NCBI RefSeq assembly: GCF_010725485.1
Contig: NZ_AP022598.1
Location: forward strand, 496,001 to 560,000
Length of the DNA stretch: 64,000 bases
From: Mycolicibacterium parafortuitum
GTDB lineage: Bacteria > Actinomycetota > Actinomycetes > Mycobacteriales > Mycobacteriaceae
Reading direction: 5' to 3'
The position numbers were made by a program, and so were the translations under genes. The notes under the pieces are model-generated. The model made no database searches. It saw only the letters and a program-made list of their open reading frames with translations, and had not been told where the DNA came from. This document shows, one piece after another, positions 1 through 64,000 of the stretch (position 1 is its first letter; each line of letters starts with the position of its first letter).

Positions 1-1338
1 CGAGCTCCAGACCCGCGAAGTACGCGGCGTTGAACAGCGTCGTAGCCACCTGGGACACGCCCCCGCCGACGCCGGTGTCGGGACGGCCGTTGAGGATGAT
101 GCCGGACTCGACGTAGCCGTTGGCCGCGGTGCGCGGATTGGTGGCGGCGTTGAGACTGAACGTCTCCCCCGGCGCGACCACGATGCCGTCGATGGCCCCG
201 GCAGCGCGTTTGATGTTCACGCCGGAGGCTCCGGAGAAGCCGGAGGTCTGGAATTCGCCGATCACCTCGACCGGGCCCAGCGCCTCGATGTCGGCGGTGG
301 TGAAGCTGGCCGGGTCGTCGACGTAGACGGCCTCGATTTCCCGGTCGCTGGTGTCGGTCAGCACATCCATCACGTCGAGGAGGGTCTCGTCGTAGTCGAT
401 GCGGCGGCCGTCCTGCGACGGCACCTTCTGCGCCGGTGTCGCGGCGAAGTCGATGGTGGCCTCGCGCACCGGGGTCTCCGACTCGGCCAGCTGAGGCCGT
501 GCCGCTTCGGCGAGGACGTGGCGGTCGACGGTGGCGGTGATCTCGCCGTCCTCGGCTTCGAACGTCAGGGCGCTGGCGATGACGGCCGTTCCGATGGTGG
601 CGCGGGCGTCGTCGTCGCCGGTGATGATCAGCGGCCCGGACACCGCGGGCGCGGCGATGTCGGCGACGGCGGCATCGACGTCGGACGCCGTTGTCCGGGG
701 CGCCGATTCGACGACAGGGAGGTCGATGGTGGCGCCGGCGGCCCAGTCACGCTTGAGCAGTGCCGCGGCGGCGTCGACGTCGAGGTGGCGGCCGTTCTCC
801 GGGTAGACGGCGACGGGCTCGTCCCCGTCGAAGCGCACGGTGCCTTCGGCTGGGTCCCGCTCGATGCGGGCGTCCAGGTCATCGAGTGCCGCGGTGAGCG
901 CCGCGTCGTCGGCGGTGGAGACGACGCCGATCTCCCGGGTGGTGAAAAGCGACGTCAGCCGGGTGAGCGGGTTGAGCGGCTGAGCGCCGGCCTGCTCGAC
1001 GGTGGCGGCCCAGTCCACGGACAGCCCGGCGGGCTCCGGGTCGATGGTGGCGCGCTGGTCGGCGGCGGTGACGGGGATCGGTCGGGTGATGCGCGGGCTG
1101 ACGGTCGCGCGCAGCAGTTGCTCGGCGTCGCGCAGCGTCATCCCGCCGATGGCGACCCCGGCCGCGGTCGTCCCCCGCGCTACTCGGTCTTTGCTGTACA
1201 CCAGGTCGGCGAGGTAGACGACGGCCAGCAGCGCGAACGGCGCGGCGATCAGGGCCGGCAGCAGCCTGCGGCGCAGGCGTGCATCCGTCGCGGGCGCGGT
1301 CGCGTCGATGACCTGTGGTTGTGCCCTGTCGGCCTGCA
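1..1338 (-). CDS. VanW family protein (partial, C-terminus beyond base 1)
   Basis: The frame is open from an ATG at 1338 to the left edge (446 codons). AAGGA lies 9 bases before the ATG, and an in-frame TAA five codons upstream rules out a much earlier start. The first 25 residues are polar and basic, followed by one membrane helix at about residues 26-46, so most of the protein should lie outside the membrane. The middle looks like repeated peptidoglycan-binding-type modules. Near the left edge the frame contains GGGVSQVATTLFNAAY, the core of the VanW domain. VanW proteins occur in cell-wall and vancomycin-resistance contexts, but their biochemical activity is not established. It is transcribed away from the RNase H-like gene. 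Only the extreme C-terminus is missing. Confidence 0.9.
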
Positions 1339-1530
1339 TGCTTGTCGATCCTTAACCCGTCGGCGGCGCTGCTCCGTGCGTGTTCCTACGCCGCGCGCTG
1401 CCACCCAGCCTAGCGATGCGGCACCCCCACCGCTCTGGGCGCGGTTTGCTGACCGAGGGCGACCACCGGAACTTGTCGGTGCCCGCTCCTACAGTGACGC
1501 TCCACGATCCAACCTGGGGAGGAGACGGAG

Positions 1531-2454
1531 ATGGCACCTAAGCCTGGGGGCAGTTCTCGACCGATCGACATCGTGCCGGCGCGGGCGCGGCCGGTGATGT
1601 CGGTGGCCCTGGCAGTCGGGGGGCGAGGCCGGTCGGTGTTCGCGTACTCGGCCTGCGCCGAGGGGCACCGGTGGTCGGGAACGGTGGAGGCCGAGTCGGT
1701 CGACACCGCGGTGCTCGACGCGATCCGCCGGATCCGGGACGGGTCGGACGCGGAGCGGATCCGGTTCGTGGTGCAGGTGCCGGTGCGCAGCGCGTTGTGG
1801 GCGCTGCGCGACGAAGTCGCATTGCTGATCCCGGGGGTGTGGATCGAGCGGCCGCGGCTGTCGGACGAGACGCTGGTGCGCCGCGCGTGTGCGGGGCTGC
1901 GGGAGGTGACGGTGCCCGGGCCGCCGGTATGCGTCGCGACCGACGGGTCGGTGCGCGGCCGCTACACCGGCTACGGCTGGCTGGCGGATACGGGTGAGTA
2001 CGGGCTGCAGGGTTTCCGGCATTCGCAGAAGCTGATCGGCCCGCAGGTGGTGCTGGTCGCCGAGTTGCGGGCGATCGGGGCGGCGGTGCAGAGGCTGCGC
2101 GGTCGCGACATCACGGTGCTCAGCGACAGCAAAATCGCGATCGGGATGGCGATGCGCTGGAAGGCAGGCGATTTCGTGCTTCCCGAGGGCTATCAGGTGT
2201 TCCGGGAGAGCGGTAAGACACCCGGTCTGGTGCGCGCGCAGCAGATGATCTTCGAGGAGCGGGAGCGCATCACGCTGGGGTGGGTGCCCGGGCACCGCGG
2301 TGAACCGTTGAACGAAGGCGCTGATGCGCTGGCCCGGTTGGCGTCACGGTACGCGTTGGGCGACAACGCTCTTGACGGTGCGGAGTATCACCGACGCGCC
2401 GAGGATCTGGCGGCGACGTTCTCCCGTGAGTTCAACCGGGCGCGGACGGCGTAG
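1531..2454 (+). CDS. RNase H-like protein with unknown N-terminal domain
   Basis: 307 residues. The C-terminal half has the RNase H1 active-site pattern: Asp138 in ATDGSV, Glu178 in VAELRAIG, Asp199 in LSDSK, His255 in PGHRGEP and Asp265 in NEGADA. It should therefore cut RNA in RNA-DNA hybrids. About 130 residues precede the nuclease domain and I do not recognise them; the usual RNase H1 hybrid-binding domain is not obvious there. A GGAGGAGACGGAG tract directly before the ATG fixes the start. The next gene begins 8 bases after the stop, so the two are probably co-transcribed. Confidence 0.85.
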   Translation: MAPKPGGSSRPIDIVPARARPVMSVALAVGGRGRSVFAYSACAEGHRWSGTVEAESVDTAVLDAIRRIRDGSDAERIRFVVQVPVRSALWALRDEVALLIPGVWIERPRLSDETLVRRACAGLREVTVPGPPVCVATDGSVRGRYTGYGWLADTGEYGLQGFRHSQKLIGPQVVLVAELRAIGAAVQRLRGRDITVLSDSKIAIGMAMRWKAGDFVLPEGYQVFRESGKTPGLVRAQQMIFEERERITLGWVPGHRGEPLNEGADALARLASRYALGDNALDGAEYHRRAEDLAATFSREFNRARTA

Positions 2455-2462
2455 GGGTTCCG

Positions 2463-3452
2463 GTGGCCCGTTCGCAGCCGAGCGACGGCTCGGTGTTCTG
2501 CGCCATCCTGTTGCTGCTCTTGGCGGTCGGGTTCGTGATCAAGTACATCTGGTGGTTCGTCGGCGGCGCGGTGCTGGTGGCCTTGTTCGCCGCCATCTAC
2601 TGGATCGCGAAGAAGATGGAAGAGGACCGCGAACTGGAGGCCGACGAGGCCTACCACCGGGAGTTCGAGAGGACGCGTCAGGCCGAGCGGCAGAAGCTGT
2701 GGACGCTGCTCGGCGACAAGCGGGCCATCTACGGTGAGGACGGCGCCGCGGCGATGAACACGGTCGCCGACGCCCCCGACCTCGACGTGGATGACGACGC
2801 GGACGACGATCCGACGATCGCACGACTGGCGACCACACCGACCGCGCTGGCCGCACTGGTGCGGGACAAGCCCAGAGGCTGGGAGCAGGCGGTGTTCGCG
2901 TCGGTGTTGGTGCAGCGGGCGGCACCGCTGCAGTCGCGGCTGCGCGACAGCGAACTAGGGTTCCCGATGCTGCTGAGTTCGGGCGGGATGACGTTGTCCC
3001 CGCGGGCTTTCCGGTACATGGCAGTGAGCATGGTCGACGAAATGCTAACCACGGTAAGGCAGTTGGACGCTTTCATGGCCGCGCCGGCATTCATGGGGTC
3101 GTTCTCCGGGCGCAGCGACGAGGACGCGGATCCGGAGGCGATCAAGCACATCGCGAATCGCCTGATGGATTTTCTGGAGCAGTTCCTGGAACTGTCGGAA
3201 CGTGCGCGGGCGCTGCACGTGCGGTCAGACTGTGCCGAGATCGCCGCCGACCTGGCACGGGTGCTCCACGGTCCGATCGCGAGCATCCAGCAGTTCATCG
3301 CGGACTTCGTCGATGTCATCAACGCACTCCCGCGGGTGCTCAAGCACGCGACGGGTCCGGTGGATCTGGGTTCGCTCGCGATGTATCTGAGTGTCGACGA
3401 CAAGCGGTTCACGAGCATCCTGCGGAGGCTGGACGCGATTACGGGGGCGTAA
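2463..3452 (+). CDS. Hypothetical membrane protein with two N-terminal helices
   Basis: 329 residues from a GTG start 8 bases after the RNase H-like gene. Two hydrophobic segments at about residues 11-28 and 32-47 are separated by a short turn, so both ends probably face the same side. A charged helical stretch follows (KKMEEDRELEADEAYHREFE), then an acidic DDDADDD patch near residue 115, and a mostly helical C-terminal region. I recognise no catalytic motif or family. Spacing to the upstream gene suggests an operon, but this does not reveal its role. Confidence 0.75.
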   Translation: MARSQPSDGSVFCAILLLLLAVGFVIKYIWWFVGGAVLVALFAAIYWIAKKMEEDRELEADEAYHREFERTRQAERQKLWTLLGDKRAIYGEDGAAAMNTVADAPDLDVDDDADDDPTIARLATTPTALAALVRDKPRGWEQAVFASVLVQRAAPLQSRLRDSELGFPMLLSSGGMTLSPRAFRYMAVSMVDEMLTTVRQLDAFMAAPAFMGSFSGRSDEDADPEAIKHIANRLMDFLEQFLELSERARALHVRSDCAEIAADLARVLHGPIASIQQFIADFVDVINALPRVLKHATGPVDLGSLAMYLSVDDKRFTSILRRLDAITGA

Positions 3453-3524
3453 TGGGGTGGGTGGAATAGCTATCTTTGGGCAAGCCGACGATCGCCGGAG
3501 GCGCTCGGTACTGAAGGGTGGGGA

Positions 3525-4742
3525 ATGAGCGCGCAGGAATTTCGTGACGACGACGCCGGCTATCTGCAATGGCTCGCGACGCATAGGGACGGATTCGTCA
3601 TCAACATCGCGCGGAACCGACGGGCGGTCGACGCCCGTACCCATCGCGCGCAATGCCGGACGATTAGTGGCAACAATCCCCGGGGCGGCCCTTGGACCGG
3701 GCCATATGTGAAAGTGTGCGCCGATACCTTGGCCGAGTTGGAGCACTGGGCGGCAGGCGAAGTGATCGGGGAGACCATCCGACGGTGCGGAATTTGCGCC
3801 GCGGGTGAACCTCAGGCGTCCGTTGTTTCCCCGGAACCAAGTGGGCCGGCCGAGGCGAGTGTTGTAGCCAGTGCACGGTTCCGTATTCGAGGGCCGGAAC
3901 CCGGGATGGCGATAGTTGAAGCGTGGGCCGACGACTACATTCGCTTCGAGCACCGACCTGCGTGGGAGGAGCAACTTCGGGCCGAGATTCGAGACCGATG
4001 CCGGCGTCTCGAGCCGCCCGACGACTACGTCCTACACGCCTCATTTTTCGGGTCGAAACGAGCTAACGCAGATGTTGAGAATCTCGCGCTCTACAACATT
4101 GATTCCTTCTCGATCGCCGGTCGAAACGGCATCCGCTTCGAGCACGGCGCCAACGTACCGCCCGGCACCGACGGCGCGGAGTTTCTCTTCGGCTACCGTT
4201 ACGCAATCTCGCCTCGTACGGGCACCTTCGCCGCATGGCGACGAGGTCGAGTACTTGCGTCGTTCGATTGGGTCGACATGGGCACGATCCTGGGCGACAA
4301 GCGTGCGGCACAGGTCTGGCTGAATCTCGTTCGTGGTAGCGCGAATGTATCCGAGGTGGCGCGCACACCAGGAACGCGATTTGCCGTCAAAGTTGAGATG
4401 CGACCTCCGCAGGGCCGGCGCGCCGTCCCTGGCGACCTGATGAAAGGAACCCTTGACGGCACGATCTGCGCATTCCAAGCGCACACCGACACGGCGGCTC
4501 TGCCGCAAGTCGCGGAGCGACTCTCGGCGATGATGCCGGCAGATGCCACCGAGATTGAGGCGCGTCTGCTTGATGTTCGGCGCGCGGTCATCGGAAAGTC
4601 CTCTAGGCTCGTATCGACTTTTCGTGAAGGCGTGCAATGGAACCCGACGGATCACGATTGCGTGGCCGGGGAGCTGCTACTTGCTGAACCGGTCGACGAC
4701 CGTTGGGCAATCAAAGGTGAGATTGTTGAACTCTTAAGGTAG
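3525..4742 (+). CDS. Hypothetical protein with N-terminal His/Cys motif
   Basis: 405 residues. GGGGA stands just before the ATG at 3525. The first 90 residues contain YLQWLATHRDGFVIN, then HRAQC and RRCGIC, a spacing that could bind one zinc ion. This N-terminal pattern resembles a small module I have seen at the front of uncharacterised actinobacterial proteins, some beside nucleases, but I cannot name the family. The remaining 300 residues have no motif I recognise. A short inverted repeat (GGCGC, 5-base loop, GCGCC) begins at the stop codon; it is too weak to call a terminator. The gene converges on the NERD helicase gene. Confidence 0.7.
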   Translation: MSAQEFRDDDAGYLQWLATHRDGFVINIARNRRAVDARTHRAQCRTISGNNPRGGPWTGPYVKVCADTLAELEHWAAGEVIGETIRRCGICAAGEPQASVVSPEPSGPAEASVVASARFRIRGPEPGMAIVEAWADDYIRFEHRPAWEEQLRAEIRDRCRRLEPPDDYVLHASFFGSKRANADVENLALYNIDSFSIAGRNGIRFEHGANVPPGTDGAEFLFGYRYAISPRTGTFAAWRRGRVLASFDWVDMGTILGDKRAAQVWLNLVRGSANVSEVARTPGTRFAVKVEMRPPQGRRAVPGDLMKGTLDGTICAFQAHTDTAALPQVAERLSAMMPADATEIEARLLDVRRAVIGKSSRLVSTFREGVQWNPTDHDCVAGELLLAEPVDDRWAIKGEIVELLR

Positions 4743-4860
4743 GCGCCGTTAGCGCCGATCCGAGGTCTCCTCAGGCAAATCCCGAACTCATGGTGATCCC
4801 TCCGAACCGCAAACATTCGCATTATGCGATTCGAACTTCAGCCGTTGTTACTGCTCACGC

Positions 4861-6513
4861 TCAGTCAATGTTGAGCCGACGAGCGAGGTCCGGTCCTCCG
4901 ACCTCGCGGAGGAATTCAGGATCCCCGCAGACGACGAGTTGGTCGCGCGCGCGGGATAATCCGACGTACAAGCGCTCCCGCGAGCGCTCGAACGCGGACT
5001 CCTCGTTGACGACCAGCACGACGGCGCGGCGTTCGAGTCCTTTGAACCCGAGGACATGGCCGTAGAAGACTTGCTCGGCGTCCCAGAAGCTGTCCCAATA
5101 GGCGGCGTTACCAGCGGCCTGGCGCTCGCGCTGCTCCGGGTGACGGCTTCCGGTGGTCAGCAGCGCGACATCCTCAGGGCGCCAACCCTGCTCGAGGAGC
5201 AGTTCCACCTGGTCGTCGCCGACATCCATCGCGTCCGACCGTGAGCAGGGCACGAACTTGACCGCCGGACCCTCACCACCCAAGAAGCGCATCGGGTGAT
5301 CCACCAACGGCTGGAACGCGTTGGCGATCTGGCGGGTGTTGCGCAGATTGTGGTCCAGGACAAGAGGGACCAGCGGCACCGGCGGCGACCCGTGGCGGCT
5401 GAACACGCGCTGACCTTCGTCGGTGAAGACGTAGAGCCCACCGGTGTCCTCGTCCTTCAACGCGGCAAGCAGCGGATCCCACCACGCGTCGGCGAAGTCC
5501 TGTGCTTCGTCGACCACGATCGCGTCGAAGCGCTGGCCTTCATCGAGTTGCGCTGCGAGCTCGGTCATCTGCGCGGGCAGATCGTGTTCCCAGAACTGGA
5601 CGGTCTCGGCGGTGCGCAGGGACTCGTCGGGCCCTTCGGGTGCACCCCACCGCTTGCCGAGGTCGTGGAATTCGCCGACGTAGGCGGGCCGTTGACGTCG
5701 GTTCCAGGTCTCGGTGACGCGTTCCAGATAGGACGCGAGCCCGTGCGAGTAGCAGACGAGCGCCACGCGCCGGCCGTCGCGGGCCAGACGCCGGGCCTGC
5801 TCCATCGCCAGGAACGTCTTGCCGCTGCCCGCGCCGCCGCGGACCTCGACGCGGTTGAGCAACCGGACAGCATCCAGGATCACGGACTGGTGCTCGGTGA
5901 GAATATCTGCGGCATCCTCGTTTTCGAGGGCACGGGCGACGACGCTGCGCTGCGGCAGACCCCGCCCGCTCAGTGACTCGCCGAGCTGAGCGACGCCCGC
6001 CTTCGTCAGGAACGGGCGATCGAGTTCCTGACTGAACAAAATGTGGCGCAGCCTGGCGGCGATGTCGGGCAGGTCGGTGCGGTCGATCACCTTCCAGCGG
6101 GGGCACTCGGGCAGGGCGAAATCGTCGGGAAGGTCGGTCGTCGGTAGGACGACGACGTGGTCCCAGCGCAGCCGCCCCTGGGTCCAGCGAGGGTCGCTCT
6201 CGACGAAACTACGGAGGGCATAACAGGCTTCACGGGCCTGGCGAACCGGGTCGATCTCGACTTCGCGGCCGCGGCGCTTCTGCCGCCAGCACTCGCCGTC
6301 GTGCCACACCTCGCCGCCCTTGACCTCGACGCACACCATCCCGGCGCCTTCGATCGCGACGAAGAAGTCGATCTCGTGGTCTTTGAGATGGTCGGTGACG
6401 CGCTTGCCCGGGATGACGAGGTCACCGGGTTCGAGCTGGTCGATCAGGGCTTGCCAGACTTTGCGCTCAGCGCCATTGGCCAAGCGTGGAACCTCGGCCG
6501 CGGTGATGGTCAT
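4861..6513 (-). CDS. NERD nuclease domain / UvrD-like SF1 helicase
   Basis: 550 residues. The ATG at 6513 is preserved by GGAGGACG upstream; an earlier in-frame start would lie in poor context. The N-terminal 120 residues are a NERD domain with the PD-(D/E)XK residues visible (EIDFFVA, then CVEVKGG). An SF1 helicase follows: Walker A GGAGSGKT at about 226-233, DEAQ at about 335-338, TDEGQRVF, a LDHNLRN motif, and LYVGLSRARDQLV near the C-terminus. The protein should use ATP to move on or remodel DNA or RNA and probably cuts nucleic acid. Related NERD-helicases occur in defence and repair settings; which applies here is not shown. Confidence 0.85.
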   Translation of the reverse strand: MTITAAEVPRLANGAERKVWQALIDQLEPGDLVIPGKRVTDHLKDHEIDFFVAIEGAGMVCVEVKGGEVWHDGECWRQKRRGREVEIDPVRQAREACYALRSFVESDPRWTQGRLRWDHVVVLPTTDLPDDFALPECPRWKVIDRTDLPDIAARLRHILFSQELDRPFLTKAGVAQLGESLSGRGLPQRSVVARALENEDAADILTEHQSVILDAVRLLNRVEVRGGAGSGKTFLAMEQARRLARDGRRVALVCYSHGLASYLERVTETWNRRQRPAYVGEFHDLGKRWGAPEGPDESLRTAETVQFWEHDLPAQMTELAAQLDEGQRFDAIVVDEAQDFADAWWDPLLAALKDEDTGGLYVFTDEGQRVFSRHGSPPVPLVPLVLDHNLRNTRQIANAFQPLVDHPMRFLGGEGPAVKFVPCSRSDAMDVGDDQVELLLEQGWRPEDVALLTTGSRHPEQRERQAAGNAAYWDSFWDAEQVFYGHVLGFKGLERRAVVLVVNEESAFERSRERLYVGLSRARDQLVVCGDPEFLREVGGPDLARRLNID

Positions 6514-6615
6514 CGTCGACGTCCTCCCCTCCGTCACCGGGGATGATATCCACTGCCCTGCTCGCCGCGGGCCACCCGCCGCCGTCCAGCGCGGCAAACT
6601 GAGGACTTCCAGGCG

Positions 6616-7641
6616 TCAGGTCACATCGTGCGCGCCGCGGAAGCGCCGCAGGTACGCCGGCCAATCCCAGCCCGCCAGAAACTCGGTGGCCGCCGCGTAG
6701 CCCTTGTCGTAGAGCGCGTCGGCCTCGGCGCGGGTGATGTCGAAGTCCAGGACGCCGACGTCGGTGGAGTCCACCTGGATGGCGCGCACCTTCACCCAAG
6801 GCTGGCTGAGGTAGGTCTGGTCGTGGCCGACCAACATCGTGGTGAGCAGGCTTTCCAGCAGCCTCGGCCCATTCCAGGGCAACCGGAGGCCGGGGATCAA
6901 CTGTTGGACGGTCGGGGCGGGCAGGTAGGGCACCACCGTCACGCCGAACGTCGGCCATCGGGGTACGGCGCCGTCATGGCGGTCGAAGGTGTCGATCGGG
7001 AAGTTCGACAGCACCCCGCCGTCGACCAATGTGAACGACTGGCCGGCAGCATCTTTGAGTGTGGCGGGCTGGAACAGGAACGGTATCGCCATGGAGGCGC
7101 GGACCGCGTCGGCGACCGATTGCTCGTCGGGGTCCAACCCGTAGAGACGTCGGTAGTCCCAGGGCAGCCGCACCAATTGACCCGCGGTCAGGTCAGCCAC
7201 GGTGACCACCAACCGATACCGTCGCTCGGGCGGCAGCTGGTCGTCGTCGACGGACAGGTCGCCGAAGGTGCTGACACCGAGATTCTCCAGTTCCCCGCGG
7301 ATCCAGTCATGGGCGAAGTCGCCACGGTAGAGGCCGGTCCCCCGCGACAGACCCCAGGCAGTGCCGACCACTGGGATCCGCTCAATCGGGCCGCTGTCGC
7401 GGAACCTGCGGTAGGGCACGCTCACGGCGATCTCGCGCAGCGCGTCGGCGCTGATCCCGCCGGCCTGAGTAGCCGCGGCCACGACCGCGCCGACCAGTGC
7501 GCCCGCCGAGGTGCCCGAGATGCGTTCGATCCCGTAGCCGGCGTCGCGCAGCGCCCCGACGGCACCGACCAGTCCGATGCCTTTGACGCCGCCTCCGGAC
7601 AGCACGAGGTCTGCGCGACGGGGGTTCCGCTTCGCAGCCAT
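6616..7641 (-). CDS. Patatin-like phospholipase
   Basis: 341 residues. The start is the ATG at 7641 with CTGGAG upstream. The patatin catalytic dyad is intact: glycine-rich oxyanion loop GGGVKG at residues 16-21, nucleophile Ser45 in GTSAG, and Asp207 in LVDGGVLSNFP. It should hydrolyse acyl esters of phospholipids or other lipids. No signal peptide or membrane segment is obvious, so it is probably cytoplasmic or peripheral. It lies 102 bases upstream of the NERD-helicase start on the same strand. Some patatins act as defence effectors when paired with nucleotide cyclases; no cyclase is nearby, so an ordinary lipase role is the simpler reading. Confidence 0.88.
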   Translation of the reverse strand: MAAKRNPRRADLVLSGGGVKGIGLVGAVGALRDAGYGIERISGTSAGALVGAVVAAATQAGGISADALREIAVSVPYRRFRDSGPIERIPVVGTAWGLSRGTGLYRGDFAHDWIRGELENLGVSTFGDLSVDDDQLPPERRYRLVVTVADLTAGQLVRLPWDYRRLYGLDPDEQSVADAVRASMAIPFLFQPATLKDAAGQSFTLVDGGVLSNFPIDTFDRHDGAVPRWPTFGVTVVPYLPAPTVQQLIPGLRLPWNGPRLLESLLTTMLVGHDQTYLSQPWVKVRAIQVDSTDVGVLDFDITRAEADALYDKGYAAATEFLAGWDWPAYLRRFRGAHDVT

Positions 7642-7789
7642 CACTCCAGAGTGACACGTTCGCTCGGCCCCGCGGGGTGAGCGGGCCAGGACGCAGACAC
7701 CCGGGCCAATAGCCACGCACGGTTGCCCAGCTCAGGACCGTCTGACTACCCAGGACATGACGTCAGCGGTGGCCCGGCGTGCGGAGTCG

Positions 7790-8890
7790 TTACGTGCTGC
7801 TCGCGGCGCCGGAGGCGGTCAGGAGACCGTCGGGGACCGCCAGCTTGTGGATGGTCCGCTGCGTCCGGAAGTACTGGCGCGGGAACGAGTCGGTGTTGTA
7901 CGGCAGGTCGTACTTCTCGCACAGTTCGCGTACGCGGACGCTGACTTGGGCGAGGCGGTTGCTCGGCAAGTCTGGGAACAGGTGGTGTTCGATCTGATAG
8001 CACAGGTGCCCACCTGAGAAGGCCAGCAGCGGGCCGGCTTTGAAGTTCGCCGCCCCGAGCATCTGGCGCAGATACCACTCGCCTTTGGTCTCGCCGTCGA
8101 GCACCGCCGGGTCGAATGTCTCTGCGCCGTCCGGGATGTGCCCGCAGATGATGTTCACGTACACCCACACGTTCCGCAGCAGGTTCGCGGTGAGGTTGGC
8201 CGCGAGCGTGCGACGCCACCGCCGGAAGCTCAAGGCCGGCAGGAACACATAATCCTTGCTCAATTGGCGGGCCGCCTTGCCGAGGAACTTCCGTTTCTCC
8301 ACTGCCACGGCAGCGGCATTCTCCCCTCGGAGACGCTCCGAGTGCAGCCCGTGCAGCGCGATGCCCCATTCGAACATCGCTGCCAGCACCAGGTTTCGCA
8401 CCGGAGTCGACAGGTACACCCGACGCCACGGCTGCTCCGTCGTCACCCGCAGCCACCGATAGCCGATGTCCTCGTCCATGCCGAGCACATTGCTGAAGAC
8501 GTGATGCCGGTAATTGTGGGAGTACCGCCACTGCGCTGACGACCCCACCATGTCCCACTCCCAGTTGCTGGAGTGGATCTCCGGGTCGTTCATCCAGTCC
8601 CACTGGCCGTGGGAGATGTTGTGGCCGAGCTCCATGTTCTCGACGGATTTCGCGAACGCCAACGATGCGGTGCCCAGTACCCAACCGGTCTTCGACCGGC
8701 TGGTGGCGATCAGCAGGCGTGCCCCGACGTCGAGCGCGCGCTGGAAGGCGATCGTCCGACGGATGTACGCCGCGTCCTGCGCTCCGAGCGACTCCTCGAC
8801 GTCACGGCGAATCGCGTCGAGTTGGTCGGCGATCGCGTCGATGTCTTGCTTGCTGAGATGGGTGTAGTCGGAGACATCGGCGATCGCCAT
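7790..8890 (-). CDS. Fatty acid (acyl-CoA) desaturase, DesA3-like
   Basis: 366 residues. All three histidine boxes of membrane di-iron desaturases are present: HNISH (His90, His94), HNYRHH (His125, His129, His130) and QIEHHLFP (His302, His303). These ligate the two irons that insert a double bond into an acyl chain; an electron-donating reductase is needed and is not beside this gene. The family includes mycobacterial DesA3, which makes oleoyl-CoA. The ATG at 8890 is preceded by GAGGAAACCCCC. Hydrophobic stretches between the boxes fit an integral membrane enzyme. It is the best marker of a mycolate-making host in the window, although I cannot fix its substrate. Confidence 0.9.
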   Translation of the reverse strand: MAIADVSDYTHLSKQDIDAIADQLDAIRRDVEESLGAQDAAYIRRTIAFQRALDVGARLLIATSRSKTGWVLGTASLAFAKSVENMELGHNISHGQWDWMNDPEIHSSNWEWDMVGSSAQWRYSHNYRHHVFSNVLGMDEDIGYRWLRVTTEQPWRRVYLSTPVRNLVLAAMFEWGIALHGLHSERLRGENAAAVAVEKRKFLGKAARQLSKDYVFLPALSFRRWRRTLAANLTANLLRNVWVYVNIICGHIPDGAETFDPAVLDGETKGEWYLRQMLGAANFKAGPLLAFSGGHLCYQIEHHLFPDLPSNRLAQVSVRVRELCEKYDLPYNTDSFPRQYFRTQRTIHKLAVPDGLLTASGAASST

Positions 8891-9102
8891 CGGGGGTTTC
8901 CTCGGGTGGGGTTGTGTAGATCGGTAGTCCAGCCACCGTCGGTATCAGCACTGCAGCCTAAAGCCTGCAGTCTCACAGCGAGCGTCCAGGTTCGCCTTCA
9001 GACGTACAAAGGTCCCATGACCTGCACTGGAGCCGGGCGGGGCGAGGCGTCACCCGGCCCAGCGCGAGGTCAGCGATATCGCCGAGCGCCGGCGCGATCG
9101 CC

Positions 9103-9108
9103 TACCGT
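9103..9108 (+). promoter_or_regulatory. Candidate -10 hexamer for a leaderless GTG start
   Basis: TACCGT fits TANNNT and lies 7 bases before the GTG at 9116. No purine-rich ribosome binding site precedes that GTG. Leaderless initiation of this geometry is common in mycobacteria. The inference depends on 9116 being the real start. Confidence 0.4.
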
Positions 9109-9115
9109 GGTCGGC

Positions 9116-11641
9116 GTGGCAGCACAGCTTGATCCCACCGACGCCCTCGCCCGCATCCTCATCGAGCACGGCCCACTGCACGAGGACGACATCGCGCAAC
9201 GGCTGCGCGAGACGGGCATCCGGAATGCGGAGGATGAGCTTCCGCGCTTGTTGAACGAGATCACCTGCGCTGCAGTGCCTTTAGCTGATGACCGCTGGGC
9301 GTGGCTGCCCGCCCTGCTGGCCGGCCGGCTATTCACGCACCGGGTCGACGCCCAGGAGATGACCCACGACATCCTGCTCGTCACCCCGGACCTCGACCCG
9401 ATCACCCACCTCTGCGAGTTCGAGGAGTACGCGCAGCTGGCCGACGGCACCCCCGTCAGCGTCGCGTTACCGGCGTTCGATGACGGGGTGCTCGACGAGC
9501 GGGACGTCCCGCTGGACATGGTCGACGACGGCGGCGCGCTGGTCCTGCCGCCGGGCACGTTGCGCGGCCTCGGCCTCGCAGCAGGCGACCTGGTCGGTCT
9601 GAGGTTGACGCCCGCGGGACTCACCCTGTCGAAGGTGACGGCGGATCCGGCGCCGCAGGTCGGTGCCGCACTGGCGGCCACCCTGGCCCCCGACGAGCCG
9701 ACGCCGTTCGATTCCGCGGTGTGGAGCGCGTGTTCGGCGGATCCGGCGCTGTTCACCGAGCCCGTGCCGCCGCTGTCGGAGATCGCCGACGCCCACAACC
9801 TGGTGCGTCGCCTCGACCTGCTCGCACCTGCGGGCTTCGACTACGACCGGTGGCGCTTCGAGCTGGACTGCGAGGTGATGCGCAGGCGGTACGACATCGA
9901 CGAGGATGCCGCACGCGCCCTACGCACGCTGGTCACGGTCTACGAGCAGATGTCGCAGCTGATCACGACGTCTCTCTCTGGCGAAGAAGAGGCGCCCGAC
10001 GAGGACGTGCCGGCGCCAACCACCGAGGGCTACCGGGAGCTGGTCGCCGAGTTCGGAGCCGAGCTCGCCGATCCGCGCCTGGCAGAGCTGCTGGTAGCCG
10101 AAACCCTGGGCCGCAACCCCGATGGCGCCGCGGCACTGGGGTTGTTCGCCGAGACGCTGGAGCCGCAGGTGCCGCGCCGCGCCCGGGTCGCGTTCCGCTG
10201 GCTGCGCGCGGTGGCGCTGGAGCGCATCGGCGACATCGAGGCGGCCGAACGGGAGCTGCTGGCCGCCGAAACGATGGACACCGACTGGCCGTTGCCGCTG
10301 TACGACCTGGCCCGGATCGCGTCCGACCGCGGTGACGTCGAGCGCGGGTTGGCGTTGCTCCATCGGGCGGGTGCCGCGCCCGACGATCCGATGCTCTTGT
10401 TGCTGCGCAGCCATCGGGCCGAGGCGCGCCCCGATGTGGGCCGCAACGAGCCGTGCTGGTGCGGGTCGGGCCGCAAGTACAAGAAGTGCCATCTCGGCAA
10501 GGAGCAGTTGTCGCTGCTGGAGCGGGTGGGGTGGCTGTACGCGAAGGCCGCGCAGCATGCGGTGGCGGGCGAGTGGCGCGGCCTGATCGCCGAGCTGAGC
10601 TACGAACGCAGCCGGCATGACGATTCGCTCGACGAGATGCTCGACCCGCTGATCGTCGATGCTGCGCTGTGTGAAGGCGAAGCATTCGAGGACTTCCTGG
10701 CTGTTCGCGGCCCGCTGCTGCCCGATGACGAGCGGTCGCTGGCAGAGCAGTGGCTGCTGATCGAACGCTCGCTGTTCGAGGTCGAGGCGGTGAGTCCCGG
10801 TCACGGGCTCACGGTGCGCGACGTCCGCACCGGCGACGTGCACGAGGTGCGGGAGCGCACCGCCAGCCGGCAGCTCAAGGCAGGACATCTGATCTGTACC
10901 CGGGTGTTACCGGTCGGCGACGGCACCGCGCAGCTCTTCGGCGGAGTGGAACCCGTTGCGCTGCATCAGCGCAGCGCGCTGATCGAGCTTCTCGACGAGG
11001 GACCTGACCCCGTGGAGATCGTCGCGTTCCTGAGCGCCCGGTTCGCTCCGCCGACGCTGACCAACACCGAGGGTGATCCGCTGATGGTCTGTGAAGCGGT
11101 TGTGCGCGTCAGTGATTCGGCACGTATCGAAGCCGCGCTCGACGACACCTATGACCGGGTCGAGGACGCGGAGCTGCCGCAGTGGTTCGAGCATGTCACT
11201 ACCGACGGCATGGAACGCATCCGCGCGACGATGGTGCTCGACGGGGACACGCTGCGGGTCGAGACCAACAGTGAGGAACGGATGGACCGGGTGCTGGAAA
11301 CCCTGGAGCGGCTCGACCCGGGAATGCGCGTCGTCGATGAGACTCGCACACCGATGGACGACCCGCGGAGAATGGCCGCGCGGATGCCTGCAACCGCTCA
11401 GGGCGCGGTGGACCCGGACGACCCGCAGGTGGTGGCCCTGCTCGACAAGATGATCCTCGATTACGAGGAGAAGTGGCTCGACGAGTCGATTCCGGCGCTC
11501 GACGGGCACACCCCACGCCAGGCCGCCGATGACCCGACCCGCCGGCCTGATCTGATCCGGCTACTCGACTCCTTCCCCTCCGACACAGGCCGCCACGCGA
11601 TGAATGCGGATCGACTCAGGGCGGCGCTGGGGCTGGAGTAA
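9116..11641 (+). CDS. SEC-C motif protein with helical middle region
   Basis: 841 residues from GTG 9116, chosen because protein-like sequence begins there and a TANNNT hexamer lies 7 bases upstream; the frame is open further upstream. Residues 447-459 carry a SEC-C zinc motif (CWCGSGRKYKKCH), the metal site first known from the SecA tail. The N-terminal 70 residues look like a small winged-helix module (ILIEHGPLHEDDIAQRLRE). The middle is mostly alpha-helical, perhaps with TPR-like repeats before the zinc motif. SEC-C motifs occur in many unrelated proteins, so no enzyme function follows. It is transcribed toward the vapBC pair. Confidence 0.75.
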   Translation: MAAQLDPTDALARILIEHGPLHEDDIAQRLRETGIRNAEDELPRLLNEITCAAVPLADDRWAWLPALLAGRLFTHRVDAQEMTHDILLVTPDLDPITHLCEFEEYAQLADGTPVSVALPAFDDGVLDERDVPLDMVDDGGALVLPPGTLRGLGLAAGDLVGLRLTPAGLTLSKVTADPAPQVGAALAATLAPDEPTPFDSAVWSACSADPALFTEPVPPLSEIADAHNLVRRLDLLAPAGFDYDRWRFELDCEVMRRRYDIDEDAARALRTLVTVYEQMSQLITTSLSGEEEAPDEDVPAPTTEGYRELVAEFGAELADPRLAELLVAETLGRNPDGAAALGLFAETLEPQVPRRARVAFRWLRAVALERIGDIEAAERELLAAETMDTDWPLPLYDLARIASDRGDVERGLALLHRAGAAPDDPMLLLLRSHRAEARPDVGRNEPCWCGSGRKYKKCHLGKEQLSLLERVGWLYAKAAQHAVAGEWRGLIAELSYERSRHDDSLDEMLDPLIVDAALCEGEAFEDFLAVRGPLLPDDERSLAEQWLLIERSLFEVEAVSPGHGLTVRDVRTGDVHEVRERTASRQLKAGHLICTRVLPVGDGTAQLFGGVEPVALHQRSALIELLDEGPDPVEIVAFLSARFAPPTLTNTEGDPLMVCEAVVRVSDSARIEAALDDTYDRVEDAELPQWFEHVTTDGMERIRATMVLDGDTLRVETNSEERMDRVLETLERLDPGMRVVDETRTPMDDPRRMAARMPATAQGAVDPDDPQVVALLDKMILDYEEKWLDESIPALDGHTPRQAADDPTRRPDLIRLLDSFPSDTGRHAMNADRLRAALGLE

Positions 11642-11720
11642 GCCGAGCTCGCGGGGGCGTCTCACGGATCGCTTGCCGGCACGTCCGATCGGGCCTGCGC
11701 GAGCGTCCCTCTCCGCGTCA

Positions 11721-12131
11721 TCACGCAACAACTTCGGTGTCCACACCCAGGGCTTCATATGTCGCCCTGGCGCGGGCATCCCGAGTTGCCAGCGCCACAT
11801 CGTGTTCTCGCGCCGCCAACGCAACGAGTCCGTCATACGTCGCACCGCCGCCGATTCCTCGTCGGGCCAACTCGCGATGCGCACCACGTGCAACCCGGGC
11901 GCCGAGCGTGAGGGATGCAGTGAAGTTGGCGTCGATCAGTGCGACCGCATCCTGCGGGAGCAGCCGCGCATCACCGGGTAGCCGTGTCAGCACCGAGTAC
12001 GTCTCGGTCAGCGCATGCCCGCTGAGTCCCAGTGTCTTGCCTTTGGCCCATTTCGCCACGGCGGCGTGTTCTCGGTGGGAGCCGACGAGCAGCGGTACAG
12101 CGACACTCGTATCAACCGCTGTGACAGGCAT
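11721..12131 (-). CDS. vapC: VapC-type PIN-domain toxin
   Basis: 136 residues. The PIN-domain acidic residues are all present: Asp7 in VDTSV, Glu43 in LTETYS, Asp100 in TYDGL and Asp118 in TRDARA. VapC toxins are magnesium-dependent RNases that cut tRNA or rRNA when released from the antitoxin. The ATG at 12131 lies 6 bases after the vapB stop, the usual order and spacing. Nothing suggests inactivation. The target RNA cannot be predicted. Confidence 0.92.
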   Translation of the reverse strand: MPVTAVDTSVAVPLLVGSHREHAAVAKWAKGKTLGLSGHALTETYSVLTRLPGDARLLPQDAVALIDANFTASLTLGARVARGAHRELARRGIGGGATYDGLVALAAREHDVALATRDARARATYEALGVDTEVVA

Positions 12132-12137
12132 CGTCAG

Positions 12138-12377
12138 TCAGCGCCGACCCGAGTCGATGATGGCGAACATCATCTCGTCGGTGACCACGGTGTCGGCTTG
12201 CGCCACGAGGCGACCATCGTCGTCGCGTTCGAGTCGAGCGGTTCGCCCGCCCGGAACGATCTGTAACCCACCGCCGTAGGCAGAAATGTCTACTTTCGTG
12301 CCGGGGGTCAAACCCAGCGCGTCCCGCAGTTGCTTCGGTAGGACCACTCGGCCACCGGAATCGATCACAGCCTCCAT
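12138..12377 (-). CDS. vapB: VapB antitoxin, AbrB-type DNA-binding
   Basis: 79 residues. The N-terminal half (IDSGGRVVLPKQLRDALGL) is a SpoVT/AbrB swapped-hairpin DNA-binding domain; the C-terminal part is the expected VapC-binding tail. It should neutralise VapC and repress its own promoter. No ribosome binding site is visible; TAACAT lies 6 bases upstream of the ATG, which suggests a leaderless transcript. A 7-base inverted repeat brackets that hexamer (12376-12404) and is a natural autoregulatory site. Confidence 0.9.
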   Translation of the reverse strand: MEAVIDSGGRVVLPKQLRDALGLTPGTKVDISAYGGGLQIVPGGRTARLERDDDGRLVAQADTVVTDEMMFAIIDSGRR

Positions 12378-12404
12378 GGGATCATGTTACCAGTGAAATC
12401 CCAT
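12376..12404 (-). promoter_or_regulatory. vapBC promoter and candidate VapB operator
   Basis: On the plus strand ATGGGAT (12376-12382) and ATCCCAT (12398-12404) form a perfect 7-base inverted repeat with a 15-base spacer. Between them, on the minus strand, lies the -10 hexamer TAACAT (12389-12384), 6 bases from the vapB ATG. The left arm overlaps the vapB start codon, so a bound repressor would block both RNA polymerase and the start site. Confidence 0.55.
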
Positions 12405-12480
12405 TATCACGGTTGCGGTGTCGGCGGCGCTCAGCAGTCTTATGCGTTTGGTCCGCGTCAACAACCGTCGACACGCACGT

Positions 12481-13584
12481 CTACCCCGCGACACTCAACC
12501 CGTCACCCTTCTGGCTCTCCTCGAGGGCGGCCAGGGCTTCCGCGGTCAAGCCCTCGCGGACCCCGCTCCGCTGGTGCGCGAACGGGATGAAGGCCCGCAG
12601 GAGGGCGGGTACCTCGAGGAGGACTTTCAACGAGTGGTCGTGGAGCGTCGACGATTCGAGTACATGCTCGACGCGCCGGGCGCTCCACCGCAGGGGGTCC
12701 CCCGTCCCGGATTCCATGAGGTCCGTCAACAGCAGCAGGTGGTCGCGGCGATCGAAGCCTGCGCCGGCCTCGCATGCGAAGAACTCGTCGGCCAATTCCC
12801 TACCTGATCCCCATGCCGAACCCGACCACTGGTACCCGTCGCCGCCCTCCGGCATATGACCGACCAGCCATCGCACCAGCGGACGGCAACCAGGCCACGT
12901 CGCGGTCTCCCGGAAGACGAACTTCTGCTGCAGGCTGCGTTCGATCCACGCCCGCGCATCAGCGAGCCTCATGTCCACGGTGGTGAAGTCAGCATTGGAG
13001 CTTCGCCGCATGTGGATGTCGATCGCGTCCAACCAGAGATCTGCATCGACGATCTCGGAGTCTTCGAGGTGCTCCATCCGGATCACGCAGGTCGCTTCCC
13101 GCCCGTCGGCGAGGCGGGCACCGATCCAGAGCTCGTCGAAATCTCCGAGCACATATGAGTGACGCACCGCCCGATGAACCTCGACCTCGCGGAGCCCAGC
13201 GACCCACGGCGGTAGCGGCCCCTGGTACGCGTCCAGCGCCACCCGATAGCGCTGCTGCAGCTCCTGGTCGTCCAACAGCTCACCAAACAGCGCGACGAAC
13301 AACGCGCTCTCGGAATGGGGAGCGTTGAGGAAATTCTGGAGGCGGTGACCGAAGTCGACTGAAGTGCGTTGATCAGACCGCCAATTCGAGAACGGGTCTG
13401 GCTTCGCCGCCTCGACTTTCGCGCTCGCGAACATCAAGAGACCCCACGGGTTCTCCATCGCGAACGAGATCAGCGACCGATCATCGGGAGGCGGCTCGGG
13501 GACGGCATCCACCCGGCGCTTCTTTGCACGACGCGCATCGCGTCGCGCCTGCTTCATCTTGCGGTTCCCACGTCCGTCACTCAT
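12481..13584 (-). CDS. Hypothetical protein, conserved-looking, no known domain
   Basis: 367 residues from the ATG at 13584, where a basic N-terminus begins (residues 5-22, rich in Arg and Lys; KKRR is the last part). The body is a soluble alpha/beta-like sequence with many Trp and Asp residues and no catalytic signature I recognise. I see no membrane segment or signal peptide. It lies between two toxin-antitoxin loci on the same strand and ends about 100 bases before the vapB promoter. An alternative ATG lies 10 codons upstream. Confidence 0.7.
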   Translation of the reverse strand: MSDGRGNRKMKQARRDARRAKKRRVDAVPEPPPDDRSLISFAMENPWGLLMFASAKVEAAKPDPFSNWRSDQRTSVDFGHRLQNFLNAPHSESALFVALFGELLDDQELQQRYRVALDAYQGPLPPWVAGLREVEVHRAVRHSYVLGDFDELWIGARLADGREATCVIRMEHLEDSEIVDADLWLDAIDIHMRRSSNADFTTVDMRLADARAWIERSLQQKFVFRETATWPGCRPLVRWLVGHMPEGGDGYQWSGSAWGSGRELADEFFACEAGAGFDRRDHLLLLTDLMESGTGDPLRWSARRVEHVLESSTLHDHSLKVLLEVPALLRAFIPFAHQRSGVREGLTAEALAALEESQKGDGLSVAG

Positions 13585-13662
13585 GACGCGGACGCTACGC
13601 ACGAGCGCCGACATGTCGGCACACTCCGAGAGGTCCTTCGAGGAGCGTCTCGCGAGGCCCGA

Positions 13663-13722
13663 TTACCGCACGGTGTTGGCCGCGCCAAGAGTCACCGCCA
13701 AGACGCTCGCGTCAACGCCCAT
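13663..13722 (-). pseudogene. VapC toxin remnant (19 codons)
   Basis: An ATG at 13722 overlaps the end of the antitoxin gene (ATGGGCGTTGA), the classic vapBC arrangement. It reads MGVDASVLAVTLGA and reaches TAA at 13663-13665 after 19 codons. VDASVL is the first beta strand and first catalytic Asp of a PIN domain, but the other 110 or so residues of a toxin are absent. The following 79 bases before the next gene contain no recognisable PIN sequence in another frame, so a deletion is more likely than a simple frameshift. Confidence 0.65.
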
Positions 13723-13942
13723 CACGTTCAGCCCGGACTCCAAACACCGCCGCACTGAACGACACCTTTCCGCCTTTGCGCACGGCGGCACGTTCGAAGA
13801 CCTCTTCAGCGGTGGCCTGACTCGCCTCGGTGATCAGTCGGCTGCGGAGGTACTCCTGAAGCGATTGATGCGCCCGCGCCGCCCGCTCCCGCAAGACCCG
13901 GTGTGTGTCATCCGGGACGTCTTTGATCTGCACACTGGGCAT
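13712..13942 (-). CDS. Ribbon-helix-helix antitoxin (FitA/VapB-like), orphaned
   Basis: 76 residues from the ATG at 13942. The start (MPSVQIKDVPDDTHRVL) and the following RERAARAHQSLQEYLRSRL match FitA-like ribbon-helix-helix antitoxins of vapBC loci. Such proteins dimerise, bind DNA with the N-terminal beta strand, and wrap the toxin with the C-terminal tail. Its toxin partner is reduced to 19 codons. Three copies of an 8-base operator-like motif lie at and upstream of its start, so the regulatory half seems intact. Confidence 0.8.
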   Translation of the reverse strand: MPSVQIKDVPDDTHRVLRERAARAHQSLQEYLRSRLITEASQATAEEVFERAAVRKGGKVSFSAAVFGVRAERDGR

Positions 13943-13969
13943 GGCGCCATTTTGGCGCCAGTAGCGCCA
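13942..13969 (-). promoter_or_regulatory. Three phased TGGCGCCA repeats, candidate antitoxin operator
   Basis: TGGCGCCA occurs at 13942-13949 and 13953-13960, each a perfect palindrome, and TAGCGCCA at 13962-13969. The spacings (11 and 9 bases) are close to one helical turn, the pattern expected for ribbon-helix-helix dimers stacked on one DNA face. The first copy overlaps the antitoxin start codon. Confidence 0.55.
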
Positions 13970-14242
13970 GAGTGCTAGCGGGAACGCCGCCACATTGTCC
14001 GACTGCCCAGTCGAGCTGGATGCCCGCGGTGCGGTGTCTTCTTCGGTCGACGACTGCAGCGCAGCGCATCTGATCGACGTGCTCGGCTCGGAGCGACGAT
14101 GTCCGGGTGCCGATGGCGCGATCTGGTCAGTGACGTCTCCGGACCCACCGCGCGTCAACGTTCGTTGACGGGGTGACGTCTTGGGCGTGTCAGACTTCGC
14201 TCCGTTGCGGTCTTCCCGCCCATAAATGCCTGAACGACTGAT
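13970..14242. other. Non-coding gap upstream of the antitoxin
   Basis: This stretch separates the 3' end of the Rad50-like ATPase gene from the antitoxin operator. An in-frame ATG at 14158 could extend the antitoxin, but the added 72 residues look random and include none of the family's sequence. The only notable structure is the inverted repeat at 14153-14170. I see no RNA gene. Confidence 0.5.
14153..14170. repeat. Perfect 8-base inverted repeat
   Basis: CGTCAACG (14153-14160) and CGTTGACG (14163-14170) flank a TT. A two-base loop is too tight for a good RNA hairpin, so a protein-binding site is more likely than a terminator. It sits about 70 bases beyond the stop of the Rad50-like ATPase gene. 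Confidence 0.45.
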
Positions 14243-16999
14243 TCAGGGCGCGGGCAGCGGGATGATCTTGTCCTTCGCGGGATCTATGTTCCTCTGCGCC
14301 CACTCGACGACCTCGTCCTCCTGCGAAAAAAGGATGACCTGGTGCTCGGCGCTGAGTTCATGAAGCAATTCCATCACCGCGACCGTGCGGGTGGTGTCGG
14401 ACTGGGTGGTGACATCGTCGAAGATCAGCGGTGCGGTCTCGGCACCACCCGAGAGTACTTGCGACAGGGTCACCCGAAGTAGCAGGTAGATCTGTTCCGT
14501 CGTACCGAGCGAGAGCCGATCCGCTTGGCGCACTTGGCCGGTCGCCTCTGTCACGAGGATCGTCAGATTACCCGGGTCGACGGTGACGTCCCGGTACCGG
14601 CCGTTCGTCACCCGGGGTAGCCACGGCCGCATTCGATCAGCGAGAGCGGGTGCGATGGAAGCGTTGGCTCGTTCCTTGGCGTTGGCGAGTTCGGCGGCGG
14701 CCGCATCCAGACACGACGCCAACGTCTCGACCTGATCGACTGCCCGTTGGGCATCGGCCTCCACCTCCACGGCCTCTGCCACCGAACCGAGGACGTTGCC
14801 GAGAGCCTGAATCTTTCCCTTCAGCTGTCCGTCAAGGTCAATCATTCTGTCGTAGAGAGCTTTTGCGTCGGTGACGAACGTGTTCAGATCCGGCGGCATC
14901 GGCTCCTCCGGTTCATCCCCGGCCTCGGCGGTCAGTGTCGCGAGATCCGCTTGCAGGTCAGCCAGTTCGCGACCACCCAGCAGTTGTTCGAGGAGGGCGA
15001 CGTCGGTCTTCCATGTGGTCAACGCCGCGCGCTTTGCGTCTTGCTCACTCACCCAACGGCGTAGCTGCTCGATCGCGCCCTCAACAGCCTCTGCGGTCAG
15101 GCCGAGGGCAGTGGCAAGCTCGATCACGTCGCGTCCTTGAGCTTCACGCACGGAGAGCGCTTGAAGGTGGTTCGCTTCAAGCTGTAGCCGCTGGCTGTGC
15201 GCCTCGACGAGGTCGGCGCGACGAGCGGCTTGTTGGGCGACTTCAGCGCGAGACTTGCAGGCCTCGACGTAGTCGGTATACAGCTTGAGCACTTGCGCAG
15301 CAGGGTCTTCGGTGGTGAGAAGATCCTGTCGCCCGAGTAGGCCGGCAAGTGCTCGGACGCGGTCGTCGCGTGCGGCCCGGAACTCCGCGGCCTGATCCGC
15401 ATGCTTGGCTGCCGCTATCCGCGCCGCGCCGGCGGCATCCATCTCGCGGGCAATCTTTTTCAAGGACTCCGGGTCGACGTCGAGCGATTCCCCACGTACC
15501 TGGGCTTGCGCGGCAGCAACACGCTCCTGATGTTGGCGTAGCGCAACCTCTTGCGCCATCACCCCCGCCTCGGCTTCCTGCGCCGACAGTGCCTCGGAAA
15601 GGAAGTCGGCATATCTCCGGCTGGCGGCGATCACGTCTTCAGCGGCCGACCGCTCAATTGCGTGGAGCGCGGCCAACTCTAGGGTCATTGCCCCGTTCTC
15701 GACGGCCGCATCGTAGTCGGCCTTCGCCTGTCGGTATGTGGCATCGCGGTCGTCGACGTCGCGCTGCAGTGCTGCCAACTGCGCCGCGCGCTGTTCCCTC
15801 TCGTGCTGAAACACCGCTACCTCAGCAGTGTCCACCTCGGGTGGCGATGACGCGAGTACATCAGCGAGAGTGCGTAACTCGTCGGCAGACAGGATTGTCG
15901 GCGGAGGAGATGCCTCATCGGGCGGTGTGGCCTGCAGATGGGTGTCGAGTACGGTCTGAGCCTTGACCAGTGCGCTGTGGGCGTCGACGACGTCGTGCCG
16001 CGGCTCGCGATCGCCCTCCGGCATTTGGGGCAGCTCGTCGATCTGGACTTGCAGATCGGCCGCGGTAGGTCCGTCACCCAATGGCGTCACATCGGTCCCG
16101 CCGTCGAATACCACCAGCGCCCTGGTAACGGTCGCGGCCTTCTCCTCATCGACGGTCAGGTCCGCTTCGCTTACTGCAGCCACTCTGGTGGATAGCTCGA
16201 CGGCCTTCTCTACACGGATCCGCAGCTCGTACACGCTGTGCCACTTGACGAAGCGTTCGGACAGTTCGACTTTGGCGCGCGCTTTCACCAGGGGTGCGGC
16301 AAGCTTCTGACGGTTGGCAATGGTCTCGAGGAGTTCAGCGAGATCGTCTCGTCGTGTCTCGGCAATTTCTCGCGCGTCCTCCAAGGCCGTACGACTTGAT
16401 CGAAGCGGCCTGCTGCCTATGTGCGCCACTCCCACCCATTCGGTGCGTCGGTCCTTGAGCCAGGCCAGCGCCGCATCGGCGGTGGCATCGGTCGCCCCGG
16501 TCGATGCGGCCCTTTCCAGCAGCTCCTGAAGTTCACCGGCGTCGTCGCGGACGCGGAGGATGTCGGCTTGGCCGGTGAAAATGGTCGATCGCGCTGACTG
16601 GCGGTTGAGGCCCAGGAGTCGCGTGCCGTCCAAGCTTGCGTCTGTGAGCAGTTCAGCCTCCGATACCGCTCGGGCAGTCGAGCCGTCAACGATCGTCCAT
16701 TCGCCCTTGGCGAGATCCTGGGTAATGGCCAGTCGGCGATCGTCGTCGAGCGTGACAGCAACGCCGACAGCCCATTTCGAGCCCGACCAGGGCTTGTGTC
16801 GGTTTCTGAACTCCGTCTCGGCGGCACTGCCTCTGCCCTTGTACTTACGCCGACCGGCCAGAGCCGAGTACGTGGCGTTGAACCAACTGGACTTTCCTGC
16901 TTCGTTGGGTCCGTGCACGACGTTGAGACCCGGTGCGAATTCGAGTGTCGCGCCGCGAAATGGGCCGAATGCAGTGCCGGTGACCCGATCGATGCGCAT
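14243..16999 (-). CDS. Rad50/SbcC-like AAA ATPase with long coiled coil
   Basis: 918 residues. Walker A GPNEAGKS lies at about 30-37, followed by some 750 residues rich in Ala, Glu, Gln and Arg that should form a coiled coil. The ABC signature LSLGTTEQIY, then LIFDDVT (Walker B) and LFSQEDE come near the C-terminus. This is the Rad50/SbcC/YhaN plan: two half-ATPases joined by an antiparallel coiled coil. No CxxC zinc hook is visible at the coil apex, unlike Rad50. The ATG at 16999 lies 3 bases after the stop of the Mre11-like gene, so the two are translationally coupled. Role: probably DNA-end sensing or processing. Confidence 0.85.
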   Translation of the reverse strand: MRIDRVTGTAFGPFRGATLEFAPGLNVVHGPNEAGKSSWFNATYSALAGRRKYKGRGSAAETEFRNRHKPWSGSKWAVGVAVTLDDDRRLAITQDLAKGEWTIVDGSTARAVSEAELLTDASLDGTRLLGLNRQSARSTIFTGQADILRVRDDAGELQELLERAASTGATDATADAALAWLKDRRTEWVGVAHIGSRPLRSSRTALEDAREIAETRRDDLAELLETIANRQKLAAPLVKARAKVELSERFVKWHSVYELRIRVEKAVELSTRVAAVSEADLTVDEEKAATVTRALVVFDGGTDVTPLGDGPTAADLQVQIDELPQMPEGDREPRHDVVDAHSALVKAQTVLDTHLQATPPDEASPPPTILSADELRTLADVLASSPPEVDTAEVAVFQHEREQRAAQLAALQRDVDDRDATYRQAKADYDAAVENGAMTLELAALHAIERSAAEDVIAASRRYADFLSEALSAQEAEAGVMAQEVALRQHQERVAAAQAQVRGESLDVDPESLKKIAREMDAAGAARIAAAKHADQAAEFRAARDDRVRALAGLLGRQDLLTTEDPAAQVLKLYTDYVEACKSRAEVAQQAARRADLVEAHSQRLQLEANHLQALSVREAQGRDVIELATALGLTAEAVEGAIEQLRRWVSEQDAKRAALTTWKTDVALLEQLLGGRELADLQADLATLTAEAGDEPEEPMPPDLNTFVTDAKALYDRMIDLDGQLKGKIQALGNVLGSVAEAVEVEADAQRAVDQVETLASCLDAAAAELANAKERANASIAPALADRMRPWLPRVTNGRYRDVTVDPGNLTILVTEATGQVRQADRLSLGTTEQIYLLLRVTLSQVLSGGAETAPLIFDDVTTQSDTTRTVAVMELLHELSAEHQVILFSQEDEVVEWAQRNIDPAKDKIIPLPAP

Positions 17000-17002
17000 G
17001 TC

Positions 17003-17935
17003 TCACGCCCCCTGGACGGAGGCGTCGAGTGCGGCCAACCCGAGCGCGGTGGTCTGATGCCGTCGCACGTCAGAGGTGTTGGCGTGCAGCATCGCTCGAA
17101 GGAACTCGGCGCGTGCGCTGCGGTCCGCGGGGTCGACCGACGGCGTGCCGAAGCTCAGAGCATCGATGTCGAGTACGACATGGGACGGAAGGTTTCGGTC
17201 CTGCCCGCTGAATCCCGGAAGCAGGACCCCGGGTGCGAGCGTGCCGACCAGTCGCAAGACCAGCGGATCTCCCGGCGTGAGCACGCCCTCCACGGCCGCC
17301 GCGAGCGCGTCGGTGTCCGCGGCGTCCGTGACGTCGAGATCCGCCACCAGGCCGGGCTGGTCGGGCAGATCGACCCGCCGGGACGGCGCTTCGGGCTCAT
17401 CGCCGTCGATCAGCACAGCGAACCCTCCTGGTTCGCGCGGATCACGGACGAGGCTAGGAACGGCGAGGATCCTGTCGTCAGCGGTCGCGGCGCGGATGAG
17501 CACGTGAGGTCCCGGCGCATCCGGGAGGCGTGGGACGGCGCCGCCGGGCGAGGTCCAGGCGCTCGTCCATACCTTCGGTGCAGGCGCAGCGGGCTGGTAC
17601 TCGGAGGACGAACAGATCGTGGTGTTGGAAGCCCAGCGGTGGGTGCGGTAGAGGCTAGTGCCGTCGATCCAGTCGGACTTGCCGGGAACGATGACCACGT
17701 CGCCGCTGAACGTGCCGAGGATCTGCGCCGCGTAATCGACGGTGGCAGGTAACACGTACGTCCGGTCGAAGAGACCGCCCGCGATCAGCAGCGTTCCAGC
17801 ACCCCGGCGGTTGGCCTCCTCGACCACGAGCGCGAGCACGTGACGCGACCAATCGCGTAACGCCGCTCCGAATTCAGCACCGAGACCGACCCACGCGCGG
17901 TCGAGTTGCACCCCGCTGGCAACCATGATGTCCAC
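17003..17935 (-). CDS. Mre11/SbcD-like protein with degenerate active site
   Basis: 310 residues from a GTG at 17935 with GGGGAGGA 6 bases upstream. The first 100 residues align by eye with SbcD: IMVASGVQLDR in place of hTSDxHLGR, LLIAGGLFDR in place of VAGDxxDR, and VVIVPGKSDW in place of PGNHD. The metal ligands Asp and His of motif I, the first Asp of motif II, and Asn and His of motif III are all changed, and no GHxH motif follows. It is therefore probably not a phosphoesterase but may be a structural partner of the Rad50-like ATPase encoded 3 bases downstream. The helicase gene diverges 62 bases away. Confidence 0.7.
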   Translation of the reverse strand: MDIMVASGVQLDRAWVGLGAEFGAALRDWSRHVLALVVEEANRRGAGTLLIAGGLFDRTYVLPATVDYAAQILGTFSGDVVIVPGKSDWIDGTSLYRTHRWASNTTICSSSEYQPAAPAPKVWTSAWTSPGGAVPRLPDAPGPHVLIRAATADDRILAVPSLVRDPREPGGFAVLIDGDEPEAPSRRVDLPDQPGLVADLDVTDAADTDALAAAVEGVLTPGDPLVLRLVGTLAPGVLLPGFSGQDRNLPSHVVLDIDALSFGTPSVDPADRSARAEFLRAMLHANTSDVRRHQTTALGLAALDASVQGA

Positions 17936-17997
17936 GCCGATTCCTCCCCGTTGCTGTTTATCATGCGGGGAGCTGATCCCGGAAGATTGGAGACGAG

Positions 17998-20892
17998 GTG
18001 CTGCCTGGCTTCGCTCACCTGTCGCCGGGAAGCAAAGTCGAGGGATTGGCGTTCGATGCGGTCGTCGAGATCGTCGACGTCACCGCCGCCGGCTCCGGCG
18101 CCTTCGTCCGCTACCGGGATGAGTTCGGCATCGAAGACTCGCGGCTTCTCTCCGCCGACGAGTTGGCGAAAGTCCTGCCGGTGGGCGGACAGGGGCCGAC
18201 CCTCGCCGCCGATCCCGACCAGTTCTGGCTCGCGATCGAAGCCCTGCGGTTGCGGCACGCAGCCGTGCTCAACCCACTACTCGCCGTGTCGTCGTCCAAC
18301 GTCGAGGCTCTGCCGCATCAAGTGCAGGCCGTCTACGACTGCATGCTCACCGGGCACCCCAAACGATTTTTGCTCGCCGACGACCCCGGTGCGGGAAAGA
18401 CCATCATGGCGGGCCTGTTCATCAAAGAGGCGCTCGCGCGGGGCTGGATCCGGCGGTGCCTCATCGTGGTACCCGGAAGCCTCGTTGAGCAGTGGCAGAA
18501 CGAATTGCGAGAGAAGTTCGCGCTGCACTTCGCGGTCTTCGAGAATTCGCTGCTGGGCGATTCGCCGGACACGTCACTGCAGGACTTCCCGTTTCTCATT
18601 GCTCGCCTCGACCAGTTCAGCCGCAGTCCCGACTTGACGGCCCACGCCGTCGATGGAGAGTACGACCTGGCCATCTTTGACGAGGCGCACAAACTGTCCG
18701 TCAGCTCCTGGGGCAGCACGGTCACCAAGACCAAGCGGTTCAAGCTCGCCGAAGCGATTCGAGACGCAGTCCCGAGCACGTTATTGATGACGGCGACTCC
18801 GCATAACGGCAAGGACGCCGACTACCGGGAGTTCCTCACGCTCCTGGGGTCCGCGGATCAGCCCATCGTCGAGGATCCCGCCGCCAACGGACTGATGCGC
18901 CGTCTCGTCAAAGAGCAACTCGTCCACTTGGACGGCACGCCCCTGTTTCCCGAACGCCGCGCGAGCACCGTGCCCTACCGGCTCAGTCCGATCGAGGGCG
19001 AGCTCTACGAGGCGGTCAGCGAATACGTGCGCGAGGAGATGAACAAGGTCGCCGATGACGACACCAGGCGCAGTGTGGGTTTCGCGCTTGTGGTCCTGCA
19101 GCGCCGACTGGCGTCCTCCCCGCAGGCGATCCTGCGCTCGCTCACCCGTCGACGCGACCGGCTGCGCGCGCAGGCGGACCAGGCGCGGGCAACCGAGGGG
19201 AAGATCGCCGTGGCTCTCGCGGCGACACTCGGGGGGGGCATGGACGATCCCGACGAGATGAGCAGCGTGCGGGCGGAGACCTATCAAGACGAGGTGGTCA
19301 GCGTCGCCACAAACGCGCGAACGGTCGCCGAACTCGAGGCGGAGATCCTGGTGCTCGATCGGCTCGTCGCCAAGGCCGAGGCCGTCTATTCGGCCCGTGC
19401 CGACGCGAAGTGGGCGGCGCTCGCCGAGCTGCTCACGAGTGAGGCGATGTTCGAGGCGGACGGTCAGCGACGCAAGATCATCATCTTCTCGGAGAATCGC
19501 GACACCCTGGATTACCTTGAGGACCGTCTGGTCGAGCTGCTGGGCAGGGCCGTCGATGTCCAGGTGATTCACGGCGCAATGTCCTGGAGCGATCGCCGCC
19601 GTGCGCAGGCGAACTTCATCGCCGAACCTAGCAGCTCGGTACTCATTGCGACCGATGCTGCGGGTGAGGGCGTCAACCTCCAGGTCGCTCACCTGATGGT
19701 CAACTACGACGTGCCATGGAATCCGAATCGCCTCGAACAGCGATTCGGCCGGATCCATCGCATCGGCCAACGACACACCTGCCATCTGTGGAATCTGGTT
19801 GCTGCCGACACCCGAGAGGGTGATGTCTTTCAGACCCTGCTCGAGAAGGTCGAGGTGCAGCGGGAGGCGCTCGGCGACCAGGTGTTCGACGTGCTCGGCG
19901 AGGTGCTGACCGAGATCAGCCTCAGTCAGTTGCTGCGGCGAGCGGTGGGCGGAGAGGCCCGCCACGGCGAGATCGAATCCGAGCTCGATTCGGTGTCGGG
20001 ACGCCTGGAATCGGCCGTCGAGAAGCGGGCGGCATCGGTGAGCACGCTGACGCCCGAGGAACTCGCCGTGCTGCGTCGCGACATGGAGATCGCAAAGGCG
20101 ATGAGTTTTCAACCGGATGTGGCCCGCGACTTCATGCTGCGGGCCGCGCCGCTATTTCACGTCGACATCGCGACGCGGGGTGATGCGTGGCAGGTCGGGT
20201 ATGTGCCGACGCGGCTGCGAGACGAGTTCGGGTCGTCGCTGACGGCCCGCTACGACAGGGTGGCGTTCGCGCACTCCGACGATCAGGTTTTCGCAGCCGA
20301 CCCGCCGGAATTGATGGCGCCGGGGCACCCTCTGGTGTCGGCGCTCGTTGCGGCTGCCAGCGACGAGTTCGGTGCGTCGCTTCGTCAAGGGATTGTGCTG
20401 TCCGACAACCGATCTAGCGATGACTATGTCTTGCTGACCGTCGTCACCACCGCCGAGGGGAATCGATCGACAGTCACCACCTACGCGGTGCCGACCGGCG
20501 GTGACCGACACGAGGTGAGCCCGGGCCTATACACCGACCTGGGGATGGGGGCGACGCCCGAACCACACGAGATCGCCGCGGCCGAGGCGGCGGTGGCCGC
20601 GCTCAGCGAGGACCCGGACCACGACATCGCCGCTGTCGCCTATGTGCGGGGAACGGCAAGTCCGGCGACCGCGAGCGCGTGGCGCACCGCGCGGGAACAG
20701 CTGCGCGACGACTTGAACGCGCGGGGGTTGGATCCGGTGGCGGCGCTACCGGGGCAGGGCTGGGATTTCACCACGGGTCATGACGAGACTACTTTCTGGT
20801 CGGCTGCACCGGCGGGCGAGATAGAGCGGAGACGCGCCGAGAGGCACGTGGCCGCGAATATCGGGGGCAAGTACCGCGTGGTGCCGGGCTAG
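17998..20892 (+). CDS. SNF2-family helicase, DrmD-like
   Basis: 964 residues from a GTG at 17998, with GGAG upstream. The N-terminal LSPGSKVEGL and the module after it resemble those of SNF2 helicases annotated as DISARM DrmD. Walker A DPGAGKT lies at 129-135, DEAH at 228-231, the LLMTATPHNGK motif follows, and the C-terminal RecA lobe contains NYDVPWNPNRLEQRFGRIHR. It should be a double-stranded-DNA translocase. DrmB, DrmC and a methylase, the other DISARM parts, are not beside it. The nearest partners are the divergent Mre11-like and Rad50-like genes and the downstream EEP nuclease. Confidence 0.85.
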   Translation: MLPGFAHLSPGSKVEGLAFDAVVEIVDVTAAGSGAFVRYRDEFGIEDSRLLSADELAKVLPVGGQGPTLAADPDQFWLAIEALRLRHAAVLNPLLAVSSSNVEALPHQVQAVYDCMLTGHPKRFLLADDPGAGKTIMAGLFIKEALARGWIRRCLIVVPGSLVEQWQNELREKFALHFAVFENSLLGDSPDTSLQDFPFLIARLDQFSRSPDLTAHAVDGEYDLAIFDEAHKLSVSSWGSTVTKTKRFKLAEAIRDAVPSTLLMTATPHNGKDADYREFLTLLGSADQPIVEDPAANGLMRRLVKEQLVHLDGTPLFPERRASTVPYRLSPIEGELYEAVSEYVREEMNKVADDDTRRSVGFALVVLQRRLASSPQAILRSLTRRRDRLRAQADQARATEGKIAVALAATLGGGMDDPDEMSSVRAETYQDEVVSVATNARTVAELEAEILVLDRLVAKAEAVYSARADAKWAALAELLTSEAMFEADGQRRKIIIFSENRDTLDYLEDRLVELLGRAVDVQVIHGAMSWSDRRRAQANFIAEPSSSVLIATDAAGEGVNLQVAHLMVNYDVPWNPNRLEQRFGRIHRIGQRHTCHLWNLVAADTREGDVFQTLLEKVEVQREALGDQVFDVLGEVLTEISLSQLLRRAVGGEARHGEIESELDSVSGRLESAVEKRAASVSTLTPEELAVLRRDMEIAKAMSFQPDVARDFMLRAAPLFHVDIATRGDAWQVGYVPTRLRDEFGSSLTARYDRVAFAHSDDQVFAADPPELMAPGHPLVSALVAAASDEFGASLRQGIVLSDNRSSDDYVLLTVVTTAEGNRSTVTTYAVPTGGDRHEVSPGLYTDLGMGATPEPHEIAAAEAAVAALSEDPDHDIAAVAYVRGTASPATASAWRTAREQLRDDLNARGLDPVAALPGQGWDFTTGHDETTFWSAAPAGEIERRRAERHVAANIGGKYRVVPG

Positions 20893-21016
20893 CGTTTTCG
20901 CGGGGCGACGGCATCGATGCCGGACATCTCATTACCGCAGGGAAGCCACTTGTCGGTGCCCACCCTCATACTGGCTGGCTCGCGGGAGATTCCATGCCGA
21001 GCGAAAGGGCACTGCG

Positions 21017-21718
21017 ATGGGGACGCGGATTTCGACTCTCAACATTCGGCACGGCGGCACCAAGTCCGCCGAGGCGCTGGCCGACCGGCTGCTCGGGTAC
21101 GACGCCGACATCCTGGTGGTCACCGAGTTCCGCGCCAACGCTGTCGGTGCGCGACTCATCGACCGCCTTGCCCAGGTCGGCTATGACACCTCGCATCCCG
21201 AGGTCGGGGCGAAGGAGAACACGGTGCTGATCGCCGCGCGCGGCGGCATCGACCGCTCCTGGGCGTTCGATGAGTCGCTCAACCCGCGTCATCTGTGGTG
21301 CGCGGAGATCGACGGCGCCAACGTGTGCGGCGTGTACATGCCGCAGAACATCGCGAAACTCCCTTATTGGGAGGTGTTGATCAACGACGCGAAGACTTCC
21401 GACATCGACCTGTTGATCGCCGATTTCAACACCGGCAACAACGATCTCGACAAGGCGCCGCGGGGAGCCAAGTTCATCGGCCCCGAGATGCCGGGGCGAC
21501 TGATCGCGTCTGGCTACACCGATATGTGGCGGTCGCTGCATCCCCGTGTTCGTGAGTATTCGTGGTTCAGCCGGCCGGGCGACAATGGGTTCCGGCTCGA
21601 CTATGTCTTCGCGGTGCCGGATCTCGCGCGGCAGATCAAGTTCTGCGAGTTCGATCATGCGCCAAGGACATCCGGCGAAACGGATCACTCCGGTTTCGTG
21701 GCCGTCGTGGATGGCTGA
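21017..21718 (+). CDS. Endonuclease/exonuclease/phosphatase (EEP) family protein
   Basis: 233 residues. The motifs run in the order of ExoIII/DNase I proteins: TLNIRHGG near residue 8, VVTEFR near 36, LIADFNTGNN near 134, RLDYVF near 192 and a terminal TDHSGF. The Asn, Glu, Asp-x-Asn and Asp-His active-site residues are all present, so it should be a metal-dependent phosphodiesterase, most likely acting on DNA. A short AAAGGG lies before the ATG. The gene begins 124 bases after the SNF2 helicase on the same strand; co-transcription is possible. Its stop is only 16 bases before the operators of the next gene set. Confidence 0.82.
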   Translation: MGTRISTLNIRHGGTKSAEALADRLLGYDADILVVTEFRANAVGARLIDRLAQVGYDTSHPEVGAKENTVLIAARGGIDRSWAFDESLNPRHLWCAEIDGANVCGVYMPQNIAKLPYWEVLINDAKTSDIDLLIADFNTGNNDLDKAPRGAKFIGPEMPGRLIASGYTDMWRSLHPRVREYSWFSRPGDNGFRLDYVFAVPDLARQIKFCEFDHAPRTSGETDHSGFVAVVDG

Positions 21719-21733
21719 CGGATGACACAGATT

Positions 21734-21773
21734 TCCGCAGTTATTGCGGATTCCGCACATTCTGCGGTATGGT
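21734..21773 (+). promoter_or_regulatory. Promoter with two tandem palindromic operators
   Basis: TCCGCA (21734-21739) pairs with TGCGGA (21745-21750), and TCCGCA (21752-21757) with TGCGGT (21763-21768), each with a 5-base spacer and an 18-base period. TATGGT (21768-21773) fits TANNNT and lies 5 bases before the ATG at 21779, so the transcript is probably leaderless. The second palindrome ends within the -10 hexamer and the first covers the -35 region. Confidence 0.6.
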
Positions 21774-21778
21774 GGCAC

Positions 21779-22159
21779 ATGCCCAGCAGGTATGACCGCA
21801 TCCGCGCAGACCTTGCCCAAGCAGAGAGCGCACCCTCCGCCGACCGGGCCCTGCGGCACCTTCGGTCGGTCTTGACGGAGGTCAGTGCGCTACTCGATGA
21901 GCAACTGGCCCGCGCGGTCGTCGACGACGAGATGTCGATCGCGGCCGCCGGGAAGAGCGCAGGCCTTACCGAGAACGCCGTCGGTCCACGCCTCGCTAGC
22001 ACACCCCGATTAAGTCCGTACGCCAGCAATGGCACTCGGATCACCGCCGAAGACGTCAAACGCGCCCGTAACGACAAACACGCCCGCAACCCGCTGCCAC
22101 CCGCGGCGCCGGCAGAGCCGATGCGATTCAAACCACGCCGAAAAACCAAGCCTCGTTAG
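21779..22159 (+). CDS. Small helix-turn-helix protein, probable autoregulator
   Basis: 126 residues from the ATG at 21779; the frame is open about 60 bases upstream, but that part is operator sequence. Residues 60-90 (MSIAAAGKSAGLTENAV and what follows) look like a helix-turn-helix, preceded by a helical N-terminus and followed by a basic, Pro-rich tail (FKPRRKTKPR). The gene begins directly after two palindromes, so it is the natural candidate to bind them and repress itself. The VWA gene starts 22 bases after its stop. Confidence 0.65.
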   Translation: MPSRYDRIRADLAQAESAPSADRALRHLRSVLTEVSALLDEQLARAVVDDEMSIAAAGKSAGLTENAVGPRLASTPRLSPYASNGTRITAEDVKRARNDKHARNPLPPAAPAEPMRFKPRRKTKPR

Positions 22160-22181
22160 TCAACAACCGAAGGGACCGACC

Positions 22182-22826
22182 ATGTCGAACCAGAATCTCA
22201 CCCTCATCGCCTTCCTGCTCGACCGATCCGGGTCGATGCAGTCCATCAAGTCCGACGTGGTCGGTGGTTTCGATGCGTTCCTCGCCGAGCAGCGTGCCGG
22301 CGACGGTGATTGTCGGGTCACGCTTGCGCAGTTCGACAACGAGTACGAGGTCGTTTACCGCGCGGTGCCCGTCAGCGACGTGCCACCGCTGGTGCTGAAT
22401 CCGCGCAACACGACCGCGCTCTTGGATTCGATGGGCAAGCTCATCACCGACACCGCGGCCGAGATCGCCGCACTCGCCGACGACGACAAGCCGGGTTCCG
22501 TCATCATCGCGATCATGACCGACGGCCTGGAGAACGCCAGCCACGAGTGGAGCCGGCCGGCCATCAAGTCCCTTGTCGAGCAGCAGACCAACGAATTTGG
22601 TTGGGAGTTCCTCTATATGGGTGCCGATCAGGACGCCGTCGAGGTCGGCAAGAATCTAGGTGTCAAGGCCGAGCAGGCCGTCACCTACAGCAGGGGGAAG
22701 TCCCGGGAGGCGATGGCGGCCATGTCGGGCAACGTGCGCGGGTATCGGACCGCGAAGATCACTGGTGGAGCCGCGGCTATGCCGGCGTTCACTGAGGATC
22801 AGCGGTCAAAGCTGGCCGACGACTGA
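22182..22826 (+). CDS. VWA (von Willebrand factor A) domain protein
   Basis: 214 residues from the ATG at 22182, with AAGGGA upstream. The metal-ion-dependent adhesion site is complete: DRSGSM at about residues 14-19, a central Thr in the NTTAL region, and IMTDGLEN at about 108-115. VWA domains bind partner proteins through a magnesium ion. There is no signal peptide, so it acts in the cytoplasm. Similar small VWA proteins occur in TerY-type stress loci and in phages. It lies 31 bases before the zinc-ribbon gene, which suggests one operon from the 21734 promoter. Confidence 0.82.
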   Translation: MSNQNLTLIAFLLDRSGSMQSIKSDVVGGFDAFLAEQRAGDGDCRVTLAQFDNEYEVVYRAVPVSDVPPLVLNPRNTTALLDSMGKLITDTAAEIAALADDDKPGSVIIAIMTDGLENASHEWSRPAIKSLVEQQTNEFGWEFLYMGADQDAVEVGKNLGVKAEQAVTYSRGKSREAMAAMSGNVRGYRTAKITGGAAAMPAFTEDQRSKLADD

Positions 22827-22857
22827 CAAGCCGCCAACAGCTAGAGGAAGGAACACG

Positions 22858-23436
22858 GTGCCCAAAGACAAAGACGGCAAGAAGGTTGCGATGCAGGATG
22901 CGTTCAACATCTGGGAGCCCCACGCCGTGGAGATGCTGACGCAGACGGCCAAGCGCTACAACGGGTTCGTCACGTACGCCCAGCTCGCCGAGTATGTGCA
23001 AGCACAATCCGGTGTCACACACAACGGCCTCATCATGAACTGGATCGGTGATGTCCTCGGTCGAGTCATCGCCGTGTGCACCAAGAATGGCTGGCCGCAG
23101 CTCACCTCACTGTGCGTGACTTCGGACGGCACGGTCGGCGCCGGCTATAGGTTCGCGTTGAGCGCCGCCGACGGCATTAGCTCGGACAAGCCCGAGGAAG
23201 GTGAATCCCAAGGGCTTGACGATCTCGATGAGCATGCCGCCCGAACGCGACTTGAGTGCTACCGCTTCTTCGGTGCCGAACTCCCGCCGGACGGTGGAAG
23301 GCCGACCCTCACGCCAAAGGCTAAGGCTGCGAAGGAGTACAAGAAGGCGCAAGCCAAGCTCGACGCGCCGCTCAAGCTCTGCCCCGGCTGCTATCAAGCG
23401 CTGCCCGTGACAGGGCAGTGTGACAACTGCGATTGA
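22858..23436 (+). CDS. Hypothetical protein with C-terminal zinc ribbon
   Basis: 192 residues from a GTG with AGAGGAAGGA upstream. The first 90 residues form a compact, possibly winged-helix module (YNGFVTYAQLAEYVQ). The last 20 residues contain CPGCYQALPVTGQCDNC, a four-cysteine zinc ribbon. A Lys-rich helix lies just before it. I recognise no family. Its position suggests a role with the HTH and VWA genes, but what that role is cannot be read. Confidence 0.7.
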   Translation: MPKDKDGKKVAMQDAFNIWEPHAVEMLTQTAKRYNGFVTYAQLAEYVQAQSGVTHNGLIMNWIGDVLGRVIAVCTKNGWPQLTSLCVTSDGTVGAGYRFALSAADGISSDKPEEGESQGLDDLDEHAARTRLECYRFFGAELPPDGGRPTLTPKAKAAKEYKKAQAKLDAPLKLCPGCYQALPVTGQCDNCD

Positions 23437-23533
23437 GCAGGCGCCCTGGCCGTTAAGCCAAGCCCGAGATCCCTGGGACTGTCAGCGTATATTGGGGGTG
23501 ACTCGAACCATGCTGTGCGACTTGAGTTCACGT

Positions 23534-23545
23534 TTCCGATCGGAA
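23534..23545. repeat. 12-base perfect palindrome between convergent genes
   Basis: TTCCGATCGGAA reads the same on both strands. It lies in the 155-base gap between the stops of the zinc-ribbon gene and the leftward four-gene operon. A palindrome with no loop cannot make a useful hairpin terminator, so it is more likely a protein-binding site or chance. Confidence 0.35.
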
Positions 23546-23591
23546 CGGAGTCTCGCGGGGCGAACATGCCGTGATTCATGAGCGATAGCGA

Positions 23592-23981
23592 CTACCGGCG
23601 AGATCCAAGGGCAGCCGCCACACGAGATCCGAGAATCTTTGATACGGAATAGTTATCGAGCTGATCAAGAGTAAGACAGCGCTCGGGATGACGGAGGCGC
23701 TTCATGTCGACCTCGGACACATCGGGAACCTCAAGAGCCAGTTCACGAGCGTCTTCGATATCGATGTTCTCGTGGACCCAGACGCCGGGCTTATCCCCGT
23801 CCCGGTGATGATCCTCCGTCACGAACCAGTTCGCGACAAATAATCGACGCGCGGGGATCAGAGTCCATACCTTGCGCCTATCGACAGCTACTTTCGCCTC
23901 CGGCCTGGTCAGACCCAGCCAAGCCAGGCCGCCGCCGACGCTGTCGAGCTTCCAGAATTCCCAGCCAGCTGAATTGACCAT
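23592..23981 (-). CDS. Hypothetical protein, last gene of four-gene operon
   Basis: 129 residues. An AAGGAGG tract 9 bases before the ATG lies inside the last codons of the preceding gene, whose stop is 3 bases upstream, so translation is coupled. The sequence is Trp-rich in its first 60 residues (WEFWKLD, VWTLIPARRLF) and contains DRR and EDHH, but forms no motif I can name. No membrane segment. Base composition is lower in GC than the flanking helicase genes. Confidence 0.65.
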   Translation of the reverse strand: MVNSAGWEFWKLDSVGGGLAWLGLTRPEAKVAVDRRKVWTLIPARRLFVANWFVTEDHHRDGDKPGVWVHENIDIEDARELALEVPDVSEVDMKRLRHPERCLTLDQLDNYSVSKILGSRVAAALGSRR

Positions 23982-23984
23982 GAC

Positions 23985-24347
23985 CTAAACCTCCTTCAAC
24001 TCGAGCAGAGTTGGCCGGGTCGACCGAATGTGCACACCCGGAAACTTCGCTACCAGTGCACACACAAATGCCGACCGCTTGACGTTCAACTCGTTGAGTA
24101 ATTCCTGTTGACTCAGCTCCCCCTTGTCGCGCAGCCTGTTCCACGCCGCGGTGATCATCCATGCCGGCACCAACTGCGGCCCCGATCCGAGACTCATCGA
24201 GCGCTCAGTCTCGACCCACACACCCTTGCGCTCCACGGCAGTGATCCTGTTGAGGCTTTTGGTGGACAGCGTCAGGATCGCAGTACCAGGGCTCACTACT
24301 TCCGAGACCTGGTCTAACAAAGCATCATCGAACTCGGCTGCGCTCAT
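23985..24347 (-). CDS. Hypothetical protein with nuclease-associated C-terminal module
   Basis: 120 residues. Its ATG overlaps the stop of the small membrane gene (ATGA). It begins with a short acidic helix. Residues about 25-115 contain GVWVETERS, LVPAWM, then LNVKRSAFVCALVAKFPGV. A similar pattern (a Pro-x-x-W helix followed by a helix with RSA-x-V-x-A-L-x-A-x-x-P) is one I associate with the edges of restriction-type nucleases, where it looks like a winged helix. That link is from memory and is weak. I infer a DNA-binding accessory subunit. Confidence 0.6.
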   Translation of the reverse strand: MSAAEFDDALLDQVSEVVSPGTAILTLSTKSLNRITAVERKGVWVETERSMSLGSGPQLVPAWMITAAWNRLRDKGELSQQELLNELNVKRSAFVCALVAKFPGVHIRSTRPTLLELKEV

Positions 24348-24505
24348 GCAGATCCGACCACAATGATCCCCAACGGCAGCAGCGTGGGGACGCCGATGGC
24401 CAGGACCCGTTTCGATGCCTCAGCAAGACGCCCACCGATGCCGTGGGCGATACCGATACCACCAAACAGCGCCAACGCCTCAGCCGGCTCGCTCACCTGA
24501 TTCAT
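24344..24505 (-). CDS. 53-residue single-pass membrane peptide
   Basis: The ATG at 24505 overlaps the upstream stop by one base (TGATG) and its own stop overlaps the next ATG (ATGA), so it is held tightly between two genes. It has a Gly-rich stretch (LFGGIGIAHGIGG), a short charged turn (RLAEASKR) and one hydrophobic helix (VLAIGVPTLLPLGIIVVGS) at the C-terminus. It probably inserts in the inner membrane. Tiny membrane proteins of this kind can be toxins or defence effectors, but this is only context. Confidence 0.6.
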   Translation of the reverse strand: MNQVSEPAEALALFGGIGIAHGIGGRLAEASKRVLAIGVPTLLPLGIIVVGSA

Positions 24506-25215
24506 CACGCTTCCGACAGTTCGAACTGCACGCGATACAGCAACCAATCGGTCTTCACCCCGAACTTCTGTGCTTGAATCTGCACCAATTCCGCCAGATC
24601 GTCGTCGGGCTGACCCGTCACGATCAGCAACCTCGCACCAGGACGTCCGTCAGATGCCGCTTGCGCCTTGAGCGCACGCATGTACTTCGCTGCCTGCCCA
24701 ACTAGACGGTCATCCCCTTGCTCGGCCTTCAACTCGAACCCGACTAGCTCATTCGTCTTGGTATCGACTCCGAGGAGATCGATTGTCGCTCCAGTAGCGA
24801 TTCGCGTCTCCCGGCTGAGAATTCGCAGGTTGTTCCGCTTCGCATACGTTAGAGAGTCCTTATTCAGCCAAAGAAATCTGGATAGGTCTCTCTCTTCTTT
24901 GAAGAGTTCGCGGGTCGCACGAAATCTCTTGTTGAGCCTATTCAGATCAAAGAAGTAAATGCGTGTTTCCGGTGTGTTTGCAGGATCGGTCAGCTCGGGA
25001 GAAAAACCAACCTTCTTGTCCCGCAACCGTGCACCGAGTTCCTCCAGGAAACGGTCCGACGACCGCTCATAACCGGCCTCGCGCACCAGCACTCTCAGCT
25101 TGCTCTTCGGCATATGCCGAAGCGATCGAGAGGTCTCCGGAACTGCATCAATCCGCCCACGAGTCTTTTCAACCAGGCGCACGAGCCGATCTTCTCTGGT
25201 CAGTCGTGTCGCCAT
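24505..25215 (-). CDS. NucS/EndoMS-like PD-(D/E)XK nuclease
   Basis: 236 residues. Residues about 130-210 match the nuclease domain of NucS/EndoMS: FLWLNKDSL, then LSRETRIATGATIDLLGVD (catalytic Asp), FELKAEQGDD (Glu and Lys) and GQAAKYMRAL (Gln). NucS is the actinobacterial mismatch endonuclease. The N-terminal 100 residues here are different, so this is a distant relative with another substrate rather than the housekeeping gene. It heads a four-gene overlapping operon. GC content is low (the 60 bases at 24841-24900 are 42% GC), which supports recent transfer. Confidence 0.75.
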   Translation of the reverse strand: MATRLTREDRLVRLVEKTRGRIDAVPETSRSLRHMPKSKLRVLVREAGYERSSDRFLEELGARLRDKKVGFSPELTDPANTPETRIYFFDLNRLNKRFRATRELFKEERDLSRFLWLNKDSLTYAKRNNLRILSRETRIATGATIDLLGVDTKTNELVGFELKAEQGDDRLVGQAAKYMRALKAQAASDGRPGARLLIVTGQPDDDLAELVQIQAQKFGVKTDWLLYRVQFELSEA

Positions 25216-25492
25216 ATTCCACCTTCATGCTCGTCATAGCAAACACCTGCTACAACAACCGTTCCTACCATGACCATCGTCCGGCAGTCCGCTTTTCCGC
25301 TCACAGGCAATCATTTGCTCATCACATAGTGCCGGCGTTCCGGGCCCTCGACCGAGGCGCTGTGTTCACCACCCGGCGGGACATGACGCCGAATTCATGA
25401 ACATTGTGCCTAAAGGCCTACGTCGCTGTGATGAACCACGGTCCGTTCGGCGTAGTCTGCGTACACGAAGCCCACTACTGTCCCGCTCGGGC
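25216..25492. other. Gap between two leftward operons
   Basis: This 277-base stretch must hold the promoter of the NucS-like operon and the 3' end of the HEPN-like gene's transcript. I see no convincing promoter hexamers, hairpin terminator, repeat or RNA gene in it. Confidence 0.4.
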
Positions 25493-25828
25493 TCACAGCA
25501 CCAGCTCGGCCACCACTCCACACAATTGCTCGACCTCGGCGACAGAAGGTTGCATCTCGTACGCATGCAGATGGCAGGCATTGCTCAATCGGTTCCAAGC
25601 GAGAGCAGCCGCATCGGCAACCTCCGGTTCGTCCAATGCGCGCAGGATGAGCAGCTTGCTTCGCGTGGTGGCGCCCGACGCTGCGGCCCCTAATGCGCCG
25701 CAGCGTTGTTCGATGATCTCCTCGAGTGCTTGACGCGCTAGGAACGCCGCCATCCGCGGTGACAGCCCGCCGGCCGTAGGTGTCGTGAGGATCTGCTGTG
25801 CCCGGCCGAGCATCTCAATGGCGCTCAT
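25493..25828 (-). CDS. Small HEPN-like protein
   Basis: 111 residues, almost all helical. Its ATG overlaps the ATPase stop (ATGA). Near the C-terminus lies RLSNACH (Arg80 to His86), an R-x5-H motif of the R-x4-6-H class that forms the RNase active site of HEPN domains. The preceding helices (AFLARQALEEII, RSKLLILRAL) fit the four-helix HEPN bundle. Known HEPN proteins cut tRNA or other RNA, often controlled by a partner ATPase. The same heptad pattern occurs at the end of the upstream ATPase. RNase activity is an inference. Confidence 0.6.
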   Translation of the reverse strand: MSAIEMLGRAQQILTTPTAGGLSPRMAAFLARQALEEIIEQRCGALGAAASGATTRSKLLILRALDEPEVADAAALAWNRLSNACHLHAYEMQPSVAEVEQLCGVVAELVL

Positions 25829-28236
25829 CGAAGCGCTAGCAGGGTCTCGACCGTACGTTCGAGGTCGCGCGCCTCATCCTTGGAGACGCCCCTGGCCGCA
25901 CCGTGCACGGCGTTGCACAAACGAAGGGTGTTGCGACGCTCACGTTTCGCATCGAGCCATCCAGTAAGGTCGGCACCGGGATCACCGTGGATAGCAAGCG
26001 CAAGGCGTGACGACGTCTTCTTGGCCGATGCCCATGCTTGCTCAGCATCAATACGCGGCCTGCCGGCAAGCGACTGCTTGGCGTAGAACGCCTGCTTCGC
26101 AGCGGCTTCCACGGCCATCCGGAACAGACCGGGTACTACGCGGGCCCTGATCTCGTCAGGCAGGCCATCGTCCTTGACGACCGCGAACACGTCACTGACG
26201 GTCCGACGTGCGGGATTGACATTGTCGCGCGCCGTCACCTTCGACCCGGTCTCCCGCACGACTTCGACCATCCTGGCGTCAACTCCAGTCTCACGGATCA
26301 CGGACGCCAGACGGTCGTCATGCGAGAACACGATCACCTGATGAGTCTTGGCCACCTCCCCGAGGACTTGGACGAAGCCGTCGATCTTGGCGGGATCCAT
26401 TGCCTGGATCGGATCGTCGAGGACGATGAACCGGAACGGACTGTTGGCCGACGTGGCTCGTGGAAGGAACAGAGCCAAGGCGAGCGCGTGCAGTTCGCCC
26501 TGACTCATCACCGGCAGCGCTTTGGTGGGCTCACCGTCGACTGAGCCACTGAGCACGGCCTTGCGATGCGTGGCGGTTCCCTGGAGCGTGATCTCACCAA
26601 GATCGACGTTGCTCTCCTGCCGGAGCAACCTCCAGATCTTACGCGCCTGCGCGGCAATCGATTCCAGCCGTTGGTTGCGGAAGGGCTTGGATCTGTCGGT
26701 CACCCATCTCTTGGCGGCCGTTATGGCATTGAGCGTGCCGTCAAATTTCCGGGCCTCCTGCTCGACGTTCACCCAGGCGGCGAGTCGAGCGGCGAGCGGC
26801 GCCCACTCGTCCTCCCGGGCGTGCAGCGCCTGTTCGGCCTCGGCTCTTGCAGCCTCTGCGGCACCGATGACGACGATCAGCGTGGCTTCGATATGCGCGG
26901 CGAGTTCTGTGTCGCCATCCGGTCTGGCCCGCGCGGCGTCGACGGCAGCGTTGTAGTCGGCCATCCTCGGCAGGTCGACGCCGGGAACGCTGGCGAGCAT
27001 GCCGGCCAAGGTGGTGAGTCGTACGGCCGCTGAGCGCGCCTGCGCGAGTTCGCCCTGTGCCGATCGGTACTCACGCAGTGATTCCTCGGTCTCGGCGATG
27101 GCGGTACGGGTGCGAGTGGCCCACTCTCCGTCGAGTCTGCCCTCTCCGCACAACGGGCATTCAAGGTCTCCGGCGTGTTCGTGAAGTTGAAGTGCGGCCG
27201 ATAGGACGTCGATGCGCTGTGCAGCATTGTCGGCAAGAGTGTGAGCGGCGTTGTCGACGGTTTCCCTGGCGGACCGAAGACGCGTCGCCGTCGTTTCGAC
27301 GTCATCGAGTGACGGGACCTCGATTTGGGTAAGTGCGCGAAGCGCGGCTACCACCCGTTGCCCTTCGTCGTCGGATCCCGTTGCGAGGGCGAGCACCTCG
27401 TCGATGGGTGCACCGCCGCGCTTGCGCAACAGGGTGACCGCGCGTTGGGCGCGATCGTCATCCGAACCTGACAGTGCCTTGACTAGCTCCTTGCGTTCCG
27501 CGTCGGCGCGGTCACGCGCGGTCTTAGTCAATTTGATTTGCGCGCCAAGCCATTTCTCAGCATCTGTGAGGACTTCCAGGCCCAATAGCTTGGACAGTGC
27601 GTCGTAGAGGGCCGACGGTCCACCGTCGAACAGTCTGCCGAGTTCTTCATAGGACAGAATTGGACGCCAGAGTTCAAGTGGCCTCGACCAGCCGAGGTCG
27701 GCAGTGCCAGGCAGTCGTTGATCAGATCCGGTCTGAGTCCATGAGGTGCGGTCGGTGAGTTCGGCGCCGGCCTTCCACTCCATCCCCACGGTGAAGGTTC
27801 CGACGCCCTCGGCGGTGAATCCGACCCGAATCGCGCAGGGCTCGGGGTGGTGCAGGTTACGCCACGCCTCTTCCCAGAGCGCGGCCTTGTTGTGCCAGCG
27901 GTAGCTGGTTCCGGTCAGAGCGAGTTCGAGTGCTTCGGCGAAGCTGGACTTGCCCGATCCGTTGCGACCGCTGACCACCATGAGTCCGGGTGTGGGGTGC
28001 AGGTCGAGCCGCGCCTGGCGGCCGATACCCCGGAAGCCGACGACGGAGATCGTTGACAGGTAGGTCGGCGCGGGTGAGGCCTGGGTTCCATCGGTGTTGC
28101 CCTCGACTTCGGCAAGCGCCTCAAGCACCCAGTTCCTGGCGTCCGCGTCGATGTCCTGGTCGTCCGCGAGCATACGCAGTACGACATCGTGGACAGACTG
28201 TTCCTGGCCGGTCGCCGTGATCTCAGAGTTCCCCAT
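25825..28236 (-). CDS. AAA ATPase with zinc hook and C-terminal HEPN-like motif
   Basis: 803 residues from the ATG at 28236 (a TTG five codons earlier is possible). Walker A GRNGSGKS lies at about 90-97, a CPLC zinc hook at 360-363 within coiled coil, then an ABC-type signature (MSQGELHALAL), LDDPIQAMD and FSHDDR. The C-terminal 120 residues go beyond a Rad50 fold and end with RLCNAVH (Arg772 to His778), again R-x5-H. This is the plan of RloC- and PrrC-type ATPases that carry a C-terminal RNase, although their exact motif is not identical. It overlaps the small HEPN-like gene by four bases. Probable role: an ATPase that senses damage or phage DNA and releases RNase activity. Confidence 0.75.
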   Translation of the reverse strand: MGNSEITATGQEQSVHDVVLRMLADDQDIDADARNWVLEALAEVEGNTDGTQASPAPTYLSTISVVGFRGIGRQARLDLHPTPGLMVVSGRNGSGKSSFAEALELALTGTSYRWHNKAALWEEAWRNLHHPEPCAIRVGFTAEGVGTFTVGMEWKAGAELTDRTSWTQTGSDQRLPGTADLGWSRPLELWRPILSYEELGRLFDGGPSALYDALSKLLGLEVLTDAEKWLGAQIKLTKTARDRADAERKELVKALSGSDDDRAQRAVTLLRKRGGAPIDEVLALATGSDDEGQRVVAALRALTQIEVPSLDDVETTATRLRSARETVDNAAHTLADNAAQRIDVLSAALQLHEHAGDLECPLCGEGRLDGEWATRTRTAIAETEESLREYRSAQGELAQARSAAVRLTTLAGMLASVPGVDLPRMADYNAAVDAARARPDGDTELAAHIEATLIVVIGAAEAARAEAEQALHAREDEWAPLAARLAAWVNVEQEARKFDGTLNAITAAKRWVTDRSKPFRNQRLESIAAQARKIWRLLRQESNVDLGEITLQGTATHRKAVLSGSVDGEPTKALPVMSQGELHALALALFLPRATSANSPFRFIVLDDPIQAMDPAKIDGFVQVLGEVAKTHQVIVFSHDDRLASVIRETGVDARMVEVVRETGSKVTARDNVNPARRTVSDVFAVVKDDGLPDEIRARVVPGLFRMAVEAAAKQAFYAKQSLAGRPRIDAEQAWASAKKTSSRLALAIHGDPGADLTGWLDAKRERRNTLRLCNAVHGAARGVSKDEARDLERTVETLLALR

Positions 28237-28238
28237 GC

Positions 28239-28249
28239 GTTGATTCAAC
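28239..28249. repeat. 11-base palindrome before the ATPase start
   Basis: GTTGATTCAAC is symmetric about the central T and lies 2 bases upstream of the ATG at 28236. No ribosome binding site is visible there. It could be an operator overlapping the start region. It may equally be chance. Confidence 0.35.
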
Positions 28250-28323
28250 AACGACAGTGCGACATGTGTCGGCGATACTGATGTGCGGCTTCGCAGCGAT
28301 GCAGCAAAGAACCATCGTCGGGC

Positions 28324-29055
28324 TCAGGGTCTCTCCGCAGAGCCCCTTGCCATGGAGCCTTTCGACGTCCACGCGAGGATGTCGAGTAGGCGCACGTGCG
28401 TCAGATCTCCGGGTGCACTTGTGGCTTCGTCGAGGATCTTGAACGCTCCCTGCTGAGAGCGGATGTCGTGTCCGATGGCGAGAGTAATTGCCACCATGTA
28501 GTCCGCCCACGACCGTTTTTTGACGCGAGGAACCGGGCCATCCTCGCCTACGTAGCAGGCTCTAACCCACTTGTCATGCAAGACCAGGCTCTGCGGTCGC
28601 TTGCGATGCAGCACCTTTGACAGCGTGGTGGCGTTGACATTCCGCGGCTTGCCCTGTGGGGCGTCGAGCACCGAATACAGAGGTTTCACCATTCCCTCGA
28701 CACGAAGCGGATCTTCGATCTCTGAGAGGGCATAGCCAAGGTCATCGTTCGCCAAGCCAGCCTCTAACTCGGGGCGGATGCGCTGCAAATCATAGAAGGA
28801 TCTGATCTTGATCGGCACATTCAATAGCCCGGGCGCCAGGAGGTCCGCATCAGTGAGCTGGCGCGGGTCGTTTCTGTCCCGTTCATACGAGTCGTAGGCC
28901 GGGTACGCGTAAGGGTTGACAGCACAGGAGTTTCCCTCGTCGGTGTACTGCGCCACCCACTGCTGCGCGCGCTCAAGCGGGATAGTGACACAACCGATCC
29001 GTACCTCGTCAAGCTCTGCAGGCTCCACGTTCCTAAGAGTATTGGAGCTGCCCAT
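28324..29055 (-). CDS. DUF6308-like protein of unknown function
   Basis: 243 residues. The sequence includes NPYAYPAYDSYER, then LTDADLLAPGLLNV and SFYDLQRIRP. This is the pattern of the actinobacterial family I know as DUF6308; no biochemical activity is known to me. No membrane segment or signal peptide. It lies 87 bases upstream of the AAA ATPase gene and 55 bases downstream of the SF2 helicase gene, all on the minus strand, so it could belong to either unit. Confidence in the family name is moderate. Confidence 0.6.
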   Translation of the reverse strand: MGSSNTLRNVEPAELDEVRIGCVTIPLERAQQWVAQYTDEGNSCAVNPYAYPAYDSYERDRNDPRQLTDADLLAPGLLNVPIKIRSFYDLQRIRPELEAGLANDDLGYALSEIEDPLRVEGMVKPLYSVLDAPQGKPRNVNATTLSKVLHRKRPQSLVLHDKWVRACYVGEDGPVPRVKKRSWADYMVAITLAIGHDIRSQQGAFKILDEATSAPGDLTHVRLLDILAWTSKGSMARGSAERP

Positions 29056-29110
29056 CGCTAGGTTGTTGGCACACTGTGAGTGCTACGTGCCGAACACCTA
29101 CCGTTAAGGC

Positions 29111-32100
29111 TCAATGTCGACGCGGGGGTCTCAGGTCCAGCTGGGCAACCTGCCCCTCAGCCACACCCCGCTGCTTCAACAGTTCCATCATGTCTTCCTG
29201 CCTAGGCTGACCCAGCATCATGCGATAAAGGGTCAACGAGTCGCGGAGCCTCTCGTACTGGGCGTCCTCGCGACTGAGCGGGAAGTGCACGATCATCCGC
29301 TCGACGCGCGCAGCGCCCGGGTAGATCCACCACGGCGAGAACTCGCCAAGTTCCGGACGGTCGACCGCGGCGTCGAACGTGTTCTGCCACGGGTGTTCAC
29401 CAGGCCTTACAGCCGCGAGCGCGGCCCTGCCGTGCGCTACCGCGACGTTCTTCCGAACCGCGTGTCCTCCGAATCGGTTGACACGACCCTCGCGTTGTTC
29501 AAAGTCAACGGGATTCGACGGCAAGTTCCAATGCACGATGGAATGACTCCACCAGTGAAAGTCGATCCCCTCCTGGCCGACACTCGTCGATGCAAGGATA
29601 AATGGCCAAAAGGGGCTGTTGAACGCATTGCGGACTTCCGGAGCTCGGACACTCTCCGCGTCTCCCACGGCAGTGCCGTATCTCAACGCGAACCGCACCG
29701 TAATCGGAATCTTCGAGAACTTCTCATCGGCGGCTCGCGCGTTGTACCGCGACGTGCGCAGTGTCAAGGCCTCGACCGCGCGGTCCGCAATCTGGCTGAG
29801 CGCGTTAGCGTCGACGCCCGAGCCGGCGAGTTCAAGCTTGAGTTGGAAGCAGTACTCGTCGAGCACCGACTGAAGGTTGCCGTCGGCGCAATACTGCAAC
29901 ACCGATCTCCAGTACGGCTGATGGTGCCCGTAAATCTTGTCCAGGAGGAACTGCACGTCCATGCGGTTGAAGAGGGACCGGATGCCGTTGGCCAGCCGGG
30001 CGGCCGCACGCCAAAGGCTTGTCCGAAGCTCTTGGTCTACCTCGTCGCAGATTCGGGCGAGCGCTCGATACGCAATGTTTCCAGGGCTGTGGATCGCCAG
30101 AACGCCGAGTTCCTCTTGCCATCTCGGCGTCCCTGCCTGTGTCAGAGCCAGCCGCGCGTGCTCCTTTAGAGCATCGCCCGAGTCGTTCTCTTCGTTCTTG
30201 CTGCCGCCACCGCGCCCGGCTAGCCAGAATGCGGCGGCGTCTGCGCGTCGGTGCACACCCTCAGGCCAGCTGCCTGGCCAGGAGAAGAACGCTTCCCAAA
30301 CCGAGTCCGGCTGCGCCTGCTCCGACGCCCCGGCCAGGGAGCGGATGCGGTCATCCGCCCGCCTCCTCGCGTCGTCGGCCAACATCAACTCAGTGTCTGA
30401 ATCCAAGAGCGTGAGCGGGTCACCGACTTCGGCCAGCGTCGGGTGTGGCCAGAACAGCATCAGAGTGGACATACTCGCCGCCCGACCGTCCCTGGTCACG
30501 TAGTCGAGCCGTGATGACACCGCCCTCCTGGCGTCCGCCGTGTTCTCGCTCAACGCAGATCCCTCGATCATCCTCCGCTCTGCCTCGTAACTCAGCAGAC
30601 TCGCCACCGACGTCGGAACGCTTGACCACGCCGAGAAGATCAGGCGCTTCGTGACGGACCCATCCGAGAACGGCGAATACACCTCGCCCGGGGACAAGTA
30701 CGGCATGGACGGTGGAATCCACAGGAGCTTCCACCAGCCCTTCTCGATCGTTTCCCCGGCGAACGCCCTTAGGCGCGCATTGGCGTAGTCGAGCTGCTCG
30801 TAGTTCCTGACTGCCTGTGGCTGAATAGCCCGGAGCTGGCCGATAGTCGACGTCAATTCTGGTGTCGCAACACCGCTTTCTATTTGTTCGCGGGCTCTCT
30901 CCCCTGGCCGATATCCCTCCATGAAGCTGGCGAAGTACGGGATGGACTTCCAGTAGTCCAAGCTCACCGGCGAGTCGATGGCTCGGGCAAAAGCCTGTAG
31001 CGCCGAATAACTACGCAGATCCTCCGGTGTCGGGACGTCACTCACGACACGGCGGACAAGCAGATCTCGGCCCTCCTCGAGGCGTGGGCGTTCGGACCGG
31101 CTCATGAAGGGAAGCAGGCTCTTCCGCAGTTCGGCGGCCTCGACGGCTCCGTCCGAACCTGCGATGACGGCCTGCCGATAGTTTCGAAACCCGTTGCGGA
31201 TTCGTTCCAGCGCCTCGCCGTCGCCCCCGGCCAAGAACTCCAACGTTGTCATGAAGTCGCGGTAGTGATCGTCCTCATTGTCGCCGGCGACGGTCGTGTA
31301 CGGCTTGTACGGTGTCGCCGAGAGCAAGAGAACCTTCGCGGCGGGATAGTTGAACAGGTGGTGGGCGAGTTCGCTAGCTGCACTCCCGCTCTTCGGATCG
31401 ATCAGATGCCGGAATCGTTGGAACTCATCGAGGATCACGAGGTCCGGTTCGAGGGACTCAACGCCCGCAGCGGCGAGGACTCCACGCAGGCGAGCGGTCA
31501 GGTGATTCACCTCGCGCCGCAGTTCCGGCGGACAGACGTCGAGACCGCGCAGCTGCTCGCGGGCGAGTTCGAACTGCTCCTGTAAACCGCTTTCGTGGAT
31601 CGCAGCGGTGAACGCCCCCTGGATCACTGGGTCTGGGCCGGATCCGAGGGCGGTTCTCATATTCGCGATGCCAGCTTGAAATCGATCTACCGAGGCCACG
31701 CCACCCTGGAAGAACAGCGCTGAGGCTCGCTCTGCCGTCGCGTCGACGATTGCCATACCGTTAAGGAGGACGTGCAGCAGTTGCCGCTCCTCCTGGGATC
31801 CGGTCTGCCACCCCATCTCGAAAGAGGTTCCCGGAGTGAAGGATACGAGATTGACCTTCTTTCTCAGGAGTGACGCATCCGAGGTAAAACGCCTGGTCTC
31901 TAGCGCAAGCATCGTGAGCCTGCTGGTGACTCCGAGGTGTGGGTCTCCCGTGACATTCAGCCGACGAAGGTTCTGCTTCGCCAGATCGGTGCTCGAGCAG
32001 ATGTAGACGACGTCGATCCGGTTGATGTGGTCTGCGTTCTGCAATTCAGCGATGGTGGATGCGATGACCCCGCGTGCGATGACACTCTTTCCGAGACCCG

Positions 32101-32230
32101 TCTCGTCGGCCACGAGGAAGCGCCCACTCGAATCTGGGGCTCGATGGAGTCGGTCGACGATGTGTTCCACCGCATCGCGTTGGAAGCCCTTGAGCCCGCC
32201 GAGTATTTCGTTGACATCAGGCATGTTCAT
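29111..32230 (-). CDS. SF2 (SNF2-like) helicase of the DUF6361/PLD operon
   Basis: 1039 residues. The ATG at 32230 overlaps the stop of the PLD gene (ATGA), so this start is preferred over one 16 codons upstream. Walker A ETGLGKS lies at about 43-49, an unusual DEFQ box at about 268-271, LLSATPYKPY follows, and the second RecA lobe has STSVGQEGID and EQREGRVNRFG. The 400 residues between the lobes are long and unlike those of standard SNF2 proteins. It probably moves on double-stranded DNA or remodels it for the PLD-fold protein. Confidence 0.82.
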   Translation of the reverse strand: MNMPDVNEILGGLKGFQRDAVEHIVDRLHRAPDSSGRFLVADETGLGKSVIARGVIASTIAELQNADHINRIDVVYICSSTDLAKQNLRRLNVTGDPHLGVTSRLTMLALETRRFTSDASLLRKKVNLVSFTPGTSFEMGWQTGSQEERQLLHVLLNGMAIVDATAERASALFFQGGVASVDRFQAGIANMRTALGSGPDPVIQGAFTAAIHESGLQEQFELAREQLRGLDVCPPELRREVNHLTARLRGVLAAAGVESLEPDLVILDEFQRFRHLIDPKSGSAASELAHHLFNYPAAKVLLLSATPYKPYTTVAGDNEDDHYRDFMTTLEFLAGGDGEALERIRNGFRNYRQAVIAGSDGAVEAAELRKSLLPFMSRSERPRLEEGRDLLVRRVVSDVPTPEDLRSYSALQAFARAIDSPVSLDYWKSIPYFASFMEGYRPGERAREQIESGVATPELTSTIGQLRAIQPQAVRNYEQLDYANARLRAFAGETIEKGWWKLLWIPPSMPYLSPGEVYSPFSDGSVTKRLIFSAWSSVPTSVASLLSYEAERRMIEGSALSENTADARRAVSSRLDYVTRDGRAASMSTLMLFWPHPTLAEVGDPLTLLDSDTELMLADDARRRADDRIRSLAGASEQAQPDSVWEAFFSWPGSWPEGVHRRADAAAFWLAGRGGGSKNEENDSGDALKEHARLALTQAGTPRWQEELGVLAIHSPGNIAYRALARICDEVDQELRTSLWRAAARLANGIRSLFNRMDVQFLLDKIYGHHQPYWRSVLQYCADGNLQSVLDEYCFQLKLELAGSGVDANALSQIADRAVEALTLRTSRYNARAADEKFSKIPITVRFALRYGTAVGDAESVRAPEVRNAFNSPFWPFILASTSVGQEGIDFHWWSHSIVHWNLPSNPVDFEQREGRVNRFGGHAVRKNVAVAHGRAALAAVRPGEHPWQNTFDAAVDRPELGEFSPWWIYPGAARVERMIVHFPLSREDAQYERLRDSLTLYRMMLGQPRQEDMMELLKQRGVAEGQVAQLDLRPPRRH

Positions 32231-34104
32231 AGGTCGGCTCGAATTCCAGCGGAGTAGGCCGCCCAGACAGATTCCCATAGCTCATCGAAGCCGGCGGGCA
32301 GCACCGACGGCACGCCTGCGGGACGACGATCGTCCGCTGCCTTCACGTGTTCGATGATTCGACGAACGTCGGCCAGGCCGCCGTGTTCGACGCCGATCGC
32401 CCGGACAAGGGTTTCGAAGAGCCCGCTGCCGTCCTCTGCCCAACCGGAGCCCAGAGCGCCCGATGGGTCGAAATGGAATACACCGTCGCGGGTTTCGAGT
32501 GCGAGCAGCAGCGCTAGCAGCTTCATGAATGCCGAGCGGTCAGCAAGTTGCCGGGCGATGACGGCGTCCTTGCGACCGGGGATGTCACCCTCAAGCGTCG
32601 CTGCGACGACTGTTGACCTGGTGACGTCGCGTCCGTCCGTGACTCGAATGACAAGGAAGGGCGTGATGTCGGTGAGCGCTAACCGGTCGAAGACGAGGGG
32701 CTGTCCCGGCACGTCGCCGGCGTTGGCTGGCCTCGTCAGAAGGGTAACTCGCGCACTTATCTCCTCCGGGACGGTAACCTGTCCTTCAGCAGAAAGCCCA
32801 ATGCGGTAGTTAGTTTCGAGGGCGTCGGTGTCCACTCCGCTATCGGAGAAGCTGGACGTATGCTCTCCCGTTTCTACGTGGGCGAAGTATCGCCGAGCCG
32901 CCAGCGCGCGGAGCACCTGCTCAAGAGCGTGATCTGCCATTTCATCTGGCGGAACCTCCGCGTTGCCCTCTGGTTCGAAGGGAATCGTCAGCGCACGCAG
33001 ACGTGAGTCCTCCCCGAGAATGGCAGCCACACCGACTTTCGGCTGGGGACCTTCGAACTCCACCAGCATCTCCACGTTGCCGCCGAATGCGGCTTTAGTT
33101 GTATTCGCGGATCCCACAAACAGATGCGATCCAGTGCGTCGATCAAGGACGTAAGCTTTCGCATGAAGTCCCCCAAGAGGTTCCAACTGCGGTGTCGTTG
33201 TCGCATTGACTCCAGCTGGCTCCAGCGCTTCGCCTCCGATCACAACCTCGTCGTCGTTGGCGGCGTCGTCGAGGATCAGGGCATCAATGCGCTCAAGAGT
33301 ACTTCCATCCAATCGTTCGAGTTGCTCCCGACGGGCGAGAATGACGATGGACTCCGATCTGGGCGGAATGACCCTGCAGATGCCCTCATCGCTAAGGAAC
33401 GGCGAGAGGATCCCGTGGCGTATCCCATCAAAAAGCTCGTGCAGGGGTTCCGGCGTGACGCCCGGGATACCGTAGGGGTGAAACCGCAGGCGTCGGACGT
33501 CACTCGGTCGCTCCCATTCCACCCGGGACACGGCGTCCGCGAGCTCCGAAATTCGCGCCACGCGATGGGCGGGCAACGGTTGAATGGACATCGCCGGCAG
33601 TGCGCGCACGAACGCGGCAAGAGGCATACTCTGCTCCACCGGCTCGTCGGCCGCAGTGCCATCCAGCCGCACGATGAGGTCCCAGCTGCGGTCGTTGGTC
33701 AGATTGCGACTGGCGCAAAGCATCCGATAGCTGCGAGCATCGCCATCTGCATACTCAAGCACCCAGACTTTCGGATGGAAGAGCATGCCTGGACGGGGTG
33801 CCGCGGCAGGGTGAATCATCGGTTCGAGCAGAGCGAACAAGTCGGACGGCACCCGCGGCTCGAAGATCTGGCCAGCTTGGGCGAAGAGGTCGATCTTGTC
33901 GGCTGCACGTCGCACGGCGTCAAGTATTGCGATCGGGTCGCGGCTCTCACGCACGCGGTGCGCGGCGAAGGCTAGCGGCACTGACAGGGCGGTAGTCAAG
34001 TCAAGCGTGAATGTAGTTGCCACCGCGTGGGCGAGTTGGAATCCACTCGGCGGACGCAGTTGTTCGGTGAGCGCGGCGCGACCGTCTGGCTCAAGCATCC
34101 GCAC
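32227..34104 (-). CDS. Phospholipase D-fold (HKD) protein
   Basis: 625 residues from a GTG at 34104 (ATG two codons on is possible). Two HKD-type motifs are present: HPKVWVLEY at His110/Lys112 followed by CASRNLTNDRSWD, and LHAKAYVLDR at His314/Lys316 followed by VGSANTT. Two such motifs form one PLD active site. In this setting the fold most likely acts as a nuclease rather than on lipid. It overlaps the DUF6361 gene upstream by 14 bases and the helicase gene by 4. DISARM also uses a PLD protein (DrmC), but that one is smaller. Confidence 0.82.
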   Translation of the reverse strand: MRMLEPDGRAALTEQLRPPSGFQLAHAVATTFTLDLTTALSVPLAFAAHRVRESRDPIAILDAVRRAADKIDLFAQAGQIFEPRVPSDLFALLEPMIHPAAAPRPGMLFHPKVWVLEYADGDARSYRMLCASRNLTNDRSWDLIVRLDGTAADEPVEQSMPLAAFVRALPAMSIQPLPAHRVARISELADAVSRVEWERPSDVRRLRFHPYGIPGVTPEPLHELFDGIRHGILSPFLSDEGICRVIPPRSESIVILARREQLERLDGSTLERIDALILDDAANDDEVVIGGEALEPAGVNATTTPQLEPLGGLHAKAYVLDRRTGSHLFVGSANTTKAAFGGNVEMLVEFEGPQPKVGVAAILGEDSRLRALTIPFEPEGNAEVPPDEMADHALEQVLRALAARRYFAHVETGEHTSSFSDSGVDTDALETNYRIGLSAEGQVTVPEEISARVTLLTRPANAGDVPGQPLVFDRLALTDITPFLVIRVTDGRDVTRSTVVAATLEGDIPGRKDAVIARQLADRSAFMKLLALLLALETRDGVFHFDPSGALGSGWAEDGSGLFETLVRAIGVEHGGLADVRRIIEHVKAADDRRPAGVPSVLPAGFDELWESVWAAYSAGIRADL

Positions 34105-35323
34105 GCTCGAGACCGTCGTGGATATCGTGAATCAGCGGGCGCATTTGAGTCCATCGGTAGACGAGTGGGCGGCTTCCCGATGATCCGAGCCATGCCTGCA
34201 GGAGTCGCTTGTTTGTCAATCTGGCCTGGGTTCGCTTGTGCTCGCGCTCGCGGCGAGTGATGAACGATCTCACCGCGTCGTTGTCGGCGAGTTCGGGGAG
34301 GTGCGCCGTGCCGAGCAGATCAAGCCAATCGTCGATGAAACGGCGGGACCGGCTGTTGACGTTCGGATTCCGCTCGAGCACACGTCGCCAAAACTCACCG
34401 CGATCCCACGTGGCGATGTCGTCCGCCAGGCCGGGTCGGTCGGCCCATCGGCCGAGTCGTTCGCGGTAGTCATCGACCGGGTTCTCCACGCGGTCAAACC
34501 CCTCGCGCTCATACGCCTCGGCCAACATCAGGTTGTACATCAACGATGCGCTGTTCATGAGGATGGAGAAGCGCCTCGCGTCGTCGAGCACCTTCGCGCG
34601 TTCTCCGTCGGCCGCCATCAGGACTGAGTCCTGCCACGGAACCGCGCTCTCAGCGTCGGGGCGGTGCAGCAACGCGTACTCCAGCATCGTGTCCGGCGAG
34701 CTTGCGAGCATCCGGTCGCGAAGCCATGCCGCCTCGATCGATGGCATCTTGAATCCTTCAGGCACTTCCATCGGAAACCCCTCAGGCACCGGGGGCAACG
34801 TCGCATGGAACCCTCCGTAGTGCCACGCTGCTGCCTCGTCCTGGTACTCGACAGTGGGGGGACGGCGAGTGTGCACGCGGTCCATCTCGGCGGCGATGGT
34901 GTCTTCCCTGCTCAGAGTGGCATCGTTGAGGATGCCGTGGGTGCGCATACCTCCCCAGTACAGAGCGGACGGCAAGTTCTTCACTGCCATCCCAACGCTC
35001 CCGCCGATCACACCGTCCTTTTCGCCGGCCTCGAGGAGACCGCGGATGAGGCGCCGCTCATTCTGGTCTGCGAGTGCAGTCGCTCTGTCGATGTCTTTGC
35101 GCGCCTCTGCTGCGGCTCGATAGCACCATGGGATGAAGAGGAAGTAGCGCGCTCGGGTGAACAGCGTTGAGGTGCCCGGCCATAGCGCGTCGCTGAGCGC
35201 GTCACGGACCTGTCCTATGCCGAGTTCGTCGCGGCTCTCCCGCTCGCTGAACAAGTTGACGATCTCGCGCATGCGGCGTTGGTCTTCGCTCGATGCGTCG
35301 AGCCATGCAATAAGGGCGGTCAT
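34091..35323 (-). CDS. DUF6361 family protein
   Basis: 410 residues. The start MTALIAWLDASSEDQRRM, the RARYFLFIPW segment and MRTHGILND are features I associate with DUF6361, a family I know only by name. No catalytic motif is visible to me. It is the first gene of a three-gene operon with overlapping ends (DUF6361, PLD, SF2 helicase). This repeated partnership suggests the protein is a subunit of one complex. A role in recognising the target DNA is only a guess. Confidence 0.75.
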   Translation of the reverse strand: MTALIAWLDASSEDQRRMREIVNLFSERESRDELGIGQVRDALSDALWPGTSTLFTRARYFLFIPWCYRAAAEARKDIDRATALADQNERRLIRGLLEAGEKDGVIGGSVGMAVKNLPSALYWGGMRTHGILNDATLSREDTIAAEMDRVHTRRPPTVEYQDEAAAWHYGGFHATLPPVPEGFPMEVPEGFKMPSIEAAWLRDRMLASSPDTMLEYALLHRPDAESAVPWQDSVLMAADGERAKVLDDARRFSILMNSASLMYNLMLAEAYEREGFDRVENPVDDYRERLGRWADRPGLADDIATWDRGEFWRRVLERNPNVNSRSRRFIDDWLDLLGTAHLPELADNDAVRSFITRREREHKRTQARLTNKRLLQAWLGSSGSRPLVYRWTQMRPLIHDIHDGLERADA

Positions 35324-35633
35324 TGATGCCCTTCGACCGCTACGTCAGCGCTTAGGGGGTAATTCATTGGCTGCCGTCGTGCGCGACTGGAACCCTGCGC
35401 CGGGTCGCGTTTCAGCAACATTATTGCCATCCGCACACCCCCGTGAAGCTCCACGTTCCCGAGGCTAGCAGCGGCACACGACTGCCGACCGACCGTTGGA
35501 CCGCGCAATGTTAAGCGCCGACCGACGACGAAGGTTCCTCGACCGTTCTTGACACCTCAGAACGCCAGCAAACAGACCGACACGTCACGCCGGGGAGCTA
35601 AAGTCTGTCCAAACAAGCCAATTAGGGGGGCAA
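35324..35633. other. Divergent intergenic region, 310 bases
   Basis: It lies between the leftward DUF6361 operon and the rightward DUF726-type gene. TTGACA at 35549-35554 is a perfect -35 hexamer for the rightward gene, but the sequence 17 bases on is a poor -10. A TAAAGT at 35599-35604 fits TANNNT instead. AGGGGGGCAA directly before the ATG at 35634 is a strong ribosome binding site. I see no RNA gene or repeat. Confidence 0.45.
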
Positions 35634-37259
35634 ATGGAGTCGACGGCGGTATTATTCAAACCGGTCTCACACGATGGGATGGTCTGTGAAGTTCGATCGC
35701 CCCACGGGCGTCTTCTCAGACTGAGCGGGACGCTAGCAACCATGGAACCCGAAGCCGAGGGCGATGAGGCAATGCTCGCGAACCCGGCACTGATCCACAA
35801 CGCTTGGGCCTACGCGAAACACGAGAAACACTACCGAAAGTTAAAGAACGAAGAAAAGCGGACCAGTCACCGTAAGCAGGCGGACGCCCACGCTGAAACA
35901 GCCGAAAAGATTGCCGCACTCATCGATCTTGTGGGTTCGACAACTCGGAACGGCTGGTGTTCCGCCTGTTACGTTCGAACAGACCACCGCAAGGTCACCA
36001 AGACACCGACCGCCGTCCCCGTATACCTCTGCGTGACCTGTGGTTCGCCGACGCTCAAGTGCGCAGCGCCGGCTTGCGGCAATATGGCGACACGGGGGTT
36101 TGGCCCAGTCCGTATACCGCGATTTTGTGCTGAACACAGGCATGAGGTTACGAACTTCGAACGTGCCAGCGATAAGGTCCCGTCGTTGGACGAGTACGAA
36201 AAGCTGAGGGTCTTCGACAGGCGGAACCTCGCCCGCGGTTCTCGGCTTGCCCTCACCGGAGTACTCGCCGCCGGAATCGTCGGTACCGGCGGTCTGATGG
36301 CAGCACCCGCGGTGGGCGGTGCTGTAGGCACCCTGATCGGCGGTTATACGGGAGCGGCAGCGTCCAGCTATGGCCTTGCACTGTTGGGTGGCGGCGCGCT
36401 ATCGGCTGGCGGCTTGGGAATGGTGGGGGGCACCTACGTCGTCGCTGCCGCGGGAGCGGCGCTCGGCTCAGCGTTGGGCGCGAGTATCACAAACGCATAT
36501 ATCAGCGAGGACAGGTCCTTCAAGATCGAGAAGTTTCGCGACGGTGATGACATACCCGTAATCATCGCGAGAGGTTTCATGACGGAGGTCGACCAAAACT
36601 GGCGGTACGCCGTGGAAGCGGTCGAGCGACGGTATCCGAACTCACCCATCTACCGGCTGCACTGGGGAAGCAAGGAACTCGGGACCTTGCTTGCGCTCGG
36701 CATCAAAAAAGTCGGCGCTAAACAAGCGATGGAAGTGGCGGCGGGATTTGCGGCGCGCGCCGGACGCACTGCGGCGAAAAAGCTCGGTCCTATCACCCCA
36801 GCGCTACTGCTCGCAGATGCCGCCAAGAATCCCTGGCACACCGCAATGGTCCGAGCGGATAAGACCGGCGCCGCGCTAGCCGGAATCCTGGCGCGTACGA
36901 AAACGGACAGCTTCATTCTGGTGGGCCACAGCTTGGGCGGACGTGCGATGATCACAGCGGCCGAGACCCTCGGTACCAGCCGAGACGCCCCACGCATCGA
37001 CACGGTTCATTTACTTGGTGCCGCGGAAGGCAAGAAGGGTGACTGGCGGCCCTTGAGCGATGCCGTCACCGGCACGGTTTACAACTACTTTTCAGTCAAC
37101 GATCCAGTCTTAAAGTTCGCGTACACGGCCGCTCAGGCCGGCAGCGTAGCCGTGGGGCTCCGCGGTTTTACCACCAGATTCGCGAATATCAAGGACCGGG
37201 ATGTTTCGGCAAAGGTGAAAGGTCATTCTGATTATTTCCGGGAGGTTCGGTTGGCGTAA
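35634..37259 (+). CDS. Zinc-ribbon, Gly-rich, DUF726-type alpha/beta hydrolase
   Basis: 541 residues. Residues about 109-170 hold several Cys pairs (CSAC, CVTC, CAAPAC, FCAEH), probably binding zinc. Residues about 203-285 are Gly- and Ala-rich and hydrophobic and could insert in a membrane. The C-terminal part is an alpha/beta hydrolase of the DUF726/TMCO4 type: Ser433 in GHSLGG, Asp490 in VNDPV and His531 in KGHSDY, a full catalytic triad. It probably hydrolyses an ester, perhaps lipid. The gene is single and its stop touches the stop of the UvrD-like gene with no space between. A membrane-attacking effector role is an inference. Confidence 0.75.
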   Translation: MESTAVLFKPVSHDGMVCEVRSPHGRLLRLSGTLATMEPEAEGDEAMLANPALIHNAWAYAKHEKHYRKLKNEEKRTSHRKQADAHAETAEKIAALIDLVGSTTRNGWCSACYVRTDHRKVTKTPTAVPVYLCVTCGSPTLKCAAPACGNMATRGFGPVRIPRFCAEHRHEVTNFERASDKVPSLDEYEKLRVFDRRNLARGSRLALTGVLAAGIVGTGGLMAAPAVGGAVGTLIGGYTGAAASSYGLALLGGGALSAGGLGMVGGTYVVAAAGAALGSALGASITNAYISEDRSFKIEKFRDGDDIPVIIARGFMTEVDQNWRYAVEAVERRYPNSPIYRLHWGSKELGTLLALGIKKVGAKQAMEVAAGFAARAGRTAAKKLGPITPALLLADAAKNPWHTAMVRADKTGAALAGILARTKTDSFILVGHSLGGRAMITAAETLGTSRDAPRIDTVHLLGAAEGKKGDWRPLSDAVTGTVYNYFSVNDPVLKFAYTAAQAGSVAVGLRGFTTRFANIKDRDVSAKVKGHSDYFREVRLA

Positions 37260-39470
37260 TCAACCCTGTTCAGGCAGTAATTCACTCGGCTCGCCGACGT
37301 ACACCACCACCAGTTCGTCACGCGCACGCGTCGCTGCTACGTACAGCAGCGAACGCTCGCGCCGCAGGACGTCAGGACGCTCCTCCTCGGGAACGGAGTC
37401 AATGAGATAGCTTCGTGGCAAAGACTTCTCACCCACGCCTACGAGCACGGCCTTCGCGAACTCCATCCCCTTGGCGCGGTGCATGGTCATCACGACTGGG
37501 GTCTTTGGTGGCCCAGCTTTGTCCCTGTCGACGAAGGCCACCGTCACGCCTCGGTCACCCAAAGCACGAGGCAAGCTCTCAGCCTCCTTCCGGGTCGGCA
37601 CCAGCAGACCGATGCTCTCCGGCGCCGTGCCCGCATCGATCCAGGACCGCACCAGCTCGGCGACCCTCTCATACTGCTCAGTCAGTGAGGGAGCCTTAAT
37701 GATCGTCGGTTTCGGCCCGCGCCGCGCTGACCGGTAACCCGTGGTGCTCTCGGGTTCTTCGTCGAGGTCGGAGTACTGCTCACCGGATAGGATGCCCAGC
37801 GCGTAGCGGAGGTTCTCCTGGGTGGTGCGGTAGTTCAGGGTCAGCCGCCGCGACCGGCCTACGATATTGATTCCGTAGCGACTCAGGGTAATTCGCTGCC
37901 CGTAGATGCGCTGGTGTGAATCCTCAGCAAGGAACAGGTCATCGGGTCCGGCGGTAACCAATGCCCGCATCAACAGCAAGCGGCACGGAGTCAGGTCCTG
38001 AGCTTCATCCACCAGCACATGGTCAGCAGGCCGAAGACCATCGCCGTCAAGCACCTGCGCTGCAATCGCTGCTTTCTCATCGAAGTCGGTCGAGCCCTCG
38101 GCGGCCGCGCCCGCACGGTAGGTCTCGACGATGTCCCACACCGCGTTTCGACGTGAACGGTTGAGTGCCACGCCGCGGCCGGGTCGCCTTACCTTCAGAT
38201 ACTGCTCCCGGGTGACGACATGATTGGGCAGGATGACCGTCGCATACTCGGCCTCGAGAAAAGAGACCGAGCGCAGCGCGTCCGGGAGCTCCCCGGCATG
38301 TTGCTCGGCCGCAGCCTGCCAAGCTTGCGCGGATGTCACCTTGAGCACCTCGGCGGTTCGCGGACCTAGCACCTCGGCCACCGGCCCGGGCTGTCCGTTT
38401 CCGCCGCCGAGCCCCGACGCCGTGGCCAGGACCCGGCGGGCAATGGTGTCGACGCCTGCCACGTAAACCCCGGGGCTCCCGAGGTCGTCTGCCACCGCGA
38501 TGTCGGCGTCGAGGATCCTGAGCTGTTCAGCGAGGCTCTGTGCCAATGTCTGATTGAACGTCGTGAGCACGATTCGTGCGTGGGGATTACGACGTTGGAG
38601 TTCTCGCACGCGGTGAAGGAGCACCACCGTCTTGCCGGTGCCCGCACCGCCTGTCAGGCGAAACGCGCCGGTGGTGCCCTTGGTGGTCCATACGCGCTGC
38701 TCGGGGTGCAGGAAGATGCGCCACGCCGCGAAATCGGGGTTCTCGATCGCCGCGCGCAGGTCGGCGTTGTCCTCGATGAACGCGAACTCCATCCGAGCGG
38801 CCGGGTGTTGCATCGCGGCGAGCACCGCATCGTCGTTGGCGGTGTCGACGGAAACAGGCTCGGACAGTTGGTACTTCTCGCGGACATCGGCGAACGAGCC
38901 TCCGAGGTACAGATCGATGATCGCGTAGCCCTGCCAGGATGCCGGGGCGGATTCGGCGTACTCCAGAAGGGTGTCCTCGCCGACGAGGTCCAACGCCTTC
39001 TCGGCGAAGACGGCGTCGATACCGAGGTCGACGAGGTCGTCGAGGGTGTACTCACGTTGGCGCAGGCTGGGTTCGGCGATTTCGACCGGCGCGGGGGCGA
39101 TCGTCGGCGGGGCGGCGGGTGCCGGAGGCGGGGTGAACTCTTCGACGGGAATGAGTTCGGCAACACCGTTGCGCGGATTGATGCTGATCTTGGACTTCTG
39201 CGCGACCGCGATCGCTTCGTCGTGCGGGTAGGTCCCGGCGAAGACGTACGATGCCTCGTCCTGGCTGCCCTGCAGCTTGAATAGCACTGCACGGAACGAC
39301 AGGTCCACTCGTCCGGTCCGGGCGCGCGGATCGGCGGAGTTGTTGATCGGTTCGATGTGCAGCCCCGGCGTCGTGTCGTCGGCGGCCAGTTTGGTCAGGA
39401 AGCTGTAGGTGGCCTTCTGGAGGCTGCCGTCAAGTTTCTTGAGCCCGGGGCCGAGGATGATCTGGGGCAC
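37260..39470 (-). CDS. UvrD-like SF1 helicase
   Basis: 736 residues. A GTG at 39470 overlaps the stop of the DUF1998 helicase by one base (TAGTG), with GGAGG just upstream, so I use it rather than an earlier in-frame start. Walker A GGAGTGKT lies at about 273-280, DEAQD at about 486-490, LNYRTTQENLRY follows, and LLYVAATRARDELV near the C-terminus. The first 110 residues are a separate domain I do not recognise. It should be an SF1A DNA helicase. It is the last gene of a train of minus-strand helicase genes. Confidence 0.83.
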   Translation of the reverse strand: MPQIILGPGLKKLDGSLQKATYSFLTKLAADDTTPGLHIEPINNSADPRARTGRVDLSFRAVLFKLQGSQDEASYVFAGTYPHDEAIAVAQKSKISINPRNGVAELIPVEEFTPPPAPAAPPTIAPAPVEIAEPSLRQREYTLDDLVDLGIDAVFAEKALDLVGEDTLLEYAESAPASWQGYAIIDLYLGGSFADVREKYQLSEPVSVDTANDDAVLAAMQHPAARMEFAFIEDNADLRAAIENPDFAAWRIFLHPEQRVWTTKGTTGAFRLTGGAGTGKTVVLLHRVRELQRRNPHARIVLTTFNQTLAQSLAEQLRILDADIAVADDLGSPGVYVAGVDTIARRVLATASGLGGGNGQPGPVAEVLGPRTAEVLKVTSAQAWQAAAEQHAGELPDALRSVSFLEAEYATVILPNHVVTREQYLKVRRPGRGVALNRSRRNAVWDIVETYRAGAAAEGSTDFDEKAAIAAQVLDGDGLRPADHVLVDEAQDLTPCRLLLMRALVTAGPDDLFLAEDSHQRIYGQRITLSRYGINIVGRSRRLTLNYRTTQENLRYALGILSGEQYSDLDEEPESTTGYRSARRGPKPTIIKAPSLTEQYERVAELVRSWIDAGTAPESIGLLVPTRKEAESLPRALGDRGVTVAFVDRDKAGPPKTPVVMTMHRAKGMEFAKAVLVGVGEKSLPRSYLIDSVPEEERPDVLRRERSLLYVAATRARDELVVVYVGEPSELLPEQG

Positions 39471-42400
39471 TAGGAACCTCCGTCCGATAGAACCGCGGTC
39501 AGGTTGTCCGCATCCGCCGTACACACCGTCCAGCCCGCTGAAGTGAAGTGGCGACGCTCGGCGTCGTCGAGGCCGAGATCGACGACGATTCTGCGGGTGG
39601 GCCAGGAGATCTCGACTGGGATGCCGTCGACTTCCTCGCCGACGTCGGGTACAGGTAGGGCTGTTTCGGCCAGCTGCATGATCAGGTCCTGGCCGGCGGC
39701 GTCGGCCTGTTCGTACGCTTCACGCCAGGCTCCCGTGAGCGCGCCCGCCTCGACGCCCTCGGCGTGCGCAGGCGCGGTTGGTTGCGGCGCACTGAGCGCG
39801 GAATGACGGCGGGTGGTGATGACAGGGGGTACTGACCGAAAGTTCAGCAGGTTTGACCAGCGCAGCCATTCCCGCCATCCGTCCCTGCTGTCGCTGTGCA
39901 GTGCAGCGTCGCTGTCGTCGACGACAATCGCAGCCTCCGCCGAGAACGGTTGGCCGGTCATACGCACGGCGAAGGCGAAACCGCCGAATGACCACACCGA
40001 CGTGTTGCCCGAAGGGTCAGTCACGGGCCGCCCGTCGAGGGCCTGTACGGCCAGCGTGGTCACGGGTTCGGTGTCGGTCGTGCGGGTACCGGTCTGCATC
40101 GTGCTCATCAGCCCCATGGCCGGTAGCCAGTTTGCCAGCCGCTGGCGAGCCTCGCGCTGCGGCTGCTGTATCCACGCGACCAGCAAGTCGATCGCAGTGC
40201 CGAACACCAAATCAACCATGCCGCGTGATAATTGGTCACCCGCGTTGGTGAGGAGTGCGGCCTGCACCTCGGGGCGCAGCGCCGGCGAAACCAGCGGTGT
40301 GTCGTTGACATCGTCATGGGTGATGCCGAGGACCTGGTATCCGGCATCGCGGAGGTTGCGGCGCTTCTCGGCGTCATCGGCGAGGCGGTTGTGGGACGGG
40401 GAGGCGTGATACAGCCAGCCGTCGGTGAAGATCGCCGTCGGCGCGATCCCGCCCCCGGCGTAGGTGAGGATGAAGTCGGGTTGGCAGCCCAGCACGTACT
40501 CCTGAGGCCGCAAGGTCCAGCGGCGGGTAGAGCCCAGCGCGATATCCCAGGCGACCCCGCTATCAGTGGGCTTCTCGGTGATCGCCGCTCCGAGGGCCTT
40601 GAGCCGTTTGGCAAGCATGACGCGAAACCGCTTCTCCAGGTTGGATTCCGGGTCGCTGACGCCGGGCTCCTCGGTGGTGAGCGTCCACGGCATCGCGTCA
40701 GGCACCTCTGCGTCCTCGCCAGGTTTGGGATCGTGGCCGATCAGCAGGCCGGCGAGATGGCGTTCGGCCACCGAGCGCGAGGTGTGGGTAACGTCGGCGG
40801 GGGCGGCGAACGGCAGCAGGCACCGCTCACAGGCCAGGCGACCGTCCTGGCGACATTCGCAGTCCCGCAGGATCTTCCAAGCACGGTGCAGTAGATCCCA
40901 GACCGTGGCCGGGTCGGTGAAGTCGCTGAGATAACCGGTGCCCCCAGGCACCACGTCGTGCAGCAGCAGGGCCTGTTCAGTGTTGCCGCTTGGCGCGGGA
41001 TCGACGATGGTGATGATCTGCAGGTGGTCTGGGTCCCCGCCGATCTGTTCGCGCAACCCGAGCAGCACCGCGGCTGACAGCGATGGGATCGCGAACGCAT
41101 CGCCGAGGGTGATCGATTGCGGCAGCCGCAGTACCAGCCCCTCGGTAGTGAGGCGCCGCGCCAGCGCCAATTCGGTGGCCGATTCCTCGTGGGAGGAGCG
41201 TCTTGAGCACCAAGGGCGGTGTTCGCGCCGGTGGTTGACTCCGCTGGCAGTGTCGAGCTTGCCGCACTCCGAGCACACCCGGAACAGGGCCGCGTCGACC
41301 TCGTCGCCGCTGATGACCCGCTTGGCGCCGCCAACGCCACTGCGGCCCAGGTTGATCCAGCGGATGGTCACGTTGCGCAGGTGTTTGGCCCCGAAACCGT
41401 GCGTCTGCACGTACCAGTGTTTGGTGACGTGGGCGTGGTCTATGTCGGCCAGGGCCTGCACGGTGAAGCGCTCGCGGGCACGCTCGTCGGAGCCGTCGTC
41501 GATGGTGGCTTCCTCGCGACGAATGATCGCCGACACGCTGGTCAGCTCGGCCACAGGCAGGCGCTGGCTGATGTCGGCGATGCCGTGGGAGCCGCAGCGC
41601 GGGCACTGTGTGGGGGTATCGGCGCCGTGCGCGTCGAGTTCTCGCACGTACCCACAGCGCGGGCAGCACGCCCATGAGCGGACCTGTTCGCCTTCGGGGC
41701 CGAGGTCGATTGCGTCGATGGCGATCGCGAACCCGTTGGAATAGAAAGTGGATCCGGGCGCGAAGTCGCGCAACGCCTGCGCCGAGCCGCGGGTGAGTTC
41801 GAACTCGGAGTGTTCGTATTCCTGGGTTTCGGGGTTCTGCCAGTTCACCGACACCGACAGCGTGACGGCATCGTCGAGCAGCGTGTAGTTGGGCAGCAGG
41901 CCGAACGACTCAAGCGCGCTGATCCAGTACTCCGAGCGCAGATTTGCTAATTGCTTTCCGATGAGCCGTACCGATGCCTGCGCAGTGCGCAGTTCACGTT
42001 TATCGTCGTCGGTGGCCGCCGGGGAGGTGGCACGTTCGAGCAGGGTCGGCAGTGCCTTCTCCGCGGCGGCCTTGCGGTGGGTGAGGGTTTCGATGCGCCG
42101 GTTCCACACCTGACTGGCGACGTGGCAGCGCAACGCGAACTCGCTGGTGCCGCCACCGTCGGGGCCGGGTCGGGGGAAGCCGCGCAGCCGCGCGACGACG
42201 TCGTCGTCCAACTGCGGCATCCCGGATAGAAAGCTGTCGACCAGCTCGTCGCAGCGGGTTTCGGCTTCGGCGATCAGCGCGCCCAGGTAGCTTCCGGCGG
42301 TCGTGGCGCGCAACGCCTCGGGGGTGCTGCGCGGGTGCGGGGCGCCCGGCCGGCGGGCGAGTACATCTGCGACCGATGCGGTGAACTGCCGTCGCAGGAT

Positions 42401-45400
42401 CTCCTCGGCGTCGAGGTAGGTGGCCGGCGGCCGCACCGCGCCGTTGATGATGCGGCCGGGATGGTTGAAGCGAGGGAGCTGGTCACCGCGGCCGGTGACG
42501 AACGCCAGGGCCAGCGCATTGCCGGTCAACCGCCCGGCTCGGCCGACGCGCTGCAGGTAGGACGCCACCGACCGCGGCAGCGAGGACAGCATGACCGCCG
42601 AGAGGTCGCCGATGTCGATGCCCATCTCCAGGGTCGGGGTGGCTACCAGCACGTTGGGTGCGTCCGGCGGTGGGTCGGTCTGCTTGAACTGGGATTCGTA
42701 GAGCAGCCGGGTCTCGGATGGCAGCAGGCTGGTGTGTTCCCGGGAGACGACGCGGCGGATATCGGTGGCCGCGTACATCTGCCGATAGAAGTTGTTCTCG
42801 ACGCGCTGGCGGCGCATGGTGCCCACGCACCGGGCCACCAGACACGGTGCGCCGTTGAGTTGTCCGATGGTTTCGGGGTAGCTGTGCACGGTGTTGCGGC
42901 AAGTGTCACAGATTAGCGAGATCGCGTCGGACTCGATCTCCGCGTCGTCGACCACGCGGGCGACCACGGCGGTGGCGGGCAGGTGGAACGTCTGTCCGCC
43001 GGAGGCGGTGACGACTTCGCCGAGAATCTCGCGCGCACGCAGCCGGGTGAACAACAGCCTCGACAGAACAGCCGCCTCACCGGTGCCGACGCCGAGAACC
43101 TTGGCGGTCCACGCGGGATACCAACCGCGTGCGGCACTTACCGGCTCCAGGTCGGTGTCGCGGACCGAGCCGCCCAGCACCGGGAACCCCGGCGCGGAGT
43201 TGCCCCTCCCAAAGCCGGGCATGCCCTGGTCGCGGCGCCGCCCGCCGGTGACCCACCACCGGTTGCCGTCCTCGCGGCGGAACTTATCGAACCACTCGTG
43301 CTCCACGGCGCCGCGGGTCCGCATCCGTTCCAGCACACCGCGCACCCAAGCGGTGAGCACTGCGTCGTCGAACTCATCGAAGCTGAGTTGGATTTGCGCC
43401 GCCTGCAGTGCTTCGGCGGCGCAGGCACGCAGTACCGGTGCGGCGACATCCACGTGCGCGACGGCACTGCCGGTGCTCTCCAGGGTGCGGCCTACCCCGG
43501 AGCGCAGACCGAATTCGAGCTGGACGTCGAGCAGCAGCCGGCGGCGCACCAGGTTGCGCGTTTTGGCCGACACGGTGCGGGGTTGCCAGAACGCCGAAAA
43601 TGCTTCGCGCTCTGCGAGTTCGGGGGGAAGCAACCGGTAGCGGGCACCCGGGTCGTTGCCTGCCAGGTCGATCATCCTGTGCGCCAGTGAGGCCAGGTCG
43701 GTTTCACCCCGGTCGAGTGCTTGGCGGGCCAGGGTGCGCAGGGTCAGCGCGTGAGAGCGAGCTTGCACAAATCCGGCGCGGTGTGCGGCGTCCTGCACGC
43801 TGTCGGTGAACACCAGTGCGCGTTTCTCGGCGGCGTCGAGGTCGGGTGTGCCGAACAAGGTGGACAGCGACACCGAGAGCATGGTGGCGATCGCCGAGCC
43901 GAGGAAGCGGATGCCGTCGCGTTGCCGGCAGGACGGGCACGTGTCGTTGATCGAGTCGTCGCCGGCGGTATCGGAACTGTGCACCAAGACCGGCAGTGCG
44001 GCGCCTTCGGCGAGTTTGTCCTCCGGGGGCATGGTGAAGGTGATGTGGCGTTCGGCCACCATCAGCCAACCCAGCCGCGATGGCGCGTTGCGTTGATCGG
44101 CGTCGTCGGCGGGGTCGTACTTGTCGGCCTCGACCGGGGCATGGATGAGTGCACGGAAGCGATCGTCGTTGCGCAGCTTGCGTCGCCGGATGGTGGTGTC
44201 GTCGGCGTCGAAGTCCCACCCGGTCGGGGCCAGCGTGACGGCCCAGCCCGAACGGTTGCAGTGCCGGCAGTACAGCGCGGGCAGATAGGCTGCGGCGTGG
44301 TCGGTTTCGCCGATGTGGATGCCGTCGTCCTCCCAGATGAAGTGCGGTGAGCCGGCCGCGGCGCGGGCTATGCGGGTCAGTTCGCGGATCCACAGGTGTA
44401 CGTCGACCGATAGGGCGCCCCGACCGTGGCGGGCACGAACATGACTCAGAGTGTCGACGAGCGCGGTGGTGACAATATGTCTGCGGGCGGCGTCGTCCGG
44501 GTCGTCGCGGACGGGATTGAAGAGCTTGCGGCTCAGATCGTCGATGTCGGTGGCCGCGGCGGCCGCCTCGGCGAGCCGGCCGAACACCGGGTGGGCTTTG
44601 ACCAGGTCGAGCACCAAGGGGCCATCTTGGGTCATCGCCGACGGGAGCGCGGTATCGTCGCCGCCGTCGTAGAGCCCGCGCAGCACTGCCAGCGCGCGCA
44701 CCGACGGATCTACTTGCGCGGGAATCGCTTCGGCAAGGTCGCCGATCCGGTTCTCGTCCAGGTCGGCGGGCTGCCACCCGGCGGCTCGCAGTCGTGCGTC
44801 GGCCTCGCCTGCCCATTCGTCGACGGTGAGGCGCGACTCGGTGATGACGGCGTCGGGATTGAACGAGTCGCCGAACACCGTCGCGGCGAAGTCGAGCATC
44901 GCCGTCGGGTCACCGCCGTCGCCGAGGGTGGCCGAGGTGGCGACTGGGGTGATGCGGCCCAGCGGGCGTTGCCAATCCTCGTCGGTGAGGGTGGGATCGC
45001 CGGGTGTCCAATGGCTTTTCAGGGTGAGACCGAGACGCCGCAGCAGCATCGAGACGTCGGTGCCCTGCGCGCCGTCGTAGGTGTGAAACTCGTCGAGCAC
45101 CAGGTACTGCAGGCTGTGTGCGCTCTGGCGCCAGAGGTCGGCGTCGGCGGGGCGCAGCAGCAGCTGGTCGAGCATCTTGTAGTTGGTGAGCAGGATGTCG
45201 GGGGCAAGGTCGCGGATGACGGCGCGGTCGGTGATGAGCCCGTCGGCGGTGACCTTGGTGCGCTGCGGCCCCGCCTCACCGGTGTAGAGCGCGGCGGTCA
45301 CCCCAGCCAGCGCGGCGTGTTCGGTCAGCAGGCTGGTCAGCCGAAGCGCCTGATCGTTGGCCAGCGCGTTCATCGGGTAGAGGATGAGCGCCTTCATGCC

Positions 45401-45805
45401 GCTCACGCCCTCGCGTTTGGCACGCTGGACGTGATCGAGGATCGGGTAGAGGAACGCCTCGGTCTTGCCGGATCCGGTGCCGGTGGTCACAAGGGTGGGC
45501 TGGGGGCGCGGCCGCTCGGGCGTCAGCCGAAAGCTGCTCAGTCGGGCGAATGCGGCGGCTTGATGCCCGTAGGGCGGGAAGCCCTCATACCACTCGAGGT
45601 GTTCGCGCCAGCCTTCGGCAGCGGGCCGAAACGGCAACCGCACCCGCACATAGGGTCCGCGAAACATCCCGTTCTCTGGGTGCTGCAGGAACTCAGCCAA
45701 CACGCGACGCGCATCAGGGTCCGCGAGTGCGAACGTGGTACCAAGGTAGTCGAGCAGGCTGTGCGAGATTGCGTTGGCCTGGGCAAGCGGGAGCAGTTCG
45801 GCCAT
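39470..45805 (-). CDS. Giant DEAD/DEAH helicase with DUF1998 and nuclease-like C-terminus
   Basis: 2111 residues from the ATG at 45805, 2 bases after the methylase stop. Walker A GTGSGKT lies at 109-115, DEFH at 238-241, then SATLGDG, ATPTLEMGIDIGDL and YLQRVGRAGR. Zinc-type Cys pairs follow (YCRHC, TCPSC, CPRC). The DUF1998 region contains HDVVPGGTGYL and CERCLLP. The last 350 residues include CQPDFIL and IFTDGWLYHAS, which resembles the Vsr/PD-(D/E)XK fold. DUF1998 helicases of this size occur as DruE in Druantia; in DISARM the two parts are separate as DrmA and DrmB. Which system this belongs to is not settled. Confidence 0.82.
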   Translation of the reverse strand: MAELLPLAQANAISHSLLDYLGTTFALADPDARRVLAEFLQHPENGMFRGPYVRVRLPFRPAAEGWREHLEWYEGFPPYGHQAAAFARLSSFRLTPERPRPQPTLVTTGTGSGKTEAFLYPILDHVQRAKREGVSGMKALILYPMNALANDQALRLTSLLTEHAALAGVTAALYTGEAGPQRTKVTADGLITDRAVIRDLAPDILLTNYKMLDQLLLRPADADLWRQSAHSLQYLVLDEFHTYDGAQGTDVSMLLRRLGLTLKSHWTPGDPTLTDEDWQRPLGRITPVATSATLGDGGDPTAMLDFAATVFGDSFNPDAVITESRLTVDEWAGEADARLRAAGWQPADLDENRIGDLAEAIPAQVDPSVRALAVLRGLYDGGDDTALPSAMTQDGPLVLDLVKAHPVFGRLAEAAAAATDIDDLSRKLFNPVRDDPDDAARRHIVTTALVDTLSHVRARHGRGALSVDVHLWIRELTRIARAAAGSPHFIWEDDGIHIGETDHAAAYLPALYCRHCNRSGWAVTLAPTGWDFDADDTTIRRRKLRNDDRFRALIHAPVEADKYDPADDADQRNAPSRLGWLMVAERHITFTMPPEDKLAEGAALPVLVHSSDTAGDDSINDTCPSCRQRDGIRFLGSAIATMLSVSLSTLFGTPDLDAAEKRALVFTDSVQDAAHRAGFVQARSHALTLRTLARQALDRGETDLASLAHRMIDLAGNDPGARYRLLPPELAEREAFSAFWQPRTVSAKTRNLVRRRLLLDVQLEFGLRSGVGRTLESTGSAVAHVDVAAPVLRACAAEALQAAQIQLSFDEFDDAVLTAWVRGVLERMRTRGAVEHEWFDKFRREDGNRWWVTGGRRRDQGMPGFGRGNSAPGFPVLGGSVRDTDLEPVSAARGWYPAWTAKVLGVGTGEAAVLSRLLFTRLRAREILGEVVTASGGQTFHLPATAVVARVVDDAEIESDAISLICDTCRNTVHSYPETIGQLNGAPCLVARCVGTMRRQRVENNFYRQMYAATDIRRVVSREHTSLLPSETRLLYESQFKQTDPPPDAPNVLVATPTLEMGIDIGDLSAVMLSSLPRSVASYLQRVGRAGRLTGNALALAFVTGRGDQLPRFNHPGRIINGAVRPPATYLDAEEILRRQFTASVADVLARRPGAPHPRSTPEALRATTAGSYLGALIAEAETRCDELVDSFLSGMPQLDDDVVARLRGFPRPGPDGGGTSEFALRCHVASQVWNRRIETLTHRKAAAEKALPTLLERATSPAATDDDKRELRTAQASVRLIGKQLANLRSEYWISALESFGLLPNYTLLDDAVTLSVSVNWQNPETQEYEHSEFELTRGSAQALRDFAPGSTFYSNGFAIAIDAIDLGPEGEQVRSWACCPRCGYVRELDAHGADTPTQCPRCGSHGIADISQRLPVAELTSVSAIIRREEATIDDGSDERARERFTVQALADIDHAHVTKHWYVQTHGFGAKHLRNVTIRWINLGRSGVGGAKRVISGDEVDAALFRVCSECGKLDTASGVNHRREHRPWCSRRSSHEESATELALARRLTTEGLVLRLPQSITLGDAFAIPSLSAAVLLGLREQIGGDPDHLQIITIVDPAPSGNTEQALLLHDVVPGGTGYLSDFTDPATVWDLLHRAWKILRDCECRQDGRLACERCLLPFAAPADVTHTSRSVAERHLAGLLIGHDPKPGEDAEVPDAMPWTLTTEEPGVSDPESNLEKRFRVMLAKRLKALGAAITEKPTDSGVAWDIALGSTRRWTLRPQEYVLGCQPDFILTYAGGGIAPTAIFTDGWLYHASPSHNRLADDAEKRRNLRDAGYQVLGITHDDVNDTPLVSPALRPEVQAALLTNAGDQLSRGMVDLVFGTAIDLLVAWIQQPQREARQRLANWLPAMGLMSTMQTGTRTTDTEPVTTLAVQALDGRPVTDPSGNTSVWSFGGFAFAVRMTGQPFSAEAAIVVDDSDAALHSDSRDGWREWLRWSNLLNFRSVPPVITTRRHSALSAPQPTAPAHAEGVEAGALTGAWREAYEQADAAGQDLIMQLAETALPVPDVGEEVDGIPVEISWPTRRIVVDLGLDDAERRHFTSAGWTVCTADADNLTAVLSDGGS

Positions 45806-45807
45806 GC

Positions 45808-48800
45808 TCAGTCCGAACCTGTTGTGCCGAGCCGTCGTTCGAATTCTGCGTAGGCGGCGCGCATGTCGGCCTCGCGGTCGAGGAACTGGAACGGTGGCTC
45901 GTAGGTGTAGGTGTTGCCGGCCTGGTTGGTAGCGGTGCGTTCCTCGACGCTCAGGTTGTCGCCCTTGACGCGCCACACCTTCAGGACCTCCTGCGGTACT
46001 AGGCGGCCGTTGGAGTCGTACAAGTAGGTGTTCCGGTCATAGTCATATAGCACCGGAAACTGAGTGCGATAGATGTTGCACAGCTCATCAACATCTACAT
46101 TTAGCGCGAGCGCGACCAACGCGTCTATCTCGACCAGCGCCTGGCGCCTGTCAACCGCGATGCGAAGAGGAGATTCGATAGTCCATTCGGGTTCAGATAA
46201 ACCAAGTGGACGACGGCGACAGTGCTCAGTTCCACCCGCCCACTCGTCAGCCCGCATCACGTCTTCGAAGCACTCGGCCCACAGCTGGGCGTAAGCGTTA
46301 GTTACGCAATTCAAGCGAAGAGTGCGGAAAACGACTCGATCTGCGATGGACGTACTTGAGATACGCGGCAATCTACGCAGAGTGTTGAACGATATTCCAC
46401 TCTTTGGCGCCGCTCGAACGTTGAAGTCCGCGAGCAGCGAGGCGAGTAGACCAGCAACGAGCACCAACTCGCTGGGCCGCTCAAGCGGTGCCCCGATCGC
46501 CGAGACACCATGGACGTGTGCCGAACCGGGCGGAATCAGAGCCGGAATAAGAGTCCTTTCACCCGTGTTTGCGGCCATGGCCCGCCATGCGATGCGGTAA
46601 CAATCACGCGCCGGGATTCGATTTAAGACGCCGTCATCAGCCGTTACTTCCCATACGGTGTAGCTACCATTGTAGACACTCCGCCGCCGTGATGGTTTGT
46701 ACGCTGTTGCAGGGATTGCAGTGACCGCGAGGGTTTCAAAGTCAGTTGACATCCAATCCTTATTGGACTTCATAGTCGGGTTGGGCGACTTATAGAGCGG
46801 TGTCGCAACATGGATATGCGGCCCTTGCAGGATCGCATCGTCCCACGACGACGGGATACCCCATTCGGAGTCGAACAGGCCCTTCGTTCGGTCCCCCTTC
46901 TCATGCCAACCGGGCGAGAATTGAAGGCGCACATCGCGTAACCGTTCACTCAGGGACAATCTGGCCAGCGCTTGGGCAACTGCACGGTTCGCCGTATACA
47001 ACATTCGAGATTGCCGCGGCGGTGTTCCCGGCAGCTCTAACACGTCTCTCCAGGTTTCTAGTACGCCGTCATCGATCATCGCGATCCTGTTCGCGTGAGG
47101 GCGCAGATCCCACGAGCCATCTGCCTCACGTAAACCGGGTTCGGCGCCGGATCCATCGTGCAAGAGGGATCGCTCGACAGTGGTCGGGTGGTAAATCGAT
47201 GCAGCTTGCATAAAGGACGGGCTCATTGATCGCCCGTAAACGTGCACACCGTATGTAACGTGATTAGTAATGTCGAAGAGATACAGCTCGTTGACGAATT
47301 GCCAGTGACGACGCAATCGGCAGTATGCTGCCTCACGCAGAGCGGCCGCCTTCTCATCTGTGAAGTGAGATTCTGGGTGGAGTAGCGATACTATGCCCTC
47401 CGTCGCCATATGGCGCCACGTTAGCTCCATAAAGCACCGGTAGAGGTCCGGTTGCAGGCCCCTGAGCAGCGGGTAATAGCGCTCTTCGCCCAAGAACTCG
47501 GCGAGAGCCGCTGTCTCAGAGGTTCCATTGACTAACAACTCACGAATGCCGGGGAGACGCAGAGTGACTTCCCGCTTGCTACGTATTTCACTCTGAGAAG
47601 GTTTGTGCGTTAATTGGAACCACGGGTCACCTTCGGCGAGTAGCGCGTCCACGTCGGATTGTGGCCGCACCCAAGGCGGGTTACCCACCTGCAAGTCAAA
47701 CCCACCTCGTGCGAACACCGGCGCGAAATCCAGCATCCAGTGGAAGAATCCGTGCCGCTCCGCCAGCCGCTCGCACACCACTAGCCATGAATGAGTGGCA
47801 AGTACGGCGGAGGGGTCTTTCGCCTGGGCAAATGCAAGGTCATTGGATTCCGCGACGTCGAGATCGTGCCAATCGTCGATGTCGATGAGGCTGTGTTGAT
47901 CGGCATCGCGCGCGCGCACCTTCAACTCCACGCCAAGCAACTGCTGCAGCGCATCTATCCACTGCTCCAGGTTGGGCGGTCCTACGAGTTTTCCGTTCAC
48001 CGTGGCGATCTCGTCCGTCAGCGGCCAGAACCACAGCGCGCACCACGCGTCCATCACCCGCCGCAGCCGTCGGTAGGCTCCGCGTTCGTCGGCCAGCGAC
48101 TCCTCGATCTGCTCGCGGCTGACCCTTCCGCCGACCGGCAGTTCATCGACGCCCCACACTTCAATGGGCCGCCGGATTTGCGATTCGGCGATCTGCAGCC
48201 GCCGCAACGCGAGCTGCCAGAGCCGGTCCGTGCGCCGCGCCAACGCCGTCAGCGTGGAGATCTGTGTCTTGGTCAGCTTGGGCCGCAGCGACTTCCGCCA
48301 CTCCTTAACCCGTTCCACTGCCTCGGGTGCGAGTTCCTTGGCCTCCTTCGCGTCGGCGGTGCTGCCCCAGCCGTCAGTGGGGAGCAGGAAATGATGCACG
48401 CCACCGCCGAGGTCATCACCGAGCGTGGACAGCGGCTTGTCGGCGGGAGTTGCCTGCAGCCAGCCCTTTTCGCGCAGGGACGCGGCGGAGATGATGGCGC
48501 GCCTCGCTCCCACAAGCGAGTTCCCGCGGCGCAAGTGCAGGCCGAACCACGGCGCGGCGAGGCCGTCGCCCATGGTCGCCAGCCACAGCGAGATCTCGGC
48601 GAACTCGACGGCTGTTGCGTTGAGGTCCACCCCGTACACCTGGTGCAGCGCGATGTACGCCTTGACCCGCTGTAGCTCGGCGGGATAACGGTCGGGGTCG
48701 ATGCGTTCACCGAGTTCGTCCTGGCGTCGCGACAGGTACTCCTCGGCAAGTTGGCGCACCGCCTCGACAGCGAAAGCCCCTGAGCCCAAGGCAGGTTCGC

Positions 48801-50487
48801 ACACAGTGAGGTCAAGGATGTCGCGGGCCGAGGTGCGCTGCCCGTCCTGATCGAGCAGTTCGGCCAGCGCCTGACCGACGACGAAACGGGTTAGCACCTC
48901 GGGGGAGTAGTACGACGCCGACTGCTGACGTTCCCGCCCGGCTAGTCGGTAGACGAAGGTGCCGCGCTCGTGGACGACCGGCTTGCTCTCCTTGGTGTCC
49001 TCGTCGACGGTGCGCACGAAGTCGTTCTCGGAGATGCCGTCGATGCGGGTGGCGGGCACCACCCAGGAACCCTTCGACGCGTCGCCGTTCTTGGCGACTT
49101 CGTAGAGGTCCTCGGTGGCGAAGAACCCGGTGTAGCTCATCAAACCCTCGTATACCGCGCCGAGCTGGTTGATGCCTAACTGAGCGTAGGAGATGAATCC
49201 GCGGTCGCGGCCTTTGACCTGCTTGCTTAGCAGCAGGTGGCGGAACACCTTCTGCAGGGCGGCGTTTCCGAGCTTGGTCTCGTCGATGAGCGCGGTCGCC
49301 TCGGGTTTGAACAGGTCGGCGCGCAGCGATCGGAACGTCAGGCCTTCAGCCGCGGCGGGGTCGTCGCCGCTGCCGTCGTGACCTTGGTCCACCAGTTCGA
49401 ACAGTACGTGCAGCGACTCGTAGAGGTGGGTGCCGCTGCGTCCACGTGGGGTGACCAGCTCGGTGAGGGTCAGTTCGTGGAGCCGGTCGAGGCTGTAGCC
49501 GCGTTCGTAGGCGGGGTCGCCGACGGGCAGCACACCTAATTCGGGCGCGGCCTCGGCGTAGAGCAGGAAAAGGATTCGGTACAGGAAACGCAATGACTGG
49601 CGGGCCAGCGGCTGGGCATGCTCGGCCGGCAGCGCCGGCAGATGCTGTTCAGCCCGACGGGACACCACCTCGTTGGCGATGATCTCAATGGACAGCCGCA
49701 CACCCTCGCGCAGATCCTCTGAGACGCCGACGGTGTGTTTGATCGACTCGTCGATGACCGTCGACCACCACAGGTTGCCCTCGGCGTCGGAGGCCAGCGA
49801 GTCGGCAGCCAGGCAGGTCAGCGCGTGGTCGATCTCGCCGCCGCGTTTGTCGTCGTTGCGTTCCCCGACCAGCTGCAGGTTGACCGCGAGGTAACGGCCT
49901 TCCGGCCAGCGCTCCCGTTCAGTAATCAGCGCGAGTTCGCCGGCCAGCACCAGCGCGAACTGCGGGCCGTCGTCGGCGACGAACAGGTGCGAAAGCAGCC
50001 GCGCGGCTGAGACGATCTCCTCGTCGTCCGTGTGAAACGTGCGCAGAAGCGACTTCTCGTCCTTGGAGAGCAGGTCCTCGAGCGCTAGCGCGCCGCGGGC
50101 CTCGATGATCACCAGCGGTGCCGGGCCGGTTAGCCCGCGGGTGCGCACGGACAGTGCGGGGCCGGGTTCATCGTCGCGGCCGCCGATGCGGTGGGTCTCC
50201 CAGCGGACCGGGTTGTCGTAGCCCAGGATGTCGCGCAGCCGGCCGTACAGCGCGTCGAGGACGTCGGCATCGGCGTTTTCCGCCAGGCCGATAAATGTGC
50301 GGCCGAGGTCGCCGCGAGCCTCGGTGTAGCGCGACCGCGGGGTGGGCTGGCCCTGCTCGCGTTCGGCATCCCAGGTTTTGCGGCGCTCGGTCACCTTGGC
50401 CTGAAACGATTGTGAGCGCGCATCGGTGGTGAAGTAGTGCTCGCTAAGGAAGTCCTCACCGAGGATCAGTGCGTCGGAGGTGGCCAT
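45808..50487 (-). CDS. Eco57I-type N6-adenine DNA methylase, 1559 residues
   Basis: The ATG at 50487 is preceded by AGAAGGATCACG and lies 10 bases after the SNF2 helicase stop. Motif I CEPALGSGAF lies at about 562-571 and the catalytic NPPW at 936-939, the pattern of class gamma N6-adenine methylases related to PglX and Eco57I. The N-terminal 500 residues are of the kind found in such large methylases; a nuclease motif there is not clear. The C-terminal part should be the DNA-target domain. DNA encoding residues about 946-1480 has much lower GC than the rest. The enzyme should mark host DNA so the helicases ignore it. Confidence 0.83.
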   Translation of the reverse strand: MATSDALILGEDFLSEHYFTTDARSQSFQAKVTERRKTWDAEREQGQPTPRSRYTEARGDLGRTFIGLAENADADVLDALYGRLRDILGYDNPVRWETHRIGGRDDEPGPALSVRTRGLTGPAPLVIIEARGALALEDLLSKDEKSLLRTFHTDDEEIVSAARLLSHLFVADDGPQFALVLAGELALITERERWPEGRYLAVNLQLVGERNDDKRGGEIDHALTCLAADSLASDAEGNLWWSTVIDESIKHTVGVSEDLREGVRLSIEIIANEVVSRRAEQHLPALPAEHAQPLARQSLRFLYRILFLLYAEAAPELGVLPVGDPAYERGYSLDRLHELTLTELVTPRGRSGTHLYESLHVLFELVDQGHDGSGDDPAAAEGLTFRSLRADLFKPEATALIDETKLGNAALQKVFRHLLLSKQVKGRDRGFISYAQLGINQLGAVYEGLMSYTGFFATEDLYEVAKNGDASKGSWVVPATRIDGISENDFVRTVDEDTKESKPVVHERGTFVYRLAGRERQQSASYYSPEVLTRFVVGQALAELLDQDGQRTSARDILDLTVCEPALGSGAFAVEAVRQLAEEYLSRRQDELGERIDPDRYPAELQRVKAYIALHQVYGVDLNATAVEFAEISLWLATMGDGLAAPWFGLHLRRGNSLVGARRAIISAASLREKGWLQATPADKPLSTLGDDLGGGVHHFLLPTDGWGSTADAKEAKELAPEAVERVKEWRKSLRPKLTKTQISTLTALARRTDRLWQLALRRLQIAESQIRRPIEVWGVDELPVGGRVSREQIEESLADERGAYRRLRRVMDAWCALWFWPLTDEIATVNGKLVGPPNLEQWIDALQQLLGVELKVRARDADQHSLIDIDDWHDLDVAESNDLAFAQAKDPSAVLATHSWLVVCERLAERHGFFHWMLDFAPVFARGGFDLQVGNPPWVRPQSDVDALLAEGDPWFQLTHKPSQSEIRSKREVTLRLPGIRELLVNGTSETAALAEFLGEERYYPLLRGLQPDLYRCFMELTWRHMATEGIVSLLHPESHFTDEKAAALREAAYCRLRRHWQFVNELYLFDITNHVTYGVHVYGRSMSPSFMQAASIYHPTTVERSLLHDGSGAEPGLREADGSWDLRPHANRIAMIDDGVLETWRDVLELPGTPPRQSRMLYTANRAVAQALARLSLSERLRDVRLQFSPGWHEKGDRTKGLFDSEWGIPSSWDDAILQGPHIHVATPLYKSPNPTMKSNKDWMSTDFETLAVTAIPATAYKPSRRRSVYNGSYTVWEVTADDGVLNRIPARDCYRIAWRAMAANTGERTLIPALIPPGSAHVHGVSAIGAPLERPSELVLVAGLLASLLADFNVRAAPKSGISFNTLRRLPRISSTSIADRVVFRTLRLNCVTNAYAQLWAECFEDVMRADEWAGGTEHCRRRPLGLSEPEWTIESPLRIAVDRRQALVEIDALVALALNVDVDELCNIYRTQFPVLYDYDRNTYLYDSNGRLVPQEVLKVWRVKGDNLSVEERTATNQAGNTYTYEPPFQFLDREADMRAAYAEFERRLGTTGSD

Positions 50488-50497
50488 CGTGATCCTT

Positions 50498-53400
50498 CTA
50501 GTTTCCGCCGGTGAAGTCGGTGGGCACGACCACGATCAGGGGACGTACCAGCCGACGGTCGGGGTTCATGTCCTGAGCCAACGCCTGTTCGTCGTCGATA
50601 CGCCGGGTGCGCTGGCGCAGCCCGATGTGCTGAGTCATGCTCTGCGCCTGTTGTTTCCACTGCTGGGTGCGGTGTAGCCAGTCCTGGATGCGCTGGACCG
50701 TATCGGAGCGGATGGCCTCGGCGTGCTGCTCGGCAGCCGCGTCGGCGGCCGTGACCGCCGTGGCCACCAGAGGTTGCAGGGCGGCGACGTCGGTGAGGTC
50801 GCCGGCGTTGATCGGGCTTAGGCTCAGCGTGTCGATGGCGTCATGGACGCTTGCGTGCGGCGTCGCGAAGCCGACCGCCGATTGGTCCGGGTCGGGGAAT
50901 TCGACGGTGTAATACGAGGCCGCGACCACCTGTCCGCGCAGGTTCGACTGGGTGACCAGCACCAACACCGTCGGGGAGGCGACGTCGCCCCGTACGGCGA
51001 AGATTTCGTCGCGGCTCAGTTCGGCGAGTGCCCGGTCAGCGGCCCACTCGATCACCGGATGCAGTGGTGCGAGGAAGTGCGCCTCCGGCCAGGTGGACTG
51101 CGAGGTGCCCGAGCGGGCCTGCACCAGTTCGTCGCGTCCCCGCGCCGGGGTCAGCGCGAGCTTGAACGATTCGACGACGTTGCGATCACGCAGATAGGAC
51201 TGGGGCAACACCTGAAGGCGCTGGCGCAGGTCGGGCGGTGGCACCAGCGAGGCGATCGAATGCAGTTTGTGCACTTGCCATTTGATCCCGTTGGGTGGTG
51301 CGTGTTGTGGGGTGGTAATAAACTCCTCGACCGCGTCGGCGACGAAGGCAAAGTCGGTGTCGTAGACGCCGTTGCGGTCGGGTGCGGTCGGAGTCGTGGG
51401 TTGGTGGGTGGGTTGACCGATGGCACCGGTGGACAGCCCGGCGAAGAAGGCGGTTAGTCCGCCCGCTGTGCCGACCTCGTCGACGCTGCGCACCACGGCG
51501 TCGAGTTCGGCGCTGCCCTCGAGCACCTTGCGCACCGCCTCCTCCTCGGCCTTAACGTCGTAGGTGCCGATCAACGAGGCCGCGTCGCCCAGGGCGGTGT
51601 GGGCCTCGTGTTCTCGTTCCACCAGCCGCGTCAACACCCGGATGTCGCCACTGAACCGGTCTGTCGATGGGGTGAGCAACAGGGCGGTGATCACCGGCCG
51701 GTGCCGCTGGCCGTACCGGTCGATGCGGCCGTTGCGCTGCTCGATGCGGATCAGGCTCCATGGAATGTCGTAGTGCACCAGGTGGTGGCACTGGGTATGC
51801 AGGTTGACGCCCTCGGAGGCGACGTCGCCGGTAATCAGCACCCGGATCGGAGAGGACTCCAGCTTGAACGACTCGACGATGCCCTGCTGATCCTTGTCGC
51901 TGAGCCCGCCGTGCAGCACCGCCACCTGGTCGGTGGCGAGCTTCAGGTCCCGCACCAGGGCCTTAGCCAGCCAGTGCAGGGTGGCCACCCGCTCGGCGAA
52001 CACCACCACACGGCGGTCGCTGGTCCCGGCCACGCCGATGTCACCGAGGTACTTCAGGAGTGCGTCGTACTTGGCCGACCCGGCCGTGAGGACCTTGTCG
52101 TTCAGCTCGGCGAGCCGTTGCAGGGCTTGGCGTTCCGTTGCGGCCTTGGGCTCGCTGTCGTCCAGCCGGCGCATCCGTTCGCGGATCGACTCGGCGAGTG
52201 CAGCCGGCGAGGACAGGAACGCCTTGGCCAGCACCCACGGGAACAGCGCCGCGGTGCTGCCTGAGTACGGTGAGCCACCGGGTCCCGGCCACAGCCAAAC
52301 GTCTTCCAGTTCGCGGGCAACGGCGTCCTCGGCCGCCGAGGCAGCCACGGTGATGTTGCGCGGTGGCTGCCGTTCGGCCCAGTCCGACCCCACCTCGGCG
52401 GCCACATCGGGGTGATGGCGATGGCGACGGATCACTAGCTTGGCGACCTGGTCGAGGTCGAGCTCGCCGGCGGGACTCACCGCGCTGGGATCGAGCATCC
52501 GCACCAGCTCCGCGAACGACTCAGCCTTTCCGTTGTGGGGGGTGGCCGAAGCCAGGATCAGGGCGTCGGTGCGTTCGGCCAGCAGCCGGGCCAGCCGGTT
52601 GTTCTGCGATGCGGTGTTGGTGACGTTGTGGGACTCGTCGACGACGACTGCGTCCCACCACTGCTTGCGCAGGTGGGCGACGTAGCGGTCGCTCTTGAGC
52701 GTGTCGATCGAGATGATCACCCGCTTGTAATAGGTGAATGGGTTTCGGTTGGCGGGCAGGACCTGGCGGATCCGCTGGATACCGGTGGAGTCCAACCGCA
52801 CGAACGGCAACGCGAACCGCGTCCACAACTCCATCTGCATCTGCTCGAGCACATGCTTGGGCGTGACGATCATGATCCGCTCGCCGCGGCCGCGGCGCAC
52901 CAGCTCGGCCAGGATCATGCCGATCTCGATCGTCTTGCCCAGCCCCACCGCATCGGCTAGCAGCACCCGCGGGCGCAACTTGTCAGGGTCGAGGGCCTTG
53001 CGCACCGCCTTGAACTGGTAGTCCAGCGGATCACTCAACCCGCCGCGCGCCACCGACAGGTCCGGATCGGACGCCGCGACCGGTGTCTTGCGCAGCGTGG
53101 CCTCCAGCCATAACCGCGACCGGCGGAAGTTTGACGACATGTCGGGAACCACCCGGACGTTTGCCGGATCCACGGTGACGACCTTCTCGATGCCGGTGGA
53201 GAAGGTGGCCTCGGTGTCACGGACCAACTCCGAGAGTCCAATGACGTGGACGAAGTAGCCGTCGGTGGCTTGCTCCACCTTGGTGACGAGCCATTCGGCG
53301 TCGCGGACCAGTACGACCGAACCGGGTGCGGCGGTGAAGGCCACGTTGTCGGGCGCCGGTCTCGCGGGATGTTCTGTAGTCGTCACATTCTCTCCGGGAC

Positions 53401-53878
53401 GTGCTGCTGGTCTTGCCGTGGTCGGCGGTTCGTGATCGCGGGCCGGGATCGATTTCGGCGATGCCGGCTCGCGCTCGACCTTTGCAGACCGGAATTGCTC
53501 TTCCTCGGCTCCAACCACAGCTCGGATCGTGTCCTCTGAAACACCGAAAAACTCCGCCGACTTCTTGACCACCGCTGCGACGGCGCGATCTCTCTGGTGG
53601 CCGTCCCCCGTGGACATCGCCGCGCGGAAGTCTCGCCGAATTCTGTTCCGCTGCCCTGAGGTCAGCAGCTCCTCCGGTAGGACATCAGGCAGTTCGTCGT
53701 GAAGCAGGTAATCAATCGTGTCGAACGAGATCCCATACTTTGCTTCCAACTCAGCACACGTGTTGCGCATGGCCCACTCAACGCCGTGCTCGTCGATCGC
53801 TGTCTGTACTGCCCGGCGGATTGCTGACCGTTGGCCTGGCGACAGGTGGTCTGCTTGTGTTCGTGGCGACTCCCCCAT
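50498..53878 (-). CDS. SNF2-family helicase of the methylase operon
   Basis: 1126 residues from the ATG at 53878 with AAGG upstream. The N-terminal 200 residues contain two similar helical repeats (LSPGQRSAIRRAVQ and LTSGQRNRIRRDFR) of unknown role. Walker A AVGLGKT lies at about 310-316, DESH at about 415, then ILASATPHNGK. The second lobe has TGDVASEGVNL and RIEQRNGRIDRYGQ. It should translocate on double-stranded DNA. It precedes the methylase gene by 10 bases and differs clearly from the SNF2 helicase at 17998, so it is not a recent duplicate. Confidence 0.83.
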   Translation of the reverse strand: MGESPRTQADHLSPGQRSAIRRAVQTAIDEHGVEWAMRNTCAELEAKYGISFDTIDYLLHDELPDVLPEELLTSGQRNRIRRDFRAAMSTGDGHQRDRAVAAVVKKSAEFFGVSEDTIRAVVGAEEEQFRSAKVEREPASPKSIPARDHEPPTTARPAARPGENVTTTEHPARPAPDNVAFTAAPGSVVLVRDAEWLVTKVEQATDGYFVHVIGLSELVRDTEATFSTGIEKVVTVDPANVRVVPDMSSNFRRSRLWLEATLRKTPVAASDPDLSVARGGLSDPLDYQFKAVRKALDPDKLRPRVLLADAVGLGKTIEIGMILAELVRRGRGERIMIVTPKHVLEQMQMELWTRFALPFVRLDSTGIQRIRQVLPANRNPFTYYKRVIISIDTLKSDRYVAHLRKQWWDAVVVDESHNVTNTASQNNRLARLLAERTDALILASATPHNGKAESFAELVRMLDPSAVSPAGELDLDQVAKLVIRRHRHHPDVAAEVGSDWAERQPPRNITVAASAAEDAVARELEDVWLWPGPGGSPYSGSTAALFPWVLAKAFLSSPAALAESIRERMRRLDDSEPKAATERQALQRLAELNDKVLTAGSAKYDALLKYLGDIGVAGTSDRRVVVFAERVATLHWLAKALVRDLKLATDQVAVLHGGLSDKDQQGIVESFKLESSPIRVLITGDVASEGVNLHTQCHHLVHYDIPWSLIRIEQRNGRIDRYGQRHRPVITALLLTPSTDRFSGDIRVLTRLVEREHEAHTALGDAASLIGTYDVKAEEEAVRKVLEGSAELDAVVRSVDEVGTAGGLTAFFAGLSTGAIGQPTHQPTTPTAPDRNGVYDTDFAFVADAVEEFITTPQHAPPNGIKWQVHKLHSIASLVPPPDLRQRLQVLPQSYLRDRNVVESFKLALTPARGRDELVQARSGTSQSTWPEAHFLAPLHPVIEWAADRALAELSRDEIFAVRGDVASPTVLVLVTQSNLRGQVVAASYYTVEFPDPDQSAVGFATPHASVHDAIDTLSLSPINAGDLTDVAALQPLVATAVTAADAAAEQHAEAIRSDTVQRIQDWLHRTQQWKQQAQSMTQHIGLRQRTRRIDDEQALAQDMNPDRRLVRPLIVVVPTDFTGGN

Positions 53879-54004
53879 TGATACGAACCTTAGTCTTGGC
53901 GCCGCCATCAGTGGGGAGATTGCTGGTAGCCCCCGGCAGGGCCTCTGCACGATCCCCACTCAAGGTTTAATAACGGCCGCGGGTCCTGTCTCGTGCCCTC
54001 GAAG

Positions 54005-54322
54005 TCACTCCTCGGACACGTCTGCATGTTCCGCGTCATCAAGGTTATACATAACGTCATCGATGATGGCGACCTTTGCGCCGGGGCTCCAATAGTCCAC
54101 AGTGTTAGCGTCTATCGAGTCGACCTCCCACCGGCTGCCGTCGTCGAGAATCACCAGTCGTCCGTCGTACTTGACCTGGTCGATGTCTCCGACGGTGTGC
54201 TTGCCCAATCTGTACATGTAGTAGCCGTAGTTGGCTATTTCTGTCTTGAGTTCGTCGGGAAGCGACTCCCAATGCAGCCGCTCCCGCCAGGAATCAAGCA
54301 CAAACCCATGCATGTCACTCAC
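54005..54322 (-). CDS. Hypothetical 105-residue protein
   Basis: A GTG at 54322 is preceded by GGAGGTTAACCGC, and lies 15 bases after the SF1 helicase stop, so the two are probably translated from one message. The protein is acidic and soluble with a beta-rich middle (YDGRLVILDDGSRWEVDSID). I recognise no family. The next gene begins 126 bases downstream. Its size and place suggest an accessory subunit. Confidence 0.65.
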   Translation of the reverse strand: MSDMHGFVLDSWRERLHWESLPDELKTEIANYGYYMYRLGKHTVGDIDQVKYDGRLVILDDGSRWEVDSIDANTVDYWSPGAKVAIIDDVMYNLDDAEHADVSEE

Positions 54323-54337
54323 GCGGTTAACCTCCGA

Positions 54338-57300
54338 TCAAAGCGCCGCGGCATCACGGCTTGGCACCAATGTCAAAGCGTCGGCCAGTACTGTTCCGGC
54401 GTTCTCCGTCAGGCGCTTCAGGCCCACCAAATCCAGCACGGCTTTGAACAGCTCAGTTTCGGACTGGCCGGCAAGGTCCGCAAACTCCGCCAGATGCTCG
54501 GCTAGCTCGGCGGGTGGCACCAAACTTAGTGTCCGCGGACCTAATTCGCGCGGCAACACCTCAGGCTGAGTCGGAAGTCGGAACGTTCTTGGCTTCACCC
54601 CCGGTACTCGCAACGGGTTTTCGGCAACGATCAGCCCTCGGCGCACCGCCAGTTCGATTGCACGATTCAACGTCCGAGCCAATTCCCGACCCACCCGCTG
54701 ACCGCCGTAGGCGTTCCGGTACGCGTCGTGCACACGATGACCCATGACTGGACCTTCGACTTTCACAATGCGCACGACGTTGGCCACCAACGTGTCCAGC
54801 GAGGCACCCTGAATCGGCGGCAACTGCTCATCAAACGCCGCGTAGGGCGCTAAACGGCCGGGTTCAGGTTCGGCTAGCTCTACGAATTCAGCAGGCTCCT
54901 CACCCTCACCCTCGTCGACGACATCGAAATCCTGACCGTCCCTATCGAATTCGTCAGCCTCCTCGGTTGAGGTAGCGCCGAGATCCTCGCGGTCGACGTC
55001 CGTCACGGCTGCAACCTGCGCCAGCGTGGCACCCTCGGATTCAACGGTCGCACTCGGGTCCACCCAATCCGCGGTATGGATCCCCAACTCGTCGAGCGTG
55101 TCCCAGAGCCGCCGCAGCGTACCGGGCATATCCGCGTAGAAGACAGACTCCCTAATCCGGAAGAACTTCCAGCCGCAACGCTCCAACTCGCGTTGCCGAG
55201 CCAAGTCGGCCTCGTATGCGTCCGGCCCGTGCCAGAAGTCGCCGTCGCACTCGATCGCCAGCCGCCCCTTAGCGCCGGTTACCACCATGTCGATGCGGTA
55301 ACCCAATGCGTCCACCTGCGGCAATACCGAATAGCCCCGGTCAATGATCCTGTTGAAGACTCGTTGCTCGAACAGCGAGTCGAACGGCTCCACCGGTGCA
55401 TCCTCGGGAACGGCCGACATGACTGTGCCGTCGATCTGGTTGTGGACGCGCTGGGCGACGCCGTAGCAGTAGTCCAACAGCTGGAACCGCATGTCTTCGT
55501 GATTGGTCAGCGCTTCGCGCGGCATCGAATGGTAAACCCACATCTGATCTTTCGCGCGGGAGGCCGCGACGTTGTACCGCTGCACGTACTGCGGCATCGT
55601 CAGCGCGGCCATGCGCTTACCCTCTTCGACTCCCTTCACCATCGACAGAAACATGATGTCGCGTTCGGAACCCTGGAAGTCAGAGGCGTCGCCACACCGC
55701 AGCTCACGCTCGGACCACTGCTCCGGCGTTACCGCGTCCATCAACTTGGCCTCAATGAGTTTCGCCTGCTGATTGCCCAGCAGCGAGATCACGCCAAACG
55801 TTGCACCCGCATACCTCGGATCCTCCAGGCACTGCTGAATCTGGCTCACAATCGCCTCGGCCTCAACCAGATTGGTCTTGTTCGGCGATTCGTATCCATT
55901 CTCCAGGTAAACGACCTTGATCGGGTCCAGGCGATCGGCTCCGAACTGCCGCACCGGGATCAGCCGAATACCTTCTGGCTCATAGGCAATGCGGTTAGAG
56001 AAGCCGATGATCTCGGGCACACAACGCCGATGTTCGGTCAGGGTGATACGCCCACCGAAGCGCATGTTCGCTGCATCAAAATAGCTGCATTTCGGGTCCA
56101 GCCATGATTCGCGGTAAGGGTCATCGAACAGATACATCGTCGCGAGGTCACGAAGCTTCTGCTGGTCGACACCCACCGCAGAGGGCGAGACCTGCTTGTC
56201 GTCACCGATAACCACCATCTTCGGCGCCAGGTACTGCAAGAACGAGGCTTCCAAGCCAGCCTGCGATGCTTCGTCGACGATTACCACGTCATACAAGTTC
56301 GGTTGAACTCGGATTTGTTCCGCGATGCGATACAACGGCATGATCCACACCGGCACCGACGGTCGACAACGATCCATTGCTTCGGCGATCGCGACTCTCT
56401 GTTTAGCCGCGTACTTGCCCGTACCTTTTCCGAGCCTCGACACCAATTGTGCGTACTGGGTGAGGTTGGCCCGGGCGCTGCCGGTAATTCGGTCCGGCGC
56501 TACCGCATGCCCCCACGCGCGCTCTGCGGCTAGGCGTTCCACCGTCGTCCGCAACCGATCTTCGATAGTGCTTAGAGCGACCTTCAGTGAGTTGACGTCG
56601 TCGCTGTCCTGAGCAAGAATCCAACGCCCGGTCATCTCCCACTGCCACGCCTGCTCGTAGGATCCCAGCCAGGTATCCCAGCAGTCCGCGGCCGGATCTG
56701 CCGCGATCGCGGTAGCCAGCCTCGGGGCGGAGCTATCCAGCCCACGCCGAATGCGGTCGCGTTCTGCCACCGACTGCGCTACGCGATGAAGGTGCTGCAA
56801 CCTCTCATATGCCCGACCATAACCGTCGACGCTGCGCGCACCAACGGCGGCGGCTAGCTCACCAGTCACCGAGGGCGGGTTCGCCAGCGTGGACAGTTGA
56901 CTCAGCCGGGCGTGCAGCACGTCAATTGGCGACGTCGCTGCAGCGGCCTCATCTGCTGCCGTCGCAGCCTCCACCAGGTCGGCGTATCGCCGGATGTCAT
57001 GCAGGTTGTTCCAATCCGGCACGGGGAGATTGTTGTGCTGGAACCATTGTCGCTCGACATCAAGTTGGTTGCCCAGTGCGAGCACCTTGTCGAGTTGTTC
57101 AACTTCGGTCAGGTGCCACTGCAGCATCTCGTCCAGAGTGTCCTCGTCCGGGATATGCACCGTCGCCGGCCATGCCTGCGCCAAAGCCACCAGCGTCCGG
57201 CTTGCATCGACCCAGTCGACGAAGATGCTCAGCTGTTCTTTGCTGACCGCCGGGAGGTCGTTGATTTTGACAGAAGCGAAGAACGGTTCCGCAAGCTTGA

Positions 57301-59528
57301 CGGTCTTGGCGGTGAAGGCGCCGATCTTGGGCGCCCCGTCCGGACGCACCTTGATGACGCTTCCAGACTCCAGATGTGCCAGAAGGGATTTCGCGATCTG
57401 CTGGTGTACACCCAGGTCTCCGTCGCTGACAGCAACTACCGTGGTAGGGCCGATTCTCTGGGCCAGCTTCCCTGCTGCATCCGCAAGCGACTTGACCTGC
57501 TTCGAGCGCCTGCCACGCCTGCTGCCGGCCGCCGCGTACGTCCCGTAGCGCGTCGTCGATCCAGGCTTCATCCCGACGTTCCAGGTTAAGTGCGGTCTCT
57601 GCTAGGGCCGCGACTCTGCTGCGCAGCTCGTCACGCAGGTCCGGAGTCAACGACCGGACGAAGCCAAACGACTCATGCTCCAGAAGTTCGGCGAAGTCGT
57701 TCTTCCGCGTGGTAGCTCTGGCTTCGGCGTCGGCCAGATCAGCGAACTCCTGCGGGCTGACCAACGTCGCGAGATCCGGCAACGACAGCGATGCCTCTGC
57801 CTCGTGGGTGGCCAGATCGTCACTGCGCAGCAGGGTGCGCCACAGTTCAATCTCGGCGGTCGAGACCGTGGCTCCGCTACCTTCGGGGTCTACCTCGAAG
57901 GACCGGATCCATTCGTACTGCTCCTGGTGCTGCAGGTGGTCGAACGCGATGGCGGCCAACGTGCCTACGGCGGGCCCGTCAGTGCGGGTCTGCACCTCTT
58001 GCTCCCGCGTGACGAGCAATCGGTTGCGTATTTTGGCACGTTGCCTACGCAAATCATCGATGGTGCTGAGGTGCCGGGCGATGGAGCGCTGCGATTCAGC
58101 GGGGTCGAAATCATCCGCGCGGCGCGAGATGTTATCGACCGCCGTACGCAAATCCGCCATATCAGAACGAGATTGGCCGACCACGGCGACCGCGAGCGAC
58201 TGGATCTCGTTGGGCAGCTTTGCGCGCACCTCCCGTAGAGCCCGATCGGTGTGTGCTGTGATTAGAATCCGCTTGCCTTGTGCCAGCAAGTGGGAGACGA
58301 GTGCCGCGGCGGTGTGAGTCTTACCGGTTCCAGGCGGACCCTGCACCACCGTCTGCGCCCGACTGTCGACACGTTCGATGATCTGACGCTGACGGTCATT
58401 GACCGGGAGCGGCAAAAAATCCTCCTCATCGACGGTCACGACCGCACCGTCGGTGACTCTGCCCTCGGTTGACGCCGGCTGCCGGTCCGGGTCAATGAGC
58501 GGGAGCACTCCTTCGGGCACCTCGCCCGCTTCACGGATCTGGCTAACGATCTGCTCATACATCTGCACCAAACCGCGATTGGTGCGCTTGCGCAGGATGA
58601 TTGCCGGCGCAAACGCAGCGCGCGGTTGGGCGCCGCTGGGTGCGGCGACTGAGTCCTCGTCGTACTCCGCGTCGGGATCAAGACTGTGAGTCAGCCTGCG
58701 GCAGATCTCACCGATCGCAGGCTGGTCCAACAGGTGACCCTCATAGGCGGCCGCGAGCTCCTTGATCTCGTCGAACTTCGCCGGATTGGGAATGACAGCA
58801 GGATCCAACATATCCAACTCAACGGTTACTGCGTCCGGGGCGCTCACCGAGACAACCGTGAGCCGCCCTGAATCCTCGTCGAACCGAATCTCGATCGGAG
58901 CAGTCGTGACATGCCGCAACACTTGGTCATGGCCCTCGGGTCGCCAGGACAGGCACCCCACACCGACGATCAGTTCGAACGCCTCACTGTGCTCGGTCGA
59001 GGTCACGTGAACGCCGAACAGCTCCTTATAGACGTCCCGGACCTTTGCGTCGCGACGCTCTTGTTCGGCCCATAGATTCCAGACGTTCAACCAAGCTTCA
59101 AACGCCTGCGTGATCTCAGGATTATTCGCCAGTTGCACACGTCGGGTGCCCTTGACGTCACCCTGCTCCGCGTCGCTGACGAGCAGTGGGTCTTTGCTGA
59201 CGATTGCTTCACGGAGTGTCGGCGCTTTGTTTGCATCGTCCGTCACGCCGTCAAGCCACGCGGCCAACTGATCCGGCAAGACCGGTGGATCCAGTTTGGC
59301 GACCCGGTCGACGGTCAGTAATGGCATATCCGGTTCGAGCTGCGCGATGCGATGCGCCGAGTGAATCGCCTGATGGTCGGGCAGGCCGCCGAACCAGATC
59401 GTGTGATCAAAGCTGTCGACGGTGCGCACGGTGTTGACGAGCTGCTCTTGGGCCCGGCTCAGGAACGTGAACAGATTGACGGCGCGCCGCACCAACCGGT
59501 CGTTATCAGTTTCTTGTTCGGTCAACAC
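54338..59528 (-). pseudogene. SF1 helicase / Vsr-like endonuclease, broken by a frameshift
   Basis: Two overlapping frames together make one protein of about 1730 residues. The first (from GTG 59528, with GAGGGGG upstream) has Walker A GPPGTGKT ending at about residue 404. The second has DEAS, then SDFQGSE and VAASRAKD of the COG1112-type SF1 helicases, followed by a PD-(D/E)XK domain of the MTES_1575 type (RIDMVV, IECDGDFWH) and a DUF3320-like C-terminus. The shift near 57500 separates motif I from motif II, so neither half could be a helicase alone. It may be a real mutation, a sequencing error, or programmed shifting. Confidence 0.75.
57493..57510 (-). other. Frameshift site in the SF1 helicase gene
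   Basis: On the minus strand the bases GCTCGAAGCAGGTCAAG can be read WQALEAG in the first frame or KQVKSLAD in the second. Skipping one base restores a smooth sequence (ALEQVKSLAD). No classical slippery heptamer is visible. Confidence 0.6.
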
Positions 59529-59690
59529 CGCTCCCCCTCGCAAGTTTTGCCCGCGACCAGGCAAAAATAATTCCCCCGTCAATTAAGGACGATTATGGAC
59601 CCTTGGTCTGACATCGCAACGTCAGGCCTCGTGAGTGGCCGTCGGGGCACCCCGGCCCGCCACGATCTGCAACGCCCGTCATCAACGTTT

Positions 59691-59710
59691 TGAATCGAAA
59701 CCGCGATTCA
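59691..59710. repeat. 7-base inverted repeat with 6-base loop
   Basis: TGAATCG (59691-59697) and CGATTCA (59704-59710) could form a hairpin in RNA. It lies about 60 bases downstream of the DUF3427 helicase stop on the minus strand. No run of T follows on that strand, so it is at best a weak terminator. Confidence 0.4.
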
Positions 59711-59772
59711 GTAGCACAGCCACATCAACCAGCACCCTCGATGTCCTGCCCCCTCCCCTGATCTCTCTTCCG

Positions 59773-62700
59773 CTACGCCACCGCCGCCCGTGCCCCCAGA
59801 TACACCTCCGCCGGCATCGAATGCCGTAACCGCCACGTAATCGCCATCGGCCGGTCCCCCTCATGCGAGACGTAGTCCGCCGGCCCGAGGAAGATGTACG
59901 GCGCCGCACCGAGCGCGTTGGTCTTTGCCTCTCGCACAAACAGCAGGATGTGCGAGCCACGCCCACGATGGTGGATGTACCGCTGACCGGTCGGCGATGC
60001 CGCCGACGTGGTCGACTGCGACTCCCAGTGGAACAGGTCCGGGCTCAGCGCGAAGTCGCGGTACATCGTCGTGGGCGAGTAGTCGGTGTCGGTTTTCTTC
60101 AGCGTGATGAGGAATGCGTCGGCATTGACCGCCGGACACCAGGCCACCCCCTCCCGCATGGTGGAAGGCGTCCGCTTCTGCGACACCCAACCGAGCCCGG
60201 CAAGGATCTCTTCGCGTGAGTAGGTAGCGTGCAGCGCCAGCGGCACATCGGCCAATTCCGGGATCAGCTCGCCCAGCGCGTAGGTGCTGCGGTGCGCAGC
60301 GTCGAAGGCAATATCGACAACCTGACCCATCTCCGCCGCGACCTCTTCCCCGCGGAGGATGTCGAGTCCCGCTGAAACACTGTCGAATTCCCCACCGTTG
60401 GGGTACAGCGAGTAGAACAGCATGTCTGCCAGCCGCTGCGCGGTCACGGCACCACCGGCCAGCAAAGCGCGATACGCCTGCGCCCGCCGGTGGTCATCTA
60501 CATGCGCGAGGGCCTTGACTCGCTTCACCAGTTCGGACTCCCGCGGATCGGGCCGAGGCCCCAGCTTTCCGGCATCGCGGCACAGCGTGGTCCATGACCG
60601 ATCGGTGCGCAGAATGTCCTCCAGAGCGCGCCCGGACTCCTGCAGATACGAGCCTAGCCCGTTGTCAGGATGCGCCCGAATCTCCGAAACCAAAGTCGCC
60701 TTCTTCGGGGCGACCTGCTGTCGGACGTTCTCCAACACGATCCGTTGGGCGACGTCGTCCAGCACAATCTGGCTACCGGACGGCAGGAACGGAAAACCCT
60801 GCTCGATCTCTTTTTCAAGCCGTTTACGCCCGAGCCCGGTTAATGCACGGAACCGCTGGTCGAACCGGAACTCTTTGCGCTGATGCCCCACGAAGTCCAG
60901 CGCCGTCAGCACCGACTTGCCCGGCGCTAGCCGCAATCCACGACCAAGCTGTTGCAGGAAGACGGTCGCGCTCTCGGTGGGCCGAAGAAACAGCACGGTG
61001 TCCACCAACGGGATATCTAGACCCTCGTTGAACAGGTCGACAGTGAAGAGCACGTTGATGTCGCGGTTGCTTAACGCCGCCAGCGCTTCTCGACGCTCCG
61101 CGCTGTCGTCGAGACCCACAACCGCGCGCGCCGGGATGCCCGCGGCGACAAACTTGTCCGCCATATACCGGGCGTGCTCGACGCTGACACAGAATCCGAG
61201 GGCGCGCATGGCGCCGACATCAGCGATCTTGTCTCGGAGCTGATCCAGCACAATCCGTGTGCGCGCATCGCTAGCGGTATAGACCTCGCTCAGTCCGGCG
61301 AGGTCATACCCACCGCGGCGCCACTGCAGCCGTTCCAGATCAGTGCCGTCGTACACCCCGAAGTAGTGGAACGGACAAAGAAGGTTCTGTTCCAAGGCAT
61401 CCCACAGCCTCAACTCCGCGGCGACGCGACCGTCAAAGAACGCGCGGACGTCGATCCCGTCGCCACGTTCGGGTGTGGCGGTCAGCCCCAAAAGTTCCAC
61501 GGGCTCAATATGGTCGAGCAACCTTCGGTAAGACGCCGCCTGGGCATGGTGGAACTCGTCGATGACCACGACATCAAAGTGATCGGTACTGATGGTGGAA
61601 AGGCGGTCGGCCGTAAGTGATTGGATGCTGGCGAAGACGTGGCGCCATTTCGTGGGCTGCTCCCCGCCGACGAGCAGTTCACCAAAGGTGGGGTCGGTGA
61701 GGACTTCCTGATACATCCGCCGGGACTGCGTCAGGATTTCTTTGCGGTGTGCCACGAACAGCAACGTGAGGTCCCGCCTGTGCACTTCACGGGCCAGCTG
61801 GCGGTAATCCAAGGCGGCGATCACCGTCTTGCCGGTGCCGGTTGCCGCGACAATCAGGTTGCGGTGGCGGTCATGCAGCGTTCGCTCGGCGTCGAGCTGT
61901 TCCAGCAGTTCTGCCTGGTATGGCTTCGGGGTGACTTCCAAGCCCGACAGCGTGATCGCCAACGGGTCCCGTTCCTTCTTCCCCGAGGCGATCTCCAGTG
62001 CGTTGCGCAGCCTCGCGCCATCCTCGTCCGGCCGGTAAGTCTCGAATTCTCGGTTTTCCCAGTAGGAGTCAAAGGTGGTGCGGAACTTCTCCAACAGGTG
62101 CGGTGTCGCGACGGCTGACAGTCGCACGTTCCACTCCAAGCCGTCCACCAGCGCAGCATGCGACAGGTTGGAAGAGCCGACGTAGGCGGTGTGAAAGCCG
62201 GTATTGCGCCGCAACAGCCACGCCTTGGCGTGCAGACGTGTCATGTTGGTGTCGTAGGTGATGCGCACTTCGGCGCCGAACTCATTCACCAGGGCATCGA
62301 GCGCCCGGGCATCGGTGGCACCGAGATAGGTCGTGGTGATGACACGCAGGGGCACCCCGCGTTCGTGCAGGTCGGTGAGCTCCCGTTCAAGCAGCCGCAG
62401 GCCATGCCATTTCACGAATGCACACAGCAGGTCCACGTGGTCGGCACTCGCCAGTTCCGCACGCAGCTCCGCGGCGAGGGTCGGCTCGTTGCGGGCGTTG
62501 GTCATCAGTGCGGCATCCGACAGCGGCGTGGCCGGCCGGGGTGGCCGCACCGAGCCCAGCGCATCAACAGTCACGGCGTCCAGGCGGCGAATCTTCGTCG
62601 GCTCGTCCTGATACGGCACATCCCGGAGCGCATCGGGGTCACCAAGCGCCGCCAGGATCTTCCGGGTGAGGTGGGCACGCTCTTCGGCTCCCCGTGCGGC

Positions 62701-62859
62701 GCGCAGCTGCCGCTCGATCAGCGGGCTCAGGTGGCGGGCAAGGACGAGCGCCTGCTCAGCGTCGTCGACTGTGCTGAGCTCGGTGTGCAACCCTGATGTG
62801 TCGACAAGCGCTGACTGCAGCCGCGAGGTGAGCACTGATTCGTACAGTCCAGTCTCCAC
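59773..62859 (-). CDS. PLD-nuclease / SF2 helicase / DUF3427 protein
   Basis: 1028 residues from a GTG at 62859. The N-terminus is an HKD nuclease domain (LHAKAWLLRR with His210 and Lys212, then VGSSNLSHAAL). An SF2 helicase follows: Walker A GTGKT at about 341-345, DEFH at 434-437, LTATPERGDG, and FNEGLDIP with QQLGRGLRL. The last 350 residues match DUF3427. Such proteins should open duplex DNA or RNA and cut it. A TAGCCT hexamer 6 bases before the GTG, and no ribosome binding site, point to a leaderless transcript. The gene diverges from the exonuclease gene. Confidence 0.83.
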   Translation of the reverse strand: METGLYESVLTSRLQSALVDTSGLHTELSTVDDAEQALVLARHLSPLIERQLRAARGAEERAHLTRKILAALGDPDALRDVPYQDEPTKIRRLDAVTVDALGSVRPPRPATPLSDAALMTNARNEPTLAAELRAELASADHVDLLCAFVKWHGLRLLERELTDLHERGVPLRVITTTYLGATDARALDALVNEFGAEVRITYDTNMTRLHAKAWLLRRNTGFHTAYVGSSNLSHAALVDGLEWNVRLSAVATPHLLEKFRTTFDSYWENREFETYRPDEDGARLRNALEIASGKKERDPLAITLSGLEVTPKPYQAELLEQLDAERTLHDRHRNLIVAATGTGKTVIAALDYRQLAREVHRRDLTLLFVAHRKEILTQSRRMYQEVLTDPTFGELLVGGEQPTKWRHVFASIQSLTADRLSTISTDHFDVVVIDEFHHAQAASYRRLLDHIEPVELLGLTATPERGDGIDVRAFFDGRVAAELRLWDALEQNLLCPFHYFGVYDGTDLERLQWRRGGYDLAGLSEVYTASDARTRIVLDQLRDKIADVGAMRALGFCVSVEHARYMADKFVAAGIPARAVVGLDDSAERREALAALSNRDINVLFTVDLFNEGLDIPLVDTVLFLRPTESATVFLQQLGRGLRLAPGKSVLTALDFVGHQRKEFRFDQRFRALTGLGRKRLEKEIEQGFPFLPSGSQIVLDDVAQRIVLENVRQQVAPKKATLVSEIRAHPDNGLGSYLQESGRALEDILRTDRSWTTLCRDAGKLGPRPDPRESELVKRVKALAHVDDHRRAQAYRALLAGGAVTAQRLADMLFYSLYPNGGEFDSVSAGLDILRGEEVAAEMGQVVDIAFDAAHRSTYALGELIPELADVPLALHATYSREEILAGLGWVSQKRTPSTMREGVAWCPAVNADAFLITLKKTDTDYSPTTMYRDFALSPDLFHWESQSTTSAASPTGQRYIHHRGRGSHILLFVREAKTNALGAAPYIFLGPADYVSHEGDRPMAITWRLRHSMPAEVYLGARAAVA

Positions 62860-63200
62860 GCGGGGAGGCTAACGCGGTCCGGCGACAACTCCGCGCACGC
62901 CACTCTGAGTGTTTCGGAGCCGTATCGGCCCGCAACCCAGCAGACGAACGCTTACTCGCATGTTTGCTGAATGGCACCCCGGGGCCGCCTACCGGGGACT
63001 AAGCTTTCCGACCTGCCCTGATCAACAGAGGCGGAGGATTCCGAGGTCAGCTTGTCGTACATGCTAAGTATCGTCTGCCCATTCGCGCTATATTGACGCG
63101 AACGGGGCTTTTCAGGGGGGCGTAGCTCGGTGATCGGTGCAGCGAGGACAGCGTGGTCTGGTGACCTGTGCCATCGGCCCCGCGCGTCGTCGGTGCGTTG
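62860..63200. other. Divergent intergenic region, 341 bases
   Basis: It holds promoters in both directions. On the minus strand TAGCCT (62871-62866) lies 6 bases before the GTG at 62859. On the plus strand TATATT (63089-63094) is a good -10 for the exonuclease gene, giving a leader of about 100 bases; its -35 is not clear. The stretch near 63116 (GGGGGGCGTAGCTCGGTGATC) resembles a tRNA 5' end but no tRNA can be folded. Confidence 0.5.
62866..62871 (-). promoter_or_regulatory. Candidate -10 hexamer for leaderless helicase mRNA
   Basis: TAGCCT on the minus strand fits TANNNT, 6 bases from the GTG at 62859. The bases just before the GTG are pyrimidine-rich (CCTCCCC), the opposite of a ribosome binding site. 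Confidence 0.45.
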
Positions 63201-64000
63201 ATGAGCGCACCCAACCGCGCCCTACCGCCGGCCGCCGAGACAGCACATCGCCTCCTCGCTGAGCACGGACCGCTGTCAGCGCCCGACCTCAGGGAAAAAC
63301 TCCGCCAGGAGGGATTCGCTCAGCCGCTGGAGCGGCTCCAGCAGTGGCCCGATCGGTTCCCTCACCGCTTCGCCGTCACGGACGACGGGTTGCTCTGTGT
63401 CGCGGTCGCGTACACGAACGCGGTCGAAACCCGCGATACCCCCGACCTCGAGCACTGGTACTCCCCACAGACCGCACGGGTTCCGCTGGACCGGGTGGCG
63501 GTGTTGGATATCGAGACCACCGGTCTCAACCGAGCCGCGGACTTCGTCACCGAGATCGCTCTGGTTCGACTGGACGGCACCACCCTGATGGATATCAAGG
63601 TGGCGGTGCCGGACAGCGGGGCCAGCCCCGACACCGTGGCGCTGTCGCAGGCCCTCGACACCCTGTCCACCCGGTTGCCAAACGTCGACCTGCTGATCGG
63701 GCACAACCTGCTCGCCTTCGATCTACCGTTCCTCGTACAAGCCGCGAAACGTCAGGGGCTCGCTGTCCCTCAGTTCCCGCCGAGTGCCGACAGTCTTCAC
63801 CTCTCGCTTCTGGTCGATGTGGCGATGCCCAACCGCCAACTCGCCGACCTCACGCTGCGCTACGGCGTCACCAACGACGAAGCGCATCGGGCCGACGCGG
63901 ACGCGACGGCAACCGCGGCTGTCATCCGCGCGCTGCTGTCCGACATCGACATGTCAGAACCCAGCTGGCCGCTCACGATCGCCATCCTCGAATCCCACCG
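63201..64000 (+). CDS. DEDDh 3'-5' exonuclease domain protein (partial, runs off right edge)
   Basis: The frame is open from the ATG at 63201 to base 64000 (266 codons). Residues about 1-60 form a winged-helix-like module (RLLAEHGPLSAPDLREKLR). The exonuclease domain has DIETTGL (Asp and Glu), TEIALV, GHNLLAFDLPF (Asp) and HRADADAT (His and Asp), the complete DnaQ-type DEDDh set. It should remove nucleotides from 3' ends. In similar actinobacterial proteins the domain precedes a helicase, so the missing part could be a RecQ-like helicase; this cannot be seen here. Confidence 0.8.
   Translation, partial: MSAPNRALPPAAETAHRLLAEHGPLSAPDLREKLRQEGFAQPLERLQQWPDRFPHRFAVTDDGLLCVAVAYTNAVETRDTPDLEHWYSPQTARVPLDRVAVLDIETTGLNRAADFVTEIALVRLDGTTLMDIKVAVPDSGASPDTVALSQALDTLSTRLPNVDLLIGHNLLAFDLPFLVQAAKRQGLAVPQFPPSADSLHLSLLVDVAMPNRQLADLTLRYGVTNDEAHRADADATATAAVIRALLSDIDMSEPSWPLTIAILESH

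Follow-up and report, generated by a model that had tools for sequence, protein, structure and literature searches.

We found that two overlapping genes of Mycolicibacterium parafortuitum, encoding a Rad50-like ATPase and a protein of 111 residues, are a conserved two-gene module, and that the residues common to both proteins are an Arg-x3-Glu pair and a later His rather than the R-x5-H motif proposed in a sequence-only reading. The small protein has a predicted HEPN fold, and the C-terminal domain of the ATPase (the tail) is plausibly HEPN-like. We put the chance at about even that the pair serves phage defence as an RNase switch gated by the ATPase. Both genes lie in a stretch of 64,000 nucleotides (the window; bases 496001-560000 of the 6.04-Mb single-contig genome), and the two ORFs, their 4-base overlap and the positions of RLCNAVH and RLSNACH given in the sequence-only reading matched the sequence exactly (Table 1; Arg772 is numbered from the ATG start of the 803-aa ATPase). 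The overlap register is a family habit, with a start codon possible in the same register in 70 of the 78 related pairs examined. Named close relatives of the two proteins come from Mycobacterium and Mycolicibacterium.

Table 1. Features of the gene pair and of its surroundings, in window positions; fractions are alignment rows that keep the residue.
Feature	Position	Strand	Basis or remark
Small gene, 111 aa, predicted HEPN-fold protein, one helix DUF4145-like	25493..25828	-	Sequence and structure prediction
ATPase gene, Rad50/SMC-type head	25825..28236	-	803 aa from ATG; 808 aa from upstream TTG at 28251
Gene overlap, 4 bases, ATGA	25825..25828	-	Sequence
RLSNACH, R80-H86, small protein	25571..25591	-	H86 85/85, R80 32/85
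H88, second invariant His of small protein (H-x-[YF])	25565..25567	-	85/85
R25...R32-x3-E36, second-helix signature of small protein	25721..25756	-	R25 84/85; R32, E36 85/85; DUF4145 sequences in register
Walker A GRNGSGKS, ATPase residues 90-97	27946..27969	-	Invariant or nearly so in 81 rows
CPLC zinc-hook-like motif, C360/C363	27148..27159	-	Cys 81/81 at both; loop between helices 337-355 and 370-409
ATPase C-terminal helical domain (tail), residues 675-803	25828..26214	-	HEPN-like by helix order and invariant residues
R706-x3-E710 of ATPase tail	26107..26121	-	81/81 each
RLCNAVH, R772-H778, ATPase tail	25903..25923	-	H778 81/81, R772 18/81
DUF6308 gene between ZacC and ATPase	28324-29055	-	Same strand as the pair
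ZacA, ZacB, ZacC homologues	29111-35323	-	PADLOC
NucS-like nuclease gene downstream of the pair	24505-25215	-	Weak Pfam match
Dense defence island: HmaA-like helicase, UvrD-type helicase, 2168-aa DruE-like protein, type IIG restriction-modification enzyme, DrmD-like helicase, PDC-S37-like protein, type IV restriction enzyme	17998-20892; 37260-62859	+; -	

Searches of other genomes, a check suggested in the sequence-only reading, showed that the genes travel as a unit. Among the best 80 of at least 543 ATPase relatives (tblastn, E 1e-3), the small gene adjoins the ATPase in 78 loci, in one of which (L066) it is a partial match only; the two loci that lack it have a truncated ATPase (L130) or end with the contig (L134). 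In the reverse direction, an ATPase or a piece of one adjoins in 31 of the 33 loci found by the small protein, the exceptions being a weak hit (L054) and a locus with no ATPase nearby (L063). Of 246 genomes of the phylum (ATPase presence set at E 1e-60), 11 held both genes, 2 the small gene only, 1 the ATPase only and 232 neither (Fisher P 2e-16), which gives totals of 13/246 for the small gene and 12/246 for the ATPase; one of the two small-only genomes (G134) carries a piece of an ATPase where its contig ends. Within the genus, the small gene was found in 24/118 genomes, one of them by a weak hit. Hosts of the 80 loci include Mycobacterium, Rhodococcus, Gordonia, Williamsia, Nocardioides, Micromonospora, Pseudonocardia, Kitasatospora and one MAG labelled Acidobacteria. 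A scan of viral contigs gave four distant ATPases and no small gene.

In two mycobacterial genomes the ATPase is interrupted into two ORFs and the small gene is still a full-length match (L046, 9764-11092; L116, 8926-10876); such split ATPases are a sign of an accessory, decaying module. A relative of the small protein at L063 (9371-9898; 45 bits) is an orphan without an ATPase, divergent from a gene that resembles the UvrD-type helicase of the window (E 6e-60). Database names of ATPase relatives include 'recombinase RecF' and 'Nuclease SbcCD subunit C', which, with the Rad50-like head, would suit a housekeeping DNA-repair pair of the RecF/SbcC-like kind, present in islands by chance. However, a housekeeping pair would sit poorly with occurrence in only 24/118 genomes of the genus and 13/246 of the phylum, with the interrupted ATPase copies and with the restriction and defence genes among the neighbours, and we hold this explanation to be very unlikely.

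Conservation of the R-x5-H motif was examined in close relatives and in the wider families. In the close relatives (120 small proteins, and the 118 of 120 ATPases longer than 740 aa), R772 was present in 67, N775 in 114 and H778 in 117 of the ATPases, and R80 in 117, N83 in 90 and H86 in 120 of the small proteins. The wider ATPase alignment had 81 rows (the window, 16 of 120 listed ATPases and 64 of 77 locus ATPases) and that of the small protein 85 (the window, 13 of 120 listed and 71 of 78 locus small proteins); smaller alignments held 32 (A3), 29 (A4) and 27 (A5) rows. The weak hit L054 was left out of alignments and counts, L055 out of the tail alignment, and ATPase pieces under 500-740 aa (L046, L057, L116 and L130 among them) out of the ATPase counts. 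In these wider families H778 (81/81) and H86 (85/85) were invariant, while Arg772 was found in 18/81 and Arg80 in 32/85; an R-x4-6-H ending at the conserved His gave the same two counts, and 30/85 small proteins have Arg at neither 80 nor 83. Removal of rows above 80% identity left the picture unchanged (Arg772 14/74, Arg80 23/73, His 74/74 and 73/73). The ATPase count is at background level, because 251 of 1040 arbitrary His in ATPase residues 1-680 (24%) also have an Arg 5-7 residues before them.

Among 101 distinct pairs, R[LIVM]xNAxH was present in both partners in 3, one of them the pair of the window (4/105 before duplicates were merged). A conserved R-x4-6-H, the canonical HEPN RNase site, was therefore absent from both families: the small protein of the window has it, as do 32/85 relatives, and the tails have it at 18/81 versus the 24% background. 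Since the Arg is unconserved across either family, R-x5-H is ruled out as a shared site of the two proteins; of the two residues on whose conservation the sequence-only reading depended, the His was kept and the Arg was lost. Judged from these alignments, the twin heptapeptide of the window is a local coincidence and the real shared signature lies elsewhere. In 24/85 relatives of the small protein an R83-x4-H88-x-[YF]90 pattern was observed, similar to the R-x4-H-x-Y motif of HepT toxins; the window protein has Asn83. The unconserved canonical Arg favours the chief rival explanation, in which the HEPN-like parts have no catalytic role: the small protein would be a subunit of a Rad50/RecF-like DNA-processing machine, there for structure or to bind nucleic acid (like the accessory subunits of Lamassu, Dnd/Pbe and ABC-3C ATPases), and the killing nuclease, if any, would be a neighbouring gene. 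We consider it rather unlikely overall.

The residues that are kept point elsewhere. In the small protein R32, E36, W78, H86 and H88 are present in 85/85 rows and R25 and E98 in 84/85; in the tail R706, E710 and H778 are present in 81/81, D682 in 80/81 and E732 in 75/81, with Asp otherwise. The set common to the two is an Arg-x3-Glu in one helix and a His that ends a later helix. Invariance of R, E and H over deep divergence in both domains would exceed the need of a scaffold, which argues against the non-catalytic explanation, though the R-x3-E pair may have a structural role.

Structure prediction and a fold search gave a HEPN helical bundle for the small protein, with model helices at 3-15, 23-45, 55-65, 68-85 and 96-110 and with 2q00 (Parep1/8 family) as the second-best fold match. 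In the full-length ATPase model the tail helices are 675-688, 694-723, 728-737, 741-750, a short 758-763, 765-778 and 786-801, in an order like that of the small protein; matches of the whole ATPase in the fold search mostly span residues 57-679 and say little on the tail. Of the earlier proposal of two HEPN folds, that of the small protein is thus borne out by its predicted structure, and that of the tail is plausible from helix order and the invariant Arg-x3-Glu and His.

Direct comparison of the two families by hhalign gave a probability of 3.4% with the first alignments and 11% with deeper ones, where the local score was 22.1 with the tail taken from residue 670 and 17.3 from residue 690. 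Sixty column shuffles reached at most 19.0, a range that takes in 17.3, and six other ATPase windows reached at most 16.9. The alignment places R32/E36 on R706/E710, and in global mode also H86 on H778 (P 6e-4). Homology of small protein and tail is weakly indicated by these sequence scores, which depend on the tail cut point, and the like helix order helps. PDB sequence searches with both families returned nothing significant for small protein or tail, and in Pfam and PADLOC both small proteins and tails had chance-level matches only, including a weak match to HEC-01A in 1/32 small proteins and two weak matches among 29 tails, both to families other than RloC or PrrC.

The small protein resembles DUF4145-type HEPN domains in the R25, R32 and E36 helix signature, which is in register, and in a conserved His in a later helix; it differs in lacking the IRxxGNxxxH-type Arg of the ten DUF4145 sequences compared. 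For these ten, the strand was chosen by the IRxxGNxxxH-type pattern, and an eleventh, partial match was left out. Their hhalign probability against the small protein was 75% locally over 22 columns and 6.8% globally; similarity of the tail to DUF4145 was negligible. No Pfam match to DUF4145 (PF13643) was above the cut-off, the nearest being 1/32 small proteins at E 0.12 and 2/29 tails at best E 0.02.

Of the proposed zinc-hook ATPase, head and hook motif were supported: the protein has a Rad50/SMC-like head, which is the Rad50/SbcC-like ABC head expected of the anticodon nucleases RloC and PrrC, and a CxxC hook motif with both Cys invariant (81/81 at C360 and C363). We infer that the CPLC motif binds zinc; RloC carries a zinc hook. 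The term zinc hook occurs in PMC2610378, and RloC and PrrC are described in part of PMC3710099 as Rad50-like ATPases that gate a C-terminal HEPN. The pair shares with them, as far as these excerpts describe them, an SbcC/Rad50-like ABC ATPase, a C-terminal helical domain, a hook motif and a defence setting often beside restriction genes, but it has a second HEPN-fold protein in trans, without a conserved R-x4-6-H. Nor does the ATPase chain itself have a C-terminal HEPN with a conserved catalytic R-x4-6-H (Arg772 18/81).

The best PADLOC match of the ATPase was LmuB (5.1e-24), followed by mad3 (4.3e-22), which favours the non-catalytic explanation. Lamassu LmuB/LmuC and other ABC conflict systems likewise combine an SMC/Rad50-like ATPase with a small subunit; the small subunit of our pair differs in being HEPN by prediction, and neither LmuA nor LmuC was matched in PADLOC by the small protein or by the DUF6308, ZacA, ZacB, ZacC and NucS-like neighbours in the window.

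The pair of the window lies downstream of ZacA, ZacB and ZacC (PADLOC E 8.9e-134, 1.3e-161 and 0) and of a DUF6308 gene, all on one strand, so that the three Zac genes are present upstream. Zac genes were found within about 9 kb in only 4 of 113 other loci (L040, L075, L102, where it is ZacA, and L123), a count that leaves out weak helicase-only matches in L069, L099 and L128. The small protein matched no PADLOC family, and no Zac model was among the 25 listed of the 67 families matched by the ATPase. Zac is therefore a neighbour and lies outside the pair, and membership of the pair in Zac was ruled out. In L040 ZacABC abuts the ATPase without a DUF6308 gene, and in L123 a DUF6308 gene is upstream of the pair and ZacA/ZacB downstream. 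At L051 a relative of the NucS-like gene (E 1e-79) lies about 7 kb from the pair. A literature search for the names ZacA, ZacB and ZacC found nothing related.

Upstream neighbours were scanned in 61 loci in which a GC3-based picker found a gene of at least 100 aa, irrespective of strand, within about 1.5 kb; counting pair loci alone, the neighbour matched mREase_IV in 7, DrmD in 2 and SngC in 2. Other neighbour matches were a type I MTase, a GajB-like helicase and PDC-S37, and among eight scanned L131 had no PADLOC match. A helicase or helicase-nuclease adjoins the pair in some loci (SngC in L105 and L138, where it abuts the ATPase; mREase_IV in L084 and L123), and a same-strand gene follows the small gene within 50 bases in 17/75 loci, which would suit a killing nuclease in a neighbouring gene. 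Against this, in 58/75 loci the gene picked next lies on the opposite strand or at a distance of over 50 bases, and no effector gene is constant: similar large neighbours form clusters of which the largest (mREase_IV type) comprises 9 loci. With no dominant partner gene, the pair looks autonomous and at home in defence islands.

For the ATPase-gated RNase switch we propose the following working. The ATPase would dimerise and read the state of DNA, either foreign or processed ends or an attack on a restriction system nearby. In the resting state it would keep the HEPN parts inactive; upon a trigger, its nucleotide cycle would free or align them, and RNA, most likely tRNA, would be cut and growth would stop. 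RNase activity, target, gating and domain pairing are what we infer here. By analogy, the catalytic residues are likely R32, E36 and H86 (with H88 beside) in the small protein and R706, E710 and H778 in the tail, not R-x5-H. Since both proteins have Arg-x3-Glu and His, a cis-trans HEPN pair of tail and small protein would be a natural arrangement, and since the HEPN-like parts are encoded one-to-one they are, by analogy, likely to pair.

Covariation between the small protein and the ATPase (105 rows; four duplicate genomes were merged only for the 101-pair motif count) placed 45% of the 20 top-ranked pairs in the tail, and 46% of the 50 top-ranked ones, versus 16.5% expected; twelve control segments of the ATPase gave 10-60% and 24-50%, so that the enrichment is like that of most controls and carries no specific contact signal. 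A toxin-antitoxin arrangement, in which the small HEPN protein is the toxin, the ATPase its guard and the tail a docking mimic of HEPN that stops homodimerisation, is improbable, given that the ATPase gene comes first and the toxin second, that the tail retains its own invariant R, E and H, and that usual antitoxins are far smaller than this ATPase.

A HEPN site built from other residues would have parallels. According to part of PMC3710099, R-x4-6-H is the usual HEPN site, HEPN domains without the motif can be non-catalytic RNA binders, and Parep1/8 (2q00) keeps the His without the Arg, where other conserved basic residues may serve; Parep1/8 differs from our protein in being archaeal, and the cited part names no Rad50-like ATPase partner. 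In the type IX retron Kva2, whose HEPN also lacks the canonical motif, H64 and R122 are distant residues that come together at the dimer interface, and mutating either abolished defence (excerpt of the preprint PMC13405049); what holds this homodimer is a complex of reverse transcriptase and msDNA rather than an ATPase. HEPN domains act as back-up effectors in other ATPase systems (parts of PMC12839542 and PMC10853773), which fits the proposed switch in kind. The type 1 BREX-related DUF499-HEPN (Hma) likewise joins a HEPN, as back-up effector, to a defence ATPase in one fusion protein, but this is an AAA+ STAND-type ATPase with an N-terminal HEPN, and the cited part of PMC12839542 describes no second HEPN gene.

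The proposed cis plus trans HEPN arrangement is unusual, and no description of it was found in the literature searched (titles and abstract starts). That search gave no naming of the pair, though a prior description is possible, for example in ABC-ATPase surveys. We tentatively suggest that the pair is a widespread, undescribed antiphage system of Actinomycetota, in which a Rad50-like ATPase with a zinc hook has a cis HEPN and binds a trans HEPN protein. Their heterodimeric RNase site would consist of Arg-x3-Glu and His instead of R-x4-6-H and would be opened by the ATPase upon attack on DNA or on a neighbouring restriction system.

The case shows that a neat motif in adjoining genes can arise by local coincidence, with the true common signature elsewhere. 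If the suggested system is real, it would be a broadly distributed ATPase-HEPN system (at least 543 ATPase relatives, the best 80 examined) whose small partner is unnamed in the family libraries searched. It would offer a testable HEPN active site rebuilt from residues outside R-x4-6-H, and would tie RNA cutting to Rad50-like DNA sensing by way of two distinct HEPN parts.
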